Of a DNA stretch of 64,000 nt, positions 1-64,000 are shown piece by piece. This DNA comes from Fructilactobacillus myrtifloralis. GTDB lineage: Bacteria > Bacillota > Bacilli > Lactobacillales > Lactobacillaceae. The notes below the pieces were generated by a model that worked only from the letters and a program-made list of their open reading frames with translations, had not been told where the DNA came from and did not search any database. Where the stretch lies: assembly GCF_024029335.1 (NCBI RefSeq), contig NZ_CP097116.1:186001-250000 (forward strand). Reading direction: 5' to 3'. Positions within the stretch are counted from its first letter, which is position 1, and each line of letters opens with the position of its first letter. Position numbers and translations under genes: made by a program.

Positions 1-1
1 A

Positions 2-1201
2 ATTAGTGCCGTGATGTGGAAGGGTCAGTTTGCCAAAATTAAATTCACCCCGGAAGAGGGGATGAAAGTCTTGATTACCGGACGGATTTCAACCTTTCCC
101 CGGAGTGGACAATATCAAATCTACGTGGAGGGCATGGAGCCGGATGGAGTTGGAAATCTCTACATTGCCTACGAACAATTAAAGCAAAAATTATATCAAG
201 CCGGCTTGTTTGATCCAGAACATAAGCAGGTCATTCCCCGGTATCCACAACGCATTGCGGTCATTACCTCACAGAGTGGGGCGGTAATCCGCGACATTAT
301 TGACGCCGTCCGCAAACGCGATCCGAAAATTCAAATTGTCCTATTCCCGGCGGCCGTGCAGGGAGATAAAGCAGCCCCAGAAATTGTGCAACAAATTGAG
401 CGGGTTAATCAGATCGGGGGCTTTGATACGCTGATTATTGGTCGGGGTGGAGGTTCGATCGAAGATTTGTGGCCCTTTAACGAGGAATCAGTGGCGCAAG
501 CCATCTATGCGAGTCAGGTCCCAATTATTTCTTCGGTCGGTCATCAAACTGACAATACAATTGCTGATTTCGTGGCAGACATTCGCGCGTCAACTCCAAC
601 CCAAGCGGGGGTGTTAGCCTCCCCGGTGTTGAGTGAGGTAATTGCACAGTTACGCACGGAACAGGCGGCGTTAGAAAGCAACATGAATCACATTCTCCGC
701 TTGCAACAACAACGTTTAGACCAGTTGCAACAAACGTACGTCTTCCAACAGCCCCAGCGTTTATATGAGACGTACGTTCAGCAGTGTGATCAACTAACGG
801 AGCGCTTGCAAGCGACAATGCAGCAACGCCTGACGCAGGAACAGAACCGGTTAAACTTAGCTACGAATAATCTCCGGTCCCATTCACCGCAAACCATGAT
901 TCAAAGTAACCAGCGGGAACTAGCCTACCAAACCCAAAATTTACGCCAGGCGATTACCCAACTGGTCACCGAGGACCGAGACCGGTTAGCCAACCAGGTG
1001 GCCGCTCTCGATCATTTAAGTCCTCTGAAAATTATGAGTCGGGGTTACAGTCTGGTCCACGACCACCAAGATCAGTTGGTAACGACGATTGACCAGGTCC
1101 ACCCCGGTGAACAGGTCACCATTGATTTCAGCGATGGGACGGCGACGGCAGACGTAACTGAAGTTACTAAGAACAAAGGAGTTCACGATGGCAAACACTA
1201 A
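2..1201 (+). CDS. xseA: Exodeoxyribonuclease VII large subunit (5' end outside the window)
   Basis: Large catalytic subunit of exonuclease VII, which degrades single-stranded DNA from both ends in repair together with XseB. The reading frame is open to the first base, so roughly 45 N-terminal residues (part of the OB-fold) lie upstream. What remains starts in the OB domain ([13 protein letters not shown]) and continues into the catalytic core with family motifs such as [24 protein letters not shown] and [14 protein letters not shown] long Gln-rich coiled-coil follows (about residues 210-340), then the conserved RGYSLV near the C-terminus. The end overlaps xseB by 14 bases, implying translational coupling. 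Identity is secure. Confidence 0.97.
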
Positions 1202-1481
1202 ACCTACTTTTGAAGAGAACATGCAACATTTAGAACAAATTGTGCAAGAATTACAGGCCGGCAACGTTCCGCTTGAAAAGGCCCTGAGCGAATTTCAAAC
1301 GGGCGTTAAATTAAGTCAAACGATGCAAAAAACGCTCCAAAATGCAGAAGATACGCTGACCAAGATGATGACTCCGGACGGAGAAGAAGTTCCGTTTAAG
1401 CGGGATAAGGGTTATGAAGCCCAAGCAGAGCAAACCGATCAGCAAGCTGAGCAACAATCAGATCAGGATCTGCCTTTCTAA
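1188..1481 (+). CDS. xseB: Exodeoxyribonuclease VII small subunit
   Basis: Small subunit that binds the coiled-coil of XseA in exonuclease VII. The N-terminal 65 residues are the typical two-helix XseB domain ([20 protein letters not shown], then [10 protein letters not shown]). The tail after about residue 70 is Gln/Glu/Asp-rich and makes the protein (97 aa) longer than the usual 75-80. The start ATG lies inside the end of xseA, behind an AAAGGAG ribosome site. The stop overlaps the ispA start (TAATG). Confidence 0.96.
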
Positions 1482-2335
1482 TGAATGCGGACGAAAACAC
1501 CCTAACCAACTTTACGGAACAGTATCGGCCACAAATTGAACAGACCCTGGCGACGATTGTGCAACAAGAGGCCAGTCAGCCGACGTTGCAGCAGTCGGAA
1601 GCTTATTCATTACTAGCCGGAGGGAAACGGTTACGTCCGTTGTTAACGTTGGCGACGCTCCGGAGTTTAGGTCAGCCGATTCTGCATGCCCAACTTGTGG
1701 CCAGTACCGCTGTGGAATTGGTGCACACGTACTCACTGATCCATGACGATTTACCAGCTATGGATGATAGTGATCTACGTCGCGGTAAGGCTGCGAGTCA
1801 CAAACGGTTTGGGGAAGCCCAGGCCATTTTGGCTGGCGATGGACTCCTAACGGATGCCTTTGCCGTGTTAAGTAAGTGTGGTTTACCAGCGGAGCAAACG
1901 ACGGCACTGGTTGGGCAGCTGGCGACGGCAGCGGGCTCGCACGGCATGGTGGCCGGACAAATGTTGGACATTGAAGCCACGGGCACGTCGTTAGCGCTAG
2001 ATGACCTGCGCACATTAGACCGGCAAAAGACGGGGGCGCTCTTTTATTACAGTGTCATGGCCGGGGCCATCATGGGCCAAGCAACGGACCCCCAGCAACG
2101 CTCACTAGCTCAATTTGCGTGGAATTTTGGCGTGGCCTTTCAAATTTATGATGATTTACAGGATGAACAAGTTGGAACTAATGAAGATGCAGGTAAAAAT
2201 AGTTACGTGCAGTTACTAGGAAGACCGGCCGCAACTCAGGTTCTAGCAGAAACGGTAGCTGCGGGGGCAGCCGCCGTCGCTGAGTTGGAGCATCCAGAGT
2301 TGTTACGCGCGTTTTTAACGTATTTTAAAGGATAA
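1481..2335 (+). CDS. ispA: Farnesyl/geranylgeranyl diphosphate synthase, short-chain trans-prenyltransferase
   Basis: Condenses isopentenyl diphosphate with allylic diphosphates to give farnesyl diphosphate, precursor of undecaprenyl phosphate for cell-wall synthesis. The first Asp-rich motif is visible as DDLPAMDDSD near residue 87. The second Asp-rich region is YDDLQDE near residue 227. The GGKRLRP substrate motif lies near residue 47. Length (284 aa) is normal. The gene is coupled to xseB through a one-base stop/start overlap. Its substrates come from the mevalonate operon at 37.9-41.9 kb and Fni. Confidence 0.95.
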   Translation: MNADENTLTNFTEQYRPQIEQTLATIVQQEASQPTLQQSEAYSLLAGGKRLRPLLTLATLRSLGQPILHAQLVASTAVELVHTYSLIHDDLPAMDDSDLRRGKAASHKRFGEAQAILAGDGLLTDAFAVLSKCGLPAEQTTALVGQLATAAGSHGMVAGQMLDIEATGTSLALDDLRTLDRQKTGALFYYSVMAGAIMGQATDPQQRSLAQFAWNFGVAFQIYDDLQDEQVGTNEDAGKNSYVQLLGRPAATQVLAETVAAGAAAVAELEHPELLRAFLTYFKG

Positions 2336-2345
2336 GGAACAAGGG

Positions 2346-3164
2346 ATGGCAAAAGAAAAAGAACGAATTGACGTGCTCTTGGTACAACAGGGGTTATTTG
2401 CAAGCCGCGAACAGGCCAAGCGGGCGGTGATGGCCGGGGAAGTCCTCGGCAAAAACGAGCAACGCCTCGATAAACCAGGGGTGAAGATTCCGGTTGAAAC
2501 TGAATTGCACCTTAAGGGGAACGTGATGCCCTATGTCAGTCGGGGAGGCTTAAAGTTAGCCAAGGCGTTGGATCAGTTTAAAATTGACGTGACGGATCAA
2601 GTTGTCTTAGACATCGGCTCTTCCACCGGGGGCTTTACCGACGTGATGTTACAAAAAGGCGCCCGCTTAAGTTACGCACTTGACGTGGGGACTAACCAGT
2701 TGGTGTGGAAATTACGGACCGATCCCCGGGTAATTGTGATGGAAAATACCAACTTTCGGTATAGTCAACCAGCGGATTTCACCGCTGGGTTGCCAACCTT
2801 TGCCTCGATTGACGTCTCCTTTATCTCGTTGCGACTGATCTTAGCCCCTCTAAAACAAATCTTACAGCCCCACGGGGAAGTGGTGGCGCTCATCAAACCT
2901 CAGTTTGAAGCCGGCCGGGAACACGTTGGCAAACATGGAATTGTCCGGGATCCGGCGGTGCACCGGGTGGTAATTGAAAAGGTCTTTTCGTATGCTACGA
3001 CGGCCGGGTTTTCGGTGCTCAACCTGGATTTTTCGCCGATTACGGGTGGCGAAGGCAACGTTGAATTTCTGGTGCAGTTACAATCCACGGCGCAACCGAC
3101 GATTAACCCCCAAATTTCAATCAGTGCGGTACAAGACCGGGCGTACAAAACCCTCCAAAATTAA
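2346..3164 (+). CDS. tlyA: TlyA-family rRNA 2'-O-methyltransferase
   Basis: S4-domain protein fused to an FtsJ/RrmJ-like Rossmann methyltransferase. Homologues methylate cytidine 2'-OH groups in rRNA and some are haemolysin-like. The S4 RNA-binding domain spans residues 1-65 (RIDVLLVQQGLFASREQAKR). The SAM-binding motif VLDIGSSTGGFTDV is near residue 88, and SIDVSFISLRLI lies further on. In most Firmicutes an arginine repressor gene (argR/ahrC) follows before recN. Here only 32 bases separate this gene from recN, so argR is absent at this locus. The exact rRNA target is inferred from the family only. Confidence 0.9.
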   Translation: MAKEKERIDVLLVQQGLFASREQAKRAVMAGEVLGKNEQRLDKPGVKIPVETELHLKGNVMPYVSRGGLKLAKALDQFKIDVTDQVVLDIGSSTGGFTDVMLQKGARLSYALDVGTNQLVWKLRTDPRVIVMENTNFRYSQPADFTAGLPTFASIDVSFISLRLILAPLKQILQPHGEVVALIKPQFEAGREHVGKHGIVRDPAVHRVVIEKVFSYATTAGFSVLNLDFSPITGGEGNVEFLVQLQSTAQPTINPQISISAVQDRAYKTLQN

Positions 3165-3196
3165 ACTTAGTTAGAATAGTAAGAGAAGGTGAGCGT

Positions 3197-4903
3197 GTGC
3201 TAAAGGAAATTTCCATTAAAGATTTCGCTATTATCGACCAGTTGGCAGTTAACTTTGCCACGGGCATGACGGTGCTGACCGGAGAAACCGGAGCTGGAAA
3301 ATCAATTATTATTGATGCCGTTGGCTTGTTAGCGGGAGGCCGAGGGTCGCAACATTTCATTCGAACGGGCGCGAACAAAACGGTCTTACAGGGGTTGTTT
3401 CAGGTCCCACGGGATGGAATCGCGGAACAAAAATTAGATGAATTTGGCATTGATCATAGTGATGATAACGTGATCTTGCAGCGCGAGTTGTACCGAAATG
3501 GGCGCAATATTTGTCGGGTAAACGGCATGCTTGTCAATACGACCACGTTGAAACAGATCGGGGAAACCCTCGTTGATATTTACGGGCAAAATGAACACCA
3601 GGCCCTCATGCAGAGTGACCAACACCTGAACCTGTTAGATGAATTTATCGGCAAGCGGTTGCAACCGACCCTGACAGACTACCAAGCGAACTTTCGGACC
3701 TATCAGCAACTCCAGCAACAGTTACGCAATCAGAGTCAAAACGAAAAAGCCCGTGCCCAACGCTTTGACATGCTACAGTACCAAGTTAACGAGATTGAAA
3801 AAGCGGATTTAACTCCCGGAGAAGAGGAAGAATTACTACGGGAACGGGATCGGTTAAACAATTTTCAGACGATTAGTAACAGTTTGAACCAGAGTCTCGC
3901 TGACATTGAGGGGGATGAGAACATTAGCCCCCTGGATATGATTGGGGAGTCGATGGGTGCGATTGAAGCGGTTGAACGCCTGGGAGACGAGTTTAAGCAA
4001 ATTGCTGAGAACGTAAAAGGGGCCTACTACATGTTGCAGGATGCCACGGGCGAAATCACCAATCAACTGGATTCGTTGGAGTTTGATCAGGGCCGCTTAG
4101 ATGAGGTCGAGGCGCGGTTAAATACAATTTTTGAACTGAAGCGAAAATACGGGGATTCCATTGACCAAATCTTAGCGTACTACAATCAAATTTCGGCAGA
4201 ACTGGCAGACATGCAGGCAGAAGATCAGAGTGGTAACGATTTAGAGGCGCGGTTAAAAACCACGCGGGCCACTTTGAACGACCTGGGGGAAAAGTTACGG
4301 AAGATTCGCCACCAGGGAGCCAAAGAACTAACCCAAGCAATTCACCACCAGTTAGCAGACTTGTACATGGATAAAACCGAGTTTGAAGTCCGGTTTAATA
4401 GTTTACCAGCGGGCCAGTTTAACTCCCGGGGGATTGAAACGGCCGAATTTTACCTGCGGACTAATCCTGGAGAGGCAATGCTGCCACTCAATAAAATTGC
4501 TTCCGGAGGAGAACTCTCCCGGATTATGTTGGCGTTAAAAACCATTTTCTCAAAGGTTCAGGGAGTCACTTCCATTATCTTTGATGAGGTGGACACGGGG
4601 GTTTCAGGACGCGTGGCGCAGGCCATTGCCGATAAGATTCATGGCATTAGTTTGAAATCCCAAGCACTTTGTATTACCCATCTACCCCAAGTGGCTGCCA
4701 TGGCAGACCATCAAGATTACATCTCCAAGCACGTTGATCAGCACGGTCGGACGGAAACCAGCATTGAACCAATCACAGGGCAAAAACGGGTTAATGAACT
4801 GGCGCGTATGCTTGCTGGGACGACCGTTACGAAATTAACGCTTGAACACGCCCAGGAGCTTTTGAAATTGGCGGATAAAGCGAAACAAGCGGCCCAAACT
4901 TAG
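3197..4903 (+). CDS. recN: DNA repair protein RecN (SMC-like ATPase)
   Basis: SMC-family ATPase acting early in double-strand-break repair. The N-terminal Walker A is GETGAGKSIII near residue 34. The long central coiled-coil covers about residues 150-370. The C-terminal signature LASGGELSRIMLA-type motif (here KIASGGELSRIM) and Walker B SIIFDEVDTGVSG complete the ABC head. Length of 568 aa is typical. GTG is the likely start, preceded by GAAGGTGAG. The last base is followed by a 69-base gap before gmk, without a convincing T-tailed terminator. Confidence 0.96.
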   Translation: MLKEISIKDFAIIDQLAVNFATGMTVLTGETGAGKSIIIDAVGLLAGGRGSQHFIRTGANKTVLQGLFQVPRDGIAEQKLDEFGIDHSDDNVILQRELYRNGRNICRVNGMLVNTTTLKQIGETLVDIYGQNEHQALMQSDQHLNLLDEFIGKRLQPTLTDYQANFRTYQQLQQQLRNQSQNEKARAQRFDMLQYQVNEIEKADLTPGEEEELLRERDRLNNFQTISNSLNQSLADIEGDENISPLDMIGESMGAIEAVERLGDEFKQIAENVKGAYYMLQDATGEITNQLDSLEFDQGRLDEVEARLNTIFELKRKYGDSIDQILAYYNQISAELADMQAEDQSGNDLEARLKTTRATLNDLGEKLRKIRHQGAKELTQAIHHQLADLYMDKTEFEVRFNSLPAGQFNSRGIETAEFYLRTNPGEAMLPLNKIASGGELSRIMLALKTIFSKVQGVTSIIFDEVDTGVSGRVAQAIADKIHGISLKSQALCITHLPQVAAMADHQDYISKHVDQHGRTETSIEPITGQKRVNELARMLAGTTVTKLTLEHAQELLKLADKAKQAAQT

Positions 4904-4923
4904 CCTATTGATTATTTGCCTAA

Positions 4924-4970
4924 AAACCGCCATAATACCAATAATAAGTATTTTGATGAAGGAGCGGTTT
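4924..4970 (+). promoter_or_regulatory. Inverted repeat enclosing the gmk ribosome binding site
   Basis: AAACCGC at 4924-4930 is perfectly complementary to GCGGTTT at 4964-4970. The right arm starts at the last base of the AAGGAG ribosome site and ends two bases before the TTG start of gmk. The loop is about 33 bases. A long-range stem here could modulate initiation. With only seven pairs this is a weak, inferred element. Confidence 0.25.
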
Positions 4971-4972
4971 AA

Positions 4973-5590
4973 TTGGCAAAAAGAGGGATGTTAATTGTTC
5001 TTTCTGGCCCATCCGGGGTTGGAAAGGGAACGGTTCGCAAGGCCTTGTTTGAGGATCCAAACGTTGATTTCAACTATTCGATTTCAATGACAACGAGAAG
5101 TCCCCGGGATGGGGAACAAAATGGGGTAGATTACTATTTTGTTTCCAAAACGGAATTTGAGGATCACATTAAAAATGGGGAAATGTTAGAGTACGCGAAG
5201 TACGTTGATAACTACTATGGAACGCCGCTAAACTATGTGAACGAACAATTAGATGCTGGACACGACGTCTTTTTGGAAATTGAAGTGAACGGGGCGTTGC
5301 AGGTTCGGGCAAACTGTCCCGATGGCATCTTTATTTTCCTAACCCCACCAGACATTAAGGAACTCCGTAGTCGGTTGGTTGGTCGCGGAACCGATGCACT
5401 GGAAGTCATTAACAAGCGGATTCAAACGGCGACGAAGGAAATTCATATGATGCAAAACTATGATTATGCGGTGGTAAATGATAAAATTGACAACGCTGTT
5501 AATCAGATTAAAGATATTGTTCGCAGTGAACGCTTAAAAGTTAAACGAGTGATGCCAGATTATTTGGCTAGTTTAGGAGATGAAATCTAA
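4973..5590 (+). CDS. gmk: Guanylate kinase
   Basis: Phosphorylates GMP/dGMP to GDP/dGDP with ATP. The P-loop is [10 protein letters not shown] near residue 12. The GMP-binding segment follows ([13 protein letters not shown], then GVDYYFV). Length of 205 aa is standard. The start codon is TTG, set by AAGGAG nine bases upstream. The stop overlaps the rpoZ start, the usual gmk-rpoZ coupling in Firmicutes. Confidence 0.97.
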
Positions 5591-5787
5591 TGTTATATCC
5601 ATCAATTGACGAATTGTTAGAAATTGTGGACTCCCGTTATTCATTGGTAATGCTTGCCAGTAAACGGGCCGAAGAATTAGACCAGGGGGCAGCACCGCTT
5701 TTGGATCACTATAAAAATTCCAAGTCCGTTGGCAAAGCCCTCGAAGAAATTGCCGCTGGCGTTTTAAAGATTGAAACAGAAGGCTAA
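5590..5787 (+). CDS. rpoZ: RNA polymerase omega subunit
   Basis: Small subunit that helps assemble and stabilise RNA polymerase. It begins [20 protein letters not shown], with the family helix KRAEEL following at residues 25-30. At 65 aa it is slightly shorter than many orthologues. It overlaps gmk by one base and is followed by a probable terminator, so gmk-rpoZ forms the end of this transcription unit. Confidence 0.93.
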
Positions 5788-5800
5788 TTTGAACTAAAGC

Positions 5801-5846
5801 AGACCATGCGTGCGGGGGACCCCGATCAACGTAGTGGTCTTTTTTA
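5801..5846 (+). terminator. Probable rho-independent terminator after rpoZ
   Basis: AGACCA at 5801-5806 pairs with TGGTCT at 5835-5840, with weaker internal pairs, and is followed by a T-rich run. The loop region is long and G/C-rich, so the stem is not perfect. Confidence 0.6.
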
Positions 5847-5867
5847 TTCTTAAAGGATTCGATACGG

Positions 5868-5873
5868 TATAAT
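5868..5873 (+). promoter_or_regulatory. Probable -10 box for the coaBC-priA-fmt operon
   Basis: A perfect TATAAT lies 28 bases upstream of the coaBC ATG and just after the rpoZ terminator. No good -35 box is visible at the standard distance. Confidence 0.5.
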
Positions 5874-5900
5874 TAGGGTAATTATGAAGGAGAATGAGCG

Positions 5901-7097
5901 ATGAACGGGGAAAAAATCACGTTATACGTTACCGGCAGTATTGCCGCCTATAAGGCGGTTTCTTTGCTGCGGTTATGTCAAAAAGCGGGGGCAGACGTGC
6001 GCGTGGTCATGACCGAAGCGGCGACCCGCTTTGTTACTCCCCAAACGTTTGCGGCGCTGTCCGGTCATTCTGTCCTAACGGATGCTTCAGCAGCCCACCT
6101 AGAGACAATTGCCCACGTCGAATTAGCGCAGTGGGGGACTTATCACGTCGTGGCGCCTGCGTCGGCTGATTTTATCGCGAAGTCCGCCGCTGGAATTGCG
6201 GATTCGGTGGCATTAACGACCTATCTGGCCGCCCGGGGACCTAAACTCGTGGTGCCGGCGATGAACGATGGGATGTGGGATAATCCGGCCACCCGCAGAA
6301 ACATTACTCAGTTACGCCAAGACGGGCAACAGGTGCTAGATCCCGCGACTGGGTTATTGGCAGAGGGCTACGCGGCCAAGGGGCGGATGGCTGAACCAGA
6401 AGTGATTATGACGGCCCTCCAGCAGTTACAGGGTCAACCGCAGGACTGGGCTGGCAAACACCTGTTGGTAACGGCCGGGGGCACCCAGGAAGATTTGGAC
6501 CCGGTTCGCTATTTGTCGAATCGCTCGTCGGGTAAAATGGGGTACGCCTTGGCGAACGCCGCTAGCCAGCGGGGGGCACAAGTTACGTTGCTAAGTGCCA
6601 ACGTGAACTTACCAACCCCCACCGGCGTGAAGGTAATTCCAGTTCGCACCGCGGCTGATCTGAAGGATCAACTCCAGCAGTTATTTCCCACGGTGGATGG
6701 CCTATTGATGGCCGCCGCTGTAAGCGATTTTCGCCCGGTTCAAGTTGCCGAGCACAAGCTTAAAAAAACGGCCGATGGGGAGGAAATTACCCTCCGGTTC
6801 CAGCAAAATCCGGACCTCCTCAAACTAGTTGCGGCGCACAAACGCCCCAACCAAGTGGTGGTAGGATTTGCAGCGGAGACTCACGATTGGCGCCAAAATG
6901 CCCTGCACAAGTTAGCGGCCAAACAGGCGGATTACATCGTTTTGAACGACGTCAGTAATCCCGCCATTGGGTTTAATAGTGACGATAATCAGGTGACCAT
7001 CTTTGGGGCCGATGGGTTTCAAGAACAGACCCCCGTGGAAACTAAGGATGCCATCGCCGACCACATTTTAACGGTGATTAACCCGAAAGATCATTAA
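5901..7097 (+). CDS. coaBC: Bifunctional phosphopantothenoylcysteine decarboxylase / phosphopantothenate-cysteine ligase
   Basis: Makes 4'-phosphopantetheine for coenzyme A. The N-terminal CoaC flavoprotein domain (1-180) has GSIAAYKAVSLLR, the active-site His in TIAHVELAQW and the PAMNDGMWDNPA motif. The C-terminal CoaB ligase (185-398) has TAGGTQEDLDPVRYLSNRSSGKMG and the KLKK segment. In many orthologues the substrate clamp contains a Cys (LACG). Here the aligned residue is Glu155 (LAEG), which may be normal in this family branch. AAGGAG sets the ATG start. It is the first gene of a run to thiN. Confidence 0.94.
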   Translation: MNGEKITLYVTGSIAAYKAVSLLRLCQKAGADVRVVMTEAATRFVTPQTFAALSGHSVLTDASAAHLETIAHVELAQWGTYHVVAPASADFIAKSAAGIADSVALTTYLAARGPKLVVPAMNDGMWDNPATRRNITQLRQDGQQVLDPATGLLAEGYAAKGRMAEPEVIMTALQQLQGQPQDWAGKHLLVTAGGTQEDLDPVRYLSNRSSGKMGYALANAASQRGAQVTLLSANVNLPTPTGVKVIPVRTAADLKDQLQQLFPTVDGLLMAAAVSDFRPVQVAEHKLKKTADGEEITLRFQQNPDLLKLVAAHKRPNQVVVGFAAETHDWRQNALHKLAAKQADYIVLNDVSNPAIGFNSDDNQVTIFGADGFQEQTPVETKDAIADHILTVINPKDH

Positions 7098-7131
7098 TGA
7101 CTGAACACCTTTAAGAAAGGAGGGAGTGGTA

Positions 7132-9540
7132 ATGCCGAGCGCAGCCGTAATTGTAGATGTTCCCACCATGCAAACCAATTTTCCGTATTCGTATGCCATT
7201 CCCCCAGAACTTCAATCACAATTGCAACCTGGCCTGCGGGTGGTAGTTCCCTTTGGAGCGGGAAATCGCCAGGTGGAAGGTTTTGTCGTGGGCTTACAGG
7301 ATGATGATGCAAAGCATCCGACAGACGAACTCAAACCAATTACACGACTGATGGACCTAACCCCAGTGGTCAACCAAGAGCTCCTCGAGCTCTCTGATTG
7401 GTTAGCCCAACGGACTTACTCCTTTCGCATTAGTTGCCTGTTGACGATGTTACCAAACGTCATGAAGGCTAAGTATCAAACCACTGTTGCCCCGGTTCCG
7501 CCGGTGCAGGATCAGTGGCTGGCCAAGGTATTTGCCGACCAACAGGAACTCCCGCTTGATCAAACCCACTTTACGAACCGTGAAGTAGCTCGGTTAACCG
7601 AACTCCGAAAACAGGGGCAGGTGGAGGTTCATTATCACGTTAAAAACCAGGCCAAACGGAAAACGGAAGTGGCAGTGGTGAACCAAATAACAGACTTTTC
7701 GCGCTGCGCTACAGAAATTCGAAAAAATGCGACGGGCCAACAAGCCCTGCTCCACCAACTAGAGCAACAGCCAAAGACCCCGCTCCGCCAACGGGAGCTA
7801 ACCAAAGTTCCCGGGATTTCTGCAGCCGTCATTAAAACGTTTGCGGACCGGGGCTGGGTGCGGAAGGTGACCGTGGAGCAGTATCGAAACCCTTACGACC
7901 AACCGCGCCACCCAGATCAGCCGCAACCATTGACTCCCGATCAGCAACGTGCCGTTACACCCATTAACAAGGCCATTCGTGACCAACAGAGCACGGTTTT
8001 CCTACTGGAAGGGGTTACTGGATCAGGAAAAACGGAAGTTTATTTACAAACAATTCAACAGGCGTTAAATCAGGATGAACAGGCGCTAATGTTAGTGCCA
8101 GAAATTGCGTTGACTCCGCAGATGGTGACCCGCGTTAAAAATCGCTTTGGCGATCAAGTTGCAATTTTGCACAGTGGGCTGTCAAACGGAGAAAAGTATG
8201 ATGAGTGGCGCAGAATTAACGCTGGTGCCGCGCAGGTAGTGGTGGGGGCGCGGTCCGCCGTCTTCGCTCCCTTACCCAAGTTGGGACTCATCATTTTAGA
8301 TGAGGAGCATGATCCGAGTTACAAGCAAAGCGATAACCCCCGTTATCACACCCGGGACGTGGCCATTTGGCGGGCCCAGTATCACCACTGTCCGGTCGTT
8401 TTGGGGAGCGCCACGCCGTCGTTAGAATCTAGAGCTCGGGCGGAAAAGGGCCGGTACCAACTGTTGCAATTGCCGCATCGGATTAACCAGCAACAGCTCC
8501 CAGCGATTCAGATTGTTGATATGACCGCCCCCTCTGAACACTATGGCGATTTGTTTTCTCAAGAGTTGGTGACGGCGCTGCAAAGTACGCTAGCCCGCAA
8601 GGAACAGGTGGTGTTGCTATTGAACCGCCGGGGCTTTTCGTCATTTATGCTGTGTCGTGATTGTGGGTATGTTTTAAAGTGCCCGCACTGTGATATTTCG
8701 TTAACGATGCACCTAGATTCACACACGATGAAGTGCCATTACTGTGGCTTTGAAACGGCGATTCCGAACGAATGCCCTCAGTGTCATAGTCGGCACATTC
8801 GTTACTTTGGGACGGGGACGGAGAAAGCAGAACAGCAGTTACAGCGCTTAATTCCCCAAGCCCGCATCCTGCGCATGGATGTGGATACCACCCGCAAGAA
8901 GGGTGCCCACCAACGAATTCTGAGCCAATTTGGGGACCAACAGGCGGATATTTTGCTGGGAACCCAGATGATTGCCAAGGGGCTTGATTTTCCCAACGTT
9001 ACCCTCGTGGGGGTGTTGAATGCCGATACGGGCTTAGATCTACCTGATTTTCGTGCGAGTGAACGGACCTTTGACCTCTTGACCCAGGTGGCCGGCCGGG
9101 CTGGTCGAGCCGAGAAGGCGGGACAAGTCATCATTCAAACCTTTAATCCCCAGCATTATGCGATTCAGTTAGCCCAACAGCAAGACTATGAGGCGTTTTT
9201 CCGCAAGGAAATGCAACTACGCCATTTAGCGGGCTACAGCCCGTATTACTTCACAGCTCAGATTACGGTTAGTGCACTGGTGGAGAAGGACGCCGCCCAG
9301 GAATCCTACCGGATTTTGCAGTTACTGCAGCAGAATCTCGCCAAAACGACAGAAGTGCTTGGACCGACCCCGAAACCGATTGCAAGAATTAAGAACCGAT
9401 ATTACTATCAAATTATCATTAAGTATAAGCACGATGAGCAGTTAGCCCCGACTCTGACGCGAATTCAAGCAATCTCGCAAAAGGAAGTGCGCAAGGGGCT
9501 GCGGATTGCCATTGATTCTGACCCCGTTAATTTTATGTAG
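7132..9540 (+). CDS. priA: Primosomal protein N' (replication restart helicase)
   Basis: Superfamily-2 DNA helicase that reloads the replisome at stalled forks. The N-terminal 3'-DNA-binding domain is followed by Walker A GVTGSGKTEVYLQ (near residue 293) and DEEHD (Walker B). Zinc-binding cysteines lie in CRDCGYVLKCPHC and KCHYCGFETAIPNECPQC. Helicase motif VAGRAGRAEKAGQV follows. I chose ATG 7132 over the in-frame GTG at 7126, because AAAGGAGG at 7116-7123 is too close to the latter. Length of 802 aa is normal. In many Firmicutes def sits between priA and fmt. It is not here. Confidence 0.97.
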   Translation: MPSAAVIVDVPTMQTNFPYSYAIPPELQSQLQPGLRVVVPFGAGNRQVEGFVVGLQDDDAKHPTDELKPITRLMDLTPVVNQELLELSDWLAQRTYSFRISCLLTMLPNVMKAKYQTTVAPVPPVQDQWLAKVFADQQELPLDQTHFTNREVARLTELRKQGQVEVHYHVKNQAKRKTEVAVVNQITDFSRCATEIRKNATGQQALLHQLEQQPKTPLRQRELTKVPGISAAVIKTFADRGWVRKVTVEQYRNPYDQPRHPDQPQPLTPDQQRAVTPINKAIRDQQSTVFLLEGVTGSGKTEVYLQTIQQALNQDEQALMLVPEIALTPQMVTRVKNRFGDQVAILHSGLSNGEKYDEWRRINAGAAQVVVGARSAVFAPLPKLGLIILDEEHDPSYKQSDNPRYHTRDVAIWRAQYHHCPVVLGSATPSLESRARAEKGRYQLLQLPHRINQQQLPAIQIVDMTAPSEHYGDLFSQELVTALQSTLARKEQVVLLLNRRGFSSFMLCRDCGYVLKCPHCDISLTMHLDSHTMKCHYCGFETAIPNECPQCHSRHIRYFGTGTEKAEQQLQRLIPQARILRMDVDTTRKKGAHQRILSQFGDQQADILLGTQMIAKGLDFPNVTLVGVLNADTGLDLPDFRASERTFDLLTQVAGRAGRAEKAGQVIIQTFNPQHYAIQLAQQQDYEAFFRKEMQLRHLAGYSPYYFTAQITVSALVEKDAAQESYRILQLLQQNLAKTTEVLGPTPKPIARIKNRYYYQIIIKYKHDEQLAPTLTRIQAISQKEVRKGLRIAIDSDPVNFM

Positions 9541-9549
9541 GAGGACCAC

Positions 9550-10497
9550 ATGGAACGAGTAGTATTTATGGGAACCCCTGAGTTTAGTGTTCCCATTTTA
9601 AAGGCATTACATGATCATTATGATGTGATTGCGGTTGTGACCCAACCGGATCGCCCCGTCGGTCGGAAACGCACGTTGACGGCTTCGCCAGTCAAACAAA
9701 CGGCGTTGGAATTAGGCTTACCCGTTTTGCAGCCAGAAAAACTCGCGGGCAGTCCTGAACTAGACCAAATTGTCGAACAACACCCCGACTTTATTATTAC
9801 CGCGGCTTACGGTCAGTTTTTACCCACCAAGTTGTTGAACGCGGCCCAAATTGCAGCGGTGAACGTCCACGGGTCGTTATTACCGAAGTACCGGGGCGGG
9901 GCCCCCGTTCAATACGCGATTATGAATGGGGATCAAGTAACTGGAGTTACGATTATGTACATGGTGAAAGCGATGGATGCCGGAGATATTTTGGCGCAGG
10001 AGACCGTTCCGATTACAGATCAGGATGACACCGCCTCGATGTTTGCCAAGTTAAGCCTGGTGGGACGGGATTTACTGTTAAAAACGTTACCCAAACTCGC
10101 TAAGCACCAAATTACCCCGCAAAAACAGGATGAAGCGCAGGTGGTTTTTTCGCCCACGATTAAACGGGGTGAGGAACAACTGGATTTTCACCAGCCCGCG
10201 CGGCTCGTGGATTGTAAGGTACGGGCGTTACGTCCCAATCCCGGCGCGTATGCACTGGTTCATGGGCAACGCTATAAGGTGTGGGATGTTACGGTCCTAG
10301 ATCAAACCACGGACCTGGCACCCGGACAGGTCGTTAAGCGTACCAAGCGAGAACTGCAGCTAGCTGCGGGAGCAGGTACCGTTTTACAGGTTAACGAAAT
10401 TCAACCGGCCGGCAAACCACGGACGACCATCCAAGCGTTTTTAAACGGGAACCAACAATTACAAACAGGAGACCAATTTATTGATGACCACGAATAA
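9550..10497 (+). CDS. fmt: Methionyl-tRNA formyltransferase
   Basis: Formylates initiator Met-tRNA using 10-formyl-tetrahydrofolate. The catalytic region HGSLLPKYRGGAPVQ and the N-terminal FMGTPEFSVPIL are clear. The C-terminal domain with VRALRPNPGAY binds tRNA. Length is 315 aa. The start has TAGGAGG nearby, overlapping the priA stop. The stop overlaps rsmB by 14 bases. Confidence 0.97.
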   Translation: MERVVFMGTPEFSVPILKALHDHYDVIAVVTQPDRPVGRKRTLTASPVKQTALELGLPVLQPEKLAGSPELDQIVEQHPDFIITAAYGQFLPTKLLNAAQIAAVNVHGSLLPKYRGGAPVQYAIMNGDQVTGVTIMYMVKAMDAGDILAQETVPITDQDDTASMFAKLSLVGRDLLLKTLPKLAKHQITPQKQDEAQVVFSPTIKRGEEQLDFHQPARLVDCKVRALRPNPGAYALVHGQRYKVWDVTVLDQTTDLAPGQVVKRTKRELQLAAGAGTVLQVNEIQPAGKPRTTIQAFLNGNQQLQTGDQFIDDHE

Positions 10498-11824
10498 AAG
10501 TAACCCCCGAGCCTTAGCGGTTGAAACGCTAGAGCGCGTTCAAAACGGAGCGTATTCTAACCTGCAAATTAACAACGTGATTACCACCAGTACCATGTCG
10601 GAAAAAGACGTGCGCTTGTTTACAAACATCGTGTACGGCGTCATTCAGCATAAGTTGACGCTGAACTATTATGTGGATCAGCTCGTTCAGCATACGGACA
10701 AATTACAGCCGTGGGTACTCGCTTTGCTAGATAGTGCTCTGTACCAGATGATTTATCTTGATAAGGTTCCCAACCGGGCAATTTTTGACGAATCAATTAA
10801 AATTGCGAAGCAACGTGGCCACGATGGGATTCGACGGTTAGTAACCGGGGTGTTACATACGGTTGGCCGCCGGGGCCTTCCAGACCTAAACCAGATTCAG
10901 GATCCCGAGCAACGTTTAGTGATTGAAACCAGCACTCCCCAGTGGTTAGTGGAGGCGTTACAAGCCCAACTGGGGAACGACCGGACAAACCATTTATTAG
11001 CCACGATTAATCAACCAGCGCACCAGTCAATTCGGGTTAACCGGCACAAAACAACGCCAAATGAGCTACAGGAAAAACTAGAAGCAGCTGGCTTTACGGT
11101 CCGCCCCAGTACGGTTGCAGCAGATGCCTTAGTAGTCAGTCATGGTGTTGCCGCGCAGTCAGAGTTATTTCAAGCGGGACTCTATACCATTCAGGATGAA
11201 AGTGCGATGTTACCGGTCCAAGCGCTCCCGCTGACGGGGAGTGAGCTGGTCCTTGATGCCTGTGCGGCTCCCGGTGGAAAAACGACGCAACTTGCGGAAC
11301 AACTAACGAGCGGGCGGGTAATTGCATTGGATTTACATGCCAAGAAATTACGGAAGATTCACGAAAACGCGGAGCGCCTGGGCGTTGCGGATCGGATTGA
11401 AACCCAGGCCTTGGATGCCCGGCGAGTTGATGAGGTCTTTGCCGATCAGACCTTTGATCACATCTTAGTTGATGCACCGTGCTCGGGACTAGGCTTAGTC
11501 CGTCGCAAACCAGAGATTCGGTACGAAAAATCAATGGCGGATGTTAGGCATCTAGCAACCATCCAACAGGCAATTTTGACGGCGGTGGCCCCTAAGGTGA
11601 AGGTCGGAGGCACCCTGATGTACAGTACCTGTACCATCTTGAATCAGGAAAATCGGGAGAACGTTAGCGCCTTTCTTGCTACCCATCCTAATTTTGAACC
11701 AGTGGTGGTACCTACGGCGCACCAGTTAAAACCGGACCGCGCAACACCAGACCTAGCGATTTATCCAGATGACTACGCCTCTGATGGCTTTTTCATTGCT
11801 GGATTTAGAAAGGGAAGCGAATGA
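10484..11824 (+). CDS. rsmB: 16S rRNA (cytosine-967-C5)-methyltransferase
   Basis: Sun/RsmB family enzyme. An N-terminal NusB-like RNA-binding domain (about 1-130) is followed by the SAM-dependent domain with DACAAPGGKTTQLAEQL. The catalytic cysteines are in DAPCSGLG and YSTCT. ATG 10484 is preferred (CAGGAGA upstream), with TTG 10481 an alternative. The stop overlaps rsgA in ATGA. The protein phosphatase stp and Ser/Thr kinase prkC that usually follow in Lactobacillaceae are absent. Confidence 0.95.
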   Translation: MTTNKSNPRALAVETLERVQNGAYSNLQINNVITTSTMSEKDVRLFTNIVYGVIQHKLTLNYYVDQLVQHTDKLQPWVLALLDSALYQMIYLDKVPNRAIFDESIKIAKQRGHDGIRRLVTGVLHTVGRRGLPDLNQIQDPEQRLVIETSTPQWLVEALQAQLGNDRTNHLLATINQPAHQSIRVNRHKTTPNELQEKLEAAGFTVRPSTVAADALVVSHGVAAQSELFQAGLYTIQDESAMLPVQALPLTGSELVLDACAAPGGKTTQLAEQLTSGRVIALDLHAKKLRKIHENAERLGVADRIETQALDARRVDEVFADQTFDHILVDAPCSGLGLVRRKPEIRYEKSMADVRHLATIQQAILTAVAPKVKVGGTLMYSTCTILNQENRENVSAFLATHPNFEPVVVPTAHQLKPDRATPDLAIYPDDYASDGFFIAGFRKGSE

Positions 11825-12729
11825 CAGACCTGCAAACCGGAAAGATTTATCAATCCTTAAGCGGCTTTTATGACATTGAGGTCGACGGAAAAACCTATCG
11901 GACCCGCGCCCGGGGGAATTTTCGCAAACAGCAAATTAAACCACTGGTCGGTGACTGGGTCGAATTCACCGCTCCTAATCAGCAGGAGGGGTACATCTTA
12001 AAGGTTCACCCCCGTGAAAACGAATTGGTGCGGCCCCCGATTGCTAATACTGACCAGGCATTTGTGGTTACTTCTGCCATCGAACCGGACTTTTCCGCTA
12101 GTTTGTTGGACAAAGAACTGGTTGCCTTAGAACGGGAACACATTCGGCCCATTTTGGTGTTTACAAAAGTTGATTTGCTCAAGGAAGGCGCTCAGGAACA
12201 CTTTTTAACGGAGGTGGTCCAGCGTTATCATGACCAAGTTGGTTATCCCACAATCGTTGCAACGGCTGAGAACGCAGACGAGCAACTCCGAGCGGTATTG
12301 CCGAAGCGTCAAACGGTGGTTCTCGGTCAAACGGGGGCTGGAAAGTCCACGTTGCTAAATCATTTGGACCCCACGTTAAATCTAGCGACCGGAGCAATCT
12401 CACAGGCCCTTAGCCGGGGGAAACACACTACGAGAAAGGTCTCCTTGGTTACCATTAATCACGGATTAGTGGCCGATACCCCGGGCTTCTCGTCCTTTGA
12501 TCCGATGAACATTACGGCAACCACCCTAAAGAATTATTATCCTGATTTGGTGCGGGTGGCCGTTAATTGTAAATTTCGGGAATGTTTACACATTAATGAA
12601 CCCGGTTGCGCCGTGAAGCAGGCGGTAAAAAATGGTACAATTTTAACGAGCCGATATGAAGATTACGTAGACCAATATCAGACCATCAAGGCCCAAAAAC
12701 CGGTCTACCGACGGAAAAGGGGAAATTAA
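11821..12729 (+). CDS. rsgA: Ribosome small-subunit-dependent GTPase A
   Basis: Circularly permuted GTPase that checks late 30S assembly. The N-terminal OB-fold covers about residues 1-70. The order of GTPase motifs is permuted: FTKVDLL (G4) comes before GQTGAGKSTLLN (G1) and DTPGFSS (G3). The C-terminal zinc cluster CKFRECLHINEPGC is intact. The ATGA overlap with rsmB joins two genes that are usually separated by stp-prkC in relatives. Length of 302 aa is normal. Confidence 0.96.
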   Translation: MTDLQTGKIYQSLSGFYDIEVDGKTYRTRARGNFRKQQIKPLVGDWVEFTAPNQQEGYILKVHPRENELVRPPIANTDQAFVVTSAIEPDFSASLLDKELVALEREHIRPILVFTKVDLLKEGAQEHFLTEVVQRYHDQVGYPTIVATAENADEQLRAVLPKRQTVVLGQTGAGKSTLLNHLDPTLNLATGAISQALSRGKHTTRKVSLVTINHGLVADTPGFSSFDPMNITATTLKNYYPDLVRVAVNCKFRECLHINEPGCAVKQAVKNGTILTSRYEDYVDQYQTIKAQKPVYRRKRGN

Positions 12730-12730
12730 C

Positions 12731-13390
12731 ATGATTAAAGTGGCACCATCAATTCTAAGCGCAGATTACGTGAACTTACAAAGTAGCATTGAGAAAGTCG
12801 ATCAAGCTGGAGCCGAGGTGCTCCACATTGATGTGATGGACGGACTCTTTGTGCCTGCCATTTCCTATGGTCCGAACTGGGTCAAGGCCATTCGCCCCAT
12901 CACGAACATGGAATTAGATTGTCATTTGATGATTGAAAATCCGGAGCGGTACGTTGACACCTTTGCTAAGAACGGTGCTGATTTAATCGGAGTACATGTC
13001 GAAGCAACGCCTCACATTCACCGGGCGCTGCAAATGATTAAGCACCAGGGAGTGAAGGCTGAAGTGGTTATCAACCCAGGAACGCCGGTTAGTGCCATTG
13101 AACCAGTCTTATACATGGTCGACCAAGTCTTAGTAATGACAGTTAACCCCGGATTTGGAGGCCAACAGTTCATTCCAGAAACGATTAACAAGATTAAATC
13201 CTTAAACCGGCTGCGCAATGAACACGATAATTATGATTTCACCATTGAAATTGATGGTGGCGTGAACGACCAAACGGTAGTTAAACCGTATGAAGCAGGT
13301 GCAGACGTTGCCGTGGCGGGCTCGTACGTGTTCGCAGCTCCCAATCCAGCCGACCGGGTGCAAGCGTTAAAGCACGCTACTGACTTTTAA
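12731..13390 (+). CDS. rpe: Ribulose-phosphate 3-epimerase
   Basis: Interconverts ribulose 5-phosphate and xylulose 5-phosphate in the pentose phosphate or phosphoketolase route. It is a TIM-barrel protein with APSILSADYVNL at the start, HIDVMDGLFVPAISYG, LMIENPERYV and MTVNPGFGGQQFI. The phosphate-binding GGVND and AGSYVF motifs lie near the C-terminus. Length is 219 aa. It follows rsgA by one base and precedes thiN by two, in the conserved rsgA-rpe-thiN block. Confidence 0.97.
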   Translation: MIKVAPSILSADYVNLQSSIEKVDQAGAEVLHIDVMDGLFVPAISYGPNWVKAIRPITNMELDCHLMIENPERYVDTFAKNGADLIGVHVEATPHIHRALQMIKHQGVKAEVVINPGTPVSAIEPVLYMVDQVLVMTVNPGFGGQQFIPETINKIKSLNRLRNEHDNYDFTIEIDGGVNDQTVVKPYEAGADVAVAGSYVFAAPNPADRVQALKHATDF

Positions 13391-13392
13391 CG

Positions 13393-14052
13393 ATGGCTAC
13401 GCAACCAATTCCCCGGGTTAATCTGTTGGCGGGGGGACCAGCAACTGAGTGGCCACCGGCTTTGCAGGCGGAACTCAGTCAGGCACCCTGCGTGGGGATT
13501 GACCGAGGCACGCTACATTTATTAGATTTGGGCATTACACCGGTCGCAGCGATTGGTGATTTTGACTCCATCACGGCCACTGAACTGGCGACCGTGCAAA
13601 CACAGGTCGACGTGGTGCACCAATCGAGTCCGATTAAGGATCAAACGGACACGGAACTGGCACTGCAGTTTGCTGGGGAACAGTTCCCAGCTGCGCAGTT
13701 GTACCTGTATGGGTTTTCTGGAGGCCGGTTGGATCAATTGCTCACTAATCTCTTGATGGGATACCGACCGTTCTTACAGGGCGTGGTCGAACGCTTGACA
13801 TTACAGGACGCTCAAAATTGGGTCCGGTTTTTCCGCCCCGGAACGCATCAGGTAACCTGTCAGGTTGGGATGAAATATCTGGATTTTGTCGCGTTAGAAC
13901 CAACCACGTTGACGTTACCAGATGAGAAGTACCAACTAGACCGCTTTGCGGTTACCCGGCCGACGTCCTTTTCCAGTAATGAATTTATGGGGCAGACCGC
14001 GCACTTTAACTTTGACCGTGGTCTGTTGATGGTCATTCAAAGCCATGACTAA
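13393..14052 (+). CDS. thiN: Thiamine pyrophosphokinase
   Basis: Transfers pyrophosphate from ATP to thiamine. Family motifs GIDRGTLHLL, AIGDFDSI and DQTDTELAL are present, with GFSGGRLDQLL and a C-terminal beta domain with FSSNEFMG. Length is 219 aa. There is little ribosome-site sequence upstream, so translation probably depends on coupling to rpe two bases away. A strong terminator follows. Confidence 0.94.
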   Translation: MATQPIPRVNLLAGGPATEWPPALQAELSQAPCVGIDRGTLHLLDLGITPVAAIGDFDSITATELATVQTQVDVVHQSSPIKDQTDTELALQFAGEQFPAAQLYLYGFSGGRLDQLLTNLLMGYRPFLQGVVERLTLQDAQNWVRFFRPGTHQVTCQVGMKYLDFVALEPTTLTLPDEKYQLDRFAVTRPTSFSSNEFMGQTAHFNFDRGLLMVIQSHD

Positions 14053-14094
14053 AACAAAAGCGCAACCACTAAAAGTGGTTGCGCTTTTGTTTTA
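14051..14094. terminator. Bidirectional terminator between thiN and rpmB
   Basis: AAAACAAAAGCGCAACCACT and its exact complement flank a short AAA loop. The A-run on the left and T-run on the right let it serve both converging genes. Confidence 0.92.
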
Positions 14095-14118
14095 ATTAAT
14101 TAAAATTTAGACTGAAAC

Positions 14119-14304
14119 CTATACTCGTTTGAACTTACCTGATCTTAAGGTTCTGGCACTTAACCAAACTTTCTTTGGTTTACCATCAACTAAAATCCGG
14201 ACTTTTTGTAAATTTGGCTTCCAACTACGTCTAGAAGCGTTCAAGGCGTGTGAACGACGGTTACCAAAGTGGGTTCTTTTCCCCGTTAAAGCATCTTTAG
14301 CCAT
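14119..14304 (-). CDS. rpmB: 50S ribosomal protein L28
   Basis: Large-subunit ribosomal protein of 61 aa, beginning [20 protein letters not shown] and ending [11 protein letters not shown]. It is basic throughout. It is the only reversed gene in the first 31.9 kb, a placement conserved in lactobacilli between thiN and asp23. AAGGAGGGA precedes the ATG, and the promoter at 14353-14381 reads into it. Confidence 0.97.
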
Positions 14305-14352
14305 GAAAATCCCTCCTTTATCATAAAATAAAGCGTAATTAGCTATATGACT

Positions 14353-14381
14353 AATCTAGCATAACGAGGGCCAAATTGCAA
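14353..14381 (-). promoter_or_regulatory. Promoter of rpmB
   Basis: Read on the minus strand: TTGCAA (14376-14381), a 17-base spacer, then TAGATT (14353-14358) with an extended TGC just before it. It lies 49 bases upstream of the rpmB start. Confidence 0.65.
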
Positions 14382-14426
14382 TCTTTCTTTCAAGTAATCT
14401 TACTTGACAGTAAAAAAGGGAATGTT

Positions 14427-14455
14427 TTGGGTTTTTAAAACCAGTATGGTAATAT
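14427..14455 (+). promoter_or_regulatory. Promoter of asp23-fakA
   Basis: TTGGGT (14427-14432), a 17-base spacer, then TAATAT (14450-14455) with TGG before it. It diverges from the rpmB promoter and lies 43 bases upstream of the asp23 start. Confidence 0.6.
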
Positions 14456-14497
14456 ATAGTATCGTGAGAAACTCGTTAAAAAGGGGAGATGCATCCG

Positions 14498-14860
14498 ATG
14501 GCTGTAAAAATGAACACGAAGTATGGATCTATCGACATTGACAACGATGTAATTGCTACGGTGGTTGGCGGAGCCGCTACCGATAACTACGGGGTCGTCG
14601 GCATGGCAAGCCGTAACCAAATTAAAGACGGAATGAATGAAATTTTACGTCGGGATGCTTACTCCCGCGGAATCATTGTCCGCCAGGTCGATGATGAAAT
14701 TCAGGTTGATGTTAATATCATCGTCAGTTATGGAACCAAGATTTCGGAAGTTTCCCGAACGGTTCAGGCCAAAGTTAAGTACAACTTAGAAACGATGTTA
14801 GGGGTAACCGCTGACTCCGTTAATGTATTTGTACAGGGAGTTAAGGTCATTAACGACTAA
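14498..14860 (+). CDS. Asp23/Gls24 family envelope stress protein
   Basis: Small Asp23-fold protein (120 aa from this start), orthologous by position and sequence to YloU of Bacillus, which lies next to the fatty acid kinase gene. Recognisable segments are YGSIDIDNDVIATVVGGAA, GIIVRQVDDEIQVDV and VQAKVKYNLETM. I chose ATG 14498 over ATG 14489, because the GGGGAG ribosome site abuts the earlier codon. The biochemical role is not established. Asp23 relatives associate with the membrane and envelope stress. Confidence 0.9.
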   Translation: MAVKMNTKYGSIDIDNDVIATVVGGAATDNYGVVGMASRNQIKDGMNEILRRDAYSRGIIVRQVDDEIQVDVNIIVSYGTKISEVSRTVQAKVKYNLETMLGVTADSVNVFVQGVKVIND

Positions 14861-14892
14861 CAAGTTTGAATTAAGAGGGAGATTGGATAATA

Positions 14893-16590
14893 GTGTCAGT
14901 AACGAAGATTACTACTAAAGAGTTCGACCAAATGGTTCAAGCTGCAGCGGTCGTCCTTCAAAATAATGCAGATTTTATTAATTCTTTAAATGTCTTTCCC
15001 GTTCCGGATGGAGATACGGGGATGAATATGAGTTTATCCTTTGCGAGTGGCGCAAAGTACGTTGCGAAGGAACAGGGAGCCAGCGTTGGTGCCCAAGCAG
15101 CCGCCTTAGCAAAGGGATTACTAATGGGCGCCCGGGGGAACTCGGGGGTTATTTTGTCCCAAATTTTTCGGGGGTTTGCGAAGGACGTGGAAGGCAAGGA
15201 AACCTTGTCAGCGCCTGAATTTGCAGCTGCTGTGACGGCCGGTGCCAAAACAGCGTACAGTTCCGTGATGAAACCAACGGAAGGGACGATTTTAACCGTC
15301 ATTCGGTTTGCTGCCAATGCCGGCCGTAAAGCCGCCGAACAAACTGATGATCTCGGCATCGTGAGTGATGCCATTAAACAGGGCGCCCAAACGGCGTTAG
15401 CGAAAACACCAGAGTTACTGCCGGTCCTAAAACAAGTTGGCGTTGTTGATTCAGGAGGTCAAGGATTAACCTTTGTGTTAGAGGCATTTGCTGACATCTT
15501 GAACAACCGGGAACCGTCTGATGACGTCCACGCGAAGTTTAACGTCGAAGCCAATAAAATGGATGAGATGGTGAAAAAGTCTGATCATGCAAGTGCTCAG
15601 GGACAACTTAATCCGGATGATATTGTGTACGGTTACTGTACCCAAATGACCGTTCGGTTTGGTAAGGGGAAAGAAGTGGATCAGCCGTTTGATTACGACC
15701 GCTTCTATAATTATTTGGCGCCCCTCGGCGACTCCTTATTGGTAATTAACGATGATGAAGTGGCGAAGGTCCACGTCCATACTGAACAACCAGGGAAGGT
15801 TTTAGCCTGGGGGCAAAAGTTTGGGGACTTAATCAACGTTAAGATTGATAACATGCGAGAACAACAAGAAGCCATCATGGAAAATGATGAAACTGAGACT
15901 CCCGCGCAAGCTCCGGAAACACCAGCCGAGCCGACCGAAATGGCTGTAATCGCTGTGGTGGCAGGGGCCGGCTTGGAAAAACTGTTTAAGAGTCTGGGCG
16001 TCACCTCCATCATCAGTGGTGGTCAAACCATGAATCCTAGTACGGAAGACATTGTGAAGGCTGTTGATGCCACCAATGCTAAGCACGTACTCGTGCTGCC
16101 AAACAATAAAAACATCTTTTTGGCAGCGGAACAGGCCACTGATTTAACGGCCGTTCCGATGAAAGTCGTCCACACCCAAACCATTCCGCAAGGATTAACG
16201 GCGATGTTTGCTTACAATCCGGAAGCTAGTTTAACTGATAACCAAGCAGCCATGGAAGCCTCCTTAGCAACGGTTAAGAGTGGGCAGGTAACGACTGCCA
16301 TCCGGGACACGGAATTAGACGGTTTAACCATTAAAAAGGGTAGTTTCATGGGAATCGTGGATGGTCACATCCAAGTTACTGCTGACAGCCTCGATGAAGC
16401 CGCTGTGAAAATGACGGCAACGATGTTAGATGCAGACAGTGAAAACGTGACAATTATTTACGGAGAAGGGGCAACGCAAGCCGATGCCCAAGCGGTTGCA
16501 ACGGCTGCCGCCGACCACGATGATGAATTAGAGATTGAAGTTCACGAAGGTGATCAACCGGTTTATCCATTGCTCATCTCAGTTGAATAA
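14893..16590 (+). CDS. fakA: Fatty acid kinase ATP-binding subunit (DAK/DegV-type, YloV)
   Basis: FakA phosphorylates fatty acids that are held by a DegV-family FakB protein. The acyl-phosphate then feeds PlsX/PlsY. The N-terminal DAK kinase domain (1-210) has the Mg-ATP motif PVPDGDTGMNMSLS and GARGNSGVILSQIFRG. An Asp/Glu/Pro-rich linker at about 330-350 leads to the C-terminal DegV-interacting domain. Length is 565 aa. The start is GTG with AAGAGGGAG upstream. A candidate FakB partner is the DegV protein at 61750. plsX lies two genes downstream. Confidence 0.92.
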   Translation: MSVTKITTKEFDQMVQAAAVVLQNNADFINSLNVFPVPDGDTGMNMSLSFASGAKYVAKEQGASVGAQAAALAKGLLMGARGNSGVILSQIFRGFAKDVEGKETLSAPEFAAAVTAGAKTAYSSVMKPTEGTILTVIRFAANAGRKAAEQTDDLGIVSDAIKQGAQTALAKTPELLPVLKQVGVVDSGGQGLTFVLEAFADILNNREPSDDVHAKFNVEANKMDEMVKKSDHASAQGQLNPDDIVYGYCTQMTVRFGKGKEVDQPFDYDRFYNYLAPLGDSLLVINDDEVAKVHVHTEQPGKVLAWGQKFGDLINVKIDNMREQQEAIMENDETETPAQAPETPAEPTEMAVIAVVAGAGLEKLFKSLGVTSIISGGQTMNPSTEDIVKAVDATNAKHVLVLPNNKNIFLAAEQATDLTAVPMKVVHTQTIPQGLTAMFAYNPEASLTDNQAAMEASLATVKSGQVTTAIRDTELDGLTIKKGSFMGIVDGHIQVTADSLDEAAVKMTATMLDADSENVTIIYGEGATQADAQAVATAAADHDDELEIEVHEGDQPVYPLLISVE

Positions 16591-16600
16591 CACGAGAACG

Positions 16601-16637
16601 AAAGGCTGTTAATTCGCAGGAGAATTGGCAGCCTTTT
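16601..16637 (+). terminator. Terminator after fakA
   Basis: AAAGGCTG and CAGCCTTTT form a stem, extended inward by G-U pairs and AATT/AATT, around a CGCAGGAG loop. The tail is a short T-run. Confidence 0.7.
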
Positions 16638-16660
16638 GCAACAGGTAGGGGGTGAAGTTC

Positions 16661-18691
16661 GTGAAAAGCAGCTTAGATCCAGTGGGAACCCTGAAGGGGG
16701 TCGGTCCGAAAAAGCAGGCGGCGCTGGCCGATTTAAACATCCAGACGGTGTTTGATCTCCTAACCTATTTTCCGTTTCGTTATGAGGACTTTCGAAGCCA
16801 AGCCCTCACGGACTTACATGATCAACAAACCGTCACGTTAAAGGGCACCGTCGCCGCGGAACCCGTCGTTAATTATTTTGGGCGCCGTAAAAACCGATTA
16901 CTGTTACGATTGATGGTTGGTCATGACGTTGTGGTCGTGACGTTTTTTAACCAACCCTGGTTAAAAAAACAGGTTGAAGTGGGACAAACGATTTTGGTGC
17001 ACGGGAAATTTAACGCCCAAAAACAAAGTTTGACGGGAATGAAGCTCTTGCAACCTTCGGAACAAACGGTGCAATCCATTTATTCGGTTAACCACCAAAT
17101 TACCCAGAAAACCATGCACGACCTGATTAAAACCGCTTACGCTGAATATCAGGATACTTTAGAAGACTTCGTGCCCACGTGGATTCGCACGAAATTCCGC
17201 TTAGAACCACTTAAAACGGTTATTCGGGAAATGCACTTTCCGAGCACTCCAGAGGCGGTTCAAGCAGCACGTCGGACCGCTAAGTTTAACGAATTCTTCT
17301 TGTTTCAAATGCGGTTGCAGACCCTGAAACACCGACATCAACGCGAGAACCAAGCTGCGTGCATTAAGACCGATAAATTAACCCTGCAACCGTTTCTTAA
17401 TGACCTGCCGTACCAGCTTACCGACGCCCAGCACCGGGTGGTCGGAGAAATTTTAACGGACTTACAACGACCAGTTCCAATGAATCGCCTGCTCCAAGGA
17501 GACGTGGGAAGTGGGAAAACGGTGGTCGCAGCCCTCGCAATTTTAGCCACCGTGTTAGCCGGGCAGCAGGCCGTGCTCTTAGCACCGACCGAAATATTAG
17601 CGGAGCAACATGCCAACAGCTTGGCCCAGTTATTTGCGGGAACGAACGTTAACATCGCGTTATTAACTGGGGATACGCCGGCCAAAGCCCGTCGGCAGTT
17701 ACTTCCCCGGATTAAAGCGGGACAGATTGATTTAGTGGTGGGGACGCATGCCCTCTTTCAAAAAAACGTTCGCTACCACCACCTGGGGCTAGCGGTGATT
17801 GACGAACAACACCGGTTTGGAGTTAACCAACGCAAACAGATGCGCGAAAAGGGCGCCGCTACCAACGTTTTATCGATGACGGCCACCCCGATTCCGCGGA
17901 CCCTGTCGATTACGGCTTATGGTGAAATGGACGTTTCGGTGATTGACGAACTTCCCGGCGGTCGGAAGCCGATTAAAACGACCTGGATTAAAAGTAGTCA
18001 AGAAGCAACGATGCTGAAGTTTGTGAAAAAGCACCTCCAACAGGGCGAACAAGCTTACGTGGTGGTGCCATTGATTGATGAATCTGATGCCGTCGAGATG
18101 CGAAACGTCATGATGACCTATACGGCCTTTCAAGAGCAATTGGGTTCGGATTTTCACGTTGGCTTATTACACGGACAGATGAACGAAGCCGATAAAAATC
18201 AGGTCATGGACGATTTTAAAGCCAATCGAACGCAAGTCTTAGTGTCGACCACCGTCATTGAGGTGGGAGTTGACGTTTCCAACGCTAGCATCATGGTTAT
18301 TTTTGATGCGGATCACTTTGGATTGGCCCAGCTACACCAGTTGCGGGGACGGGTAGGACGGGGCACACAGCAGTCCTACTGTATATTAATTGCCGATCCT
18401 AAAAACAAGGTGGGCATTAAACGGATGAATGTCATGAGTAGTTCAACCGACGGTTTCTTTATTTCCCAAAAAGATTTAGAATTAAGGGGACCTGGCGATA
18501 TTTTAGGGAAGCAACAATCGGGGATTCCGAACTTTAACGTGGGGGACCCGGTTGCAGACGTAAATGTCTTGAGTGCCGCTCAAGAAGTCGCTAAAATGGT
18601 AACTGATGATGCCGAATGGATGCAAAAACCAGAAAACCAAAACCTAGTGCGGCAGTTACACGCACTAAATAATCAGACCTCATTCGATTAA
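16661..18691 (+). CDS. recG: ATP-dependent DNA helicase RecG
   Basis: Branch-migrating helicase for stalled forks and Holliday junctions. The N-terminal wedge/OB domain (1-160) is followed by Walker A LLQGDVGSGKTVVA near residue 282. Walker B here is IDEQHRFG. SMTATPIPRTLSITAYGE and the C-terminal LHQLRGRVGRG complete the helicase. GTG 16661 fits AGGGGG spacing better than the in-frame GTG at 16652. Length of 676 aa is standard. Confidence 0.96.
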   Translation: MKSSLDPVGTLKGVGPKKQAALADLNIQTVFDLLTYFPFRYEDFRSQALTDLHDQQTVTLKGTVAAEPVVNYFGRRKNRLLLRLMVGHDVVVVTFFNQPWLKKQVEVGQTILVHGKFNAQKQSLTGMKLLQPSEQTVQSIYSVNHQITQKTMHDLIKTAYAEYQDTLEDFVPTWIRTKFRLEPLKTVIREMHFPSTPEAVQAARRTAKFNEFFLFQMRLQTLKHRHQRENQAACIKTDKLTLQPFLNDLPYQLTDAQHRVVGEILTDLQRPVPMNRLLQGDVGSGKTVVAALAILATVLAGQQAVLLAPTEILAEQHANSLAQLFAGTNVNIALLTGDTPAKARRQLLPRIKAGQIDLVVGTHALFQKNVRYHHLGLAVIDEQHRFGVNQRKQMREKGAATNVLSMTATPIPRTLSITAYGEMDVSVIDELPGGRKPIKTTWIKSSQEATMLKFVKKHLQQGEQAYVVVPLIDESDAVEMRNVMMTYTAFQEQLGSDFHVGLLHGQMNEADKNQVMDDFKANRTQVLVSTTVIEVGVDVSNASIMVIFDADHFGLAQLHQLRGRVGRGTQQSYCILIADPKNKVGIKRMNVMSSSTDGFFISQKDLELRGPGDILGKQQSGIPNFNVGDPVADVNVLSAAQEVAKMVTDDAEWMQKPENQNLVRQLHALNNQTSFD

Positions 18692-18702
18692 GGAGTTGCT
18701 TC

Positions 18703-19722
18703 ATGATTAAGATTGCAATTGATGCCATGGGGGGCGACTATGCCCCACAAGCAATTGTAGAAGGAGTAGAGTTAGCTCGCGATGCCAGTCATAACGATGT
18801 GGAGTACATCTTATTTGGGGATCAACGCAAAATCGAACCTTTAGTAAAAAGTATGCAAAACCTGCGGATTGTCCATGCCCCTGAAGTGATTGAAATGGAT
18901 GATGAACCCGTGCGGGCGGTTAAAAAGAAAAAACAGGCCAGCTTAGTGTTAGCGGCGCGAGCCGTCCGGGCCGGCGAGGCTGATTTATTGCTTTCTGCAG
19001 GAAATACCGGCGCCTTAATGGTAGCCGGGCTGTTGATTATTGGCAGGATGAAGGGGATTGAACGTCCCGGTCTGATTGTCACCCTCCCGGTGATTCAAAA
19101 CGACCAGGGTTTTACCATGATTGACGCGGGGGCGAATGCGGATGCCAAGGTGGAAAACGTTATTCAGTATGCGCGCTTAGGTAAAATTTATAGTCAACAG
19201 GTTCGGAACCAGGCTAATCCGCGGATTGGGCTAATTAATAACGGAACCGAGGCCGACAAGGGGGACGTTGCTCATCGGAAGATGTACGAAGCGTTATCTG
19301 CCCTGGGAGAAGCGGGGGAACTGAACTTCATCGGCAACGTTGAAGCCCGCGACCTTTTAAACAACGTGACAGATGTTGCCGTCACCGATGGCTTTACCGG
19401 CAATGCTGCTTTAAAGGGAATCGAAGGCAGTGCTCTCACCGTGGTTAATATGATCAAGGATAGTATTAAGCAGGGGGGACTCCGCGAAAAACTCGGAGGA
19501 CTCCTGTTAAAACCCGCTTTAAAACGGATTGCGAAAAAAATGGACTACACCCGGTATGGGGGTTCAGTGCTGTTGGGTTTGAAGGCCCCGGTAATCAAAA
19601 CGCACGGGAATAGCAACGCCAAAACGATTTTTTATGCGTTACAGAATGCCGAAGAAGTGGCAACTTCCGATTTAGTTGCGGGCATTGCAACGCAGTTTCA
19701 TGCCAAGCAACAACAAGATTAG
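18703..19722 (+). CDS. plsX: Phosphate acyltransferase PlsX
   Basis: Peripheral membrane enzyme that makes acyl-phosphate from acyl-ACP for phosphatidic acid synthesis. Motifs include KIAIDAMGGDYAPQAIVEG, SAGNTGALM, DAGANAD and GNAALKGIEGSA. Length is 339 aa. It sits in the fakA-recG-plsX-acp order. The ACP-like gene 18 bases downstream lacks the prosthetic-group serine, so PlsX probably draws on a different ACP. Confidence 0.97.
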   Translation: MIKIAIDAMGGDYAPQAIVEGVELARDASHNDVEYILFGDQRKIEPLVKSMQNLRIVHAPEVIEMDDEPVRAVKKKKQASLVLAARAVRAGEADLLLSAGNTGALMVAGLLIIGRMKGIERPGLIVTLPVIQNDQGFTMIDAGANADAKVENVIQYARLGKIYSQQVRNQANPRIGLINNGTEADKGDVAHRKMYEALSALGEAGELNFIGNVEARDLLNNVTDVAVTDGFTGNAALKGIEGSALTVVNMIKDSIKQGGLREKLGGLLLKPALKRIAKKMDYTRYGGSVLLGLKAPVIKTHGNSNAKTIFYALQNAEEVATSDLVAGIATQFHAKQQQD

Positions 19723-19740
19723 CGGTGGAGGTACTGACTA

Positions 19741-19992
19741 ATGGATGAAAAAACGGTATTTAACACGGTTGCACAAACGATTGGAGAACAATTTCAAGTT
19801 CAAGCGGCGGACGTGACCGTGGCAACTAACTTTCAACGTGATTTGGGGGCGGACTTTGTGGATTTAGCCCACTTTATCGTTGAAATTGAGGATGAATTTG
19901 GTGATGTGATTCCAGATGACGCTGCCGAGCAAATCGAAACGGTCCAAGATTTGGTGACGGTCATCATTCAAAATACGCCTAACAAGAAATGA
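19741..19992 (+). CDS. Acyl-carrier-protein-like protein lacking the phosphopantetheine serine
   Basis: An 83-residue four-helix ACP-like protein encoded directly after plsX, where relatives have acpP. The usual DLGADSLD segment reads DLGADFVD. Codon 39 (19855-19857) is TTT (Phe), where Ser must carry 4'-phosphopantetheine. Helix II is also changed, with His two residues beyond the conserved acidic patch start (DLAHFIVEIEDEF). The rest of the fold (VIPDDAAEQIETVQDLV) is conserved. By the known mechanism it cannot carry acyl groups as holo-ACP. It may be a decayed paralogue, a regulatory or structural ACP-like protein, or (less likely) contain a base error. A functional ACP would have to be encoded elsewhere. 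Confidence 0.85.
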   Translation: MDEKTVFNTVAQTIGEQFQVQAADVTVATNFQRDLGADFVDLAHFIVEIEDEFGDVIPDDAAEQIETVQDLVTVIIQNTPNKK

Positions 19993-19995
19993 AAG

Positions 19996-20025
19996 TAACC
20001 CCATCACGTCCTGATGGGGTTTTTC
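19996..20025 (+). terminator. Terminator after the ACP-like gene
   Basis: AACCCCATCA and TGATGGGGTT form a perfect stem around CGTCC, followed by a T-run. Confidence 0.92.
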
Positions 20026-20031
20026 GTTTAA

Positions 20032-20040
20032 TGCTATAAT
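20032..20040 (+). promoter_or_regulatory. Extended -10 box for rnc-smc-ftsY
   Basis: TGCTATAAT, a perfect -10 with the TGn extension, lies immediately after a terminator and 31 bases before rnc. The -35 region is poor. Confidence 0.6.
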
Positions 20041-20071
20041 AAGACCATTAAATATTCGGGAGGAAATTCAC

Positions 20072-20782
20072 TTGCAGAAAGAATTTGATCATAAATTAGC
20101 AAATGATTATAACATTAAATTTAATAACGAAGATTTGCTTGATGAAGCATTTACGCAAGCTTCCTACGTTAACGAACATCCAGATCAAAATTTAAAATTT
20201 TACGAACGCTTGGAATTTCTCGGGGACGCTGTTTACCAGTTAGTGGTTTCTGACTACATTTTTAAACGGTATCCAGAGATGCCCCAAGGACGCTTAACCC
20301 GACTCCGGGCTGCCATGGTTAATCGGCACAGTTTTAGTCGCTTTGCCCGGGAATGTCACTTTGATAAGTACATTCGCCTGGGGAGAGGGGAAGAAAAGGC
20401 GGGCGCCCGGAAGCGAGATTCCTTACTGTGTGACATTTTTGAATCGTTTATCGGGGCCGTTTACCTAGACCAAGGAATTGAAACCGTGAAGAATTTTTGT
20501 CGCCTCGTGATTTTCCCGAAGCTTGACGAGGGTTGGTTTGACGAATTTTTTGACCACAAAACGGAATTACAAGAAGCAATTCAAGTTAACGGGCCCGTTG
20601 CTATTGACTACCAACTGCTTGATGAAAACGGGCCGGATAACGACCGTCAGTTTAAGGTTGCCGTCTTAATCGATCAAAAGGAACTAGGCATCGGGGAAGG
20701 CCACTCGAAAAAGAGTGCCGAACAAGCAGCCGCCAAGGCAGCCCTAAACAAGTTAGGGATTAAAGACCAGAAATTGCAGTAA
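20072..20782 (+). CDS. rnc: Ribonuclease III
   Basis: Double-strand-specific endoribonuclease that processes rRNA precursors and structured RNAs. The catalytic signature ERLEFLGDAVYQ is near residue 47, and the second acidic site is in DIFESFIGAVYLD. The C-terminal dsRNA-binding domain (about 160-230) ends with GEGHSKKSAEQAAAKAAL. Length is 236 aa. It starts at TTG behind GGGAGGAAA. smc follows after 15 bases, as is usual in Firmicutes. Confidence 0.97.
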   Translation: MQKEFDHKLANDYNIKFNNEDLLDEAFTQASYVNEHPDQNLKFYERLEFLGDAVYQLVVSDYIFKRYPEMPQGRLTRLRAAMVNRHSFSRFARECHFDKYIRLGRGEEKAGARKRDSLLCDIFESFIGAVYLDQGIETVKNFCRLVIFPKLDEGWFDEFFDHKTELQEAIQVNGPVAIDYQLLDENGPDNDRQFKVAVLIDQKELGIGEGHSKKSAEQAAAKAALNKLGIKDQKLQ

Positions 20783-20797
20783 AGTGAGGGAGCATTC

Positions 20798-23700
20798 GTG
20801 AAGTTACAGTCGATTCAGATTTCCGGCTTTAAGTCATTTGCCGACCGGACGGTCATCGAATGCCAGGATGGATTAACGGGAATCGTTGGTCCTAACGGGA
20901 GCGGAAAAAGTAACGTCATTGAGGCGATTCGGTGGGCGCTCGGGGAACAGTCCGCGAAGCAACTGCGGGGTCACAAGATGAAGGATGTCATCTTTTCTGG
21001 TTCCAACGACCGGCGTCCCCTAAACCGGGCTGAGGTAAGTTTGGTTTTTGATAACGCCGATCATTATTTACCCACTGATTACAGTGAGGTCAAGATCACC
21101 AGACGGTACTACCGCAACGGTGAGAGTACGTATCTGCTTAATGATCAGGAATGTTTATTACGCGAAATTCAACAACTGTTTCTAGATACGGGGTTGGGAG
21201 AAGGTTCCCTCTCCATTATTTCCCAGGGAAACGTGGATGATATTTTAGCCGGAGACGTAGAGAAGCGTCGGGCGGTCATCGAAACGGCCGCCGGCGTCTA
21301 CCGGTACAAAAAACAAAAGGCGGAGTCAGAAAAAAAGCTAACGGAAACCCAAGCGAACGTGGATCGGGTATCAGACATTGCCCATGAACTAGGGAAACAG
21401 TTAGCTCCCTTACAAGAGCAAAGCGAGACTGCTTCGCTCTATTTGCGTCAGCAGCAACGGTTAGAACAGTTGCGCTTCACCCAGCTAACGCGCCGTGCCG
21501 ATCACCTGCAACAGACCCACCAAGCGACTCAAAATCAGGTAACCCAACAAACGACTAAGCAGCGGCAACTGACGGAGCAACTGGAGCAGTTGCGGGACCA
21601 AAAGCAGACGCTTCACCAGCAGCTAACGGCCACCCAACAAGCACGCGAGCAGCAACAGCAACAACTATTAACCGATACTAAAACACTCGAAAATGCTACG
21701 GGAGAAGCCAAGTTACGTCAGCAACAGTTAGAATTTAAACGAACCCAACTCCAGGAATTAGAACGTCAGCGCACGGACAACCAAACTCAGCTGCAACAGC
21801 TAGAACAGCAGGTACAAACGGCCCAGACGACCGTACAGACTACAACCAACCAGCTTAATCAGTTGGAACAAGAAATTGCCGATAGCGATGCCACCGCCAA
21901 ACTAAAGCAGGTGGAAAGTGAAGAAGCAGCGTTGGAAACGGCTCGTAGTCAATACGTAACGTTAATGCAACAACTGACGAACCAAAAGAATGAGGTACGG
22001 ATGGCCTCCCGGATGTCAGAACAACAGCGGCAGGCTTATCAGGAAAAGCTACGCCAAAAACGACAGTTAGAGACCGAACAACAACGCCTGGAACAAGCAT
22101 TACAAGCAGCGCAGGAGCAGGTTACCGCGATTAAGCACCAAGCGAGCGCGGCCCAGGCTAGTCAACAACAGATGCAAGCCCGAGTCGATGAGTTATCGAA
22201 CCAGCAAGACCAACTCCAACAAGCCTGGTACCAGCAACTTCGTGATTTTCAGACGGTTAAAACCGAACGAGACAGTTTACAAAACATGGTCGCTGGGCAC
22301 AATAACTTGTACCGCGGCACGAGAAACCTCCTCAAGCACCAGCAGGATTTGAGCGGAGTTTTAGGACCAGTTGCCGACTTAATGCAGGTCGACGATCAAT
22401 ATCTGGTTGCGATTGAAACGACGTTAGGCGGGGCCCTTCAGCAGGTAGTGATGCAGACCGTTGCCGCTACCCGCCAGGCAATTCACTATTTAAGTCAACA
22501 TCAGTTAGGGCGGGTGACCTTCCTGCCCCTTGATGCCATTAACGAGCGGTTTGTTAGCCCTAGTTTGTTACAAGTGGCCCGTGAACAACCAGGATTAGTG
22601 GGGGTGGCCGCGGACTTAGTGACGATGCCCGAAAACTTAACGCGGGTAAAAAACCACTTACTGGGAAACGTGTTAGTTACCACTAATCTGCAACAAGCTA
22701 CGCAACTGAGCCATAAACTTCGGCGGCGGGTGAAAATTGTAACCCTGAATGGAGAAGTGGTGAACGCGGGGGGCTCAATCACCGGGGGTAAGAATCAACA
22801 CGAACCAAACGGGATCCTCCGCCAGAAGCATCAACTCGCCACGTTAACGAGTCAGGCACAAACGTTACAAACTAAATTAAAGCAGCAAGAAGAGCAACTC
22901 GCGGCGGTTAAACAAGCCGAGCAATCCGCCCAAGCTAAGCGGGACGAAGCTTATCAACAAGAATCTAGTCACACCGCTGAACTGAAGGCACAGGCAGAAC
23001 GGGTCTCCAGTTTATCGACCGCCCTGACCAAGCAAAAACGGGAAGTCGCTGCCCTCGAACTCCAGTTGCAACACGCTGATGACGAATCGGACCATTCAGA
23101 GGCCACGACTCCCCAGCAGATTCAAGCAACGGAGGCTAAGATTGCGGAAAACCAAGCCCGTGTTCGCGAGTTAAAACAAGCAATTCAGCAACATAAAGCC
23201 GACCAACAACGTAGTCAGGCTACCTTGATGGAACAACAACAACGGCTCAGCCAGATTCGAGAACGGCTGAAACAGGCGCGCCAACAGGTCCAAACTGAGA
23301 CCGCGCAACGGGACAAAGCTGCCACCGAGGGCACCCAGCTTACTCAGCAGGTAACCCAGCTTCAGCAGGAACTGGAGCAACTCCAAACGGTGACTGAGGT
23401 TGATCCAGAGCAATTACAAGTTCGCATTGAACGCCAACAACACGCCCTCGCGGAGAGTAAACAGCGGGCTTCCGAGTTCCAAGCAGCCGATGAAGCTAAC
23501 GAACGGGAGCTAACTACGACCCAACAAGCGCTGACCACGGTGCAACGGGACCTGCAACAAGCGCAATTACAAGCATCGCTTCAGGAACAAGAGACCGCGA
23601 AGCTACAGCGGGAGTTAGGCGACCTGCAAGCCCAATCCCAGCAACCGCTTCAGGTGGTTGACTTAGATGTCGAAGCATTAGAACAAGAATTACAAACGGT

Positions 23701-24334
23701 TCAGGACACGATCACAGAATTAGGCCCCGTTAACGTGGGTGCAATCGCGGCCTACGAGGAATTAAAAAACCGGGCTGATTTTGTGAACGGGCAACTCGAT
23801 GATTTATTGGCAGCCAAACAGCAACTATTAGAAATTATGAATCAAATGGATCAAACGGTGAAGCAACGCTTTCAACGAACCTTTGACCAAGTGGCCACGG
23901 CCTTTACTGCCGTGTTTCGGCATATCTTTGGTGGTGGGGAAGCGAAGCTCAAACTGGCGGATCCGCACCATTTATTGACAACCGGAATTGACATTCTAGT
24001 GAAGCCACCGGGGAAACGGTACCGGGATCTGAGCTTGTTATCCGGGGGCGAGAAGGCCCTCACCGCCTTGGCCCTCTTGTTTGCGGTTTTACAGGTTAAA
24101 CCGGTTCCCTTCGTGATTTTAGATGAGGCGGAATCCGCGCTTGATCCAGCCAACGTTGACCGGTTTGCGCGTTACATGCAAAAATTGAAACAGCACACCC
24201 AGTTTATTGTGATTACCCACCGCAAGGAGACGATGGTGTATGCCGACCAGTTAGTGGGGATTACCATGCAGGATTCCGGAGTCTCAAAGCTCGTCTCCGT
24301 TAACCTCGAAGCAACGCAGAAAAAGGAGAAATAA
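20798..24334 (+). CDS. smc: Chromosome segregation protein SMC
   Basis: Condensin ATPase of 1178 aa. N-terminal Walker A GPNGSGKSNVIEAIRW is near residue 32. Long coiled-coils (about 170-500 and 680-1020) flank the hinge (about 515-660, GVLGPVADLM to GSITGGK). The C-terminal signature LLSGGEKALTALALLFA and Walker B ILDEAESALDPANVDRF complete the head. The coiled-coils are unusually Gln-rich (runs such as EQQQQQLL), which fits a general Gln bias in coiled regions of this genome. GTG start with GAGGGAG upstream. Confidence 0.97.
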   Translation: MKLQSIQISGFKSFADRTVIECQDGLTGIVGPNGSGKSNVIEAIRWALGEQSAKQLRGHKMKDVIFSGSNDRRPLNRAEVSLVFDNADHYLPTDYSEVKITRRYYRNGESTYLLNDQECLLREIQQLFLDTGLGEGSLSIISQGNVDDILAGDVEKRRAVIETAAGVYRYKKQKAESEKKLTETQANVDRVSDIAHELGKQLAPLQEQSETASLYLRQQQRLEQLRFTQLTRRADHLQQTHQATQNQVTQQTTKQRQLTEQLEQLRDQKQTLHQQLTATQQAREQQQQQLLTDTKTLENATGEAKLRQQQLEFKRTQLQELERQRTDNQTQLQQLEQQVQTAQTTVQTTTNQLNQLEQEIADSDATAKLKQVESEEAALETARSQYVTLMQQLTNQKNEVRMASRMSEQQRQAYQEKLRQKRQLETEQQRLEQALQAAQEQVTAIKHQASAAQASQQQMQARVDELSNQQDQLQQAWYQQLRDFQTVKTERDSLQNMVAGHNNLYRGTRNLLKHQQDLSGVLGPVADLMQVDDQYLVAIETTLGGALQQVVMQTVAATRQAIHYLSQHQLGRVTFLPLDAINERFVSPSLLQVAREQPGLVGVAADLVTMPENLTRVKNHLLGNVLVTTNLQQATQLSHKLRRRVKIVTLNGEVVNAGGSITGGKNQHEPNGILRQKHQLATLTSQAQTLQTKLKQQEEQLAAVKQAEQSAQAKRDEAYQQESSHTAELKAQAERVSSLSTALTKQKREVAALELQLQHADDESDHSEATTPQQIQATEAKIAENQARVRELKQAIQQHKADQQRSQATLMEQQQRLSQIRERLKQARQQVQTETAQRDKAATEGTQLTQQVTQLQQELEQLQTVTEVDPEQLQVRIERQQHALAESKQRASEFQAADEANERELTTTQQALTTVQRDLQQAQLQASLQEQETAKLQRELGDLQAQSQQPLQVVDLDVEALEQELQTVQDTITELGPVNVGAIAAYEELKNRADFVNGQLDDLLAAKQQLLEIMNQMDQTVKQRFQRTFDQVATAFTAVFRHIFGGGEAKLKLADPHHLLTTGIDILVKPPGKRYRDLSLLSGGEKALTALALLFAVLQVKPVPFVILDEAESALDPANVDRFARYMQKLKQHTQFIVITHRKETMVYADQLVGITMQDSGVSKLVSVNLEATQKKEK

Positions 24335-24336
24335 GA

Positions 24337-25569
24337 ATGGGTTTATTTGATATTTTTAAACGGAAAAATCAGCAAGCACCAGACGAATCCCAGTCCGAGT
24401 CAGCGTCAATCAGTGCATCAGAGAGCGCGGCAAGTGCTGCGGAATCGGTTTCAGTGGCGACCACTAGTGCTGCTACCTCGGTGGCAGAAGCAACGGAGTC
24501 AACAGCAACCGCTGAACCCACCACGGATGCAACTTCAACAGTTGCTTCAGAGTCGCCTGCATCAACTACACGTGCGGAAGCAGACGTCCAATCGACCACG
24601 GAGACGACTTCGACCGCAACGTCCACCAGTGATGCAGAGCCAGAGCAAAAGTATGAAAATGGACTATCCAAGTCCCGGTCTTCCTTTGGACAAAGCTTGA
24701 ACCGGTTATTTGCAAACTTCCGGTCGGTTGATGAGGAGTTTTTTGATGACCTAGAAGACACGTTGATTCAGGCTGATGTGGGGGTCAACACCGCCACTTC
24801 CATCAGTGACCAACTGCGAGAAGCGGTCCGGCTCAATAACATCAAGGGGCGCGATGAAGTGCAAAACTTCATTGTCCAAAAGTTAGTGGAAATTTACGAT
24901 GGGTCCGAACCGCTGGATACTGAATTGCATGAAAATCCAGATGGACCAACCATCATTTTGATGATTGGAGTGAACGGGGCCGGGAAAACCACCACGATTG
25001 GAAAACTCGCTAATCAGTACCGTCAGGCTGGCAAGAAGGTCCTAGTGGCGGCGGCGGATACTTTCCGGGCCGGAGCCATTGAACAGCTCGCCGAGTGGGC
25101 CGAGCGTGATCAGGTTGCGATCGTGAAAAAACCAGAGGGCAGCGATCCTGCTTCCGTGGTTTTTGATGCGGTTAAGCAAGCCAAGGACGACCATTACGAC
25201 ATTTTGCTGGTTGACACGGCGGGGCGGTTGCAAAACAAAGTTAACCTCATGAAAGAGTTGGAAAAGATGAACAAGATCATTCAGCGGGAAATTCCGGGCG
25301 CACCGCAAGAGGTGTTACTGGTAATTGACGCGACCATTGGGCAAAATGCGCTCGTCCAAGCGAAGATGTTCCGCGATGTCGCTGAGATCACTGGGATTGT
25401 TTTGACTAAGTTAGATGGGACTGCCAAGGGTGGGATCGTGCTGGCGATTAAGCAAGAGCTCGGCATTCCCGTTAAGTACGTCGGTCTCGGTGAAGGGGTC
25501 GATGACTTGCAGACCTTTAACCCAGAGGACTTTGTCTATGGCCTATTTAAAGGCTTAATTAAGGAATGA
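24337..25569 (+). CDS. ftsY: Signal recognition particle receptor FtsY
   Basis: SRP receptor GTPase that docks ribosome-SRP complexes at the membrane. After a short MGLFDIFKRKN membrane-targeting helix there is a low-complexity Ser/Ala/Thr/Glu linker (about 18-105), much like the acidic A-domain of other FtsY proteins but dominated by Ser, Ala and Thr. The N domain (110-195) and G domain follow, with GVNGAGKTTTIGKLA, DTFRAGAIEQL, DTAGRLQNK and TKLDGTAKGG. Length is 410 aa. The gene begins two bases after smc and leads into ylxM-ffh. Confidence 0.96.
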   Translation: MGLFDIFKRKNQQAPDESQSESASISASESAASAAESVSVATTSAATSVAEATESTATAEPTTDATSTVASESPASTTRAEADVQSTTETTSTATSTSDAEPEQKYENGLSKSRSSFGQSLNRLFANFRSVDEEFFDDLEDTLIQADVGVNTATSISDQLREAVRLNNIKGRDEVQNFIVQKLVEIYDGSEPLDTELHENPDGPTIILMIGVNGAGKTTTIGKLANQYRQAGKKVLVAAADTFRAGAIEQLAEWAERDQVAIVKKPEGSDPASVVFDAVKQAKDDHYDILLVDTAGRLQNKVNLMKELEKMNKIIQREIPGAPQEVLLVIDATIGQNALVQAKMFRDVAEITGIVLTKLDGTAKGGIVLAIKQELGIPVKYVGLGEGVDDLQTFNPEDFVYGLFKGLIKE

Positions 25570-25571
25570 CC

Positions 25572-25931
25572 ATGGAAACGAATTTTAATGCTAAACTAGA
25601 AAAGGATAATCGCATTAATGCGTTATTTGATTTTTATGGGAGTTTACTAACCCCCAAACAGGCTGATTACATTCGGCAGTATTACGCGGATGATCTGTCT
25701 TTGGGTGAGATTTCTGAAAATTTTCAGGTTAGCCGCCAGGCGGTCTATGACAACCTCCGGCGGACGGAAATGACCTTAGAAAAGTATGAAGAACGGATGG
25801 GCTTGTACCAGAAATTTGTCACCAGAAATCATTTGATTGATGAACTGGCGCAGACGATTCAGACGAAGTATCCTAATGATCAAACCTTGAATGGGTTAAT
25901 TGAGCGCCTAGAAAAACTAGAAGAAAACTAA
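25572..25931 (+). CDS. ylxM: YlxM/p13-family helix-turn-helix protein of the SRP operon
   Basis: Small HTH protein encoded next to ffh in most Firmicutes. Homologues modulate SRP function. The sigma-factor-like HTH is visible as SLGEISENFQVSRQAVYDNL (about residues 40-60), preceded by LTPKQADYIRQYY. I prefer ATG 25572 over ATG 25566, because the AAGGA site touches the earlier codon. With either start it follows the ftsY end immediately or overlaps it by a few bases. Length is 119 aa. Confidence 0.9.
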   Translation: METNFNAKLEKDNRINALFDFYGSLLTPKQADYIRQYYADDLSLGEISENFQVSRQAVYDNLRRTEMTLEKYEERMGLYQKFVTRNHLIDELAQTIQTKYPNDQTLNGLIERLEKLEEN

Positions 25932-25942
25932 AAGGAGTAACG

Positions 25943-27388
25943 ATGGCATTCGAAGGGTTATCAGAAAAGTTACAAAATGCGTTTAAAAATTTACGTGGGA
26001 AAGGGCAAATTAGTGAAGCGGATTTACGGAGCACCATGCGCGAAATCCGGTTGGCTTTACTAGATGCTGACGTAAACTTTACCGTGGTTCGGGACTTTGT
26101 TAAAAAGGTCCAGGAAAAGGCCAAGGGTGAAAAGGTGCTGGAAGGGCTTAACCCGGGGCAGCAAATCGTTAAAATTGTGGACGATGAACTAACCGCCATG
26201 ATGGGTGGTTCAGCAACGGAACTCACTAAGTCACCTAAAATTCCAACGGTGATCATGATGGTCGGGCTGCAAGGGGCCGGAAAAACGACGACGGTTGGAA
26301 AGTTAGCTAATCGGCTCAAACAGGATGAGCATGCGCGACCGTTGTTAATTGCAGCTGACGTTTATCGTCCAGCCGCAATTGACCAGTTAGAACAGGTCGG
26401 AAAGCAAATTGACGTGCCCGTCTTTTCCGAGGGGACGGATGTGGATCCAGTTCAGATCGTGCAGGATGGACTGGCTCAGGCCCGTGAAAACCACAATGAT
26501 TATGTTTTCATTGATACGGCCGGGCGGTTACAAATTGATGAAAAACTCATGCACGAGTTAGAAGAAATCAAGACCGTTTCTCATCCAGACGATATTCTGT
26601 TAGTTGTAGATGCAATGACCGGGCAAAATGCGGTTGAAACGGCGCAGGGCTTTAACGATGCCCTCGATATAACCGGGGTCATTCTGACGAAGTTAGATGG
26701 AGATACCCGAGGGGGAGCCGCCCTGTCGATCAAGTCAGTAACCGGCAAACCAATTCTGTTTACCGGTCAAGGGGAAAAAATGACAGATCTGGATGTCTTC
26801 CATCCAGATCGAATGGCTTCCCGAATTCTGGGCATGGGAGACGTGCTGTCCCTGGTTGAGAAAACCCAGAAAAACGTGGACGAGCAAAAGGCGCAGGAAC
26901 TCGCCGAAAAGATGCGGGAAAATTCCTTTAACTTTGACGATTTCTTGGACCAACTCCAGCAAATTCAAAACATGGGGCCGTTAAAAGACATCATGGCAAT
27001 GATTCCGGGAATGGCCAATAACCCAGCGCTTAAAAACGTTGAAATGGATCCCAAGGACTTAGAGCGGATCAAAGCGATGATCTACTCGATGACCAATGAA
27101 GAACGCGAAAATCCCGATGTGTTAAATCCTTCCCGGCGGCGGCGAATTGCCCGGGGTTCGGCGCAACCAATTCAAAGCGTGAACCGGATGATTAAACAAT
27201 TTGATCAGATGAAAAAGATGATGAATCAGGTTTCCAACGGGAACATGGCCGGGATGGAAAACATGATGCAAGCCGCCGGCATGGGCGGCGGTGGCATGGG
27301 AGGGAAACTCTCCAACCTTGCCATGAAGCGGATGAGCCGGAAAATGAAGAAGAGTAAACGGAAGCGGTTGAAAAAGCGGAAAAAATAA
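25943..27388 (+). CDS. ffh: Signal recognition particle protein Ffh (SRP54)
   Basis: Binds signal peptides and 4.5S/scRNA and delivers ribosomes to FtsY. The N domain (1-90) is followed by the G domain with GLQGAGKTTTVGKLA, DVYRPAAIDQLE, DTAGRLQID and TKLDGDTRGG. The Met-rich M domain (about 300-445) carries SRRRRIARGS for RNA binding. The C-terminus is Gly/Met-rich and then very basic. Length is 481 aa, at the long end of normal. It sits in ftsY-ylxM-ffh-rpsP order. Confidence 0.97.
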   Translation: MAFEGLSEKLQNAFKNLRGKGQISEADLRSTMREIRLALLDADVNFTVVRDFVKKVQEKAKGEKVLEGLNPGQQIVKIVDDELTAMMGGSATELTKSPKIPTVIMMVGLQGAGKTTTVGKLANRLKQDEHARPLLIAADVYRPAAIDQLEQVGKQIDVPVFSEGTDVDPVQIVQDGLAQARENHNDYVFIDTAGRLQIDEKLMHELEEIKTVSHPDDILLVVDAMTGQNAVETAQGFNDALDITGVILTKLDGDTRGGAALSIKSVTGKPILFTGQGEKMTDLDVFHPDRMASRILGMGDVLSLVEKTQKNVDEQKAQELAEKMRENSFNFDDFLDQLQQIQNMGPLKDIMAMIPGMANNPALKNVEMDPKDLERIKAMIYSMTNEERENPDVLNPSRRRRIARGSAQPIQSVNRMIKQFDQMKKMMNQVSNGNMAGMENMMQAAGMGGGGMGGKLSNLAMKRMSRKMKKSKRKRLKKRKK

Positions 27389-27408
27389 GGAGTGTAAAGA
27401 AAAAACAC

Positions 27409-27437
27409 TTTACATTACTTTTTATTCTTGGTAAGAT
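27409..27437 (+). promoter_or_regulatory. Promoter of rpsP-khpA
   Basis: TTTACA (27409-27414), a 17-base spacer, then TAAGAT (27432-27437) preceded by TGG (extended -10), 34 bases before rpsP. A weak hairpin (TGTAAAG/CTTTACA) overlaps the -35 region and may end ffh transcription. Confidence 0.7.
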
Positions 27438-27471
27438 AGAAACCGTTAAGAAAACATGAGGAGGTGTCATT

Positions 27472-27753
27472 ATGTCTGTTAAAATTCGTTTGAAACGAAT
27501 GGGTTCTAAGAAAAATCCATTTTATCGAATCGTAGTTGCTGATTCACGAAGTCCTCGTGATGGTCGTTACATTGAAAACGTGGGGACTTACAACCCATTG
27601 ATTCAAGAAAACCAAGTAACTTTAGAAGAAGAAACTATTTTAGACTGGTTAGAAAAGGGTGCCAAACCTTCTGATACAGTTCGTAACATTTTGTCAAGAG
27701 CCGGGATCATGAAGAAACTTCATGAAGCTAAATTAGCTAACAAGCAAAAATAA
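27472..27753 (+). CDS. rpsP: 30S ribosomal protein S16
   Basis: Small-subunit assembly protein of 93 aa, beginning [19 protein letters not shown], with [17 protein letters not shown] following. GAGGAGGTG sits at ideal spacing before the ATG. It opens a new unit with khpA after the promoter at 27409. Confidence 0.98.
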
Positions 27754-27765
27754 GGCTGATTAGTT

Positions 27766-28011
27766 ATGGTGAATTTTGACAACTTAATTACAACCATCAT
27801 TAAACCGTTAGTGAAGTTTCCCGATGACGTTCAGATTCGTCACCAGGAAACGAACGAGTTTCACGAGTATATTTTAACCCCTAATCCCCAAGACGTGGGA
27901 CGGGTGATTGGTAAACGGGGACGGGTGGCCCAAACCATTCGCGCCATTGTTTACAGTATTCACGTGCCTGACAACAAACGGGTTAAGTTAATTATTGATG
28001 ATGGTAAATAG
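27766..28011 (+). CDS. khpA: RNA-binding protein KhpA (KH domain)
   Basis: Single KH-domain protein of 81 aa. The RNA-binding loop is in VIGKRGRVAQTIR. In streptococci and lactobacilli KhpA pairs with KhpB/EloR, affects cell elongation and binds RNA. The partner is not in the window. It lies 12 bases after rpsP and is followed by a terminator. Confidence 0.93.
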   Translation: MVNFDNLITTIIKPLVKFPDDVQIRHQETNEFHEYILTPNPQDVGRVIGKRGRVAQTIRAIVYSIHVPDNKRVKLIIDDGK

Positions 28012-28013
28012 CA

Positions 28014-28056
28014 GAAAACTCTTAGATAAAACGTTGTTTTATTTAGGAGTTTTTTT
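28014..28056 (+). terminator. Terminator after khpA
   Basis: AAAACTC, TA and ATAAAAC pair with GTTTTAT, TA and GAGTTTT around a GTT loop, with small mismatches, followed by a seven-T run. Confidence 0.85.
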
Positions 28057-28089
28057 AGCATAATTTGAAGTTAAAGGAACGATGTAATT

Positions 28090-28605
28090 ATGGACTACTT
28101 AGAAGTCGGAAAGTTAGTTAATACCCAGGGGATTAAGGGGGAAGTCCGCGTGGTTTCTCAGACGGATTTTCCAGAGGTCCGGTTTCGCCCGGGAGCCATT
28201 CTGTACGCCTTTCCCAAAACGGGCGACATGGAACGCTTAGAAATTGATCATGTCCGCAAGCACAAAAACTTTATTTTGTTGCACTTTAAGGATCATCCCA
28301 CGATTAATGACGTAGAACATCTCAAGCCAGCAACCTTAAAGATTGACGCTGCTGAACAGGCAGACGCGCCCCTACAGCCCGGTGAATACTATTACAGCCA
28401 AATCATTGGCTTAGATGTAGTTGACGAACAAGGACGCACCCTCGGTACGATTAAGGACATCATGGACCTTGGTCCAAACGACGTGTGGGTGGTTGAATGC
28501 AACGGGCAACCAGATTTACTCCTACCCAAAATCGATGAGGTGATTAAGCAGGTTGATCTGGATCAAGGACAGGTTACGGTCGAATTGTTAGAGGGGCTAG
28601 AGTAG
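28090..28605 (+). CDS. rimM: Ribosome maturation factor RimM
   Basis: Helps assemble the 30S head and binds S19. The N-terminal RimM beta-barrel (GKLVNTQGIKGEVRVVSQTD) is followed by a PRC-barrel (about 95-170, YYYSQIIGLDVVDEQG). Length is 171 aa. Its stop is adjacent to the trmD start, the conserved rimM-trmD-rplS order. Confidence 0.96.
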   Translation: MDYLEVGKLVNTQGIKGEVRVVSQTDFPEVRFRPGAILYAFPKTGDMERLEIDHVRKHKNFILLHFKDHPTINDVEHLKPATLKIDAAEQADAPLQPGEYYYSQIIGLDVVDEQGRTLGTIKDIMDLGPNDVWVVECNGQPDLLLPKIDEVIKQVDLDQGQVTVELLEGLE

Positions 28606-29358
28606 ATGAAAATTGATGTCTTGAGTTTATTCCCAGATACGATTAACGGGCCCTTGCATGACTCGATTTTAGGAAAAGCGGTCGAAAAACAGCTCCTATC
28701 GGTTAACGTAACTAATTTCCGGGATTTTTCGACCAACAAACACCATAACGTCGATGATACTCCATATGGCGGTGGGGCCGGAATGCTGTTACAGGCACAA
28801 CCCATTGTCGATGCGGTGGCGGCAACCCAAAAACAAGCGCAAGCAGAGGGGTTGTCAGCTGGCCGGGTGATTTTAACTGATCCAGCGGGGAAGCGGTTCG
28901 ATGAGCAAGCGGCAGCCGAGTTAGCCCAAGCCGATCATCTAACCTTTATTTGTGGTCACTATGAAGGGTTTGACGAGCGGGTTAAGGAAGTGGTTACCGA
29001 TGAATACTCCATCGGTGATTACGTGTTAACCGGGGGTGAATTGCCTACCTTGGTTATGATTGATGCGTTGTCGCGGTTAATCCCAGGAGTGCTTGGAAAC
29101 GATGAATCGGCGGTGGACGATTCCTTCTCCACCGGCTTGTTAGAGGCGCCACAGTACACGCGCCCAGCTGATTTTCGGGGTGCTAAGGTACCGGAGGTCT
29201 TAATGAATGGTGATCACCAAAAGATTGCGGACTGGCGCTTAAAGGAATCATTACGCAAAACCTACGTGCATCGTCCCGATCTAATTGATTATCACCGACT
29301 TTCACCGCGTGCCAAGGAATTACTGGCTGAAGTTAAGATTGAATTGGAGCAAAATTAG
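28606..29358 (+). CDS. trmD: tRNA (guanine-37-N1)-methyltransferase
   Basis: SPOUT methyltransferase that makes m1G37 and prevents frameshifting. The trefoil-knot SAM site shows [15 protein letters not shown] and [13 protein letters not shown]. The N-terminus [13 protein letters not shown] and [10 protein letters not shown] are typical. Length is 250 aa. ATG follows the rimM stop directly (TAGATG). Confidence 0.98.
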
Positions 29359-29410
29359 GCTTTATTTAGCTAAGCGAGTGTGGTATATTATTAGTTAGTC
29401 GTGAGACTAA

Positions 29411-29460
29411 AATACAACAGTATTCCGCTGTCGGAAAGATATGAGTGCTAGTTAGGAGAA
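29411..29460 (+). promoter_or_regulatory. Probable L19 leader (autoregulatory 5' UTR hairpin)
   Basis: TTCCG (29423-29427) pairs with CGGAA (29432-29436) around CTGT, followed by an A/G-rich stretch and TTAGGAG, directly upstream of rplS. Rfam describes a short conserved L19 leader at this place in Firmicutes. I match it by position and hairpin, not by a model search. Confidence 0.5.
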
Positions 29461-29465
29461 GTGAC

Positions 29466-29825
29466 ATGCGTCAAAACAAGCTGATCGAAAAGATCAATCA
29501 GGAACAATTACGTTCTGATATTCCCGATTTTCGGGCTGGTGATACTGTAACGGTATCAGTTAAGGTTGTTGAAGGTGACACAGAACGTGTCCAAGATTTT
29601 ACGGGGGTAGTTATCAAGCGCCGCGGTGCTGGAATTCAAGCTACTTACACTGTTCGTAAAATCAGTAACGGAATTGGTGTGGAAAGAATTTTCCCACTCA
29701 ATTCACCTCGGGTTGCTAAACTTGAAGTAGTTCGTCGTGGTAAGGTTCGTCGTTCAAAACTTTACTACTTGCGCGACCGTCAAGGAAAGGCTGCTCGGAT
29801 CAAGCAATCATTCAAAAAACGCTAG
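29466..29825 (+). CDS. rplS: 50S ribosomal protein L19
   Basis: Ribosomal protein at the 30S-50S interface. Typical segments are [18 protein letters not shown] at the start, [13 protein letters not shown] and [20 protein letters not shown]. The in-frame GTG at 29445 is rejected: TAGGAGAAG at 29452-29460 places initiation at ATG 29466, giving 119 aa. A terminator follows 5 bases after the stop. Confidence 0.98.
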
Positions 29826-29830
29826 AAGAA

Positions 29831-29862
29831 AAACGGCTGGAAATTTTTCCAGTCGTTTTTTT
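29831..29862 (+). terminator. Terminator after rplS
   Basis: AAACGGCTGGAAA pairs with TTTCCAGTCGTTT (one G-U), followed by a T-run. Confidence 0.92.
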
Positions 29863-29889
29863 GTAGAATAAACAGAGGATCACATAGCA

Positions 29890-31896
29890 ATGAATAATAG
29901 CTCTAAAGATGAAAGCATGAAAATAGATCAAATTGACACTGAACCACAAGCCCAAAAATTTGCGGAAGAAATTGCAAAGGCACCTAAAACATATTTTTTG
30001 CAAGGAAAATGGGGCAGTGGTAAAACTGAATATCTTAAACAAGTAGAAAAAATTTTAGCAAATGATAATTTCGACATTTTTGAATTAAAATTTTGGGAAC
30101 CCAAAAACAAAGAAACATTTTCTAAAAACTTATTTAATGAAATAAGGCCAAAATTTGCTAAAAGGATATTTAGATTCAAAATATTTTTTGTTTTTTTTGG
30201 TGTGATTGGAACTTGCTTTTTAATTTTCAATGGATTAAAAAACACATTTTTTGATTATACAGTATTTTTTCCACATTCGTGGATTAATTTTATTAATAAT
30301 AATCATTTATTTAAAAGAATATCTTTAGTATTGTTTTTGATTTTTATTATATCCTTAATCTTTTTAGGATCATATAAATTTTTGAATGATAAAAATTGGT
30401 TTGATATTGACAAATGGTATTTTCAGAGTTCGAAAAAAAAGCTAATAAAAAAAAGTAATAAAAAAGTACTTGTGATTGATGATTTTGACCGTATTGATGC
30501 TGACAACCAGAAAGAATTATATATATTATTTAATGAAGTTCATAATGAAATTGCAGTTATATTTGTTGGTGATTTGAATAATATTGAGAATATTGAAAAC
30601 AATTATTTAGGTAAAATAATTGATCAAAAAATTTCTTTACCATATTCATTAAGTTCAAAGAATATAACTAAAAATGTGATTAGTGTAATAGAAAACACTT
30701 TGTTAGTACCATTTAACATTCATTCTTTAAAAAAGATTTTTGATAATGATAATCTCACTGCTAGAGATGGAAATCATTTTTTATCGTATGTACAAAGTGA
30801 ATTTATTAATTACAATAAAATTAATAGGGTTCAAACTGATCAGCAACTTCTTTTGATTTATCTATATCTATTTCATCCGGACCGCTATCAGTTAATTGTT
30901 GAGAGAAAGTTACCTAGTGATGATCAAGACGATGAAAATTTAAATAGTTTAATAAATCAAATTTTGAAGAAGAGAAAGGTTACTCCTGAGGATTTTTCAA
31001 AAAACCCATCTGTTTATTTTTTAAACGAACTTGCAACTAATCATTCAAATTTTGAATTGAATGAAATAATCAAAGATGATGGTAGTAAGCTGGATGATTT
31101 TTTTGCGTATGATGAAGATAATCATGATAATAATAAATTAGATTTTAATTTTTACGATGAATTTTTATATTATATTCGTAATATGCGAAACAATGAATAT
31201 AAGGCTTGTCAATTAATTCTTGAAAAACATGCTATTAAAGCACTCAATTTAAATAAAGCACTCAATTTAAAAATTCGTTATAAACCTAATAAATTAATTA
31301 AAACTATTTTTGAAAAAAGAAAAGAATTCAGTGGTTATTTAGCCAATGATGATTCAAAATTGTTTGCGGATTTTAATGGAATTTTTACAGAAGCATCTAA
31401 TTCTTTGGATATTAAAATTAATAATACTAAAAAATTATATTGTTTTAGATCTTGTTTGAATTTAAATAATATTAATAACATAATTAATGTTATTAATGTA
31501 AGAGATTATTTTTATGAATTAACTAATGAAATTAGTAATATCGAATTTGGAACTAGGGACTATGATGCAGAGTTATTAATCATTAAGTTAGGATATCGGG
31601 TTGATCCTCTTGAATTAAAAACAATTAAAATTGAACCTGGAGAAAATGAAAATATTATTTCTAAGATTAATATACCATTTGATAAAGAAGTTAAGTTTAT
31701 TGAGGAGTTAAAAGCAACTGAATATAAAGCATTTTGGGATGCTTATGGAGTGCAGCTGGAGAAAGATTCTAACGGTAAAAAGGTACTAAGCGGAGTGAAC
31801 GATAGCGATCTAGATTTTGGATATGGTAAGAACAAATATAAAGATCATGTTTTAAAGAGCTTATTGAAAATAAATAAAAAAGAAAAAGAGATTTGA
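29890..31896 (+). CDS. KAP-family P-loop NTPase with two membrane segments (acquired, possible defence gene)
   Basis: A 668-residue protein with the KAP signature. Walker A is GKWGSGKT (residues 39-46). Two hydrophobic segments (about 98-115 and 144-163) are inserted between it and Walker B, VLVIDDFDRID (193-203). This insertion of membrane helices inside the P-loop domain is characteristic of KAP NTPases. The C-terminal 400 residues are Asn/Lys/Asp/Ile-rich and I recognise no domain there. The gene is far more AT-rich than every neighbour and uses AT-ending codons almost exclusively. It stands alone between the rplS terminator and a shared terminator at its own stop. That indicates horizontal acquisition. 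KAP proteins occur in mobile and antiphage contexts, but the function here is not shown. ATG 29890 is chosen because of CAGAGGAT upstream. Confidence 0.82.
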   Translation: MNNSSKDESMKIDQIDTEPQAQKFAEEIAKAPKTYFLQGKWGSGKTEYLKQVEKILANDNFDIFELKFWEPKNKETFSKNLFNEIRPKFAKRIFRFKIFFVFFGVIGTCFLIFNGLKNTFFDYTVFFPHSWINFINNNHLFKRISLVLFLIFIISLIFLGSYKFLNDKNWFDIDKWYFQSSKKKLIKKSNKKVLVIDDFDRIDADNQKELYILFNEVHNEIAVIFVGDLNNIENIENNYLGKIIDQKISLPYSLSSKNITKNVISVIENTLLVPFNIHSLKKIFDNDNLTARDGNHFLSYVQSEFINYNKINRVQTDQQLLLIYLYLFHPDRYQLIVERKLPSDDQDDENLNSLINQILKKRKVTPEDFSKNPSVYFLNELATNHSNFELNEIIKDDGSKLDDFFAYDEDNHDNNKLDFNFYDEFLYYIRNMRNNEYKACQLILEKHAIKALNLNKALNLKIRYKPNKLIKTIFEKRKEFSGYLANDDSKLFADFNGIFTEASNSLDIKINNTKKLYCFRSCLNLNNINNIINVINVRDYFYELTNEISNIEFGTRDYDAELLIIKLGYRVDPLELKTIKIEPGENENIISKINIPFDKEVKFIEELKATEYKAFWDAYGVQLEKDSNGKKVLSGVNDSDLDFGYGKNKYKDHVLKSLLKINKKEKEI

Positions 31897-31915
31897 TAAT
31901 TCCAATCTCTTTTTC
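31881..31915. terminator. Bidirectional terminator between the KAP gene and the permease
   Basis: AGAAAAAGAGATT pairs with AATCTCTTTTTCT across a short loop. The left arm includes the last codons and stop of the KAP gene, so the acquired gene ends flush with the terminator. Confidence 0.88.
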
Positions 31916-31918
31916 TCA

Positions 31919-33418
31919 TTATTGCAATTGTTGTCTACGTTTTTTCAGCAACCCAAATTCGTACATCAACCAACCTATTAATCCAAAGACAACCGGACCG
32001 AAGATGGTCCAAAAAGCGGTCTGGTAATCATGTTCTAAGAGGGGCTCAACGGCTGTAAAGCCAATTCCTAAAATTAAGATGATGAGAATGATAGTTACAA
32101 CCACGTTAGTCATGATTCGATTCTTGTAAAAAACAAATGGTCGTTCAATCCCAGATAAGCGCTTAAAGAAGGGGAAGGCTCCCACCAAAAAGAGGTACGG
32201 GAAGGTGCTAGAGATGTTGGCCATGTCAGTTAAAATCAGATAAAACTTCTGTGCTCCCGATCCACTAAAGGAAATGGCTAGGATCACCACGGTCACTGCT
32301 GCCGCTTGAAGCCACATCGCAAAGGCAGGCATGCCGTGGCGATTCAACTTCGTAACGCGTTTCGGCCAAATTTGGGGATCAGAGCCTTCGATGAATGATT
32401 TAATCGGAGAATAGATTAAGACAAAGAAAGAGCCTAAGTAGGCGATAAACATGCTAAGCCCCGCAAAGCGGGCCAACCAACTACCCATTGTTAACGCAAC
32501 TGGATGTGATACCCCGATTGCTTGACCAAAGACCACTCCTAGGTTATTAAGTAAGACATAGGTAATATTTCCAAGATTAACCTGATTATTGCCCAGGACG
32601 GTATGCCAATTAGCAGTTACCCCGACAAAGAAAATCGCTCCTGAATAAATGATGGCCATTAAAATCCCAGCAATGATGACACCACGTGGGAAGGTTCGTT
32701 TGGGATGATCTACCTCATCGACCACGCCACCCACGGATTCCATTCCACCGTAGGCAAAGATTGCATAGACTACGAACGAGAGGAGGGCAATGGGACTAGC
32801 AAACAGGGGATTAGGGGACTTAATAAAGGAACTAAGCCCGTGAATCGGTTCGGCTAGTTGTCCATGATGCAAGATTAGCACCACGATTGAAAGGAAGACG
32901 AAGATGATTGGTAACAAAATGGTGAAGAAACCACCGATGCTTGCAACCTTAGCAATTTGTTCAAAGCCCTGGGTAGCACAGAGGGTAATGATGATAATCC
33001 ATAAAACGCCTAGAATTCCAATGGTTTGCATCGGCGTGAAAAGGTTAAAAAGATGCCAAGTTGTTGTTTTATCAGATCCAAAGAAAATGTTGGAAACAGG
33101 GATCCACACCTTACTAGCGACGGAAATCATCCAGATGATCCAGGCTGCTAACCAGATGAACGTGCCAATAAAAGCGAGGCGTTCCCCAATTGAATTTTTA
33201 AGCCACGAGTAGATGCCACCCTTAGCATCGCTAAAGGCAGAACCGTATTCGGCAAACATTAGGCTTGAGGGGAGAAAGAAGACAAGTGCCGCAAAGGCAT
33301 ACCAAATAATACTAGCGTAGCCCATTTGATCATAGGCCACGGTGACGTTGGCAAAGCCAAAAATGGCAGAGAAAATCATTAAGACCAGGGAACCAGTCTT
33401 CATTTTTTGTTTCGACAT
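31919..33418 (-). CDS. APC-superfamily amino acid permease (YjeM/GadC-like)
   Basis: Integral membrane transporter with about 12 to 13 hydrophobic helices across 499 aa. It opens with the family segment TGSLVLMIFSAIFGFANV and FAEYGSAFSDAKGGIYSWL. It resembles the YjeM branch of the glutamate/GABA antiporter family. The substrate cannot be told from sequence. Its ribosome site AAGGAGG overlaps the stop of pepD 17 bases upstream, so the two are co-transcribed. A dipeptidase plus an amino acid carrier suggests peptide use followed by amino acid exchange or export. This is inference. Confidence 0.85.
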   Translation of the reverse strand: MSKQKMKTGSLVLMIFSAIFGFANVTVAYDQMGYASIIWYAFAALVFFLPSSLMFAEYGSAFSDAKGGIYSWLKNSIGERLAFIGTFIWLAAWIIWMISVASKVWIPVSNIFFGSDKTTTWHLFNLFTPMQTIGILGVLWIIIITLCATQGFEQIAKVASIGGFFTILLPIIFVFLSIVVLILHHGQLAEPIHGLSSFIKSPNPLFASPIALLSFVVYAIFAYGGMESVGGVVDEVDHPKRTFPRGVIIAGILMAIIYSGAIFFVGVTANWHTVLGNNQVNLGNITYVLLNNLGVVFGQAIGVSHPVALTMGSWLARFAGLSMFIAYLGSFFVLIYSPIKSFIEGSDPQIWPKRVTKLNRHGMPAFAMWLQAAAVTVVILAISFSGSGAQKFYLILTDMANISSTFPYLFLVGAFPFFKRLSGIERPFVFYKNRIMTNVVVTIILIILILGIGFTAVEPLLEHDYQTAFWTIFGPVVFGLIGWLMYEFGLLKKRRQQLQ

Positions 33419-33434
33419 GGTGTGCTGATCCTCC

Positions 33435-34856
33435 TTATAAATTCAAATCTTGGTGGTAGTTTAACGGCGATAGATCAGCAGATTCCGTAATCAGCCGGGT
33501 TGCTAACGTTTGGAAGCGGGTTAAAGCCAGCTCAGCTGCTTGTTGACTAGCTTGATTGGCTAATGCAACTAAATCATTGCTGGTGGCAACTTGGGCCTGC
33601 GTCTGGTTAATAATTTGCCGATAACTCTGACGTAGTTCAGCTTGTACGTCGTTAACCTGACCGATAAAGCGGTGGTAGTGAGCATCAACCAGAATTCCAA
33701 CTAGTTTGAAATTCCAGTAAGCAGACTGAGGATCATAGTCGTGGCCAACCGGATATTGATAGGCCACGGGCGTTTCACTAATTCCCGCGAAAAAGGGAAC
33801 AAAGGTACTTTCGGCTCCCACCCCCATTGATAGCCAGTGGATGCCCCCAATTTCAACGGGCAGGTCTGCTTGGAGTTGTAAGACGTGGGCTTCCTGGGTT
33901 TTGGCAAAGCTCATCGGACGGAACCGATGCTTGTCAAATTCACTGCCCGTTCCCACTGGATCAAACTCGGTTCCCTGGTAGTGAGAATTCAGGAGGTTTT
34001 GAACGTCAGTCGCCGACAACAAGCGGTCACTCTTGCGTAAAAAGGGCAGGTCCTGCGAAGTTGGATCCTGATCTACATCGGGAGTAAACATTTTTTGCCC
34101 GTACCACACTCGGGGAGTGTTGTAATAGGTATCCATTTGAGTGCGCGTCCCAAAGATGTGGCGGAAGTTAAAGCCGTGGCGATCCGGATTGAGATGGTTG
34201 GTAGTCACAAATTCTGTTAACTGCGGCGCCCACTGAAAGTTCGCTTGGTCGTTAAAGTCCACCTTTTCGATGGCCATTTGGTTGGCAACGACAGCATAAC
34301 AATCATCGGGGATCAGTTGTGCGACCCACTGGTGGCCGGAACCAATTTCAAAGTACCAAACTTCTTGGTCATCCGAAAAGAGGACCCCATTGGTTTCGCT
34401 GACCCCCTTGGTACTGACAATTTCACCTAAGCGTTGAACACCTTCCCGTGCGGATTTTACATAGGGAAGGACAACGGTGACCATGGCTTCTTCGCCGATT
34501 CCATCGGGAACCAGTGGATCACAACCTAAAACGGCATCGTTGGCATAGGTACTCTCGGTGGCACTCATTGCCACGCCGTGTTCGTTAATTCCATCCTCTT
34601 CAAATAGTCCCTCGCTGGTGGTCCACTCGGGGGTCGCGGTGTACTTTGCGGCCTCATTGGGTAGGTCTAATTGAAAGCCATTTGCAGTGGATTGAAAAAC
34701 AACTGGGTGCGAAGCAACCTGATGGTCATGAACGACAAATCGCTTGGGCCACGCGGCCTTCGCGTCCTCATTACGACCAATTAACGTACTTCCATCCACG
34801 GTTGCCTTTTTACCGACTAACATACTCGTGCAGGCGGAATAATTCGGTTCTGTCAT
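33435..34856 (-). CDS. pepD: Dipeptidase PepD, peptidase family C69
   Basis: N-terminal-nucleophile hydrolase of dipeptides in the cytoplasm. The nucleophile is the Cys in NYSACTSMLVGKKATVDGST (residue 9 from the chosen start), followed by IGRNEDAKAAWPKRF. Family segments such as GVAMSATESTYAND and NGVLFSDDQEVWYFEIG are clear. I use the second ATG (34856): an AAGGAG lies between the two candidate starts and is well placed for it. Length is 473 aa. It leads the pepD-permease operon. Confidence 0.92.
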   Translation of the reverse strand: MTEPNYSACTSMLVGKKATVDGSTLIGRNEDAKAAWPKRFVVHDHQVASHPVVFQSTANGFQLDLPNEAAKYTATPEWTTSEGLFEEDGINEHGVAMSATESTYANDAVLGCDPLVPDGIGEEAMVTVVLPYVKSAREGVQRLGEIVSTKGVSETNGVLFSDDQEVWYFEIGSGHQWVAQLIPDDCYAVVANQMAIEKVDFNDQANFQWAPQLTEFVTTNHLNPDRHGFNFRHIFGTRTQMDTYYNTPRVWYGQKMFTPDVDQDPTSQDLPFLRKSDRLLSATDVQNLLNSHYQGTEFDPVGTGSEFDKHRFRPMSFAKTQEAHVLQLQADLPVEIGGIHWLSMGVGAESTFVPFFAGISETPVAYQYPVGHDYDPQSAYWNFKLVGILVDAHYHRFIGQVNDVQAELRQSYRQIINQTQAQVATSNDLVALANQASQQAAELALTRFQTLATRLITESADLSPLNYHQDLNL

Positions 34857-34997
34857 GTGCTGATGCTCCTTCATAATTTTAGTTCCGCATCCATTCTACA
34901 CTTCTCAGCGACAGCACGAAATCAGAGACGGTCGTCGTTAGGCAGAACTAGGGGAAAAGGTTATAATAAGGACTGAATTTTAAAGATGGAGTAGACG
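34857..34997. promoter_or_regulatory. Divergent promoter region of pepD and glpK
   Basis: A perfect TATAAT at 34962-34967 points toward glpK. On the minus strand TAGAAT (34893-34898) preceded by GTG can serve pepD. Neither has a strong -35 box. I found no catabolite-response (cre) box by eye. Confidence 0.45.
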
Positions 34998-36527
34998 ATG
35001 AAAAACGAACAATACATTTTAGCAATTGATGAAGGAACGACTTCCGTGCGTGCCATTCTTTTTGACCAACAAGGAAGCATTGTCGGCCAGGCGCAACGTC
35101 CCATTCACCAGTTTTTCCCCCAACCAGGGTGGGTGGAACAGGATCCGTTAGAGATTTGGAACGGAACGGAAACGGTTATTTCAGAAGTACTCTTTCAAAC
35201 GGAAACCCCGCCGTACAAGGTTCGTGCGATTGGGATTAGCAATCAACGCGAAACAACGGTGGTCTGGAATCGCAAAACCGGGCAACCGATTCACCATGCG
35301 ATTGTATGGCAATCAAAGCAAACCAACGAAATTGCAGAACATCTCCAACAAGCGGGCTATCAAACTTTCATTCAGCAAAAGACGGGATTATTGATTGATT
35401 CTTATTTTTCCGCGACCAAGTTACAGTGGTTATTAGACCAGGTGCCGCACGCTCGGGAGCAGGCTGAGGCAGGGGACTTACTGTTTGGTACGATTGATAC
35501 CTGGTTACTCTGGAAACTGACCAATGGTCACGTGCACGCAACCGACGTAACCAACGCCAGCCGGACCATGCTGTATAACATTCACACCCTAGATTGGGAT
35601 CAAGAGTTGCTTGAACTGTTTCAGATTCCGCGGACCATGTTACCAACGGTTCATGATTCCAGTCATTTTTACGGGTATACGCAGGAATTCACCCTCATGG
35701 GCGTCCAAATTCCCATTACGGGGATTGCGGGAGATCAGCAGGCCTCGCTATTTGGTGAGTTAGCTTTAGACCCCGGTCAGACGAAGAATACCTACGGGAC
35801 GGGCGCCTTTATCATGATGAATCTAGGACATGAGCCGCAACTGTCTGAGCACGGGCTACTGACCACGATTGCCTATGGCTTAAACGGGCAAGTTACGTAC
35901 GCCTTTGAGGGAAGCGTGTTTACCGCAGGAGCCGCGGTTGAATGGTTAAAGGACCAGGTCGCCCTCGTCCAGGATGTCACCACGACGGCAACTCAAGCTG
36001 AGCAGGCCGCCGCAACCGATCAGTTATACGTTGTTCCCGCGTTTAGTGGGCTAGGCGCGCCGTACTGGGACCAAAACGCCCGGGGAGCAATTCTAGGGCT
36101 GACCCAACAAACTGATGACAAGCAGCTCATTCGCGCAACTTTAGAGTCCTTGGCATTTCAAACGCGGGACGTCTTGCAGACCATGACTCACGAAACGGGA
36201 TTGCCCCTAAAATCCCTGATGGTCGATGGGGGCGTGTCCAAAAACGAATATTTGATGCAGTTTCAGGCTGACATCTTAGGCACCACCATTACGCGGGCCC
36301 CCTTAGCAGAAACGACGGCTTTAGGAGTGGCATATCTGGCTGGCTTACAGGTCAAGTATTGGCCAGATGTCGCGACGTTACAGGCCTTACCACGGACCAC
36401 GACTAGTTATCAACCCCAGTTAGCTGCCTCCATGCGGGAGTGGCGGTATGCGAACTGGCAACAAGCGGTCGCAGCGACCCGATTATTTGCGGAGGAACCT
36501 CATGATGGAACTACCAACTCAATTTAA
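34998..36527 (+). CDS. glpK: Glycerol kinase
   Basis: Phosphorylates glycerol to glycerol 3-phosphate. FGGY-family features: LAIDEGTTSVRAILFDQ at the N-terminus, GISNQRETTVVWNR, GIAGDQQASLFGELAL and KNTYGTGAF, and C-terminal MVDGGVSKNEYLMQ. Length is 509 aa. In enterococcal enzymes His232 is phosphorylated by HPr, which raises activity. Here codon 232 (35691-35693) is ACC, Thr, in the aligned segment QEFTLMG. No glpO or glpF is adjacent. The end overlaps the next gene by 26 bases. Confidence 0.95.
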   Translation: MKNEQYILAIDEGTTSVRAILFDQQGSIVGQAQRPIHQFFPQPGWVEQDPLEIWNGTETVISEVLFQTETPPYKVRAIGISNQRETTVVWNRKTGQPIHHAIVWQSKQTNEIAEHLQQAGYQTFIQQKTGLLIDSYFSATKLQWLLDQVPHAREQAEAGDLLFGTIDTWLLWKLTNGHVHATDVTNASRTMLYNIHTLDWDQELLELFQIPRTMLPTVHDSSHFYGYTQEFTLMGVQIPITGIAGDQQASLFGELALDPGQTKNTYGTGAFIMMNLGHEPQLSEHGLLTTIAYGLNGQVTYAFEGSVFTAGAAVEWLKDQVALVQDVTTTATQAEQAAATDQLYVVPAFSGLGAPYWDQNARGAILGLTQQTDDKQLIRATLESLAFQTRDVLQTMTHETGLPLKSLMVDGGVSKNEYLMQFQADILGTTITRAPLAETTALGVAYLAGLQVKYWPDVATLQALPRTTTSYQPQLAASMREWRYANWQQAVAATRLFAEEPHDGTTNSI

Positions 36528-37845
36528 AGCTAAGTACCAACGGTTATTAGGAGACCAGTTTCCGGCCTTTTTACAAAGTTTTGCAGAAGCACCCCAGCAC
36601 GGGTTTCGTCTGAACCCCTTGAAACCGCCAGCTAACCCGGCGGTTGATCAAAGTCGGTCCATTCCGAACGTGCATGATGGGTATTATGGCAAGGTTGATG
36701 GGAAGTCGCCGGCCCACCAAAGTGGGTATGTTTATAGTCAAGAACCATCTGCCATGTTGGTTGCGGAGGCTGTTGCTCCAAAACCCGGGGAGCGGGTGTT
36801 GGACTTGTGTGCCGCACCCGGGGGAAAATCCACCCAACTGGCTGGGTTAATGCAGAATCAGGGTTTACTAGTGGCCAATGAAATTGATCGGGGTCGGGCC
36901 AAGGTTTTAGTGGAGAACCTCGAGCGCTTCGGGGTCTGGAATCCGTTGATTTTAAATGAACGCCCCGACCGGTTAAGCCCCGCATTTCCCGCCTACTTTG
37001 ACAAAATTTTAGTGGATGCGCCCTGTTCTGGGGAGGGAATGTTTCGGAAAAATCCGACTGCGACGACGTACTGGGATACCGATTATCCGGCAGCCTGTGC
37101 GGTGCGCCAGCGCGAAATCCTGCAAGAAGCCGTTAAAATGTTAAAGCCCGGCGGACAACTCGTGTATTCAACCTGTACGTTTGCACCTGAAGAAGACGAA
37201 CAAATCATTGCGTGGTTGCTAGACCAGTATCCGCTAGAACTCGTTGCTTTGGATAAAAGCGCGGGAATGAGCGATGGTCGTCCCGAGTGGGCCAACGGTA
37301 ATCCAGACCTCCAACGCGCTCTCAGGTTATTTCCGCAGTCCTTTGCGGGCGACGGACATTTCATCGCTAAACTGCAAAGCACCGCGACAGGGAAGCCGGT
37401 TAAGATTCGGGGCCAGCGCAGTAACGTTGCCGGTGCCGAGCGTAAAGAATGGCAGCAATTTGTAGCCCAAAACCTGACAGATTTTAAGGCGGGCTCGTTA
37501 CTGCAATTTGGCGAACAATTATATTCGTTTAACCCTGAAATTCCGGATTTACAGGGGCTACGGGTGATGCGACCGGGAACGCCACTGGGAACCTTAAAAA
37601 AACACCGAATTGAACCTAGCTATGGCTTGGCCATGGTTCTGCGGCCTGAGCAGGCGCAACGGACGCTAACGATTAGTTATGATCAGTGGCAGCAGTATGT
37701 GCATGGTGACACCTTTAGCACGGATGCTGAGCTACCCAAGGGCTGGTATTTATTACTGTACCAACAGATGCCAGTTGGCTTTGGGAAGGTAGTCAATGGA
37801 ACTGTAAAGAACTTCTTTCCGAAGGGATTACGCTTTCAAGTATAA
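36502..37845 (+). CDS. RsmF-type rRNA (cytosine-C5)-methyltransferase, NOL1/NOP2/Sun family
   Basis: SAM-dependent RNA m5C methyltransferase. It begins MMELPTQFKAKYQRLLGDQF and contains the SAM motif DLCAAPGGKSTQLAGLM. The two catalytic-region cysteines are in DAPCSGEGMFRKNP and YSTCTFAPEED. The C-terminal extension (about 300-447) is the PUA-like/RsmF tail found in lactobacilli. GGAGGA at 36491 sets ATG 36502, inside the glpK end. Length is 447 aa. It is a second enzyme of this family in the window (the other is rsmB). The target base is not deducible. Confidence 0.9.
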   Translation: MMELPTQFKAKYQRLLGDQFPAFLQSFAEAPQHGFRLNPLKPPANPAVDQSRSIPNVHDGYYGKVDGKSPAHQSGYVYSQEPSAMLVAEAVAPKPGERVLDLCAAPGGKSTQLAGLMQNQGLLVANEIDRGRAKVLVENLERFGVWNPLILNERPDRLSPAFPAYFDKILVDAPCSGEGMFRKNPTATTYWDTDYPAACAVRQREILQEAVKMLKPGGQLVYSTCTFAPEEDEQIIAWLLDQYPLELVALDKSAGMSDGRPEWANGNPDLQRALRLFPQSFAGDGHFIAKLQSTATGKPVKIRGQRSNVAGAERKEWQQFVAQNLTDFKAGSLLQFGEQLYSFNPEIPDLQGLRVMRPGTPLGTLKKHRIEPSYGLAMVLRPEQAQRTLTISYDQWQQYVHGDTFSTDAELPKGWYLLLYQQMPVGFGKVVNGTVKNFFPKGLRFQV

Positions 37846-37880
37846 AAAAAGGATGAGCAGTCTAGCTCATCCTTTTTTTT
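37843..37880. terminator. Bidirectional terminator between the rRNA methyltransferase and fni
   Basis: AAAAAAAGGATGAGC and GCTCATCCTTTTTTT form a perfect stem around AGTCTA, serving both converging genes. Confidence 0.93.
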
Positions 37881-38910
37881 ATGGTCGTAAATGACGTTGT
37901 TGTAAGTAATTTTCTAGTTCTGAACTCAGGACGACCGGTCGCTCGCGTAGTTCGGCAATGTTTTTGACACCAAGCGCGGTGAAAATGGCGCGTAGGCCAA
38001 AGCTCCATTCCTGCAACTTGGTAATGGTGGCCTCCACGCCATCGTCGATTAACGTGGTTAAGATTGCACCCGCAATCCCCACGGCATCCGCGCCGAGATA
38101 AAGCGCCTTAGCAATTTCTAGGGGAGTAGTAATTCCACCAGCAGCGACAATTTGCAAATCGGGAACCGCCTGGGCCTCGTATAACGATTGCACGGTCGTT
38201 AAGCCCCAATCATTGAAGTCGGCCAAATCTTTATGGGGGCGCCGGAAGTTTTCAATTTGGGCAAAGTTAGTCCCCCCGTGCCCGCCTACGTTAACGGTTT
38301 GCACGCCGATGGCTTCAAGCTGGCGGAGAGTGGCTTGATCCAAGCCGAAGCCAACTTCTTTAACAATCACGGGCACCTTGACCTGCTCCACAATTTGTTG
38401 CAAATTAGTCAGCCAGTGAAAATCACGATCGCCCTCTGGCATGACCAGTTCTTGGACCACGTTGATGTGCACTTCTAAGGCATCTGCTTGCAGTAAGTCG
38501 ACCACGGTCTGCGCCTGGGTGGGGGTGACCCCCGCCCCGACGTTGGACAGTAAAAATCCCGTGGGATTAACCTCGCGGGCGACCGTAAAGCTGGGGAGGG
38601 TAGTTTTGTCGCGTAGCGCCACGCTAGCGCTTCCTAATGCCAGGGCAACCCCAGTCGCTTTAGCCACTTCCGCCAGTTGGTGGTTGAGCTTCTGCGTGTA
38701 CTTACTGCCCCCCGTCATGGCTTCAATGTAGAAGGGGAGAGCAAACTGATGGCCAAGGAAGGTCGTGTTGAGCTCAATCTCTGAAACGGCCACCTCCGGC
38801 AAGCCATTTGGAACGAAATGGAGGTCCGCAAAGCCAGCTGTCGAAGCCTGGTGAAACTTTTTGGCTAGCGACACGTGTTCATCTTTTCGGTGTGATTGAC
38901 GATTAGTCAC
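37879..38910 (-). CDS. fni: Type 2 isopentenyl-diphosphate delta-isomerase
   Basis: FMN-dependent enzyme that interconverts IPP and DMAPP. Typical motifs include FYIEAMTGGSKYTQKLN, NVGAGVTPTQAQ and VNVGGHGGTNFAQIEN, with the flavin-binding GGITTPLEIAKAL and GADAVGIAG. Length is 343 aa. It is the last gene of the mevalonate operon and overlaps mvaK2 by 8 bases. Its product feeds IspA. Confidence 0.95.
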   Translation of the reverse strand: MTNRQSHRKDEHVSLAKKFHQASTAGFADLHFVPNGLPEVAVSEIELNTTFLGHQFALPFYIEAMTGGSKYTQKLNHQLAEVAKATGVALALGSASVALRDKTTLPSFTVAREVNPTGFLLSNVGAGVTPTQAQTVVDLLQADALEVHINVVQELVMPEGDRDFHWLTNLQQIVEQVKVPVIVKEVGFGLDQATLRQLEAIGVQTVNVGGHGGTNFAQIENFRRPHKDLADFNDWGLTTVQSLYEAQAVPDLQIVAAGGITTPLEIAKALYLGADAVGIAGAILTTLIDDGVEATITKLQEWSFGLRAIFTALGVKNIAELRERPVVLSSELENYLQQRHLRP

Positions 38911-39988
38911 TGGGTTCTCCTTCGTAGTTATAAATCGCGAGGTTTAATGGTTCAATTCCCGCCCGTTGCCAAGCAGCTTGGAGGCCGGCAATATCGTAGT
39001 TGGCTTCGATTAACACGATCCCACAGTCTCCGCCACCCGCACCGGAAGTTTTGGCGGCACCGCCAAAGTGATCGGCAATGTCAATTAACTTCGTTAGTTG
39101 GGGCGTTTCAATTGTGACGCCAGCTAGGGTACTCAATGATTGGAGGAGCTGACGATTCCGGTTGATATTTTGCATGATCAACTTGCTGTTATTCTGCCGA
39201 AATCCGTTGGTGATTTCACGGACGCATTTATTACTTTCATGCAAAAAGCGTTCGTACTGAGGGCCATGCTTTCCCTTTTTTAGTTCTACTTTATCGATTA
39301 AGCGGGACGTGGAAGCCGGCGAGCCGGTCCAGCCCACTAAAAAGCGGAGCACGCTCGGGATCTGTAAGGGAGTGATCTCTAAGCGGGGCCACTCCAATTT
39401 CAACAGTTCCGGGAGGGCAATCTTATCTCGGAATTCAGCTAACCACTGGCGGTCAAAGGAACTATATGTAATTAAGCCCCCAAAGACACTCGACGCAACA
39501 TCACCGAGTGAACCGTTCCCCTGAACGTTGAAGTGGGCAATTGCGGCCAACTTAAAGAGTTGGACTTTGCTCAACGAGAGCTGGTAGAGCTGACAGAGCG
39601 CCTTAATGGTCGCCACCGTCACGGCAGCGGATGAGCCCAGTCCATACTTTTTCCCAGTCCCACTGTCTAGCTCACTGTTGACGCTTAGGTGGTACTTTTG
39701 AATTGGTTTTCCCAATGCTTGGACGTAATCTTCGGTTACCTGGATGGCCGCAATAATGTATTGAAAGGGGTTATCACGGTCATCTACAATCATGCGCGAG
39801 TTAACCCGTTCCCAGTGCACGCGATGGTTTTCGTATTGTTGAGAAGTAATTGAGCACCGCTCTTGATTTTCCGCAATCGTGACCGTTACAAACCGATTAA
39901 CGGCGGCAATAATGGCTGGGTTCCCGTTCTCAACGACGGCGTATTCACCTGCCAAATAAAGTTTTCCCGGGGTGCTTGTTGTAATCAA
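38903..39988 (-). CDS. mvaK2: Phosphomevalonate kinase
   Basis: GHMP kinase that converts phosphomevalonate to the diphosphate. Substrate and ATP motifs are PGKLYLAGEYAVVENGNPAI at the N-terminus and KYGLGSSAAVTVATIKAL near residue 115. The C-terminal GAAKTSGAGGGDCGIVL is the third GHMP motif. Length is 361 aa. It lies third in the operon mvaK1-mvaD-mvaK2-fni. Confidence 0.95.
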   Translation of the reverse strand: MITTSTPGKLYLAGEYAVVENGNPAIIAAVNRFVTVTIAENQERCSITSQQYENHRVHWERVNSRMIVDDRDNPFQYIIAAIQVTEDYVQALGKPIQKYHLSVNSELDSGTGKKYGLGSSAAVTVATIKALCQLYQLSLSKVQLFKLAAIAHFNVQGNGSLGDVASSVFGGLITYSSFDRQWLAEFRDKIALPELLKLEWPRLEITPLQIPSVLRFLVGWTGSPASTSRLIDKVELKKGKHGPQYERFLHESNKCVREITNGFRQNNSKLIMQNINRNRQLLQSLSTLAGVTIETPQLTKLIDIADHFGGAAKTSGAGGGDCGIVLIEANYDIAGLQAAWQRAGIEPLNLAIYNYEGEPSD

Positions 39989-40002
39989 TGTTAGTCTTCT
40001 TT

Positions 40003-40980
40003 CTAAGTAAGGTATTGGATGCCAGGTCCGGGAGCAGCGACGACCAGTTGATTGGCTCCAAAAGCGGGGGTTAGCGCTGCTAAGACCGCGTTGAGGTGTT
40101 TCGGTTCCACTAAGACCTTGACGTTTGGTCCGGCATCCATCGTAAAGTAGCAGGGAATTCCAGTTGCTCGCAGTTGGTGAATCAACCGCATGGCCTTTAA
40201 CGAATCAGCGTCAAAGTAAGAAAAATCAGGTGCTGCACTCAGGGTCAACGCGTGCATCCGCATCGCATTTTCCTCGGCAATCGTGCCTAAGCAATTGAAA
40301 TCCCGGTTACTAATTGCCATTTTAAGCTTTTTTAAGTCGTGTTTGCAAAGCTTTTCCCATTCGCGGTAGTAGGGTGAGGTCGTTTGCGAACGCTTCATCC
40401 CCACGGAGCTACTGATTTGTTTTTGCCGTTGGTTTACCAAAATCGCGATCACGTTGAGGTTCCAGTAGTCGGCAGGCGCAACCTGCGTAGCAAAGGAGGT
40501 TCGGTCTCCAAAGCCCTTGTGCCATTCGACAAACCCGCCATCGATGGACCGCGTCGCAGAACCAGATCCCCGCCGCGCTAGCCGAGAGAGTTGTTTGTGA
40601 TCTAACTGTAAGCCACTGGCCCGACTAGCAGCCGCAGCGAGGGCGGCAAACCCAGAGGCCGAGGAAGCTAGTCCAGCAGCGGTTGGAACGTTGTTAACCG
40701 TGGTAACCTGCGCTTTGCTACTAATTCCGGCTTGGGTGCGAACAAGGTCCAAGAAAGTTGTAATCCGGTGGGCGGCCGGGCCTTCCAGGGCGGTCCCGTT
40801 CAAACTAATCTGGTCTGCAGGTAGTTGGTCATCGAAGGTAACACTGGTGTCTGTATAAAAGCGATCTAAAGTGAGCGAGAGGCTGTTGGTAGTTGGTAAC
40901 TTTAACGCTTCGTTAGCTTTGCCCCAGTATTTGACGAGGGCAATGTTGGTATGCGCCCGGGCCTTAGCATGGTTTTTCAT
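40003..40980 (-). CDS. mvaD: Diphosphomevalonate decarboxylase
   Basis: ATP-dependent decarboxylase giving isopentenyl diphosphate. It opens KARAHTNIALVKYWGKANE, with the conserved GLASSASGFAALAAA and RRGSGSATRSIDGGFVEW. The MDAGPNVKVLV motif is near the end. The upstream in-frame extension to 41106 is rejected: AGGAGG precedes ATG 40980, which overlaps the mvaK1 stop as ATGA. Length from this start is 325 aa, normal. Confidence 0.95.
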   Translation of the reverse strand: MKNHAKARAHTNIALVKYWGKANEALKLPTTNSLSLTLDRFYTDTSVTFDDQLPADQISLNGTALEGPAAHRITTFLDLVRTQAGISSKAQVTTVNNVPTAAGLASSASGFAALAAAASRASGLQLDHKQLSRLARRGSGSATRSIDGGFVEWHKGFGDRTSFATQVAPADYWNLNVIAILVNQRQKQISSSVGMKRSQTTSPYYREWEKLCKHDLKKLKMAISNRDFNCLGTIAEENAMRMHALTLSAAPDFSYFDADSLKAMRLIHQLRATGIPCYFTMDAGPNVKVLVEPKHLNAVLAALTPAFGANQLVVAAPGPGIQYLT

Positions 40981-41930
40981 GATAAATCCTCCTGTGGGTT
41001 TAACTCGTGTAGACTTTGAATCCAGGTTTGGGTGGCACCGTGTTCTGTGAGGGCCTTTGCAACGGTCTGTGCTGCTGCTCGAGTTTCCGTAAGGGCAATG
41101 ATGCAACCGCCTAGGCCACTCCCGGTTAGTTTAGCGCCCAGCGCCCCGGCGGCATGGGCAGCTGTGACCAGTTGGTCAATCTGAGGGGTGCTTACGCCTA
41201 ACGCACGTAAAATGGTCTGCGCCGCGGTTAAACTGTGCCCGGTGGCCAGTAAATCTTGTTGCTGGAGTTCCTGTTTGACGCGTTCGGTTAATTTTCCCAA
41301 CTGTAAAATCAGGTCCTGGCGTTGCTGATCCGCGGTTAAAAACTGGTGGACCTGCTGCACTGCCGTTTTGGTATCACTAGCTAAACCGGTATCTGCAATA
41401 ACCAAAAACCCCGTTAACGGGGGCTGAAAGTCAATAAATTGTTGCTCTTCAAACAAAATGGGATGGGCAACGTTTACCGTTTGGGCGTCGATGCCACTCG
41501 GATTACCATGGGTAATGTGTTCTTCGATATCAGTATAGGCGGTCAACGTTTCCCGCGGGAGGGGCGTTTCAAACAATGCAAAGTACGCCTGCGTAATCGC
41601 ACTGGCAATCGCGGCTGAAGACCCCATCCCTCGTCCTAGCGGAATGGTACTGTGAAGCGTCAGGTGGGTCGGGATGGATTGCGGATTTAGCTGGTGCTGG
41701 AGGTGGTGGAGCAGGGTCGCCACGCCCGCCATGCGTGGGGGTAACTCGCTGACCGGTCCGGTATAGTACTCACTGGTAATTGAAGAAACTGGAGCGTTAG
41801 TAGTCTTGATGGTTGCGGTAACGGTCGCTTGGGGAACCGGGAAGACAATGGCCGGTTGCTGGTAAACGGCACTGTGTTCGCCTAAAAAGATGACCTTAGC
41901 ATGACTCTTGCCAGTTGCTGTTGTTTTCAT
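40977..41930 (-). CDS. mvaK1: Mevalonate kinase
   Basis: First kinase of the lower mevalonate pathway. GHMP motifs: GKSHAKVIFLGEHSAVYQQP at the N-terminus, PLGRGMGSSAAIASAI near residue 105 and KLTGSGLGGCIIALT near the end. Length is 317 aa. It is the first gene of the reversed isoprenoid operon. The 143-base region between it and dinG must hold both divergent promoters. A TAAAAT preceded by TGG is visible for this gene, without a good -35 box. Confidence 0.95.
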   Translation of the reverse strand: MKTTATGKSHAKVIFLGEHSAVYQQPAIVFPVPQATVTATIKTTNAPVSSITSEYYTGPVSELPPRMAGVATLLHHLQHQLNPQSIPTHLTLHSTIPLGRGMGSSAAIASAITQAYFALFETPLPRETLTAYTDIEEHITHGNPSGIDAQTVNVAHPILFEEQQFIDFQPPLTGFLVIADTGLASDTKTAVQQVHQFLTADQQRQDLILQLGKLTERVKQELQQQDLLATGHSLTAAQTILRALGVSTPQIDQLVTAAHAAGALGAKLTGSGLGGCIIALTETRAAAQTVAKALTEHGATQTWIQSLHELNPQEDLS

Positions 41931-42073
41931 TTCAATCGCTCACTTTCTTATCAATGTTATTTTACCATAGTCGTTTCTAAACTTCGTCCTTGAACTTGGG
42001 AGTCAATGTCCCGTTATAGCGTGATTTGTAGTAAAATATGCATAGTTAGAAACGAAAGTAGGCCGATACCGAC

Positions 42074-44881
42074 ATGAAAGCAAATTCAAAATATGCTGTG
42101 GTTGATATGGAAACCACGGGAACTGATTTACAACGTGGCGACCGCATCATCCAGTTTAGTGTCAGTTTTGTGCAAAACGGCCGACAAACGGGCGCCTTTT
42201 CCACTTACGTCAACGATGGGGTTTCCATTCCTAGTGAAATCACGGCCTTGACCGGGATTGACCAGGCAACCATTGCGAACGCCCCGAGTTTTGATCAATT
42301 GGCTCCCAAAATTTATCAAATGTTACAGGGGACCGTCTTTGTGGCGCATAACGTCAACTTTGATTTTCCCTTTTTAAATCATCACTTAGAACGAGTAGGG
42401 TATCCAGCGTTAGAGATTGAAGCGGTGGATACTGTGACTTTGAGTCAACTCTTTTTCCCAACCTTGGGTAGTTACCGACTCAGTGATCTCAGTCGGCATT
42501 TTCAAATCAATCATCACCACCCGCACTCGTCAGCGAGTGATGCGGCAGCGACGGCGCAGCTCCTGCTAAAAATTAGCCAACAAATCACCAAGCTTCCCCG
42601 GCAAACGGTTCAGTCCGTGCTCGATTTAGAGCTCAATCTGCCCCAGCAGACGACCCAGTTCATTCGGGTCAACTTCGAAGCTATGGGTCAGCCGAGCCAG
42701 CAGTTACCGGCTGATCAGGTGGAACTAGAGGGCTTAGTGTTAAAACGGCATCACCGAAAAACGGTTGAAAATCATGACCGGTTAACCAAGTTTCCGTTAG
42801 CTAAAAAGCAGAAAGAACGGGTTTTTCGGAGCCACTTTGAATGGCGGCCGTCGCAAAGTAAAATGATGAATTTAGTGTATCGTAATTTTGCCGATACCAA
42901 GCAGCCCGCGCGGAATTTGTTAATTGAAGCCCCCACCGGGAGTGGGAAAACCCTGGGTTACTTATTTCCCCTCGCGTTTTTGTTGCAGTCCGGGAAGACA
43001 GCGGTGATTAGTACCGCAACGATTAACTTGCAAGAGCAATTGCAACACGTAGTCGAGCGGGATCTGAACGCGGGCTTTGGGTTTCACGTCCAAGCCGTCG
43101 TGTTAAAAAGTCGCCGGCACTATTTAGACTTGTCCCGGTTTGCAACGGCCCTCGTCGCTGATGATTCAAATCAACTCTCCCAGTTTAGTAAGGCACAAAT
43201 CCTAGTCTGGTTGACGCAAACGACAACCGGAGACTTAGACGAATTGCATATCCCACAAAATGCGGCCATTTTACAGCAGGTCAACTACCAGCGAGAGCCG
43301 CAGTTAGCGGAGAGTGAATTTGGCGAGTACGACTTTTGGCACTGGAAAATGCAGCAAGTTGCCACGGCTGACGTTGTGATTGTGAATCATCACTACCTGA
43401 ATCAAAATGCGGCGGAAGTGGCCGCAACTTTAGGTGGGCAACCGTACTTAATCGTGGATGAAGCGCAACATTTACCAGAAGTGGCCTTTGCAGCGCAACG
43501 GAAGCACTGGTGGCTGGGGGGAGTTAAAACCAACGTCGGTCGGGTTAAAAATGATGTTTTTCAGACCCACGAACGCAACCTGGAAGAGATCATTAGCACC
43601 CATCCAGACCTGCGAGGGCTCCTGAAACGGCTGATGCACCAGCTGACGCAATTAGAAACGGTTAATCAGGAACTAATTCAAACACTCCTGACCACTTTAC
43701 ACGTGCGCTTACAACCACAGGCGGATGTCGTTCGAATTCCAGTCGACCGGCTGGTTAAATTTACCACCCAGGCGCAACCGCAGTTACAAAAACAGGACCA
43801 ATTAGCAACGCAACTGACCCTACGCTTAACGTCCCTCAACCAAACTTTGGGGCAGGGTGAGGGGCAGTGGGTGGCCTCTGAATACGAAACGTTTTTACGG
43901 TTTAACGAACACGTGCACGCCGTCCTGCAGGGGGTTAGTGAGCTCCAGCAGCTGGTGCATGAAGTAAAACCCCAGTCGGTCGCCGATGGATTTTGGTTGC
44001 GGTACGGAGCCGATCATGATCCGAATAACATGCGGTTAGAATGGGCCCAGTTTGATACCAGTACCCGGTTACAAAAACAAATTTATCAATCCTTTCAACC
44101 TGCAATTTTCACGGGGGCCGTTTTATTTACCTCCAAAAAGTCGCAGTACATTTATGATCAGCTTGATTTGCGACGAAGTACAACGCGGATGAAGCGGCTG
44201 CCCACGGACTTTGATTACCAAAAGCAGGTCCAGCTGATGATTGCAGACCAAATGCCACTGCCTCCTGCAACAGAAAATGAGGAGTACGTGGCGTTTCTAG
44301 CCAATTCCATTCAAAAAATTTATCGAGCCGCGCCCGTTCCGACCTTAGTCCTGTTTAATTCCTTAGAGTTAATTCAAGCGGTCCACGCAAAACTAAAGGG
44401 ACAACCTGGACTGGGGATGCTCTTAGCCTCAGGCATTTCTGGGAGTCAGAGTAAGATCATGCGGCGAGCTGTTCTGCACCACGCCCCGATTATTTTGGGC
44501 GCAGCTGGATTCTGGGAGGGTGTTGACTTTCCGCCACACTATCTCAAATCAATCATAATTCCGCGGATTCCCTTTGCTGCGCCTGATAGTCCGGTGATGC
44601 AAGCGCGATCCGCTTATCTTAAACAACAACAAAAGAATCCGTTTACCAGTTATTCGCTCCCGCACGCCATCATTACCATGAAACAGGGGATGGGCCGGTT
44701 ACTACGCCGCAGTGATGACAGTGGAATTATTACCATCTTGGATAATCGGATTTTAACCAAGCGGTACGGAACCCAAATTTTAACGGCCATCGAAGAAAAT
44801 CTTCAGGCTCATACGGGATCAATTAAAGCAATTCAACAGCAGCAAAAAGAATTTTTAGCAAAGCACCAGCAGGATCATTGA
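42074..44881 (+). CDS. dinG: DinG-type protein: 3'-5' exonuclease fused to superfamily-2 helicase
   Basis: The N-terminal DEDD exonuclease domain (1-165) has VVDMETTGTDLQRGD, then FVAHNVNFDFPFL and HHHPHSSASDAAATAQ. The helicase domain has Walker A EAPTGSGKTLGYLFPL near residue 285 and the DEAH-box variant IVDEAQHLPE. Motif VI appears as KQGMGRLLRRSDDSG. Gram-positive DinG proteins with this fusion act as nucleases in DNA repair, and the helicase part may be inactive in some. Length is 935 aa. Confidence 0.94.
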   Translation: MKANSKYAVVDMETTGTDLQRGDRIIQFSVSFVQNGRQTGAFSTYVNDGVSIPSEITALTGIDQATIANAPSFDQLAPKIYQMLQGTVFVAHNVNFDFPFLNHHLERVGYPALEIEAVDTVTLSQLFFPTLGSYRLSDLSRHFQINHHHPHSSASDAAATAQLLLKISQQITKLPRQTVQSVLDLELNLPQQTTQFIRVNFEAMGQPSQQLPADQVELEGLVLKRHHRKTVENHDRLTKFPLAKKQKERVFRSHFEWRPSQSKMMNLVYRNFADTKQPARNLLIEAPTGSGKTLGYLFPLAFLLQSGKTAVISTATINLQEQLQHVVERDLNAGFGFHVQAVVLKSRRHYLDLSRFATALVADDSNQLSQFSKAQILVWLTQTTTGDLDELHIPQNAAILQQVNYQREPQLAESEFGEYDFWHWKMQQVATADVVIVNHHYLNQNAAEVAATLGGQPYLIVDEAQHLPEVAFAAQRKHWWLGGVKTNVGRVKNDVFQTHERNLEEIISTHPDLRGLLKRLMHQLTQLETVNQELIQTLLTTLHVRLQPQADVVRIPVDRLVKFTTQAQPQLQKQDQLATQLTLRLTSLNQTLGQGEGQWVASEYETFLRFNEHVHAVLQGVSELQQLVHEVKPQSVADGFWLRYGADHDPNNMRLEWAQFDTSTRLQKQIYQSFQPAIFTGAVLFTSKKSQYIYDQLDLRRSTTRMKRLPTDFDYQKQVQLMIADQMPLPPATENEEYVAFLANSIQKIYRAAPVPTLVLFNSLELIQAVHAKLKGQPGLGMLLASGISGSQSKIMRRAVLHHAPIILGAAGFWEGVDFPPHYLKSIIIPRIPFAAPDSPVMQARSAYLKQQQKNPFTSYSLPHAIITMKQGMGRLLRRSDDSGIITILDNRILTKRYGTQILTAIEENLQAHTGSIKAIQQQQKEFLAKHQQDH

Positions 44882-44924
44882 TTTGCTATAATAAACGCAG
44901 AATGGTTAGGGAAGGAATTTAGAC

Positions 44925-45419
44925 ATGCGAGAACGAAGACAACGAAAATTTAAACTACAACGCCTATTGAGCTGGGTGGGGGCGTTCCTCGTCGTGGTGG
45001 TCCTCGCGTTGGTAATTATTATGTTTATCGCTAAATTACCGCAAAAACAAACGTTAAAGAGCGCTACGAACCTGGCTGAACAACACGCCCATTTTCACGA
45101 CGTCCAAAAGACTTACAAAGCCAACCTCAAACGACCTTATTACACGGTGGTTGGGAAGAACCAAGCAAACCAACCCGCCTATGCCATCGTTAGTAGCGAT
45201 TTCAAACACATTCGCGTTATGAAAAAAACCGATGGGATTACGGCCGAAAATGCCAGTGCAATTGCGCAACGTCGGGTAGCTGGGGACGTTACCAACGCTG
45301 GGTTATTGATCTACCGGAAGCAACCGACGTGGGTAGTAACCTTGCAAAGCAAACACCAGGTTCATTACGTGCTAGTGAACTTTAAGACCGGAAAGGTCGT
45401 TAAAACGCTTAATTTATAG
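44925..45419 (+). CDS. YpmB-like membrane-anchored protein (DUF5590)
   Basis: 164-residue protein with a basic N-terminus, one hydrophobic segment (about 16-36, rich in Val/Leu/Ile) and an extracytoplasmic PepSY-like domain. It resembles YpmB by position after dinG and by the repeated Ala-Ile/Thr motif ITAENASAIAQRRVAGD. The function is unknown. In many relatives aspartate aminotransferase and asnS lie between this gene and dnaD. Here dnaD follows after 14 bases. Confidence 0.75.
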   Translation: MRERRQRKFKLQRLLSWVGAFLVVVVLALVIIMFIAKLPQKQTLKSATNLAEQHAHFHDVQKTYKANLKRPYYTVVGKNQANQPAYAIVSSDFKHIRVMKKTDGITAENASAIAQRRVAGDVTNAGLLIYRKQPTWVVTLQSKHQVHYVLVNFKTGKVVKTLNL

Positions 45420-45433
45420 GGGAGCGATTCAAC

Positions 45434-46153
45434 ATGAGCACCACATCTTCACTAGCTAAATACTTAAATTCCGGATCAATTAACGTATCCGGTTTTTTAT
45501 TAACTAATTTAGCTAACCTCAACATTAGTGGCACAGAACTAACGATGTTGTTAGAACTTCAGTACTTTCGCAGCCAGGGGGACCGGTTTCCAGCGGCAGA
45601 GACTTTAGCAAACGCCATGGGGATCAACGAACCGGCGGTGTATGATTTATTGCACCAGTTGGTGAGCAAGAAATTGATTAGTATTACCACCAGTGCCGAC
45701 GAAAAGGATGAGTATAGTTTTGCGCCGTTAGTGGCCAAACTAAACGAATTACTGCAACAAGTTCCGGATGAGCAGCAGCCGGGATCGACACCACCAACTA
45801 GCGAGACGGCCACACCACAAACGAGTATTAGTGACCGCGAGCAGACCTTTAAAATGATCAATCATGAATTTGGCCGAATGTTATCGCCAATAGAATTAGA
45901 AACAGTCACGGCCTGGTTTGACCAGGATCATTATTCCGCGGAGTTGATTCAGTTAGCCCTGCGCGAAGCCGTCTTAAATCAGGTGTATAACCTCAAGTAC
46001 ATGGACCGCATTCTGCTAAACTGGGACAAGCAGCACTTACAAACCGCCGCGCAGGTGGAGGCGCACCGAACCCAACGCCAGGAAAAACAAGCCACGGGGA
46101 CGGAACAACCGCTCCCCAAGGTGCCGCTCTTTAAAATTAAGAAGGATCAATAA
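45434..46153 (+). CDS. dnaD: DNA replication initiation protein DnaD
   Basis: Primosome component that helps load the replicative helicase with DnaB and DnaI. The winged-helix N-terminal domain (about 1-105) is followed by a Pro/Thr/Ser linker. The C-terminal DnaD/DnaB domain (about 135-205) has FEFGRMLSPIE-type sequence and YNLKYMDRILLNWDKQ. Length is 239 aa. In relatives nth follows. Here a terminator and then convergent pbp1A follow instead. Confidence 0.93.
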   Translation: MSTTSSLAKYLNSGSINVSGFLLTNLANLNISGTELTMLLELQYFRSQGDRFPAAETLANAMGINEPAVYDLLHQLVSKKLISITTSADEKDEYSFAPLVAKLNELLQQVPDEQQPGSTPPTSETATPQTSISDREQTFKMINHEFGRMLSPIELETVTAWFDQDHYSAELIQLALREAVLNQVYNLKYMDRILLNWDKQHLQTAAQVEAHRTQRQEKQATGTEQPLPKVPLFKIKKDQ

Positions 46154-46165
46154 CTCCGACCAACT

Positions 46166-46207
46166 AAAAAAGCGGCGACAAAGGAAATCTTTGTCGCCGC
46201 TTTTTTA
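46166..46207. terminator. Bidirectional terminator between dnaD and pbp1A
   Basis: AAAAAAGCGGCGACAAAG and CTTTGTCGCCGCTTTTTT form an 18-pair stem around GAAAT. Confidence 0.95.
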
Positions 46208-46214
46208 TTACCGC

Positions 46215-48563
46215 TTATTTAGTCCCAGCCGTAGGTTGAGGCTGGTTCGCAGTTTGATTATTCCCACCTTGGTTATTCGCAGGGGCGGTTTGGTTATTAG
46301 TCCCAGTCGTTGGTTGGGAATTATTCTGTTGCTGACTGTTCCCACCGTTATTAGGGGCTGGTTCTGGATTGGTTTGTTTCTCATTGTTGTTCGTTTGCGG
46401 AGTGGCTGCTGGTTTTTGTTCGTTATTAGCCGTGGTACCGCTGTTGGTATTTTTATCCGTAGTTTGTTCTTCCTGTTTATTTGGTTGATTATTCGGCAGG
46501 TTGACAACGGCCTTATTATCAGCAGTTTGACCCGCTTGCGTATTGTTCTTAATTACGTTTTCCTTCAGGTCGCCTGCATGGCCAGCAATGTAGTACTGAG
46601 TTTGGTTATCAACCTTGGTCTTAACTACGTTGGCTGGTTTCGTCCAGTTGTCGTTTGGCAAGTCCTGGGAAGCATTTTGCATGATTTCCTTATAGAACAG
46701 CTGGGCAATTTTGGACTGCGATTGCGAAATGTAGTGACCTGGTTCTAACGGTTTATCGTACCCAGTCCAAACTGAGAGCGAGAGGTTCTTGGTGTAACCA
46801 GTAAACCAAGAATCCATGCTGGAGTTTTCTGGCACCGAACTGAGCCAATCATCAGGATACTGAGTGGTTCCGGTCTTTCCGGCCTGGTTTAAGCCGGGAA
46901 TGTTAGCCGCCGTCCCCGACCCCTTTGGATCAGTCATCACACCTTTCAGCATGTCCGTGATCATAAAGGCCGTGGATTCAGACATCGCTTCTTTTCCGCT
47001 CGGTGAGTAGGTCTTGGTTTCGCCCGTTGGGGTTTCGACCTTTGAAATGGCATAGGGTTTGTAGTAAGTTCCACCGTTCGCAAAGGCGGCGTAGGCAGCG
47101 GCCTCTTGCTTCGTTGAAATGTAAGCTCCAATCCCGTTTTGCAGGTTCAGCGGTTCTTTAAAGCTCATCCCTAAGCCGTTCAAGAATTCGGTTGCCCGCG
47201 GGACTCCAACTGCTTCCAGGGTGCGAATGGCAGGAATGTTCCGCGACTCAACGAGTGCTTGTCGCATGGTCATGGTTCCTTCGTATTTATTATCGAAATC
47301 ATGCAGTTGTCGATTAGTGCCAGGGTAAGTATATGGCGTATCTTTAACTGGTTGGTAGGTTGGATAATTTAGGTACTCAATGGCAGGACCATAATCCATG
47401 AGCGGCTTCATGGTAGAACCACTGGAATGGTCCGTTTGGACGGCTCGGTTTAACCCGAACTGAATGTTTTGCTTCCGACTACCAAGCATTGCTACGATTT
47501 TCCCGTTATTCGGGTTCGTCATCGTGGCTCCGATTTGAAAGTCATTGTTAGGGAAGTTTAAGCCTGAATTATCATCGTTTGCTAGTTGATACATCTGTTT
47601 CTGGGTATCCATATCAATGTTTGTATAAACTTTGTTGCCGGCGTTTAGTTTGTAACCCTTTTGATTCATTTCTTGCAGAACTTGCCCGATGTAAGCATCT
47701 GCGTACTTCTCATCTTTTTGCGTTGGCGTTTTATCAACGTTTTGTTTATCAATGCCCGCCTGAACGTCTTCTTGTTCGGCCTGATTAGCTTGTTTTCTGG
47801 TAATGGCTTTGTTTTTCACCATTGCTTCTAGAACTTGGTTTCTCCGGGACGTAGCGTATTTCGGATTATGCACTGGATTGTAAGCCACGGGAGCTTGGGG
47901 AAGACCAGCCAGCAGGGCCGTTTGGGCCAAATCCAGTTCACTCAGAGGTTTGTGGTACATTACTTCGGAAGCCGTTTGCATTCCGTACGCATTGTTACCC
48001 ATATAAACTTTATTAATGTAGAACTCTAAAATTTGTTGCTTGCTGTATTCGCGGTTTACCTTAGTGGCTAACCAGGCTTCTTGCGCCTTCCGTTTTATGG
48101 TTTGGTCAGACGCTTTGGTAGAAAAGACGGACAGTTTAACCAGTTGCTGGGTTAGGGTACTTCCTCCCTGTAATCCGCCACCGCCAAAGAGATTATTAAC
48201 GGCCGCACCGGCGATCCGGACGGGGTCAACCCCCTTATCGGTGTAAAAATGCCGATCTTCAACCGAGATAATCGCGTTCTTCATGTTTTCAGGAATATCC
48301 TTTTGTTTAACATAATCGCGATTTTGCATTCCTAACCGTGAGATGACCTTTCCATTGCGATCATAGATCGTCGTGGAGTTATCACTAGACAGGGTTTTAT
48401 ACGAAATGTTGGGGGCAGTTGAGGCATAATAAGTAAAGACCCCACATCCCACTAGAAAAAGCACAACGAGGAAAAACAGCACCCACATGGTGATTTGAAA
48501 AACGGGGCCCCGTTTCTTCTTGCGATTTTTCTTTAAACGACTATAAACTTCATCGGAACTCAT
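46215..48563 (-). CDS. pbp1A: Class A penicillin-binding protein 1A
   Basis: Bifunctional peptidoglycan synthase. A cytoplasmic basic segment and one membrane helix (about 24-47) lead to the GT51 glycosyltransferase domain with SVEDRHFYTDKGVD and GGSTLTQQLVKLS. The transpeptidase domain has SGSTMKPL (nucleophile Ser), SRN in ALVESRNIPA and KTGTTQYPDD. The last hundred residues are an Asn/Gln/Thr/Pro/Gly low-complexity tail, probably extended in the wall. Length is 782 aa. It is two bases after recU, the standard recU-pbp1A operon. Confidence 0.95.
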   Translation of the reverse strand: MSSDEVYSRLKKNRKKKRGPVFQITMWVLFFLVVLFLVGCGVFTYYASTAPNISYKTLSSDNSTTIYDRNGKVISRLGMQNRDYVKQKDIPENMKNAIISVEDRHFYTDKGVDPVRIAGAAVNNLFGGGGLQGGSTLTQQLVKLSVFSTKASDQTIKRKAQEAWLATKVNREYSKQQILEFYINKVYMGNNAYGMQTASEVMYHKPLSELDLAQTALLAGLPQAPVAYNPVHNPKYATSRRNQVLEAMVKNKAITRKQANQAEQEDVQAGIDKQNVDKTPTQKDEKYADAYIGQVLQEMNQKGYKLNAGNKVYTNIDMDTQKQMYQLANDDNSGLNFPNNDFQIGATMTNPNNGKIVAMLGSRKQNIQFGLNRAVQTDHSSGSTMKPLMDYGPAIEYLNYPTYQPVKDTPYTYPGTNRQLHDFDNKYEGTMTMRQALVESRNIPAIRTLEAVGVPRATEFLNGLGMSFKEPLNLQNGIGAYISTKQEAAAYAAFANGGTYYKPYAISKVETPTGETKTYSPSGKEAMSESTAFMITDMLKGVMTDPKGSGTAANIPGLNQAGKTGTTQYPDDWLSSVPENSSMDSWFTGYTKNLSLSVWTGYDKPLEPGHYISQSQSKIAQLFYKEIMQNASQDLPNDNWTKPANVVKTKVDNQTQYYIAGHAGDLKENVIKNNTQAGQTADNKAVVNLPNNQPNKQEEQTTDKNTNSGTTANNEQKPAATPQTNNNEKQTNPEPAPNNGGNSQQQNNSQPTTGTNNQTAPANNQGGNNQTANQPQPTAGTK

Positions 48564-48565
48564 GC

Positions 48566-49183
48566 TTATTCTCCTTTATTCTTATCAATAATTGCTTGGA
48601 CCGCATCGAGATAGGGAATTAACGGGTTAATTTTAGGTTTAATCAGGTACGCCGTGGTGGCTAATTCTGTTCTTGTAATCGATTTTCTCCCCCCGTTAAA
48701 TTGCCGTTCCCAAAATCGGAATAAGTCTGGGCCGTTTAACAAGTATATTTCATTTTTCCGCACAAAGCGAATTAAAGCAAAACAAATGCCCCCCAAATCA
48801 GCACAACTTTGCATGTGCTGAATTTGGTGGGGGTGGAAGTTGGCTAACGGAAAGGAATGGAGGTTGGTCGTTTCCTTGGCATCAAAATCAAGGTAGTAAC
48901 CGGCATAAATCCCATTATAATCGGTGGTTGAGGCTTGTTTAAAGTAGGCTTCTTTGATGACCGCTGCACTTCGTTTGGGATAATCAACGTTCACAATCTG
49001 AATCGGGGTGGGCTTTTTATGGACTACCGCGATTTGTTGTGCTTGATAAAATTGATTACTTTGATTAATCTCGGCTTCAAGTGACATCCCCCGGTCCCCA
49101 TGGACCGTGGTGGAGTGGGGTTGTGCTCTATGGTTGGCAGTGAAAGTTTGAAAGGGACGTCCATTCGGATAATTGATTGTCAA
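48566..49183 (-). CDS. recU: Holliday junction resolvase RecU
   Basis: Endonuclease that resolves recombination intermediates and works with RuvAB. Conserved blocks: MTINYPNGRPFQ at the start, RGMSLEAEINQSNQFY, VDYPKRSAAVIKEAYFKQ and YAGYYLDFDAKET (catalytic acidic/Lys residues). Length is 205 aa. The start is TTG with AAGGAGG directly upstream. Confidence 0.95.
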   Translation of the reverse strand: MTINYPNGRPFQTFTANHRAQPHSTTVHGDRGMSLEAEINQSNQFYQAQQIAVVHKKPTPIQIVNVDYPKRSAAVIKEAYFKQASTTDYNGIYAGYYLDFDAKETTNLHSFPLANFHPHQIQHMQSCADLGGICFALIRFVRKNEIYLLNGPDLFRFWERQFNGGRKSITRTELATTAYLIKPKINPLIPYLDAVQAIIDKNKGE

Positions 49184-49245
49184 ATTAACCTCCTTATAAA
49201 TTGAGCAATTAATTTGAAGCGTGGTATATTACAGATGATGGTTCC

Positions 49246-49254
49246 ATTATAGCA
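49246..49254 (-). promoter_or_regulatory. Extended -10 box for recU-pbp1A
   Basis: On the minus strand TGCTATAAT is a perfect -10 with the TGn extension, about 60 bases before the recU start. The possible -35 (TTTATT, 17 bases further) is weak. Confidence 0.5.
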
Positions 49255-49296
49255 ATTTCAACCGATGAATAAAATTATACTAATTCAGGTGACTTT

Positions 49297-49866
49297 ATGA
49301 GTAGACAATGGATAACGGGATATCGTAGTTATGAATTAGGGGCCTTTGACGAGCAAAGTCCCAAGGTGCAAATCATTAAACGAGCACTACGAGAGCAAAT
49401 GGTCAATTTAATTGAGAATGGCTGCGATTGGATTATTACTGGAGCCCAACTTGGCACGGAACAGTGGGCAGTGGAAATTGCTGCCGACTTAAAAACCACC
49501 TTTCCAGGCCAGTTTCAGATTGCTGTCATGCTTCCGTTTGCAGAGTTTGGTTCCCAATGGAATGAGAATAATCAAATGCGACTGCAACACGTCCTGGCAT
49601 TAGCTGACTTTTCCACCACGGTGAGTCGATCAGAGTACCATAGTCCCCAACAATTAAAGAATTACCAGCGGTTCATGTTAACGCACACTGACGGGGCACT
49701 GTTACTCTATGATTCTGAAAATGAAGGGAAGACACACTATGACTTAGGCGCAATTCACCAGTTTCAGTCTGATCATCCCTATGTGTGTCAATTGATTGAG
49801 TTTGACGATTTACAGGAAGTCGCCGATCAGTACGAAGCCGAAAGAAATGCTGAATTTTCGGAATGA
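49297..49866 (+). CDS. ypsA: YpsA-family protein (DUF1273, SLOG fold)
   Basis: 189-residue Rossmann-like SLOG-family protein found next to gpsB in Firmicutes. Recognisable segments: ITGYRSYELGAF at the start, ENGCDWIITGAQLGTEQWAVE, with the Gly-rich nucleotide pocket, and FMLTHTDGALLLYD. In Bacillus and Staphylococcus YpsA influences cell division together with GpsB. The ligand is unknown. It is divergent from recU across a 113-base gap. Confidence 0.88.
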   Translation: MSRQWITGYRSYELGAFDEQSPKVQIIKRALREQMVNLIENGCDWIITGAQLGTEQWAVEIAADLKTTFPGQFQIAVMLPFAEFGSQWNENNQMRLQHVLALADFSTTVSRSEYHSPQQLKNYQRFMLTHTDGALLLYDSENEGKTHYDLGAIHQFQSDHPYVCQLIEFDDLQEVADQYEAERNAEFSE

Positions 49867-49911
49867 TTGTGTTATAATGTGATAGTTACCAAACGATAAG
49901 AGGTGCAGATT

Positions 49912-50280
49912 ATGGATAGCATTAACTTTACTCCCAAAGATATTTTGCAAAAAGAATTTCGGCAAAAGATGCGGGGTTATGATCCAACTGACGTCGATTC
50001 ATTCCTAGATGAGATTATCAAGGACTATGAAACCTTTCAAAAGGAACTCGACGACAAGGACCAACGTATTGCTCAGTTAGTTGCTGAAAACAACCAACTG
50101 AAAGCGCAACAAGTAGCGCCAACGCCCCAGGCTACTCCAGCACAGCCCCAACCACGCTCAAACACTCAGGCGCAGCCAACTGCTTCTGAGAGTCAAGCAA
50201 CCGACAGTACGACGCTCGATATTTTACGCCGGTTGTCGAACCTGGAACAACGGGTGTTTGGTGACGGATATCACGGATAG
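49912..50280 (+). CDS. gpsB: Cell division protein GpsB (DivIVA-like)
   Basis: Adaptor that shuttles penicillin-binding proteins between division and elongation sites. The DivIVA-like N-terminus reads FTPKDILQKEFRQKMRGYDPTD and continues into a coiled-coil (about 30-70). A Pro/Gln-rich linker leads to the C-terminal helix LDILRRLSNLEQRVFG. I reject the GTG at 49903 because it lies within the ribosome site AAGAGGTG, and use ATG 49912 (122 aa). A -10 TATAAT is at 49873. In other species GpsB stimulates or is phosphorylated by PrkC, whose gene is missing at its usual place here. Confidence 0.94.
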   Translation: MDSINFTPKDILQKEFRQKMRGYDPTDVDSFLDEIIKDYETFQKELDDKDQRIAQLVAENNQLKAQQVAPTPQATPAQPQPRSNTQAQPTASESQATDSTTLDILRRLSNLEQRVFGDGYHG

Positions 50281-50286
50281 GTGTTA

Positions 50287-50684
50287 ATTGGTGTAGGTTC
50301 TGAGTAATCGCGGTCAGCAATCGCTGGCTGAGGAAAGTCCACTCTCGCACAAGCTGCGATGCTTGTAGTGTTCGTGCCCGGTGAAAAAATAAGCCGAGGG
50401 ATTGCAAATGCAATTACGGCGAAGGAATTGGCTACGGCTTTGGCTATGCCTTAGTACTTCCTAAGGTGCTATAGAGACGATTAATTCAAGAAATTGAATT
50501 ACTGGAACGCAGTAAACCCCGCGAGCGGGAAACCCAAACTTTGGTAGGGGAGCTTTACACACGGAAATTGAACTAAGTGTAGGGCAAGAATCAAATGATT
50601 CTTGAGATAGATGATTACTACTCGATTGTTAGTCCTGATCTTTCAATTGAGCACAAAACATGGCTTACAGGAGCCTACACCAAT
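50287..50684 (+). ncRNA. rnpB: RNase P RNA, type B
   Basis: Catalytic RNA of ribonuclease P, which trims tRNA 5' ends. The closing P1 helix is visible as ATTGGTGTAGG (50287-50297) pairing with CCTACACCAAT (50674-50684). Universally conserved blocks include GAGGAAAGTCC near 50330, the GGTAGGGGAGCTTTACAC region and the 3' ACATGGCTTACAG element. About 398 nt long. Position between gpsB and rlmL is conserved in Firmicutes. An intrinsic terminator follows directly. Confidence 0.95.
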
Positions 50685-50690
50685 CAGGAT

Positions 50691-50717
50691 GAGTGGGTTT
50701 TTTCCCACTCTTTTTTT
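50691..50717 (+). terminator. Terminator of rnpB
   Basis: GAGTGGG and CCCACTC form the stem around a T-loop, followed by a seven-T run. Confidence 0.93.
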
Positions 50718-50739
50718 ATAGAATTAGAAAGGACAACGC

Positions 50740-51870
50740 ATGCAAACATTTAAACTGATGGCTACCTGTGCGGCGGGAATTGAAGCCGTAACTGCCACGG
50801 AATTAAAGCAATTAGGTTATCAAGTCGAGGTTCGCAATGGGATGGTGCTGTTTACCGGAACGGTTGCAGACATCATTAAAACAAACCTCTGGTTACGCAC
50901 TGCCGATCGGATTAAAATCATCGTCGGTGAATTTGAGGCGCAAACGTTTGATGATTTATTTGAAGGAACAAAAGCATTACCCTGGGAGCGGTTAATTCCG
51001 ATGGATGGCCAATTTCCGGTGGCCGGTCGGTCGAAAAAATCGCTGTTGCATAGCGTTCCCGACGTGCAAGCCATTACGAAAAAAGCGATTGCCACTAAAC
51101 TGGCCACTTTTTATCACCGGCGCACGCGCTTACCAGAAACTGGTGGATTATATCCATTAGAAGTGCGGATTGTGAAAAACCACGTCGTAGAACTTTTAGA
51201 TACTACGGGACCGAGTTTGTTCAAGCGGGGGTACCGGATTGCAAAGGGGGAAGCCCCGTTAAAGGAAAACATGGCCGCAGCGTTAGTGTTGTTAACGAAC
51301 TGGCATCCGGAGACGATGCCGTTTCTAGATCCAATGTGTGGTTCCGGAACGATTCCGATTGAAGCCGCGATGATTGCTCGCAACATCGCCCCCGGCAGCA
51401 AACGGTCCTTTGCATTTGAGGCCTGGGATTGGATTAGTCCCGATCTCGTAGCCACAGCCCGTACCGAAGCCCAAGCTGCCGTAAAAGAGCAAGGGGCGCT
51501 CCAGATTCAAGCTTCCGATGTAAATGGTGAAATGATTAATCATGCCAAGGTGAATGCCGAAGCCATGGGGCTGTTACACGACATTCAGTTTAAACAACTC
51601 GCCGTCCAGGATTTTCATACGGACGAACGTGATGGCGTGGTCGTTACAAACCCGCCCTACGGACAACGACTAGGGGATCAAGCAGCTGCTACGAAGCTCT
51701 ACCAGGCGTTGGGAATTGTCTTTCGGCCTTTAACCAGTTGGTCAAAGTACTTCCTTACCAGTGATTTGAACTTTGAAGTAGCCTATGGAGAACGGGCAAC
51801 CAAACGACGCAAGTTGTATAACGGCCAGATCAGAACGGACTACTTCCAGTACTGGGGGAATAACCGTTAA
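50740..51870 (+). CDS. rlmL: THUMP-domain class I SAM-dependent RNA methyltransferase (RlmL-like)
   Basis: Putative 23S rRNA guanine-N2-methyltransferase, orthologue of Bacillus YpsC. The N-terminal THUMP domain (about 45-155) precedes the Rossmann domain with LDPMCGSGTIPIEAAMIARN. The catalytic N-methyltransferase motif is in VVTNPPYGQRLGD. Length is 376 aa. It follows the rnpB terminator, and its last bases include the ribosome site of the next gene. Confidence 0.9.
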   Translation: MQTFKLMATCAAGIEAVTATELKQLGYQVEVRNGMVLFTGTVADIIKTNLWLRTADRIKIIVGEFEAQTFDDLFEGTKALPWERLIPMDGQFPVAGRSKKSLLHSVPDVQAITKKAIATKLATFYHRRTRLPETGGLYPLEVRIVKNHVVELLDTTGPSLFKRGYRIAKGEAPLKENMAAALVLLTNWHPETMPFLDPMCGSGTIPIEAAMIARNIAPGSKRSFAFEAWDWISPDLVATARTEAQAAVKEQGALQIQASDVNGEMINHAKVNAEAMGLLHDIQFKQLAVQDFHTDERDGVVVTNPPYGQRLGDQAAATKLYQALGIVFRPLTSWSKYFLTSDLNFEVAYGERATKRRKLYNGQIRTDYFQYWGNNR

Positions 51871-51883
51871 GGAGGAATCGCCT

Positions 51884-52996
51884 ACGAAACGCATTGCAAT
51901 TATTGGGAGTGGCATCGTTGGAACTAGTGCAGCGTACTTTTTAAACCACTGGACGAATCATTCCGAGGTTCAAGTAACTGTTTTTGATGCAGGAACCGGG
52001 CAAGCTACCCGGGCTGCAGCGGGGATTATTTCACCCTGGCTGTCCAAACGACGCAATCAGAAGTGGTACCACCTTGCGCGGGCGGGAGCAGAAGTCGTTG
52101 CTGAGTTGGCAACGACCACAAAGATGGATCAGTTAACCTACGCCCACAATGGCACCATCATTACTAGAAAGAATCCCTACCAACTAGCAGAATTAGTGGA
52201 ACTTGCGCAGGCCCGCAAGGTTGATGCTCCGCAAATGGGCGCACTAGTGCCACTTAGTCCTGCCCAAATCCGACAAGCACTCCCAATGTTAACGAAGCTC
52301 ACTACCCCGGGGTTATTTGTGGGGGGTGGCAGTTGGATGGATGGCCAACGATTTTGCCAGCACCTGTTGGCTAGTTGTAATTCACAATTAGAGCTAGTTA
52401 ATTCCCAAGCGGTCCAGTTACTAGATGAGCACCACTTAAAGCGTGGCGCGACCACGCAGGCTTTTGATAAAATCATTGTGGCAACGGGGGCCTGGACGAA
52501 AGCGGTCTTAGCTGCTTTGCACGTGGAAGCGGACGTTCGGCCGCAAAAGGGTCAATTAATTGAAATAAAATTAGCCCAACCAACTTTACCGAAGCGCCCC
52601 GTTTTAATGCCCGAAGCAGAAGCAGACTTGATTCCAGTTGCACCAGACCGGCTAATCGTGGGCGCAACCCATGATGATGAGGCCGGGTTTGACCTCACGA
52701 CCACCACGCAAGCAACTACCGAGCTACTTGCCACGGCGCAACGGTTCATGAGCGGAATTAGTCGGAAAAATGTTATTCTAGAAAGGGTTGGCACCCGGGC
52801 GTACACACCTGATTACGGCCCGTTTGTAGGCTCCGTTCCCGCGCATCCCGATGTCTTAGTGGGCACGGGCTTAGGTTCGTCGGGGTTAACGACCGGGCCG
52901 TTGGTCGGAAAGTTGCTAGCAAAGCTGGCACTAAACCAACCAGTCGACCTTGCTTATTACAGTAAACCAGTCACTAATTATTTACGTTCTGAGTGA
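51884..52996 (+). CDS. FAD-dependent oxidoreductase (DadA/glycine-oxidase-like), apparent ACG start
   Basis: Flavoprotein of the D-amino-acid dehydrogenase/glycine oxidase fold. The dinucleotide motif IAIIGSGIVGTSAAYFL begins four codons from the proposed start. IVATGAWTKAV and the C-terminal GTGLGSSGLTTGPLVGKLL complete the FAD site. A perfect AAGGAGG (51869-51875) lies eight bases before an in-frame ACG (51884), exactly where relatives have ATG. There is no ATG, GTG or TTG codon between that ribosome site and the FAD motif. The nearest upstream ATG (51785) would overlap rlmL by 86 bases and has no ribosome site. So the start is probably a non-canonical ACG or a mutated ATG. The substrate is unknown. 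Confidence 0.85.
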   Translation, partial: TKRIAIIGSGIVGTSAAYFLNHWTNHSEVQVTVFDAGTGQATRAAAGIISPWLSKRRNQKWYHLARAGAEVVAELATTTKMDQLTYAHNGTIITRKNPYQLAELVELAQARKVDAPQMGALVPLSPAQIRQALPMLTKLTTPGLFVGGGSWMDGQRFCQHLLASCNSQLELVNSQAVQLLDEHHLKRGATTQAFDKIIVATGAWTKAVLAALHVEADVRPQKGQLIEIKLAQPTLPKRPVLMPEAEADLIPVAPDRLIVGATHDDEAGFDLTTTTQATTELLATAQRFMSGISRKNVILERVGTRAYTPDYGPFVGSVPAHPDVLVGTGLGSSGLTTGPLVGKLLAKLALNQPVDLAYYSKPVTNYLRSE

Positions 52997-53388
52997 TGCA
53001 GGGCTTGAAGGGCTAACTGGTGGGCGCCTTTATTTTGTTGTTCTGGGATCCAATTCACAAACACAAGGGAAAATGGTGCTTGTAACTGATGAATCTGATC
53101 AACGTAGTGTTGATAGTGTTTTGCATAATTTTTATGCAGACTATCGGAAACGATTTTACTGTCCGTGTAGTAGTTAACGACCGTTGTGGCTAATTCAGCC
53201 CGCGTTAGTTTAGCGGTTAAAGTGCTAAACGCGAGGATGCAAGCTTGAAATTCGGCCTCATGATTATCAGTTGCAGTTAGCAAGCGTTTTACCTGATATT
53301 GTTTGTGATCTACAATCATTAAAATACCGGCACTACTGGCCTGCGTTTGAGGCCGTTCCGCGGCATCAGAATATAGTTTTATGTACAT
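52978..53388 (-). CDS. RNase HI-like protein
   Basis: RNase H-fold protein of 136 aa from the preferred ATG (the upstream ATG at 53400 contains the GGAG ribosome site). Catalytic positions are visible: Asp in LYSDAAE, Glu in NHEAEFQA and Asp in YYTDSK. The fourth usual acidic residue, in the motif N-x-x-A-D-x-L-A, is His here (NKGAHQLA). It is convergent with the oxidoreductase and overlaps its end by 19 bases. It may cleave RNA in RNA-DNA hybrids. Activity is not certain. Confidence 0.75.
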   Translation of the reverse strand: MYIKLYSDAAERPQTQASSAGILMIVDHKQYQVKRLLTATDNHEAEFQACILAFSTLTAKLTRAELATTVVNYYTDSKIVSDSLHKNYAKHYQHYVDQIHQLQAPFSLVFVNWIPEQQNKGAHQLALQALHHSERK

Positions 53389-53418
53389 GACAATCTCCAT
53401 TCGTAAAGGGTGTTTTTT

Positions 53419-53832
53419 ATGATAACGCAGAAAAGAAAATTTTTATATCAACCGCAACCGACGACTAGCGTCATTTGCTGGAGTTGGACCGTCATTGTTT
53501 TGTTGGTGGGAGTCATTATCTGGCTAGAAATTACCCAATTTCAAAACATTACGTTGGCCTTTTTCATTGCCTTTGCGGGTTTAACTTGGATCCAAATTTA
53601 CTTTCGTAAGTTGTTGGTTTGGTCAGATACAATTGAGATCCGCCAGGTTTTAAATCCCTTTGGCAAACAGTTGAGTTTACAATCGATTTCACGGGTCCAA
53701 GCTCATCGCAATAGCATCGCCTTTAATGCGGGCGGGCGGCGGTATAAATTCCTCTTACCGGCGAACTCGGTAATTGAGCTCCAAGAATTATTGGGTCAAT
53801 TCGGAAAACAGGAGGACGACCATGCGAGCTAA
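53419..53832 (+). CDS. EbsA-family small membrane protein
   Basis: 137-residue protein with two adjacent hydrophobic segments (about 17-38 and 44-63) and a C-terminal soluble part with PFGKQLSLQSISRVQAHRNS, reminiscent of a PH-like fold. It resembles the EbsA family of enterococci and lactobacilli, although I rely on length, topology and position next to an RNase H-like gene and lspA. ATG 53419 is favoured by AAAGGG spacing over GTG 53410. The function is unknown. The end overlaps lspA by 11 bases. Confidence 0.55.
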   Translation: MITQKRKFLYQPQPTTSVICWSWTVIVLLVGVIIWLEITQFQNITLAFFIAFAGLTWIQIYFRKLLVWSDTIEIRQVLNPFGKQLSLQSISRVQAHRNSIAFNAGGRRYKFLLPANSVIELQELLGQFGKQEDDHAS

Positions 53833-54288
53833 AGCGGGGGTCCGCAACCTGCTCTTAACGCTGGCGGGGATTTTGGGCCTCATTTTACTTGATCAGTTAG
53901 TTAAACACTGGGTTCGTGGTCACATTACCGTGGGCGGACACCGAACCGTCATTTCCGGGCTACTTTCTCTCACTAATCTAACTAATTCTGGAGCAGCCTG
54001 GAGTTTTTTGGCGGGTAATTCCTGGATATTTGTAATCATTGCGGTCGGAGCAATTGGGGTGTTTGGATGGTTCCTCTTTCAAAGTCGGTCGGAACCGGGC
54101 TTGTTAGTGGCAGTGGGCCTAATGTTTGCTGGAACGGCTGGCAATTTAATCGATCGGTTACAGTGGGGCGCAGTCACTGATTTTATTCAGTTAGATTTTC
54201 TGCAATTTCCCATCTTTAACCTAGCAGATTGTTATTTAACCATTGGCGTTATTTTACTGTTACTGCACTTGCTCGTAAAGGAGAACTA

Positions 54289-54289
<1 letters not shown>
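53822..54289 (+). CDS. lspA: Lipoprotein signal peptidase
   Basis: Membrane aspartyl protease that removes signal peptides from prolipoproteins. Four hydrophobic helices over 155 aa. The two catalytic Asp residues are in GNLIDRLQWGAVTDF and IFNLADCYLTIG. Other family motifs are LLDQLVKHWV and LTNSGAAWSFL. I use ATG 53822, set by CAGGAGG, rather than the upstream in-frame codon. The stop overlaps the rluD start (TAATG). Confidence 0.95.
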
Positions 54290-55753
<1,464 letters not shown>

Positions 55754-55781
55754 TGATTACTCCAGGTGAGGAGGTACTTCC

Positions 55782-56873
55782 ATGGTAAAACGCTATTTAT
55801 TGCTCGACGATGGGACGTCCTTTGCCGGCGAGGCATTCGGAGACTTAACCAGTACCACGGGTGAATTAGCCGTCAATACGAACTTGAACTATTATCAAGA
55901 AGCACTAACTGATCCAACTTATCACAACCAGATTGTGACCTTTTTACAGCCCTCGATTGGCAACATTGGGATTAACCCCAAAAACTATGAATCCATTTTA
56001 ACTTCGGCCAAGGGAATCGTGGTTCATCAGAGTGAGAACATTTCTTTTTCCCAACTAAAAGACTTATCGTTAGATTCCTTTTTAAAGGAACGCCACATTC
56101 CGGGAATTTGCCAAATTGATACCCGCCAGTTACAAAAACACGTTCGCGAGCACGATATCAAAAAAGCTAGCATCGTGAATACGAACGATGCGCACGCGTT
56201 TGACCAGTTGCAGGCGGCCGTGCTTAGTAACCAACAAATCCAAGCGGTTGCCACCCCGAAACCATACTTAGTTCCCGGCAGCGGGGTCACGATTGTCGTG
56301 ATTGATTTTGGGCTTCGTGAGTCCATCATCCGGCAGTTGGCCAAACTTAACTGTAATATGATCGTAGTGCCGTGGAACACGAGCTTTGCGGAAATGAAAA
56401 ATCTAGATCCCGAGGGGGTCGTATTATCGTCTGGTCCGGGCTCGCCAGCAGAAATTGATGCGGAAGTGATTGAAAACATTCAAACCATCCAACGGCATTT
56501 ACCGTTGTTTGGGATTGGACTGGGTCACGAATTAATTGCCATTGCCAATGGGGCTAAAGTGGCCCGCATGTCCATCGGGAACTACGGAAGCAATCATCCC
56601 GTTCGCAAAATCATTACTAACGAATTGATTTATCCTAACCAGTCCCAGGACTATGCCATTGTGACTGACTCCATCGCTTCCGATAAGTTAATTGTTACTT
56701 ACAAGGATTTAATTAACGGGACGATTCAGGGGATCAGAAGTCGTGATTATCCGACGTTCTCCGTCCAGTTTTCTCCGGACGGATCTGGTGGCATGGTTGA
56801 TGGGTTTGACCTATTTGAAGAATTTGTTGAAAGCATTCTCGCACACAGGAGGATGGCACATGAAGCACATTAA
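55782..56873 (+). CDS. Degenerate carbamoyl-phosphate synthetase small-subunit homologue without glutaminase triad
   Basis: 363-residue protein with the full CarA layout. The N-terminal CPSase_sm domain opens YLLLDDGTSFAGEAFGDL and contains IGNIGINPKNYESI. A class I glutamine amidotransferase domain follows, with VIDFGLRESIIRQLAKLN and LSSGPGSPAE. The catalytic motif GICLGHQ reads GIGLGHE: codon 246 (56517-56519) is GGA, Gly, where the nucleophile Cys belongs. The His-x-Glu pair of VQYHPE reads VQFSPD (Ser331, Asp333). The glutamine-site SQNHGY reads SQDYAI. It therefore should not hydrolyse glutamine. The frame is intact, full length, has GAGGAGG upstream and overlaps the next gene by 14 bases. 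Calling it carA would overstate its function. Confidence 0.88.
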   Translation: MVKRYLLLDDGTSFAGEAFGDLTSTTGELAVNTNLNYYQEALTDPTYHNQIVTFLQPSIGNIGINPKNYESILTSAKGIVVHQSENISFSQLKDLSLDSFLKERHIPGICQIDTRQLQKHVREHDIKKASIVNTNDAHAFDQLQAAVLSNQQIQAVATPKPYLVPGSGVTIVVIDFGLRESIIRQLAKLNCNMIVVPWNTSFAEMKNLDPEGVVLSSGPGSPAEIDAEVIENIQTIQRHLPLFGIGLGHELIAIANGAKVARMSIGNYGSNHPVRKIITNELIYPNQSQDYAIVTDSIASDKLIVTYKDLINGTIQGIRSRDYPTFSVQFSPDGSGGMVDGFDLFEEFVESILAHRRMAHEAH

Positions 56874-59418
56874 AAAAATCTTGATTATCGGTGGCGGACC
56901 ATCTGATATTGATCATGAAAGTGAACAGGATTCGGCTGCTTTTCAGGCGATTTCGGCTTGGCAACGGCTGGGAATTGAAACGTTTGTAATTGACAATAAC
57001 CCTTATTCCTTATTGTTGCAGGAGACAAATGATGACCATACCTTTGTGCAGAGTCTAACGGCCAAAAACGTTGCCCGAATTTTAAAAACGCACCACATTG
57101 ATGGCATTACGCCGATCTTTGGAACCAAAGCGGCCCTGACGGTCGTCCAGCGGTTGATGAAAAACCAGGTGCTCCAAACGTTACAGGTCCAATTACTCGG
57201 GTTGAATGCGACGAACCTCAATTTGTTTGGAACGGAAGCCGAAGCGTCCGAACAAAATACCGCGCTAGCTAATCGACTGGCTGAAAATAACATTCCGATT
57301 GTAGCGTCGCGGATTATTAGCGATTTTTCGGAATTGCGGAACAACCTGGAAAAAATTCAGTTTCCGATTTCGGTCAAACCACTAAGTACCAACAAGAAGC
57401 GGCAACGCCGGATCTTTAAAAACATGGAAAGTCTTAATAATGAGATTGATGACCTGTTTCAGGAGTCTCCTGATCAGAAACTGTCACTAGAGCGCGAAGT
57501 CGGAAATTATCAAGAAATCGGCATTGTCGCGATTCGGGACGTGGAAGGGAATAAGATGTTGATTTCTTCATTGGAAGATATGAATCCGGTGAAGATTAAC
57601 GCAACCGATTCCGTGATTTTTACCCCGGCCCAAACGCTCAATGATTACTATCTAAAACGGCTCCGGTCGCTTACTTTCGAAGTACTTGATTGTTTAGGAA
57701 TTAAGGGAATTTGTCACCTTCAATTTGCGGTGAATGCTGCAAATGATGAGGTGTATGTCTTGAAGGTGAACCCGGTCTTTAACTCCGAAACGGCCCTAGC
57801 CGCCAAAGCTACCGGGTACCCGTTAGCAAAGGTTGTGGCCTCATTATTGCTTGATATTCCGCTAACCGCGGTGGAACTCCCACCACGCTTTAATCCGTTA
57901 ACCACCATCTTACAACCGTTAAGTGATCACATCGTTGTCAAAATGCCGATTTGGTCATTTGACTACCTTGATATGGCTGATAATCACCTTGGTCCGCACG
58001 CGAAAGCGACGGGCGCGGCCATTGGGGTAGGTCGGAGTGCCGAGGCGGCCTTAATGATTGGCTTACGAAGTTCGCAACCCAGTCCGCAAGATGTTTTACC
58101 GGAATATTCTGACCTCAGCGAAGATGACCTGATTGAACAGTTAATTCATCCAACTGATCAACAAATTTTGATTTTGTTTGAAGCCGTGCGACGGGGTTAC
58201 TCTGCCAGTGACTTGAGTGAGCTCACTAAGATTGACGAATTCTTTTTCGTCATTATGAGCAACCTGTTGGCGGTGATTAACCAGGTACAAACCCATCCTT
58301 GTGATTCGCAAGCGTTATTAATGGGAGATCGGTATGGGTTTGGTAATGGGATGTTTTGTCATTTTTGGAACGTTGATAATGCCACAATCGTGGCCATGCA
58401 ACAAGAATTGCCTCGTTCCAAAACCTATAAAATGATTGATCCCACAGCTGGTGAATTCCCGGAAGCCATTAACTCGTTTTATGGCAGTTATGAGTTTGAA
58501 AGTGATACGAGCCAGTTAAGTAACCAAAGTGCGCTGGTAATCGGGAAGGGGCGAAATCACCTCGGTCCGAATACCGCTGCTGACACGTATACGGCTGAGA
58601 TGTTGATTCAACTGCATAAGTTAGGATACAAAACGATTATTCTCAATAATAACCCGAACTCGGTTTCACTGATTCCTGCAATCAGTGATAAGCAGTACAT
58701 TGAGCCGGTTCAACTCGGTGAGATTTTAAATGTGATTGATCTGGAAAAACCCAAGTACGTATTTTTGCCTGGGAATCGTCACTTTTTAATTCGCGAACTA
58801 CAAAAGTTACAAGGAACCTTTAAGTTAATCGTATTACCACCAGATCAAGAAACCGGAACGATTTACCAAGACCGAGCTGATTTTGCGCTGGACGTCTTAG
58901 TAAGTCCCCAGGCTATTATTCCCATCTCGACGGTTGGTTTTCGTGCTCAAATGGAGGGGGCTGGGAACCAACTGGAGGAACAAACGAGCTATTACGTGCC
59001 GTATGCAGAGCAGCAACTCGACGTGCCGCGGTTGGAACAGTTAGCAACTGCTGAAATTAACAGGCATCCGTTAACCGGACTAATTCAAGTTCTCTTTACA
59101 ATTGACTCCGACGGTAACTACGTGGTTACGGGGATAACCCCGTTACGAATTACGGAGACCATTTTCCTAAATCAAGTGACAGAAATTAATTGGATTCGGG
59201 TGTTAATGCAAATGTACACTGGTCATTTTGATCCGGAACAGTTACGGAAACGGCTTCCCCGAATCAATGCAGCAGGGCACTTTGCCATCATGCAGATTAC
59301 ATTTCCGTTCAAGCATTTGGGGATTAACAACGTCCCCAAACGCCGACGGTATGAGATTGGTGCTAAAATTTCGTTTGGAAATAGTCTGAATGATTCTACC
59401 GATCACCTCTTAAAATAA
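56860..59418 (+). CDS. Degenerate, shortened carbamoyl-phosphate synthetase large-subunit homologue
   Basis: 852-residue CarB relative (CarB is usually about 1060 aa). The first half aligns through the pre-ATP-grasp (KKILIIGGGPSDID), ATP-grasp and oligomerisation regions. The metal/ATP motif EVNPR reads KVNPV (Lys302, Val306). The Gly-Gly nucleotide loop after VRP is replaced by STNKKRQRR, and the GVHTGDS motif reads KINATDS. The second half begins SALVIGKGRNHLGP and keeps NNNPNSVS. Its ATP-grasp domain is shortened (NPR becomes TPL), and no C-terminal allosteric domain is recognisable. AGGAGG sets ATG 56860. I reject the upstream extension to 56743. By known mechanism both ATP sites should be inactive. 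Confidence 0.87.
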   Translation: MKHIKKILIIGGGPSDIDHESEQDSAAFQAISAWQRLGIETFVIDNNPYSLLLQETNDDHTFVQSLTAKNVARILKTHHIDGITPIFGTKAALTVVQRLMKNQVLQTLQVQLLGLNATNLNLFGTEAEASEQNTALANRLAENNIPIVASRIISDFSELRNNLEKIQFPISVKPLSTNKKRQRRIFKNMESLNNEIDDLFQESPDQKLSLEREVGNYQEIGIVAIRDVEGNKMLISSLEDMNPVKINATDSVIFTPAQTLNDYYLKRLRSLTFEVLDCLGIKGICHLQFAVNAANDEVYVLKVNPVFNSETALAAKATGYPLAKVVASLLLDIPLTAVELPPRFNPLTTILQPLSDHIVVKMPIWSFDYLDMADNHLGPHAKATGAAIGVGRSAEAALMIGLRSSQPSPQDVLPEYSDLSEDDLIEQLIHPTDQQILILFEAVRRGYSASDLSELTKIDEFFFVIMSNLLAVINQVQTHPCDSQALLMGDRYGFGNGMFCHFWNVDNATIVAMQQELPRSKTYKMIDPTAGEFPEAINSFYGSYEFESDTSQLSNQSALVIGKGRNHLGPNTAADTYTAEMLIQLHKLGYKTIILNNNPNSVSLIPAISDKQYIEPVQLGEILNVIDLEKPKYVFLPGNRHFLIRELQKLQGTFKLIVLPPDQETGTIYQDRADFALDVLVSPQAIIPISTVGFRAQMEGAGNQLEEQTSYYVPYAEQQLDVPRLEQLATAEINRHPLTGLIQVLFTIDSDGNYVVTGITPLRITETIFLNQVTEINWIRVLMQMYTGHFDPEQLRKRLPRINAAGHFAIMQITFPFKHLGINNVPKRRRYEIGAKISFGNSLNDSTDHLLK

Positions 59419-59458
59419 TAAAAAAACGGATTTGTATGATACAAATCCGTTTTTTTAT
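59418..59458. terminator. Bidirectional terminator between the carB-like gene and rqcH
   Basis: AAAAAAACGGATTTGTAT and ACAAATCCGTTTTTTT form a long stem with a tiny loop. Confidence 0.94.
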
Positions 59459-59467
59459 TGAGCACTG

Positions 59468-61183
59468 TTACCGGTGGGTCGCGTTGCGCCGCAATTGTTC
59501 GACTAACTGAGGATCGGGAGTAACGTAGACCGTTTTTTGCCCCGTATAATGAACGAGTCCCGGTTTGGCCCCGTTGGGCTTTTTAACCCGTTTGACGGGC
59601 GCATAGTCAACCGGAACGTTCGCAGAATCACGTGCTTTAGAAAAGTAGGCGGCTAGGTTGGCTGCTTCTAAAATGGTTTGGTCGCTAGGGTTAAAACTGC
59701 GAATAATCACGTGGGAACCGTGGATCTTTTGTGTATGCAACCAGGTTTCCCGTTTATCAGCAGTTTTTAACGTGAGTTGATCATTTTGTAAGTTATTTTT
59801 CCCCACCAAAATGACGGTTCCATCGGAAGCAACGAAGCGTTCCGGTTGGCTCACGTGCACCTTTCTCGGTTGCTTTTTGGTCTGACGTTTTAAGTAACCA
59901 GCTTGTTGGAGTTCCGTTTTAATGTCTGCCAGGTTTTCGGGACTGGCCAACTCAATTTGACTTTCAATCGCTTCAAAATAATCGATTTCTGCTTGGGTCC
60001 GCTGCATTTGTTCGGTAATGTATTGGCCGGCATTCTTTTTCTTCTGAAACTGCTTAAAGTACCACTGGGCATTTGCAACGGGGGAGAGCTCTGGTTTCAG
60101 GTTAATTTGGAGGGGATGGTTATTATCATAGAAATTCGGCAGTTCAATGCTGGTCATCCCCGGGTGAACCTGTTGCAGATAAGTCATGAGGACCTCACCT
60201 TTAATCCGATACTGATCGGCATTGGTTGCTTCTGTAGCATCCTGCGCTAGCCGTTTAAGCTTTTTCCGATTCTTTTTTAACTCCGTTCGGGTGACTTGAA
60301 TTAATTGGGCTCCTTGTTCGCGAACCCGTTCACGCTGGACCTTCGTCTGGAAAAAATGATCCAACAGCACGCTTAAAGAAGGGAAGTGATGGTCTGTTTC
60401 CAGGGGCGGGTAGGGGAAGGGGGCAAAGCCTAATTTTCCCTGGGCCGAGAGGGTGGTGACCGGATCTGGAGTTGCAAACCGCTTCCAAAAATCAGTGTAG
60501 TTAGTGGCCAGCGGTTTGCCTGCTTGGTGGAGTGCTTCAGCTAGTGCTAATGAGGTATCCGAACCAAGTCCTTGTAAGGTTTGGCGTAGCTCTGTTGCTA
60601 GACTCTCCACGTTGGGAAAATCATGCTCTAATTGTTCAATGATGCTAAAATCGTGGAGTTGAAACGGATTAAGCAAGTCCTGGTGGGGTGGATTTACGTA
60701 TTTAGAACCAGGGAGGAGGGTCCGATACCGATTTTTATCGGGACCAACGCGCTTGATGGCATCAATGATGTTACGATCGTGAGCTTCTACCAAAATGATG
60801 TTACTGTGGCGGGCCATAATTTCAACAACGACCACCAATTCTTCCAGGTCACCAATTTCATTACGCGTGTTGATGTGCAGGTGGACCACCCGGTCATTAT
60901 CAACCTGATGAATCTCCTTAATGAAACTTCCTTGCAAATGTTTGCGTAGCGTCATGGTAAAATTGTTCGGTACTTTCGGATTCTGAAAGGGAACTTCCGT
61001 GGTTTGGATTCGAGCGTAGGTAGGATTGGCCGATAACAGAACTTGTTGATTCTGTTGCTGGGCGCGGACCGTCATGATGATTTCATGTGGGTACGGTTCA
61101 CTAATCTTAGTAATCCGGCCGCCCGTTAGTTTAGTTTGTAATTCGTTAACCATAGCATGGGTAAAGGAACCATCAAATGACAT
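59468..61183 (-). CDS. rqcH: RqcH, ribosome quality control NFACT protein
   Basis: Recruits tRNA-Ala to stalled 50S subunits and adds C-terminal alanine tails, a bacterial homologue of Rqc2/NEMF. Older annotations call it a fibronectin-binding protein (FbpA). The N-terminal NFACT-N domain opens MSFDGSFTHAMVNELQTKL and includes RITKISEPYPHEIIMTVRA. A coiled-coil lies in the middle (about 290-410). The NFACT-R domain (about 445-550) has FVASDGTVILVGKNNLQND, HGSHVIIRS and YSKARDS-like AYFSKARDSANV. Length is 571 aa. It converges on the carB-like gene. Confidence 0.94.
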   Translation of the reverse strand: MSFDGSFTHAMVNELQTKLTGGRITKISEPYPHEIIMTVRAQQQNQQVLLSANPTYARIQTTEVPFQNPKVPNNFTMTLRKHLQGSFIKEIHQVDNDRVVHLHINTRNEIGDLEELVVVVEIMARHSNIILVEAHDRNIIDAIKRVGPDKNRYRTLLPGSKYVNPPHQDLLNPFQLHDFSIIEQLEHDFPNVESLATELRQTLQGLGSDTSLALAEALHQAGKPLATNYTDFWKRFATPDPVTTLSAQGKLGFAPFPYPPLETDHHFPSLSVLLDHFFQTKVQRERVREQGAQLIQVTRTELKKNRKKLKRLAQDATEATNADQYRIKGEVLMTYLQQVHPGMTSIELPNFYDNNHPLQINLKPELSPVANAQWYFKQFQKKKNAGQYITEQMQRTQAEIDYFEAIESQIELASPENLADIKTELQQAGYLKRQTKKQPRKVHVSQPERFVASDGTVILVGKNNLQNDQLTLKTADKRETWLHTQKIHGSHVIIRSFNPSDQTILEAANLAAYFSKARDSANVPVDYAPVKRVKKPNGAKPGLVHYTGQKTVYVTPDPQLVEQLRRNATHR

Positions 61184-61293
61184 AACTTGTCTCCTTTGAA
61201 ATTTAACGTTATGTTAAGTATAACTGATAATTTAGGGAACGAACAGCAAACAGCAGGAAGAAAAATCGCAATCTTGTATCAGGCAATTAATGC

Positions 61294-61299
61294 TATAAT
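61294..61299 (+). promoter_or_regulatory. Probable -10 box for marR-degV
   Basis: TGCTATAAT provides TATAAT with a TGn extension, 17 bases upstream of the marR ATG. No convincing -35 is visible. Confidence 0.5.
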
Positions 61300-61316
61300 G
61301 GTTAGCGGAGGATCTG

Positions 61317-61748
61317 ATGATGAAAAATAGTTTAAGCGCATTACGTGACGTGAGTAAGCTTCACCAACATAATTTACAAGTGATTACTAAGGCTCATAAT
61401 GTAACTATTTCTGAATGGCAACTGTTAATGGCCATTCAGCAGACCGTTGATACCCAAGAAAAGTTAGCGCAGGCCCTGAAGCTTGATACATCTACGCTTT
61501 CGCGGCAGTTAAAACGGTTACTGACCAAGGAAATGATTGCTAAGCAAGCGGTTGGTCAGGATCGGCGCCAACTAGTTTATAGTCTCACGGACGCTGGTCA
61601 AACAGCTTTAACGCAGGTTAACCAGGATTATGACCAGTTACAGCAACAAATTTTTGCGCAGTGGACGGCAGACGAATCCCAGCTACTCAAAATTCTCTTG
61701 AATCGGTTAGAAACTAGTATGAAAAGATTAGATAAACGGGGTGCATAG
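61317..61748 (+). CDS. MarR-family transcriptional regulator
   Basis: 143-residue winged-helix repressor. The recognition region is visible as EKLAQALKLDTSTLSRQLKR (about 52-71), followed by the wing QDRRQLVYSLTDAGQTAL. GGAGGA precedes the ATG. It is tightly linked to a DegV fatty-acid-binding protein, so it may respond to or control fatty acid handling. In streptococci and relatives a MarR protein, FabT, does so. The ligand and targets are unknown. Confidence 0.88.
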   Translation: MMKNSLSALRDVSKLHQHNLQVITKAHNVTISEWQLLMAIQQTVDTQEKLAQALKLDTSTLSRQLKRLLTKEMIAKQAVGQDRRQLVYSLTDAGQTALTQVNQDYDQLQQQIFAQWTADESQLLKILLNRLETSMKRLDKRGA

Positions 61749-61749
61749 A

Positions 61750-62616
61750 TTGAAAACCGCAATTGTGACTGATAGTACGTGCTATTTGTCTCAAACAGAC
61801 ATTCAAAAATATAACATTCAGATTATTCCATTAGAAATTATCTTTGGAACCGATGAATACTTAGAAAACGTAACGATTACCAGTCAAGAATTCTATCCAA
61901 AGTTAGCCGCCGCGTCCGAGTTACCAACCACGTCGCAACCAGCTACCGGCCAACTAATTGACCTATACAATCGATTAGCAGACGCTGGCTATGAAAATGT
62001 AATCACCATCACGCTGGCAGCCACCATTTCCGGTTTTTATAACCAAATTTGTAACCTAGCACAGCAAATCACCCGCATTCGCATTATTCCCTTCGACTCC
62101 CAAATTACGCTGGGCTTAATGGGCGATTTAGCAATTTACGCCGCCCAGTTGGCCGCTACTGATACGGATCCTGATGAGATTGTCGCTAAATTAACGGAGC
62201 AACGAGCAACCATTGATGAATTATTTGTGGTCGACGACTTACAAAACCTGGTTAAAGGCGGTCGGTTATCAAACGCATCTTCGTTCATTGGGAGTTTATT
62301 GAACATTAAGCCAATTTTAACGTTTGATAACCAAACTGACGAAATCGTGGCTTTTGATAAGGTCCGGACAATGAAACGGGCGCTAAAACGAGTGGAAAAA
62401 TTATTTAGTGAAGTTGAACCAACCCTGGATTATCCGGTGAAAGCCTTTGTCTTTGACGCAAATGCCAAGCAAGCCGGCCAGCGGTGGCTGGAACACTTGG
62501 AAGAAGCATTTCCAAAGGTGCGCTTTGCCCAAGCTGAGATTGGTCCGGTGATTGGGACGCACTTAGGTGCCGGAGCCTTAGCTTTAGGTTGGGAACGGGA
62601 CATTACTAAACTTTAA
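61750..62616 (+). CDS. DegV family protein, candidate fatty-acid-binding FakB
   Basis: DegV-fold protein of 288 aa. Proteins of this family (FakB) hold a fatty acid for phosphorylation by FakA. The N-terminus TAIVTDSTCYLSQTDI, TTSQPATGQLIDLYN (fatty acid carboxylate-binding Thr/Ser) and TLAATISGFYNQICNLA are typical. GGRLSNASSFIGSLLNIKP and the C-terminal GPVIGTHLGAGALALGW are also conserved. TTG 61750 fits the GGGGTG site better than the GTG at 61741 that would overlap marR. A candidate partner, FakA, is encoded at 14893. Confidence 0.88.
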   Translation: MKTAIVTDSTCYLSQTDIQKYNIQIIPLEIIFGTDEYLENVTITSQEFYPKLAAASELPTTSQPATGQLIDLYNRLADAGYENVITITLAATISGFYNQICNLAQQITRIRIIPFDSQITLGLMGDLAIYAAQLAATDTDPDEIVAKLTEQRATIDELFVVDDLQNLVKGGRLSNASSFIGSLLNIKPILTFDNQTDEIVAFDKVRTMKRALKRVEKLFSEVEPTLDYPVKAFVFDANAKQAGQRWLEHLEEAFPKVRFAQAEIGPVIGTHLGAGALALGWERDITKL

Positions 62617-62624
62617 AGCGTTAT

Positions 62625-62652
62625 AAGACGAATTTTAAATTCGTCTTTTTTT
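62625..62652 (+). terminator. Terminator after degV
   Basis: AAGACGAATTT and AAATTCGTCTT form a stem around a very short loop, followed by a seven-T run. Confidence 0.92.
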
Positions 62653-63326
62653 ATTCGGTTATTTTAGCAATTAATCTGGGGGACTAAATGAGCAAGCTGG
62701 CAATCCGCTTTAATTACCATTTTAGTTTACATAATATATATTATACGAAGTAAGTGTTTAAATCAGCAGTCCAACTCATTCTAAGCCCCTGTCAGCCATT
62801 TTAAGTTGTAAGCAATGAATTCATGGCACCAGCGCATGAAAATGCGTTTTTTTGCAGTTTAATTACCACCATCGCCCGTTCTTTGGTCTGGATGCCTGAT
62901 TAAACTGCTTTTATCGGCTGCACTGGCTTTGTTTTTCGTTATAAATTCAACCATGGTCGTTGCTACGCTTAATTTTAGCGACCACTTGGACTGTTTTAAA
63001 GTTGTTTTTAGTTCAGTAGCACTTCGTTTAATTAACGCAATTAAATCAGTCTTAGTTTGCTGATCATCATTTTTAACGTGTTGTACATGGACTCCATAAT
63101 CTTCTTATGCAACGGCTGCTTAAAATCTTTTACAAAATCATTTCATTGATTTTACTCACAACTCAACTGCCTGCCAATCGCTTTTATCTCAAACATGCTT
63201 CTAAAATTCACGAATCTTCAGCTCATGGCTGAACCTGATCGAATCAGCTTTAGTTTATTTCATTCTTTATGTTAACTAATTTAATTTTTAGTTACTACCA
63301 TGTTACATTATTTATAATTAACGTGC
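62653..63326. other. AT-rich intergenic stretch with a possible gene remnant
   Basis: No intact gene is visible in these 670 bases. On the minus strand a frame without a good start codon is open from about 63104 to a stop at 62859, and contains DQQTKTDLIALIKRSATELK. The same frame continues past that stop to another at about 62787 with KRIFMRWCHEFIAYNLKW. I do not recognise either part. It may be a decayed gene or chance. Confidence 0.35.
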
Positions 63327-63380
63327 TTAAAAAATAGGCAACAGAATTCCAATGAAACTGGAATTCTGTTGCCTATTAAA
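63327..63380 (-). terminator. Strong terminator of the glucan-binding-repeat gene
   Basis: AATAGGCAACAGAATTCCA and its exact complement TGGAATTCTGTTGCCTATT enclose a six-base loop. On the minus strand the stem is followed by a T-run (the A-run at 63329-63334). Confidence 0.92.
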
Positions 63381-63441
63381 TTTGAATCATTAAACTACGT
63401 TACAGGTTGCTAACTAGCTTTGTTTAAGTCATCGAATAACT

Positions 63442-64000
63442 TTACTGCTTAACCACTGGCGCATCTTTTGCTTGAACCTCAGCTTGTGGTTGGTCCGGTT
63501 GTGCTTGTTGCCCATTTGCTTGTGCAGCAGGCTGTTCTTCAGCATTATTAGCGGAGTGGTTAACATTACTTTGGTCGTTACCATTTTCCAACAATGCTCC
63601 TGTTTGGGGATCAAAGTTAACGGTTTTACCATTAATTACTTGGGAACCAAACACCTTTTCTCCAGCAGCATTGAGATAATAAGTTTGGCCCGTTTTAGTA
63701 ATAAATTGGTCTTTAACTGGTTCTCCATTATTGGCATCAAAGTAGTACGTCTTACCAGTGGCAGGATTAGTAGCAAAGTCACCCTTAACTTGAATCAACG
63801 TTTGCGGATCAAAGAAATGTGGGTGCCCATTAATTACCTGATAACCGGAAACTAGGTGCCCATCGGCTGCATCGGTATAGAAGAAGCGGTTGCCACCGAG
63901 ATCAATGAATTCCCCTTTACTTTGAATTCCATTGTCGTGGAAGTACTTTTTCTGTCCATCTAGCACCATGATTCCAGTCGTCGCATCACCCTTGTCATCA
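63442..64000 (-). CDS. C-terminal part of a cell-wall/glucan-binding-repeat protein (N-terminus outside the window)
   Basis: The frame is open to the end of the window, so only the last 185 or so residues are seen. They contain at least five aromatic-Gly repeats of the glucan-binding/choline-binding type (for example GKTYYFDANNGEPVKDQFIT, then GQTYYLNAAGEKVFGSQVI). Each has the Tyr-Tyr/Phe-Phe plus Asp/Asn-Gly pattern. The end is a Gln/Ala/Pro-rich tail (about the last 45 residues). Such repeats form the C-terminus of GH70 glucansucrases and other secreted surface enzymes in lactobacilli. The catalytic part is not visible, so the enzyme class is not determined. No LPXTG anchor is present in the visible part. 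Confidence 0.75.
   Translation of the reverse strand, partial: DDKGDATTGIMVLDGQKKYFHDNGIQSKGEFIDLGGNRFFYTDAADGHLVSGYQVINGHPHFFDPQTLIQVKGDFATNPATGKTYYFDANNGEPVKDQFITKTGQTYYLNAAGEKVFGSQVINGKTVNFDPQTGALLENGNDQSNVNHSANNAEEQPAAQANGQQAQPDQPQAEVQAKDAPVVKQ

Follow-up and report, generated by a model that had tools for sequence, protein, structure and literature searches.

The window, a stretch of 64,000 nucleotides from Fructilactobacillus myrtifloralis (GCF_024029335.1, contig NZ_CP097116.1, positions 186,001 to 250,000), contains a five-gene locus in the order rluD-pyrR-carA-carB-rqcH, in which both genes of a carbamoyl-phosphate synthetase (CPS) encode proteins that seem to have lost catalysis and are here called pseudo-CarA and pseudo-CarB. 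The upstream flank is a pseudouridine synthase gene, named rluD by homology (54289..55233, forward strand, with its start placed visually at the ATG in position 54289), whose 3' end overlaps the start of pyrR (55223..55753, forward). The 176 aa PyrR is of the PyrR2 type (pyr attenuation regulator/uracil phosphoribosyltransferase; NCBIfam PyrR 256 bits, cut-off 218) and represents the single PyrR match in this genome at E<=1e-30. It is followed by pseudo-carA (55782..56873, forward), which has an ATG start, no internal stops and 363 codons for amino acids, and which overlaps pseudo-carB (56860..59418, forward, 852 aa) by 14 bases. The convergent downstream flank (59468..61183, reverse strand) is presumably a member of the rqcH/fbpA family, a name given by homology. 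A rluD homologue lies upstream of the pair in nearly all loci parsed, and a rqcH/fbpA homologue occupies the same position in most loci whose stretch reaches that far. The genuine carAB genes of the same genome are found elsewhere, downstream of an rRNA operon (16S, 23S, 5S) at L086:8206-12501 (G000:C1 about 990207-994500), where carA is directly preceded by an RNA element of the PyrR type that scores weakly (35.6 bits against a cut-off of 54). Near the window end, an ORF at 63442-63969 (reverse strand) carries what by eye are cell-wall- or glucan-binding-like repeats.

Pseudo-CarA is readily recognized as a CarA homologue. It matches the Pfam families CPSase_sm_chain (residues 6-131) and GATase (residues 172-349) and scores above the cut-offs of the NCBIfam carA models, TIGR01368/NF009475, in both matches (365.1 vs 221 bits and 317.7 vs 307.35 bits). 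In E. coli CarA, the nucleophile Cys269 works together with His353 and Glu355 in glutamine hydrolysis. Alignment to the E. coli protein places Gly246 (codon 56517..56519, forward) at Cys269, Ser331 (56772..56774, forward) at His353 and Asp333 (56778..56780, forward) at Glu355, confirming the replacements in a full-length, stop-free frame that had been reported in the preliminary description. Further, Glu250 corresponds to Gln273, and Ser288, Gln289 and Asp290 correspond to Asn311, His312 and Gly313. Residue frequencies were taken from tables of unique sequences (107 pseudo-CarA and 114 pseudo-CarB rows, identical sequences removed) that cover the short form of the pair and leave out the divergent forms described below; earlier counts based on 112 CarA and 110 CarB rows contain repeats of some species. 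The Cys269 site is Gly in all 107 unique orthologues and Cys in 40/40 intact Lactobacillaceae CarA proteins. Likewise, the His353 site is replaced throughout (Phe in 59, Ser in 43, Leu in 4 and Asn in 1 of the 107 rows) while His is found in all 40 intact proteins. The third position behaves differently: Asp is present at the Glu355 site in 39/40 intact Lactobacillaceae CarA, the same residue as Asp333, which is therefore not diagnostic of inactivation. The preliminary description had read the exchange of the entire triad as inactivating, and this can be upheld for Cys and His but not for Asp, so that two of the three triad changes appear to be diagnostic of a dead glutaminase. Gln273 is replaced by Glu in 103/107 unique rows, and Gly241, Gly243 and His272 are retained in 112/112 rows (species repeats included).

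A sequencing error or frameshift was considered and rejected, as the Cys-to-Gly exchange is found in all 107 unique orthologues and in all ten genomes searched for the genus, each of which contains the pair. Two orthologues had been flagged for stops; these lie beyond the C terminus and the frames are complete, with lengths of pseudo-CarA from 357 to 365 aa. It should be noted that the strict DNA pattern for GxGLGHE finds only 29/121 genomes because many orthologues carry AxGLGHE, and it was left out of the counts. An AlphaFold model of pseudo-CarA (pLDDT 77, pTM 0.65) has E. coli CarA as its top match with a TM-score of 0.87, a comparison that the preliminary description had proposed.

The finding extends beyond CarA: judged by its residues the CarB partner also looks dead, and a large part of the family has retained the locus. 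In Pfam, pseudo-CarB is matched by CPSase_L_D1, D2 and D3 and, only weakly, by ATP-grasp. Its score against the NCBIfam CarB profile (TIGR01369) is 405 bits, with a cut-off of 1027, and the match stops at profile position 635 of 1052. The second ATP-grasp domain is reduced, the protein is approximately 200 aa shorter than intact CarB, and no C-terminal allosteric domain was detected with the Pfam and NCBIfam profiles. Partial CarB frames below 800 aa were excluded from the residue counts (as in L151; none was found in L106). The Glu299 site, which in the window is Lys302 (codon 57763..57765, forward), is Lys in 111 and Arg in 3 of the 114 unique rows and Glu in 40/40 intact CarB. The arginines of the first site are likewise lost, Arg303 being retained in 0/114 and Arg129 in 1/114 rows, while all 40 intact proteins keep both. 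At the second site, Glu841 is retained in 1/114 and Asn843 and Arg845 in 0/114 rows, and the column of Gly721 in the second ATP-grasp domain is a gap in 113/114; all four residues are kept in 40/40 intact CarB. Some first-site residues remain, with Glu215 and His243 found in 95/110 and Gln285 in 66/110 rows (repeats included). Pseudo-CarB thus has neither the two intact ATP-grasp sites nor the full length of TIGR01369 CarB proteins, and with residues of both sites gone it looks dead too. Its predicted structure is nonetheless that of a CarB protein (AlphaFold, pLDDT 85.7, pTM 0.88), with best matches to E. coli CarB at TM-scores of 0.83-0.85 when normalized to the query and 0.67-0.70 when normalized to the target.

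Selection was analysed by Nei-Gojobori counts in two low-dS genome pairs (G000-G006 and G001-G002), most wider pairs being saturated or nearly so. In these two pairs the dN/dS values were 0.016 and 0.033 (pseudo-CarA), 0.041 and 0.037 (pseudo-CarB), 0.017 and 0.047 (PyrR2), and 0.048 and 0.047 (genuine CarA). Pseudo-CarA is hence under purifying selection like that on genuine CarA. In a further pair (G007-G008), the values were 0.226 for pseudo-CarB, 0.127 for pseudo-CarA, 0.103 for PyrR2 and 0.109 for genuine CarA. Pseudo-CarB evolves faster than pseudo-CarA and PyrR2, and it is also more variable than intact CarB. The orthologue alignment and dN/dS analysis proposed in the preliminary description therefore came out in line with its central claim: with Cys and His lost in 107/107 orthologues, Gly fixed at the Cys site, dN/dS at 0.016 and 0.033 and the fold kept at TM 0.87, pseudo-CarA is best described as a probable maintained pseudoenzyme and not as a gene in recent decay. 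Loss of catalytic residues across the orthologous group, retention of the fold and purifying selection, three features of pseudoenzymes, are found here.

Short-form pseudo-CarB was identified in 66/121 Lactobacillaceae genomes from 21/40 genera, a lower bound that counts short pseudo-CarB only and rests on a score gap, with short forms at 768 bits or more and intact CarB at 728 bits or less. At least one pseudo-CarA was read per genus in all 21 short-form genera, and Cys and His were absent throughout. Among the best 80 of 303 relatives in a one-per-species collection, named carriers include members of Fructilactobacillus, Apilactobacillus, Philodulcilactobacillus, Lentilactobacillus, Levilactobacillus and Secundilactobacillus as well as Lactiplantibacillus plantarum. 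PyrR adjoins the pair in 79 of these 80 loci, the sole one without a PyrR frame beside pseudo-carA being that of Apilactobacillus micheneri (L098). Recent decay was rejected on the combination of this breadth and the dN/dS values. Among 198 genomes sampled across the order, the Lactobacillaceae were the only family with short pseudo-CarB at E<=1e-180, a cut-off too strict to catch divergent forms. In 44 genomes of other families, exactly one CarA was found in 36 and none in 8 (E<=1e-25), and the Cys motif is present in 11/12 outgroup CarA proteins, with a simple motif search returning blank for the twelfth.

More divergent pseudo-CPS genes occupy the same place in further genera. In g4, g9 and g35 they lie beside rluD and/or rqcH and encode a pseudo-CarB of about 800 aa, while in g11, g15, g18, g22, g23, g27, g37 and g40 pseudo-CarB is mostly full-length but degenerate (the g23 frame has 643 aa). 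One g33 genome (G041, L297) retains the CarA Cys, with His353 replaced by Leu and Asn at the third position, and encodes a full-length CarB with active-site losses in both halves. Together, the 21 short-form genera and these 12 with divergent relatives bring the total to 33/40 genera; the rluD-rqcH place of g10, g29, g30 and g31 lay outside the divergent-form survey. Where this place was read in g12, g13, g26 and a second g33 genome, pyrR is accompanied there by intact carA and carB. The full-length pseudo-CarB proteins of g11, g15, g22, g37 and g40 also lack some second-site residues, and these partly dead full-length forms resemble naturally occurring intermediates on the way from an enzyme to a pseudoenzyme. 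In g22, three loci (L285, L298 and L299) are unaltered at the carboxyphosphate (ATP/bicarbonate) site in 10/10 residues checked, with the second site and the glutaminase dead, and their first site may be a remnant that binds bicarbonate or ATP. A uracil permease gene is located directly upstream of pseudo-carA in ten loci (L284, L285, L286, L287, L288, L289, L293, L294, L298 and L299) and, except in L293, lies between pyrR and pseudo-carA; this layout is possibly the older form of the operon. No PyrR was seen at the loci of g3, g6, g18, g27 and g37, and in the sole g18 genome, which is 87% complete, a PyrR search at E<=1e-30 found nothing. Since PyrR is near universal (116/121 genomes), its presence in 66/66 short-form genomes says little about a functional connection.

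Phylogenetic analysis recovers the short-form pseudo-CarA proteins as one clade, with an SH-aLRT support of 99 in a CarA tree from which six near-copies were omitted and 100 in a 77-row CarA tree. In the latter, CarA-only tree, Gly-type CarA as a whole is split over several places, which, if right, implies recurrent origin. An AU test does not reject a single Gly-type clade (p 0.363), and joining CarA to the N-terminal half of CarB unites 39/39 Gly rows and the row of g33, with an SH-aLRT support of 99, in a single clade that adjoins the intact CPS of g33 and g11; this tree was built with a quick method, and long branches and uneven letter composition were flagged. A single origin of Gly-type CarA is thus favoured but not proven. 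Residues 136-152 of pseudo-CarA contain 9/13 apparently newly constrained columns within 17 residues, a density reached in 0/200000 permutations. A new interface at this position was considered and rejected, as the motif also occurs in the intact CPS of g12, g13, g26 and g33 at the same locus, and for this reason the segment is better seen as an inherited signature. Its sharing with the intact proteins agrees with the pair having descended, at its present position, from genes of a pyr operon. We propose that the pair most likely goes back to the CPS of a pyr operon formerly located between rluD and rqcH, and that pyrR, sometimes the uracil permease gene, and carA/carB would be the remnants of this old operon. 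The adjacency of pyrR may itself be such a leftover.

The distribution of genuine CPS genes bears on what the pair could do. Sixteen of the 66 short-form genomes lack a genuine CarB C-terminal half (E<=1e-60), and in 15 of these a second CarA is absent as well (E<=1e-30). Consequently, 15/121 sampled genomes carry the dead pair with neither a genuine CarB half nor a second CarA; one of them is G091, whose coordinates are as in the Levilactobacillus brevis DSM 20054 record. The sixteenth, a 90-contig assembly (G029), has a second CarA match, which may be an orphan CarA or reflect an assembly break. Aspartate carbamoyltransferase (ATCase) above cut-off is absent in 13 of the 16, G029 among them. 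The PyrR RNA element RF00515 is matched in 33/34 genomes at E<=0.01, over the curated score in only 17, and in 3/14 control genomes. Of the 13 genomes that lack CPS and ATCase, ten have a transport or salvage-type gene first in line downstream of the best element: in five it codes for a uracil/xanthine permease, in three for a nucleoside deoxyribosyltransferase, and in one each for a permease of the cytosine/purine type and an MFS transporter, with six of these elements over and four under the curated score; of the other three, G049 has no element, and G029 and G068 have very weak ones only. The pair is thus kept in genomes where PyrR appears to govern only uptake and salvage, and a regulatory role is therefore favoured over a biosynthetic one. 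An element directly before pyrR of the pseudo-CPS operon was seen as one weak case only among the 34 genomes. This element (G052:C1:121494-121581, 40.9 bits, under the cut-off) lies immediately upstream of the pseudo-locus pyrR and may indicate autoregulation in g5.

The PyrR proteins encoded beside the pair form a group of their own. In a PyrR tree, 31 pseudo-locus PyrR are set apart from 8 pyr-operon PyrR (SH-aLRT 98), and the same 31 remain on one side of a branch (support 90) after addition of 20 rows. The two groups are distinguished by one group-specific site only. L. plantarum EGD-AQ4 encodes two PyrR proteins, one at the pseudo-CPS locus and one elsewhere, and in three genomes of g38, taken as the genus of L. 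plantarum since G257 (g38) is near-identical to L. plantarum at the pseudo-CPS locus, the second PyrR lies beside pyrB. A published table lists lp_1782 as pyrR2 and lp_2704 as pyrR1 (PMC7911632), and in L. plantarum PyrR2 is reported to respond to inorganic carbon (Arsene-Ploetze et al. 2006 as cited in PMC3582564). By elimination, the PyrR beside the pseudo-CPS pair in L. plantarum would be PyrR2; it is identical to PyrR1 at 113/176 positions. The available parts of these two papers name no role for the adjoining carA and carB genes, and a literature search yielded no description of a pseudo-CPS, an earlier mention in key L. plantarum papers being still possible.

The loss of CPS chemistry in pseudo-CarA and pseudo-CarB is strongly supported by the residues described above. 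The pair is best read as a pseudo-CPS of retained fold in which each of the three catalytic centres (glutaminase, carboxyphosphate and carbamoyl-phosphate) is short of residues. We hypothesize that it now serves as a regulator in the PyrR circuit, a reading for which we see about equal chances of being right or wrong. The fact that an intact but dead pair usually lies by PyrR, even in species without the first steps of the pathway, suggests a regulatory protein and not an enzyme. We infer that the assembly of the two subunits as in CPS has been kept. The complex would act at the protein level, most likely by binding PyrR2, with the uracil permease as an alternative, less likely binding target. 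Such binding would shift the RNA attenuation of genes for pyrimidine uptake, salvage and synthesis upon a metabolic signal, which in L. plantarum could be the inorganic-carbon state reportedly transmitted by PyrR2. A CPS-derived partner is an attractive candidate for this sensing. In its most specific form, the pair would be a sensor arm of PyrR2 for bicarbonate, formerly a substrate of the CPS, or for a related metabolite, and through it RNA attenuation of pyrimidine genes would follow the supply of CO2. Such a sensor, if real, would account for the inorganic-carbon response reported for PyrR2 of L. plantarum, and the three g22 loci with a carboxyphosphate site intact at 10/10 checked residues and the other two sites dead are consistent with it. 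Against it stands the Glu299-to-Lys exchange in both the window and the genus of L. plantarum, where the bicarbonate/ATP site of pseudo-CarB is altered, and we consider this form of the proposal unlikely.

Other explanations were weighed as well. Loss of the glutaminase alone would leave a CPS I-like enzyme in which CarB continues to synthesize carbamoyl phosphate, with free ammonia as the nitrogen source, and the small-subunit-like domain of human CPS I does have the same fold and matches pseudo-CarA. This enzyme was rejected on the pseudo-CarB residues, and we regard it as almost certainly not the answer: Glu299 is Lys or Arg in 114/114 rows, second-site residues are lost from a protein about 200 aa shorter, and the full-length pseudo-CarB proteins of g11, g15, g22, g37 and g40 are likewise short of second-site residues. 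Slow decay of a redundant operon held in place by inertia is also very improbable. It would agree with the greater variability of pseudo-CarB relative to intact CarB and with its rate, faster than that of pseudo-CarA and PyrR2, whereas the intact frames in the loci parsed, dN/dS values of 0.016-0.047 in the two low-dS pairs, a single clade over 21 genera and retention in small genomes from which CPS and ATCase are both missing (G049, G068 and G093 among them) all speak against it. The pair could instead be a regulatory partner of genuine CarAB, for example in mixed oligomers, given that the CPS folds are kept and that the Pfam oligomerisation domain is still matched in pseudo-CarB. The 16/66 genomes that have the pair and no genuine CarB C-terminal half, 15 of them also without a second CarA, weaken this reading, which appears improbable.

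Two further possibilities, both rather unlikely in our view, deserve more room. One is that the pair is a soluble regulator of uptake by the uracil permease PyrP, with PyrR providing only shared transcriptional control. The permease gene lies between pyrR and pseudo-carA in g11, g22, g23, g40 and 3/4 g15 loci, and a g27 locus has the permease but no pyrR. However, the gap between pyrR (or rluD) and pseudo-carA is too small for a permease gene in loci of the 21 short-form genera. The ancestral order of the pyr operon, as in B. subtilis, is pyrR-pyrP-...-carA-carB, and the neighbourhood of permease and pyrR may therefore simply be inherited. The other is a gain of new chemistry or of a ligand unrelated to pyrimidines, as might be read from the nearly fixed new residues (Gln273 to Glu in 103/107 pseudo-CarA, Glu299 to Lys in 111/114 pseudo-CarB); family and fold searches alike have CPS proteins alone as top matches, and the proximity of pyrR across most of the distribution argues against it as well.

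If the proposed regulator in the PyrR circuit is borne out, the pair would be an unusually clear case of an enzyme turned regulator, in that a complete two-subunit enzyme has lost residues at three active sites and yet is maintained by strong selection in a large part of the Lactobacillaceae. It would also offer a testable explanation of how inorganic carbon might be sensed through PyrR2 in L. plantarum. On the practical side, pseudo-CarA scores above the curated carA cut-offs, and annotation pipelines and metabolic models may therefore credit these organisms with a carbamoyl-phosphate synthesis that is probably absent.

Among known systems, E. coli CarAB (1jdb, 1a9x) is the closest in architecture, with the same folds and gene order; pseudo-CarA is 34-36% identical to E. 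coli CarA over its whole length and superimposes with TM-scores of 0.86-0.87. The E. coli enzyme differs in that Cys269, His353 and both ATP-grasp sites are intact, where the pair has lost the former two along with residues of both sites and pseudo-CarB is about 200 aa shorter. The small-subunit-like module of human CPS I lacks the Cys and has no working glutaminase. This module (5dot, 5dou) shares its fold with pseudo-CarA, but human CPS I is an active ammonia-dependent synthetase, whereas the synthetase residues of the bacterial pair are lost as well. A parallel is the inactive dihydroorotase kept in ATCase complexes and CAD-like proteins (as described in the available parts of PMC6022934 and PMC6245113), likewise a dead enzyme of the pyrimidine pathway retained within a complex. 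That protein sits in an active assembly, while in the pseudo-CPS a whole two-subunit enzyme is apparently dead and has been kept even in genomes without CPS and ATCase.
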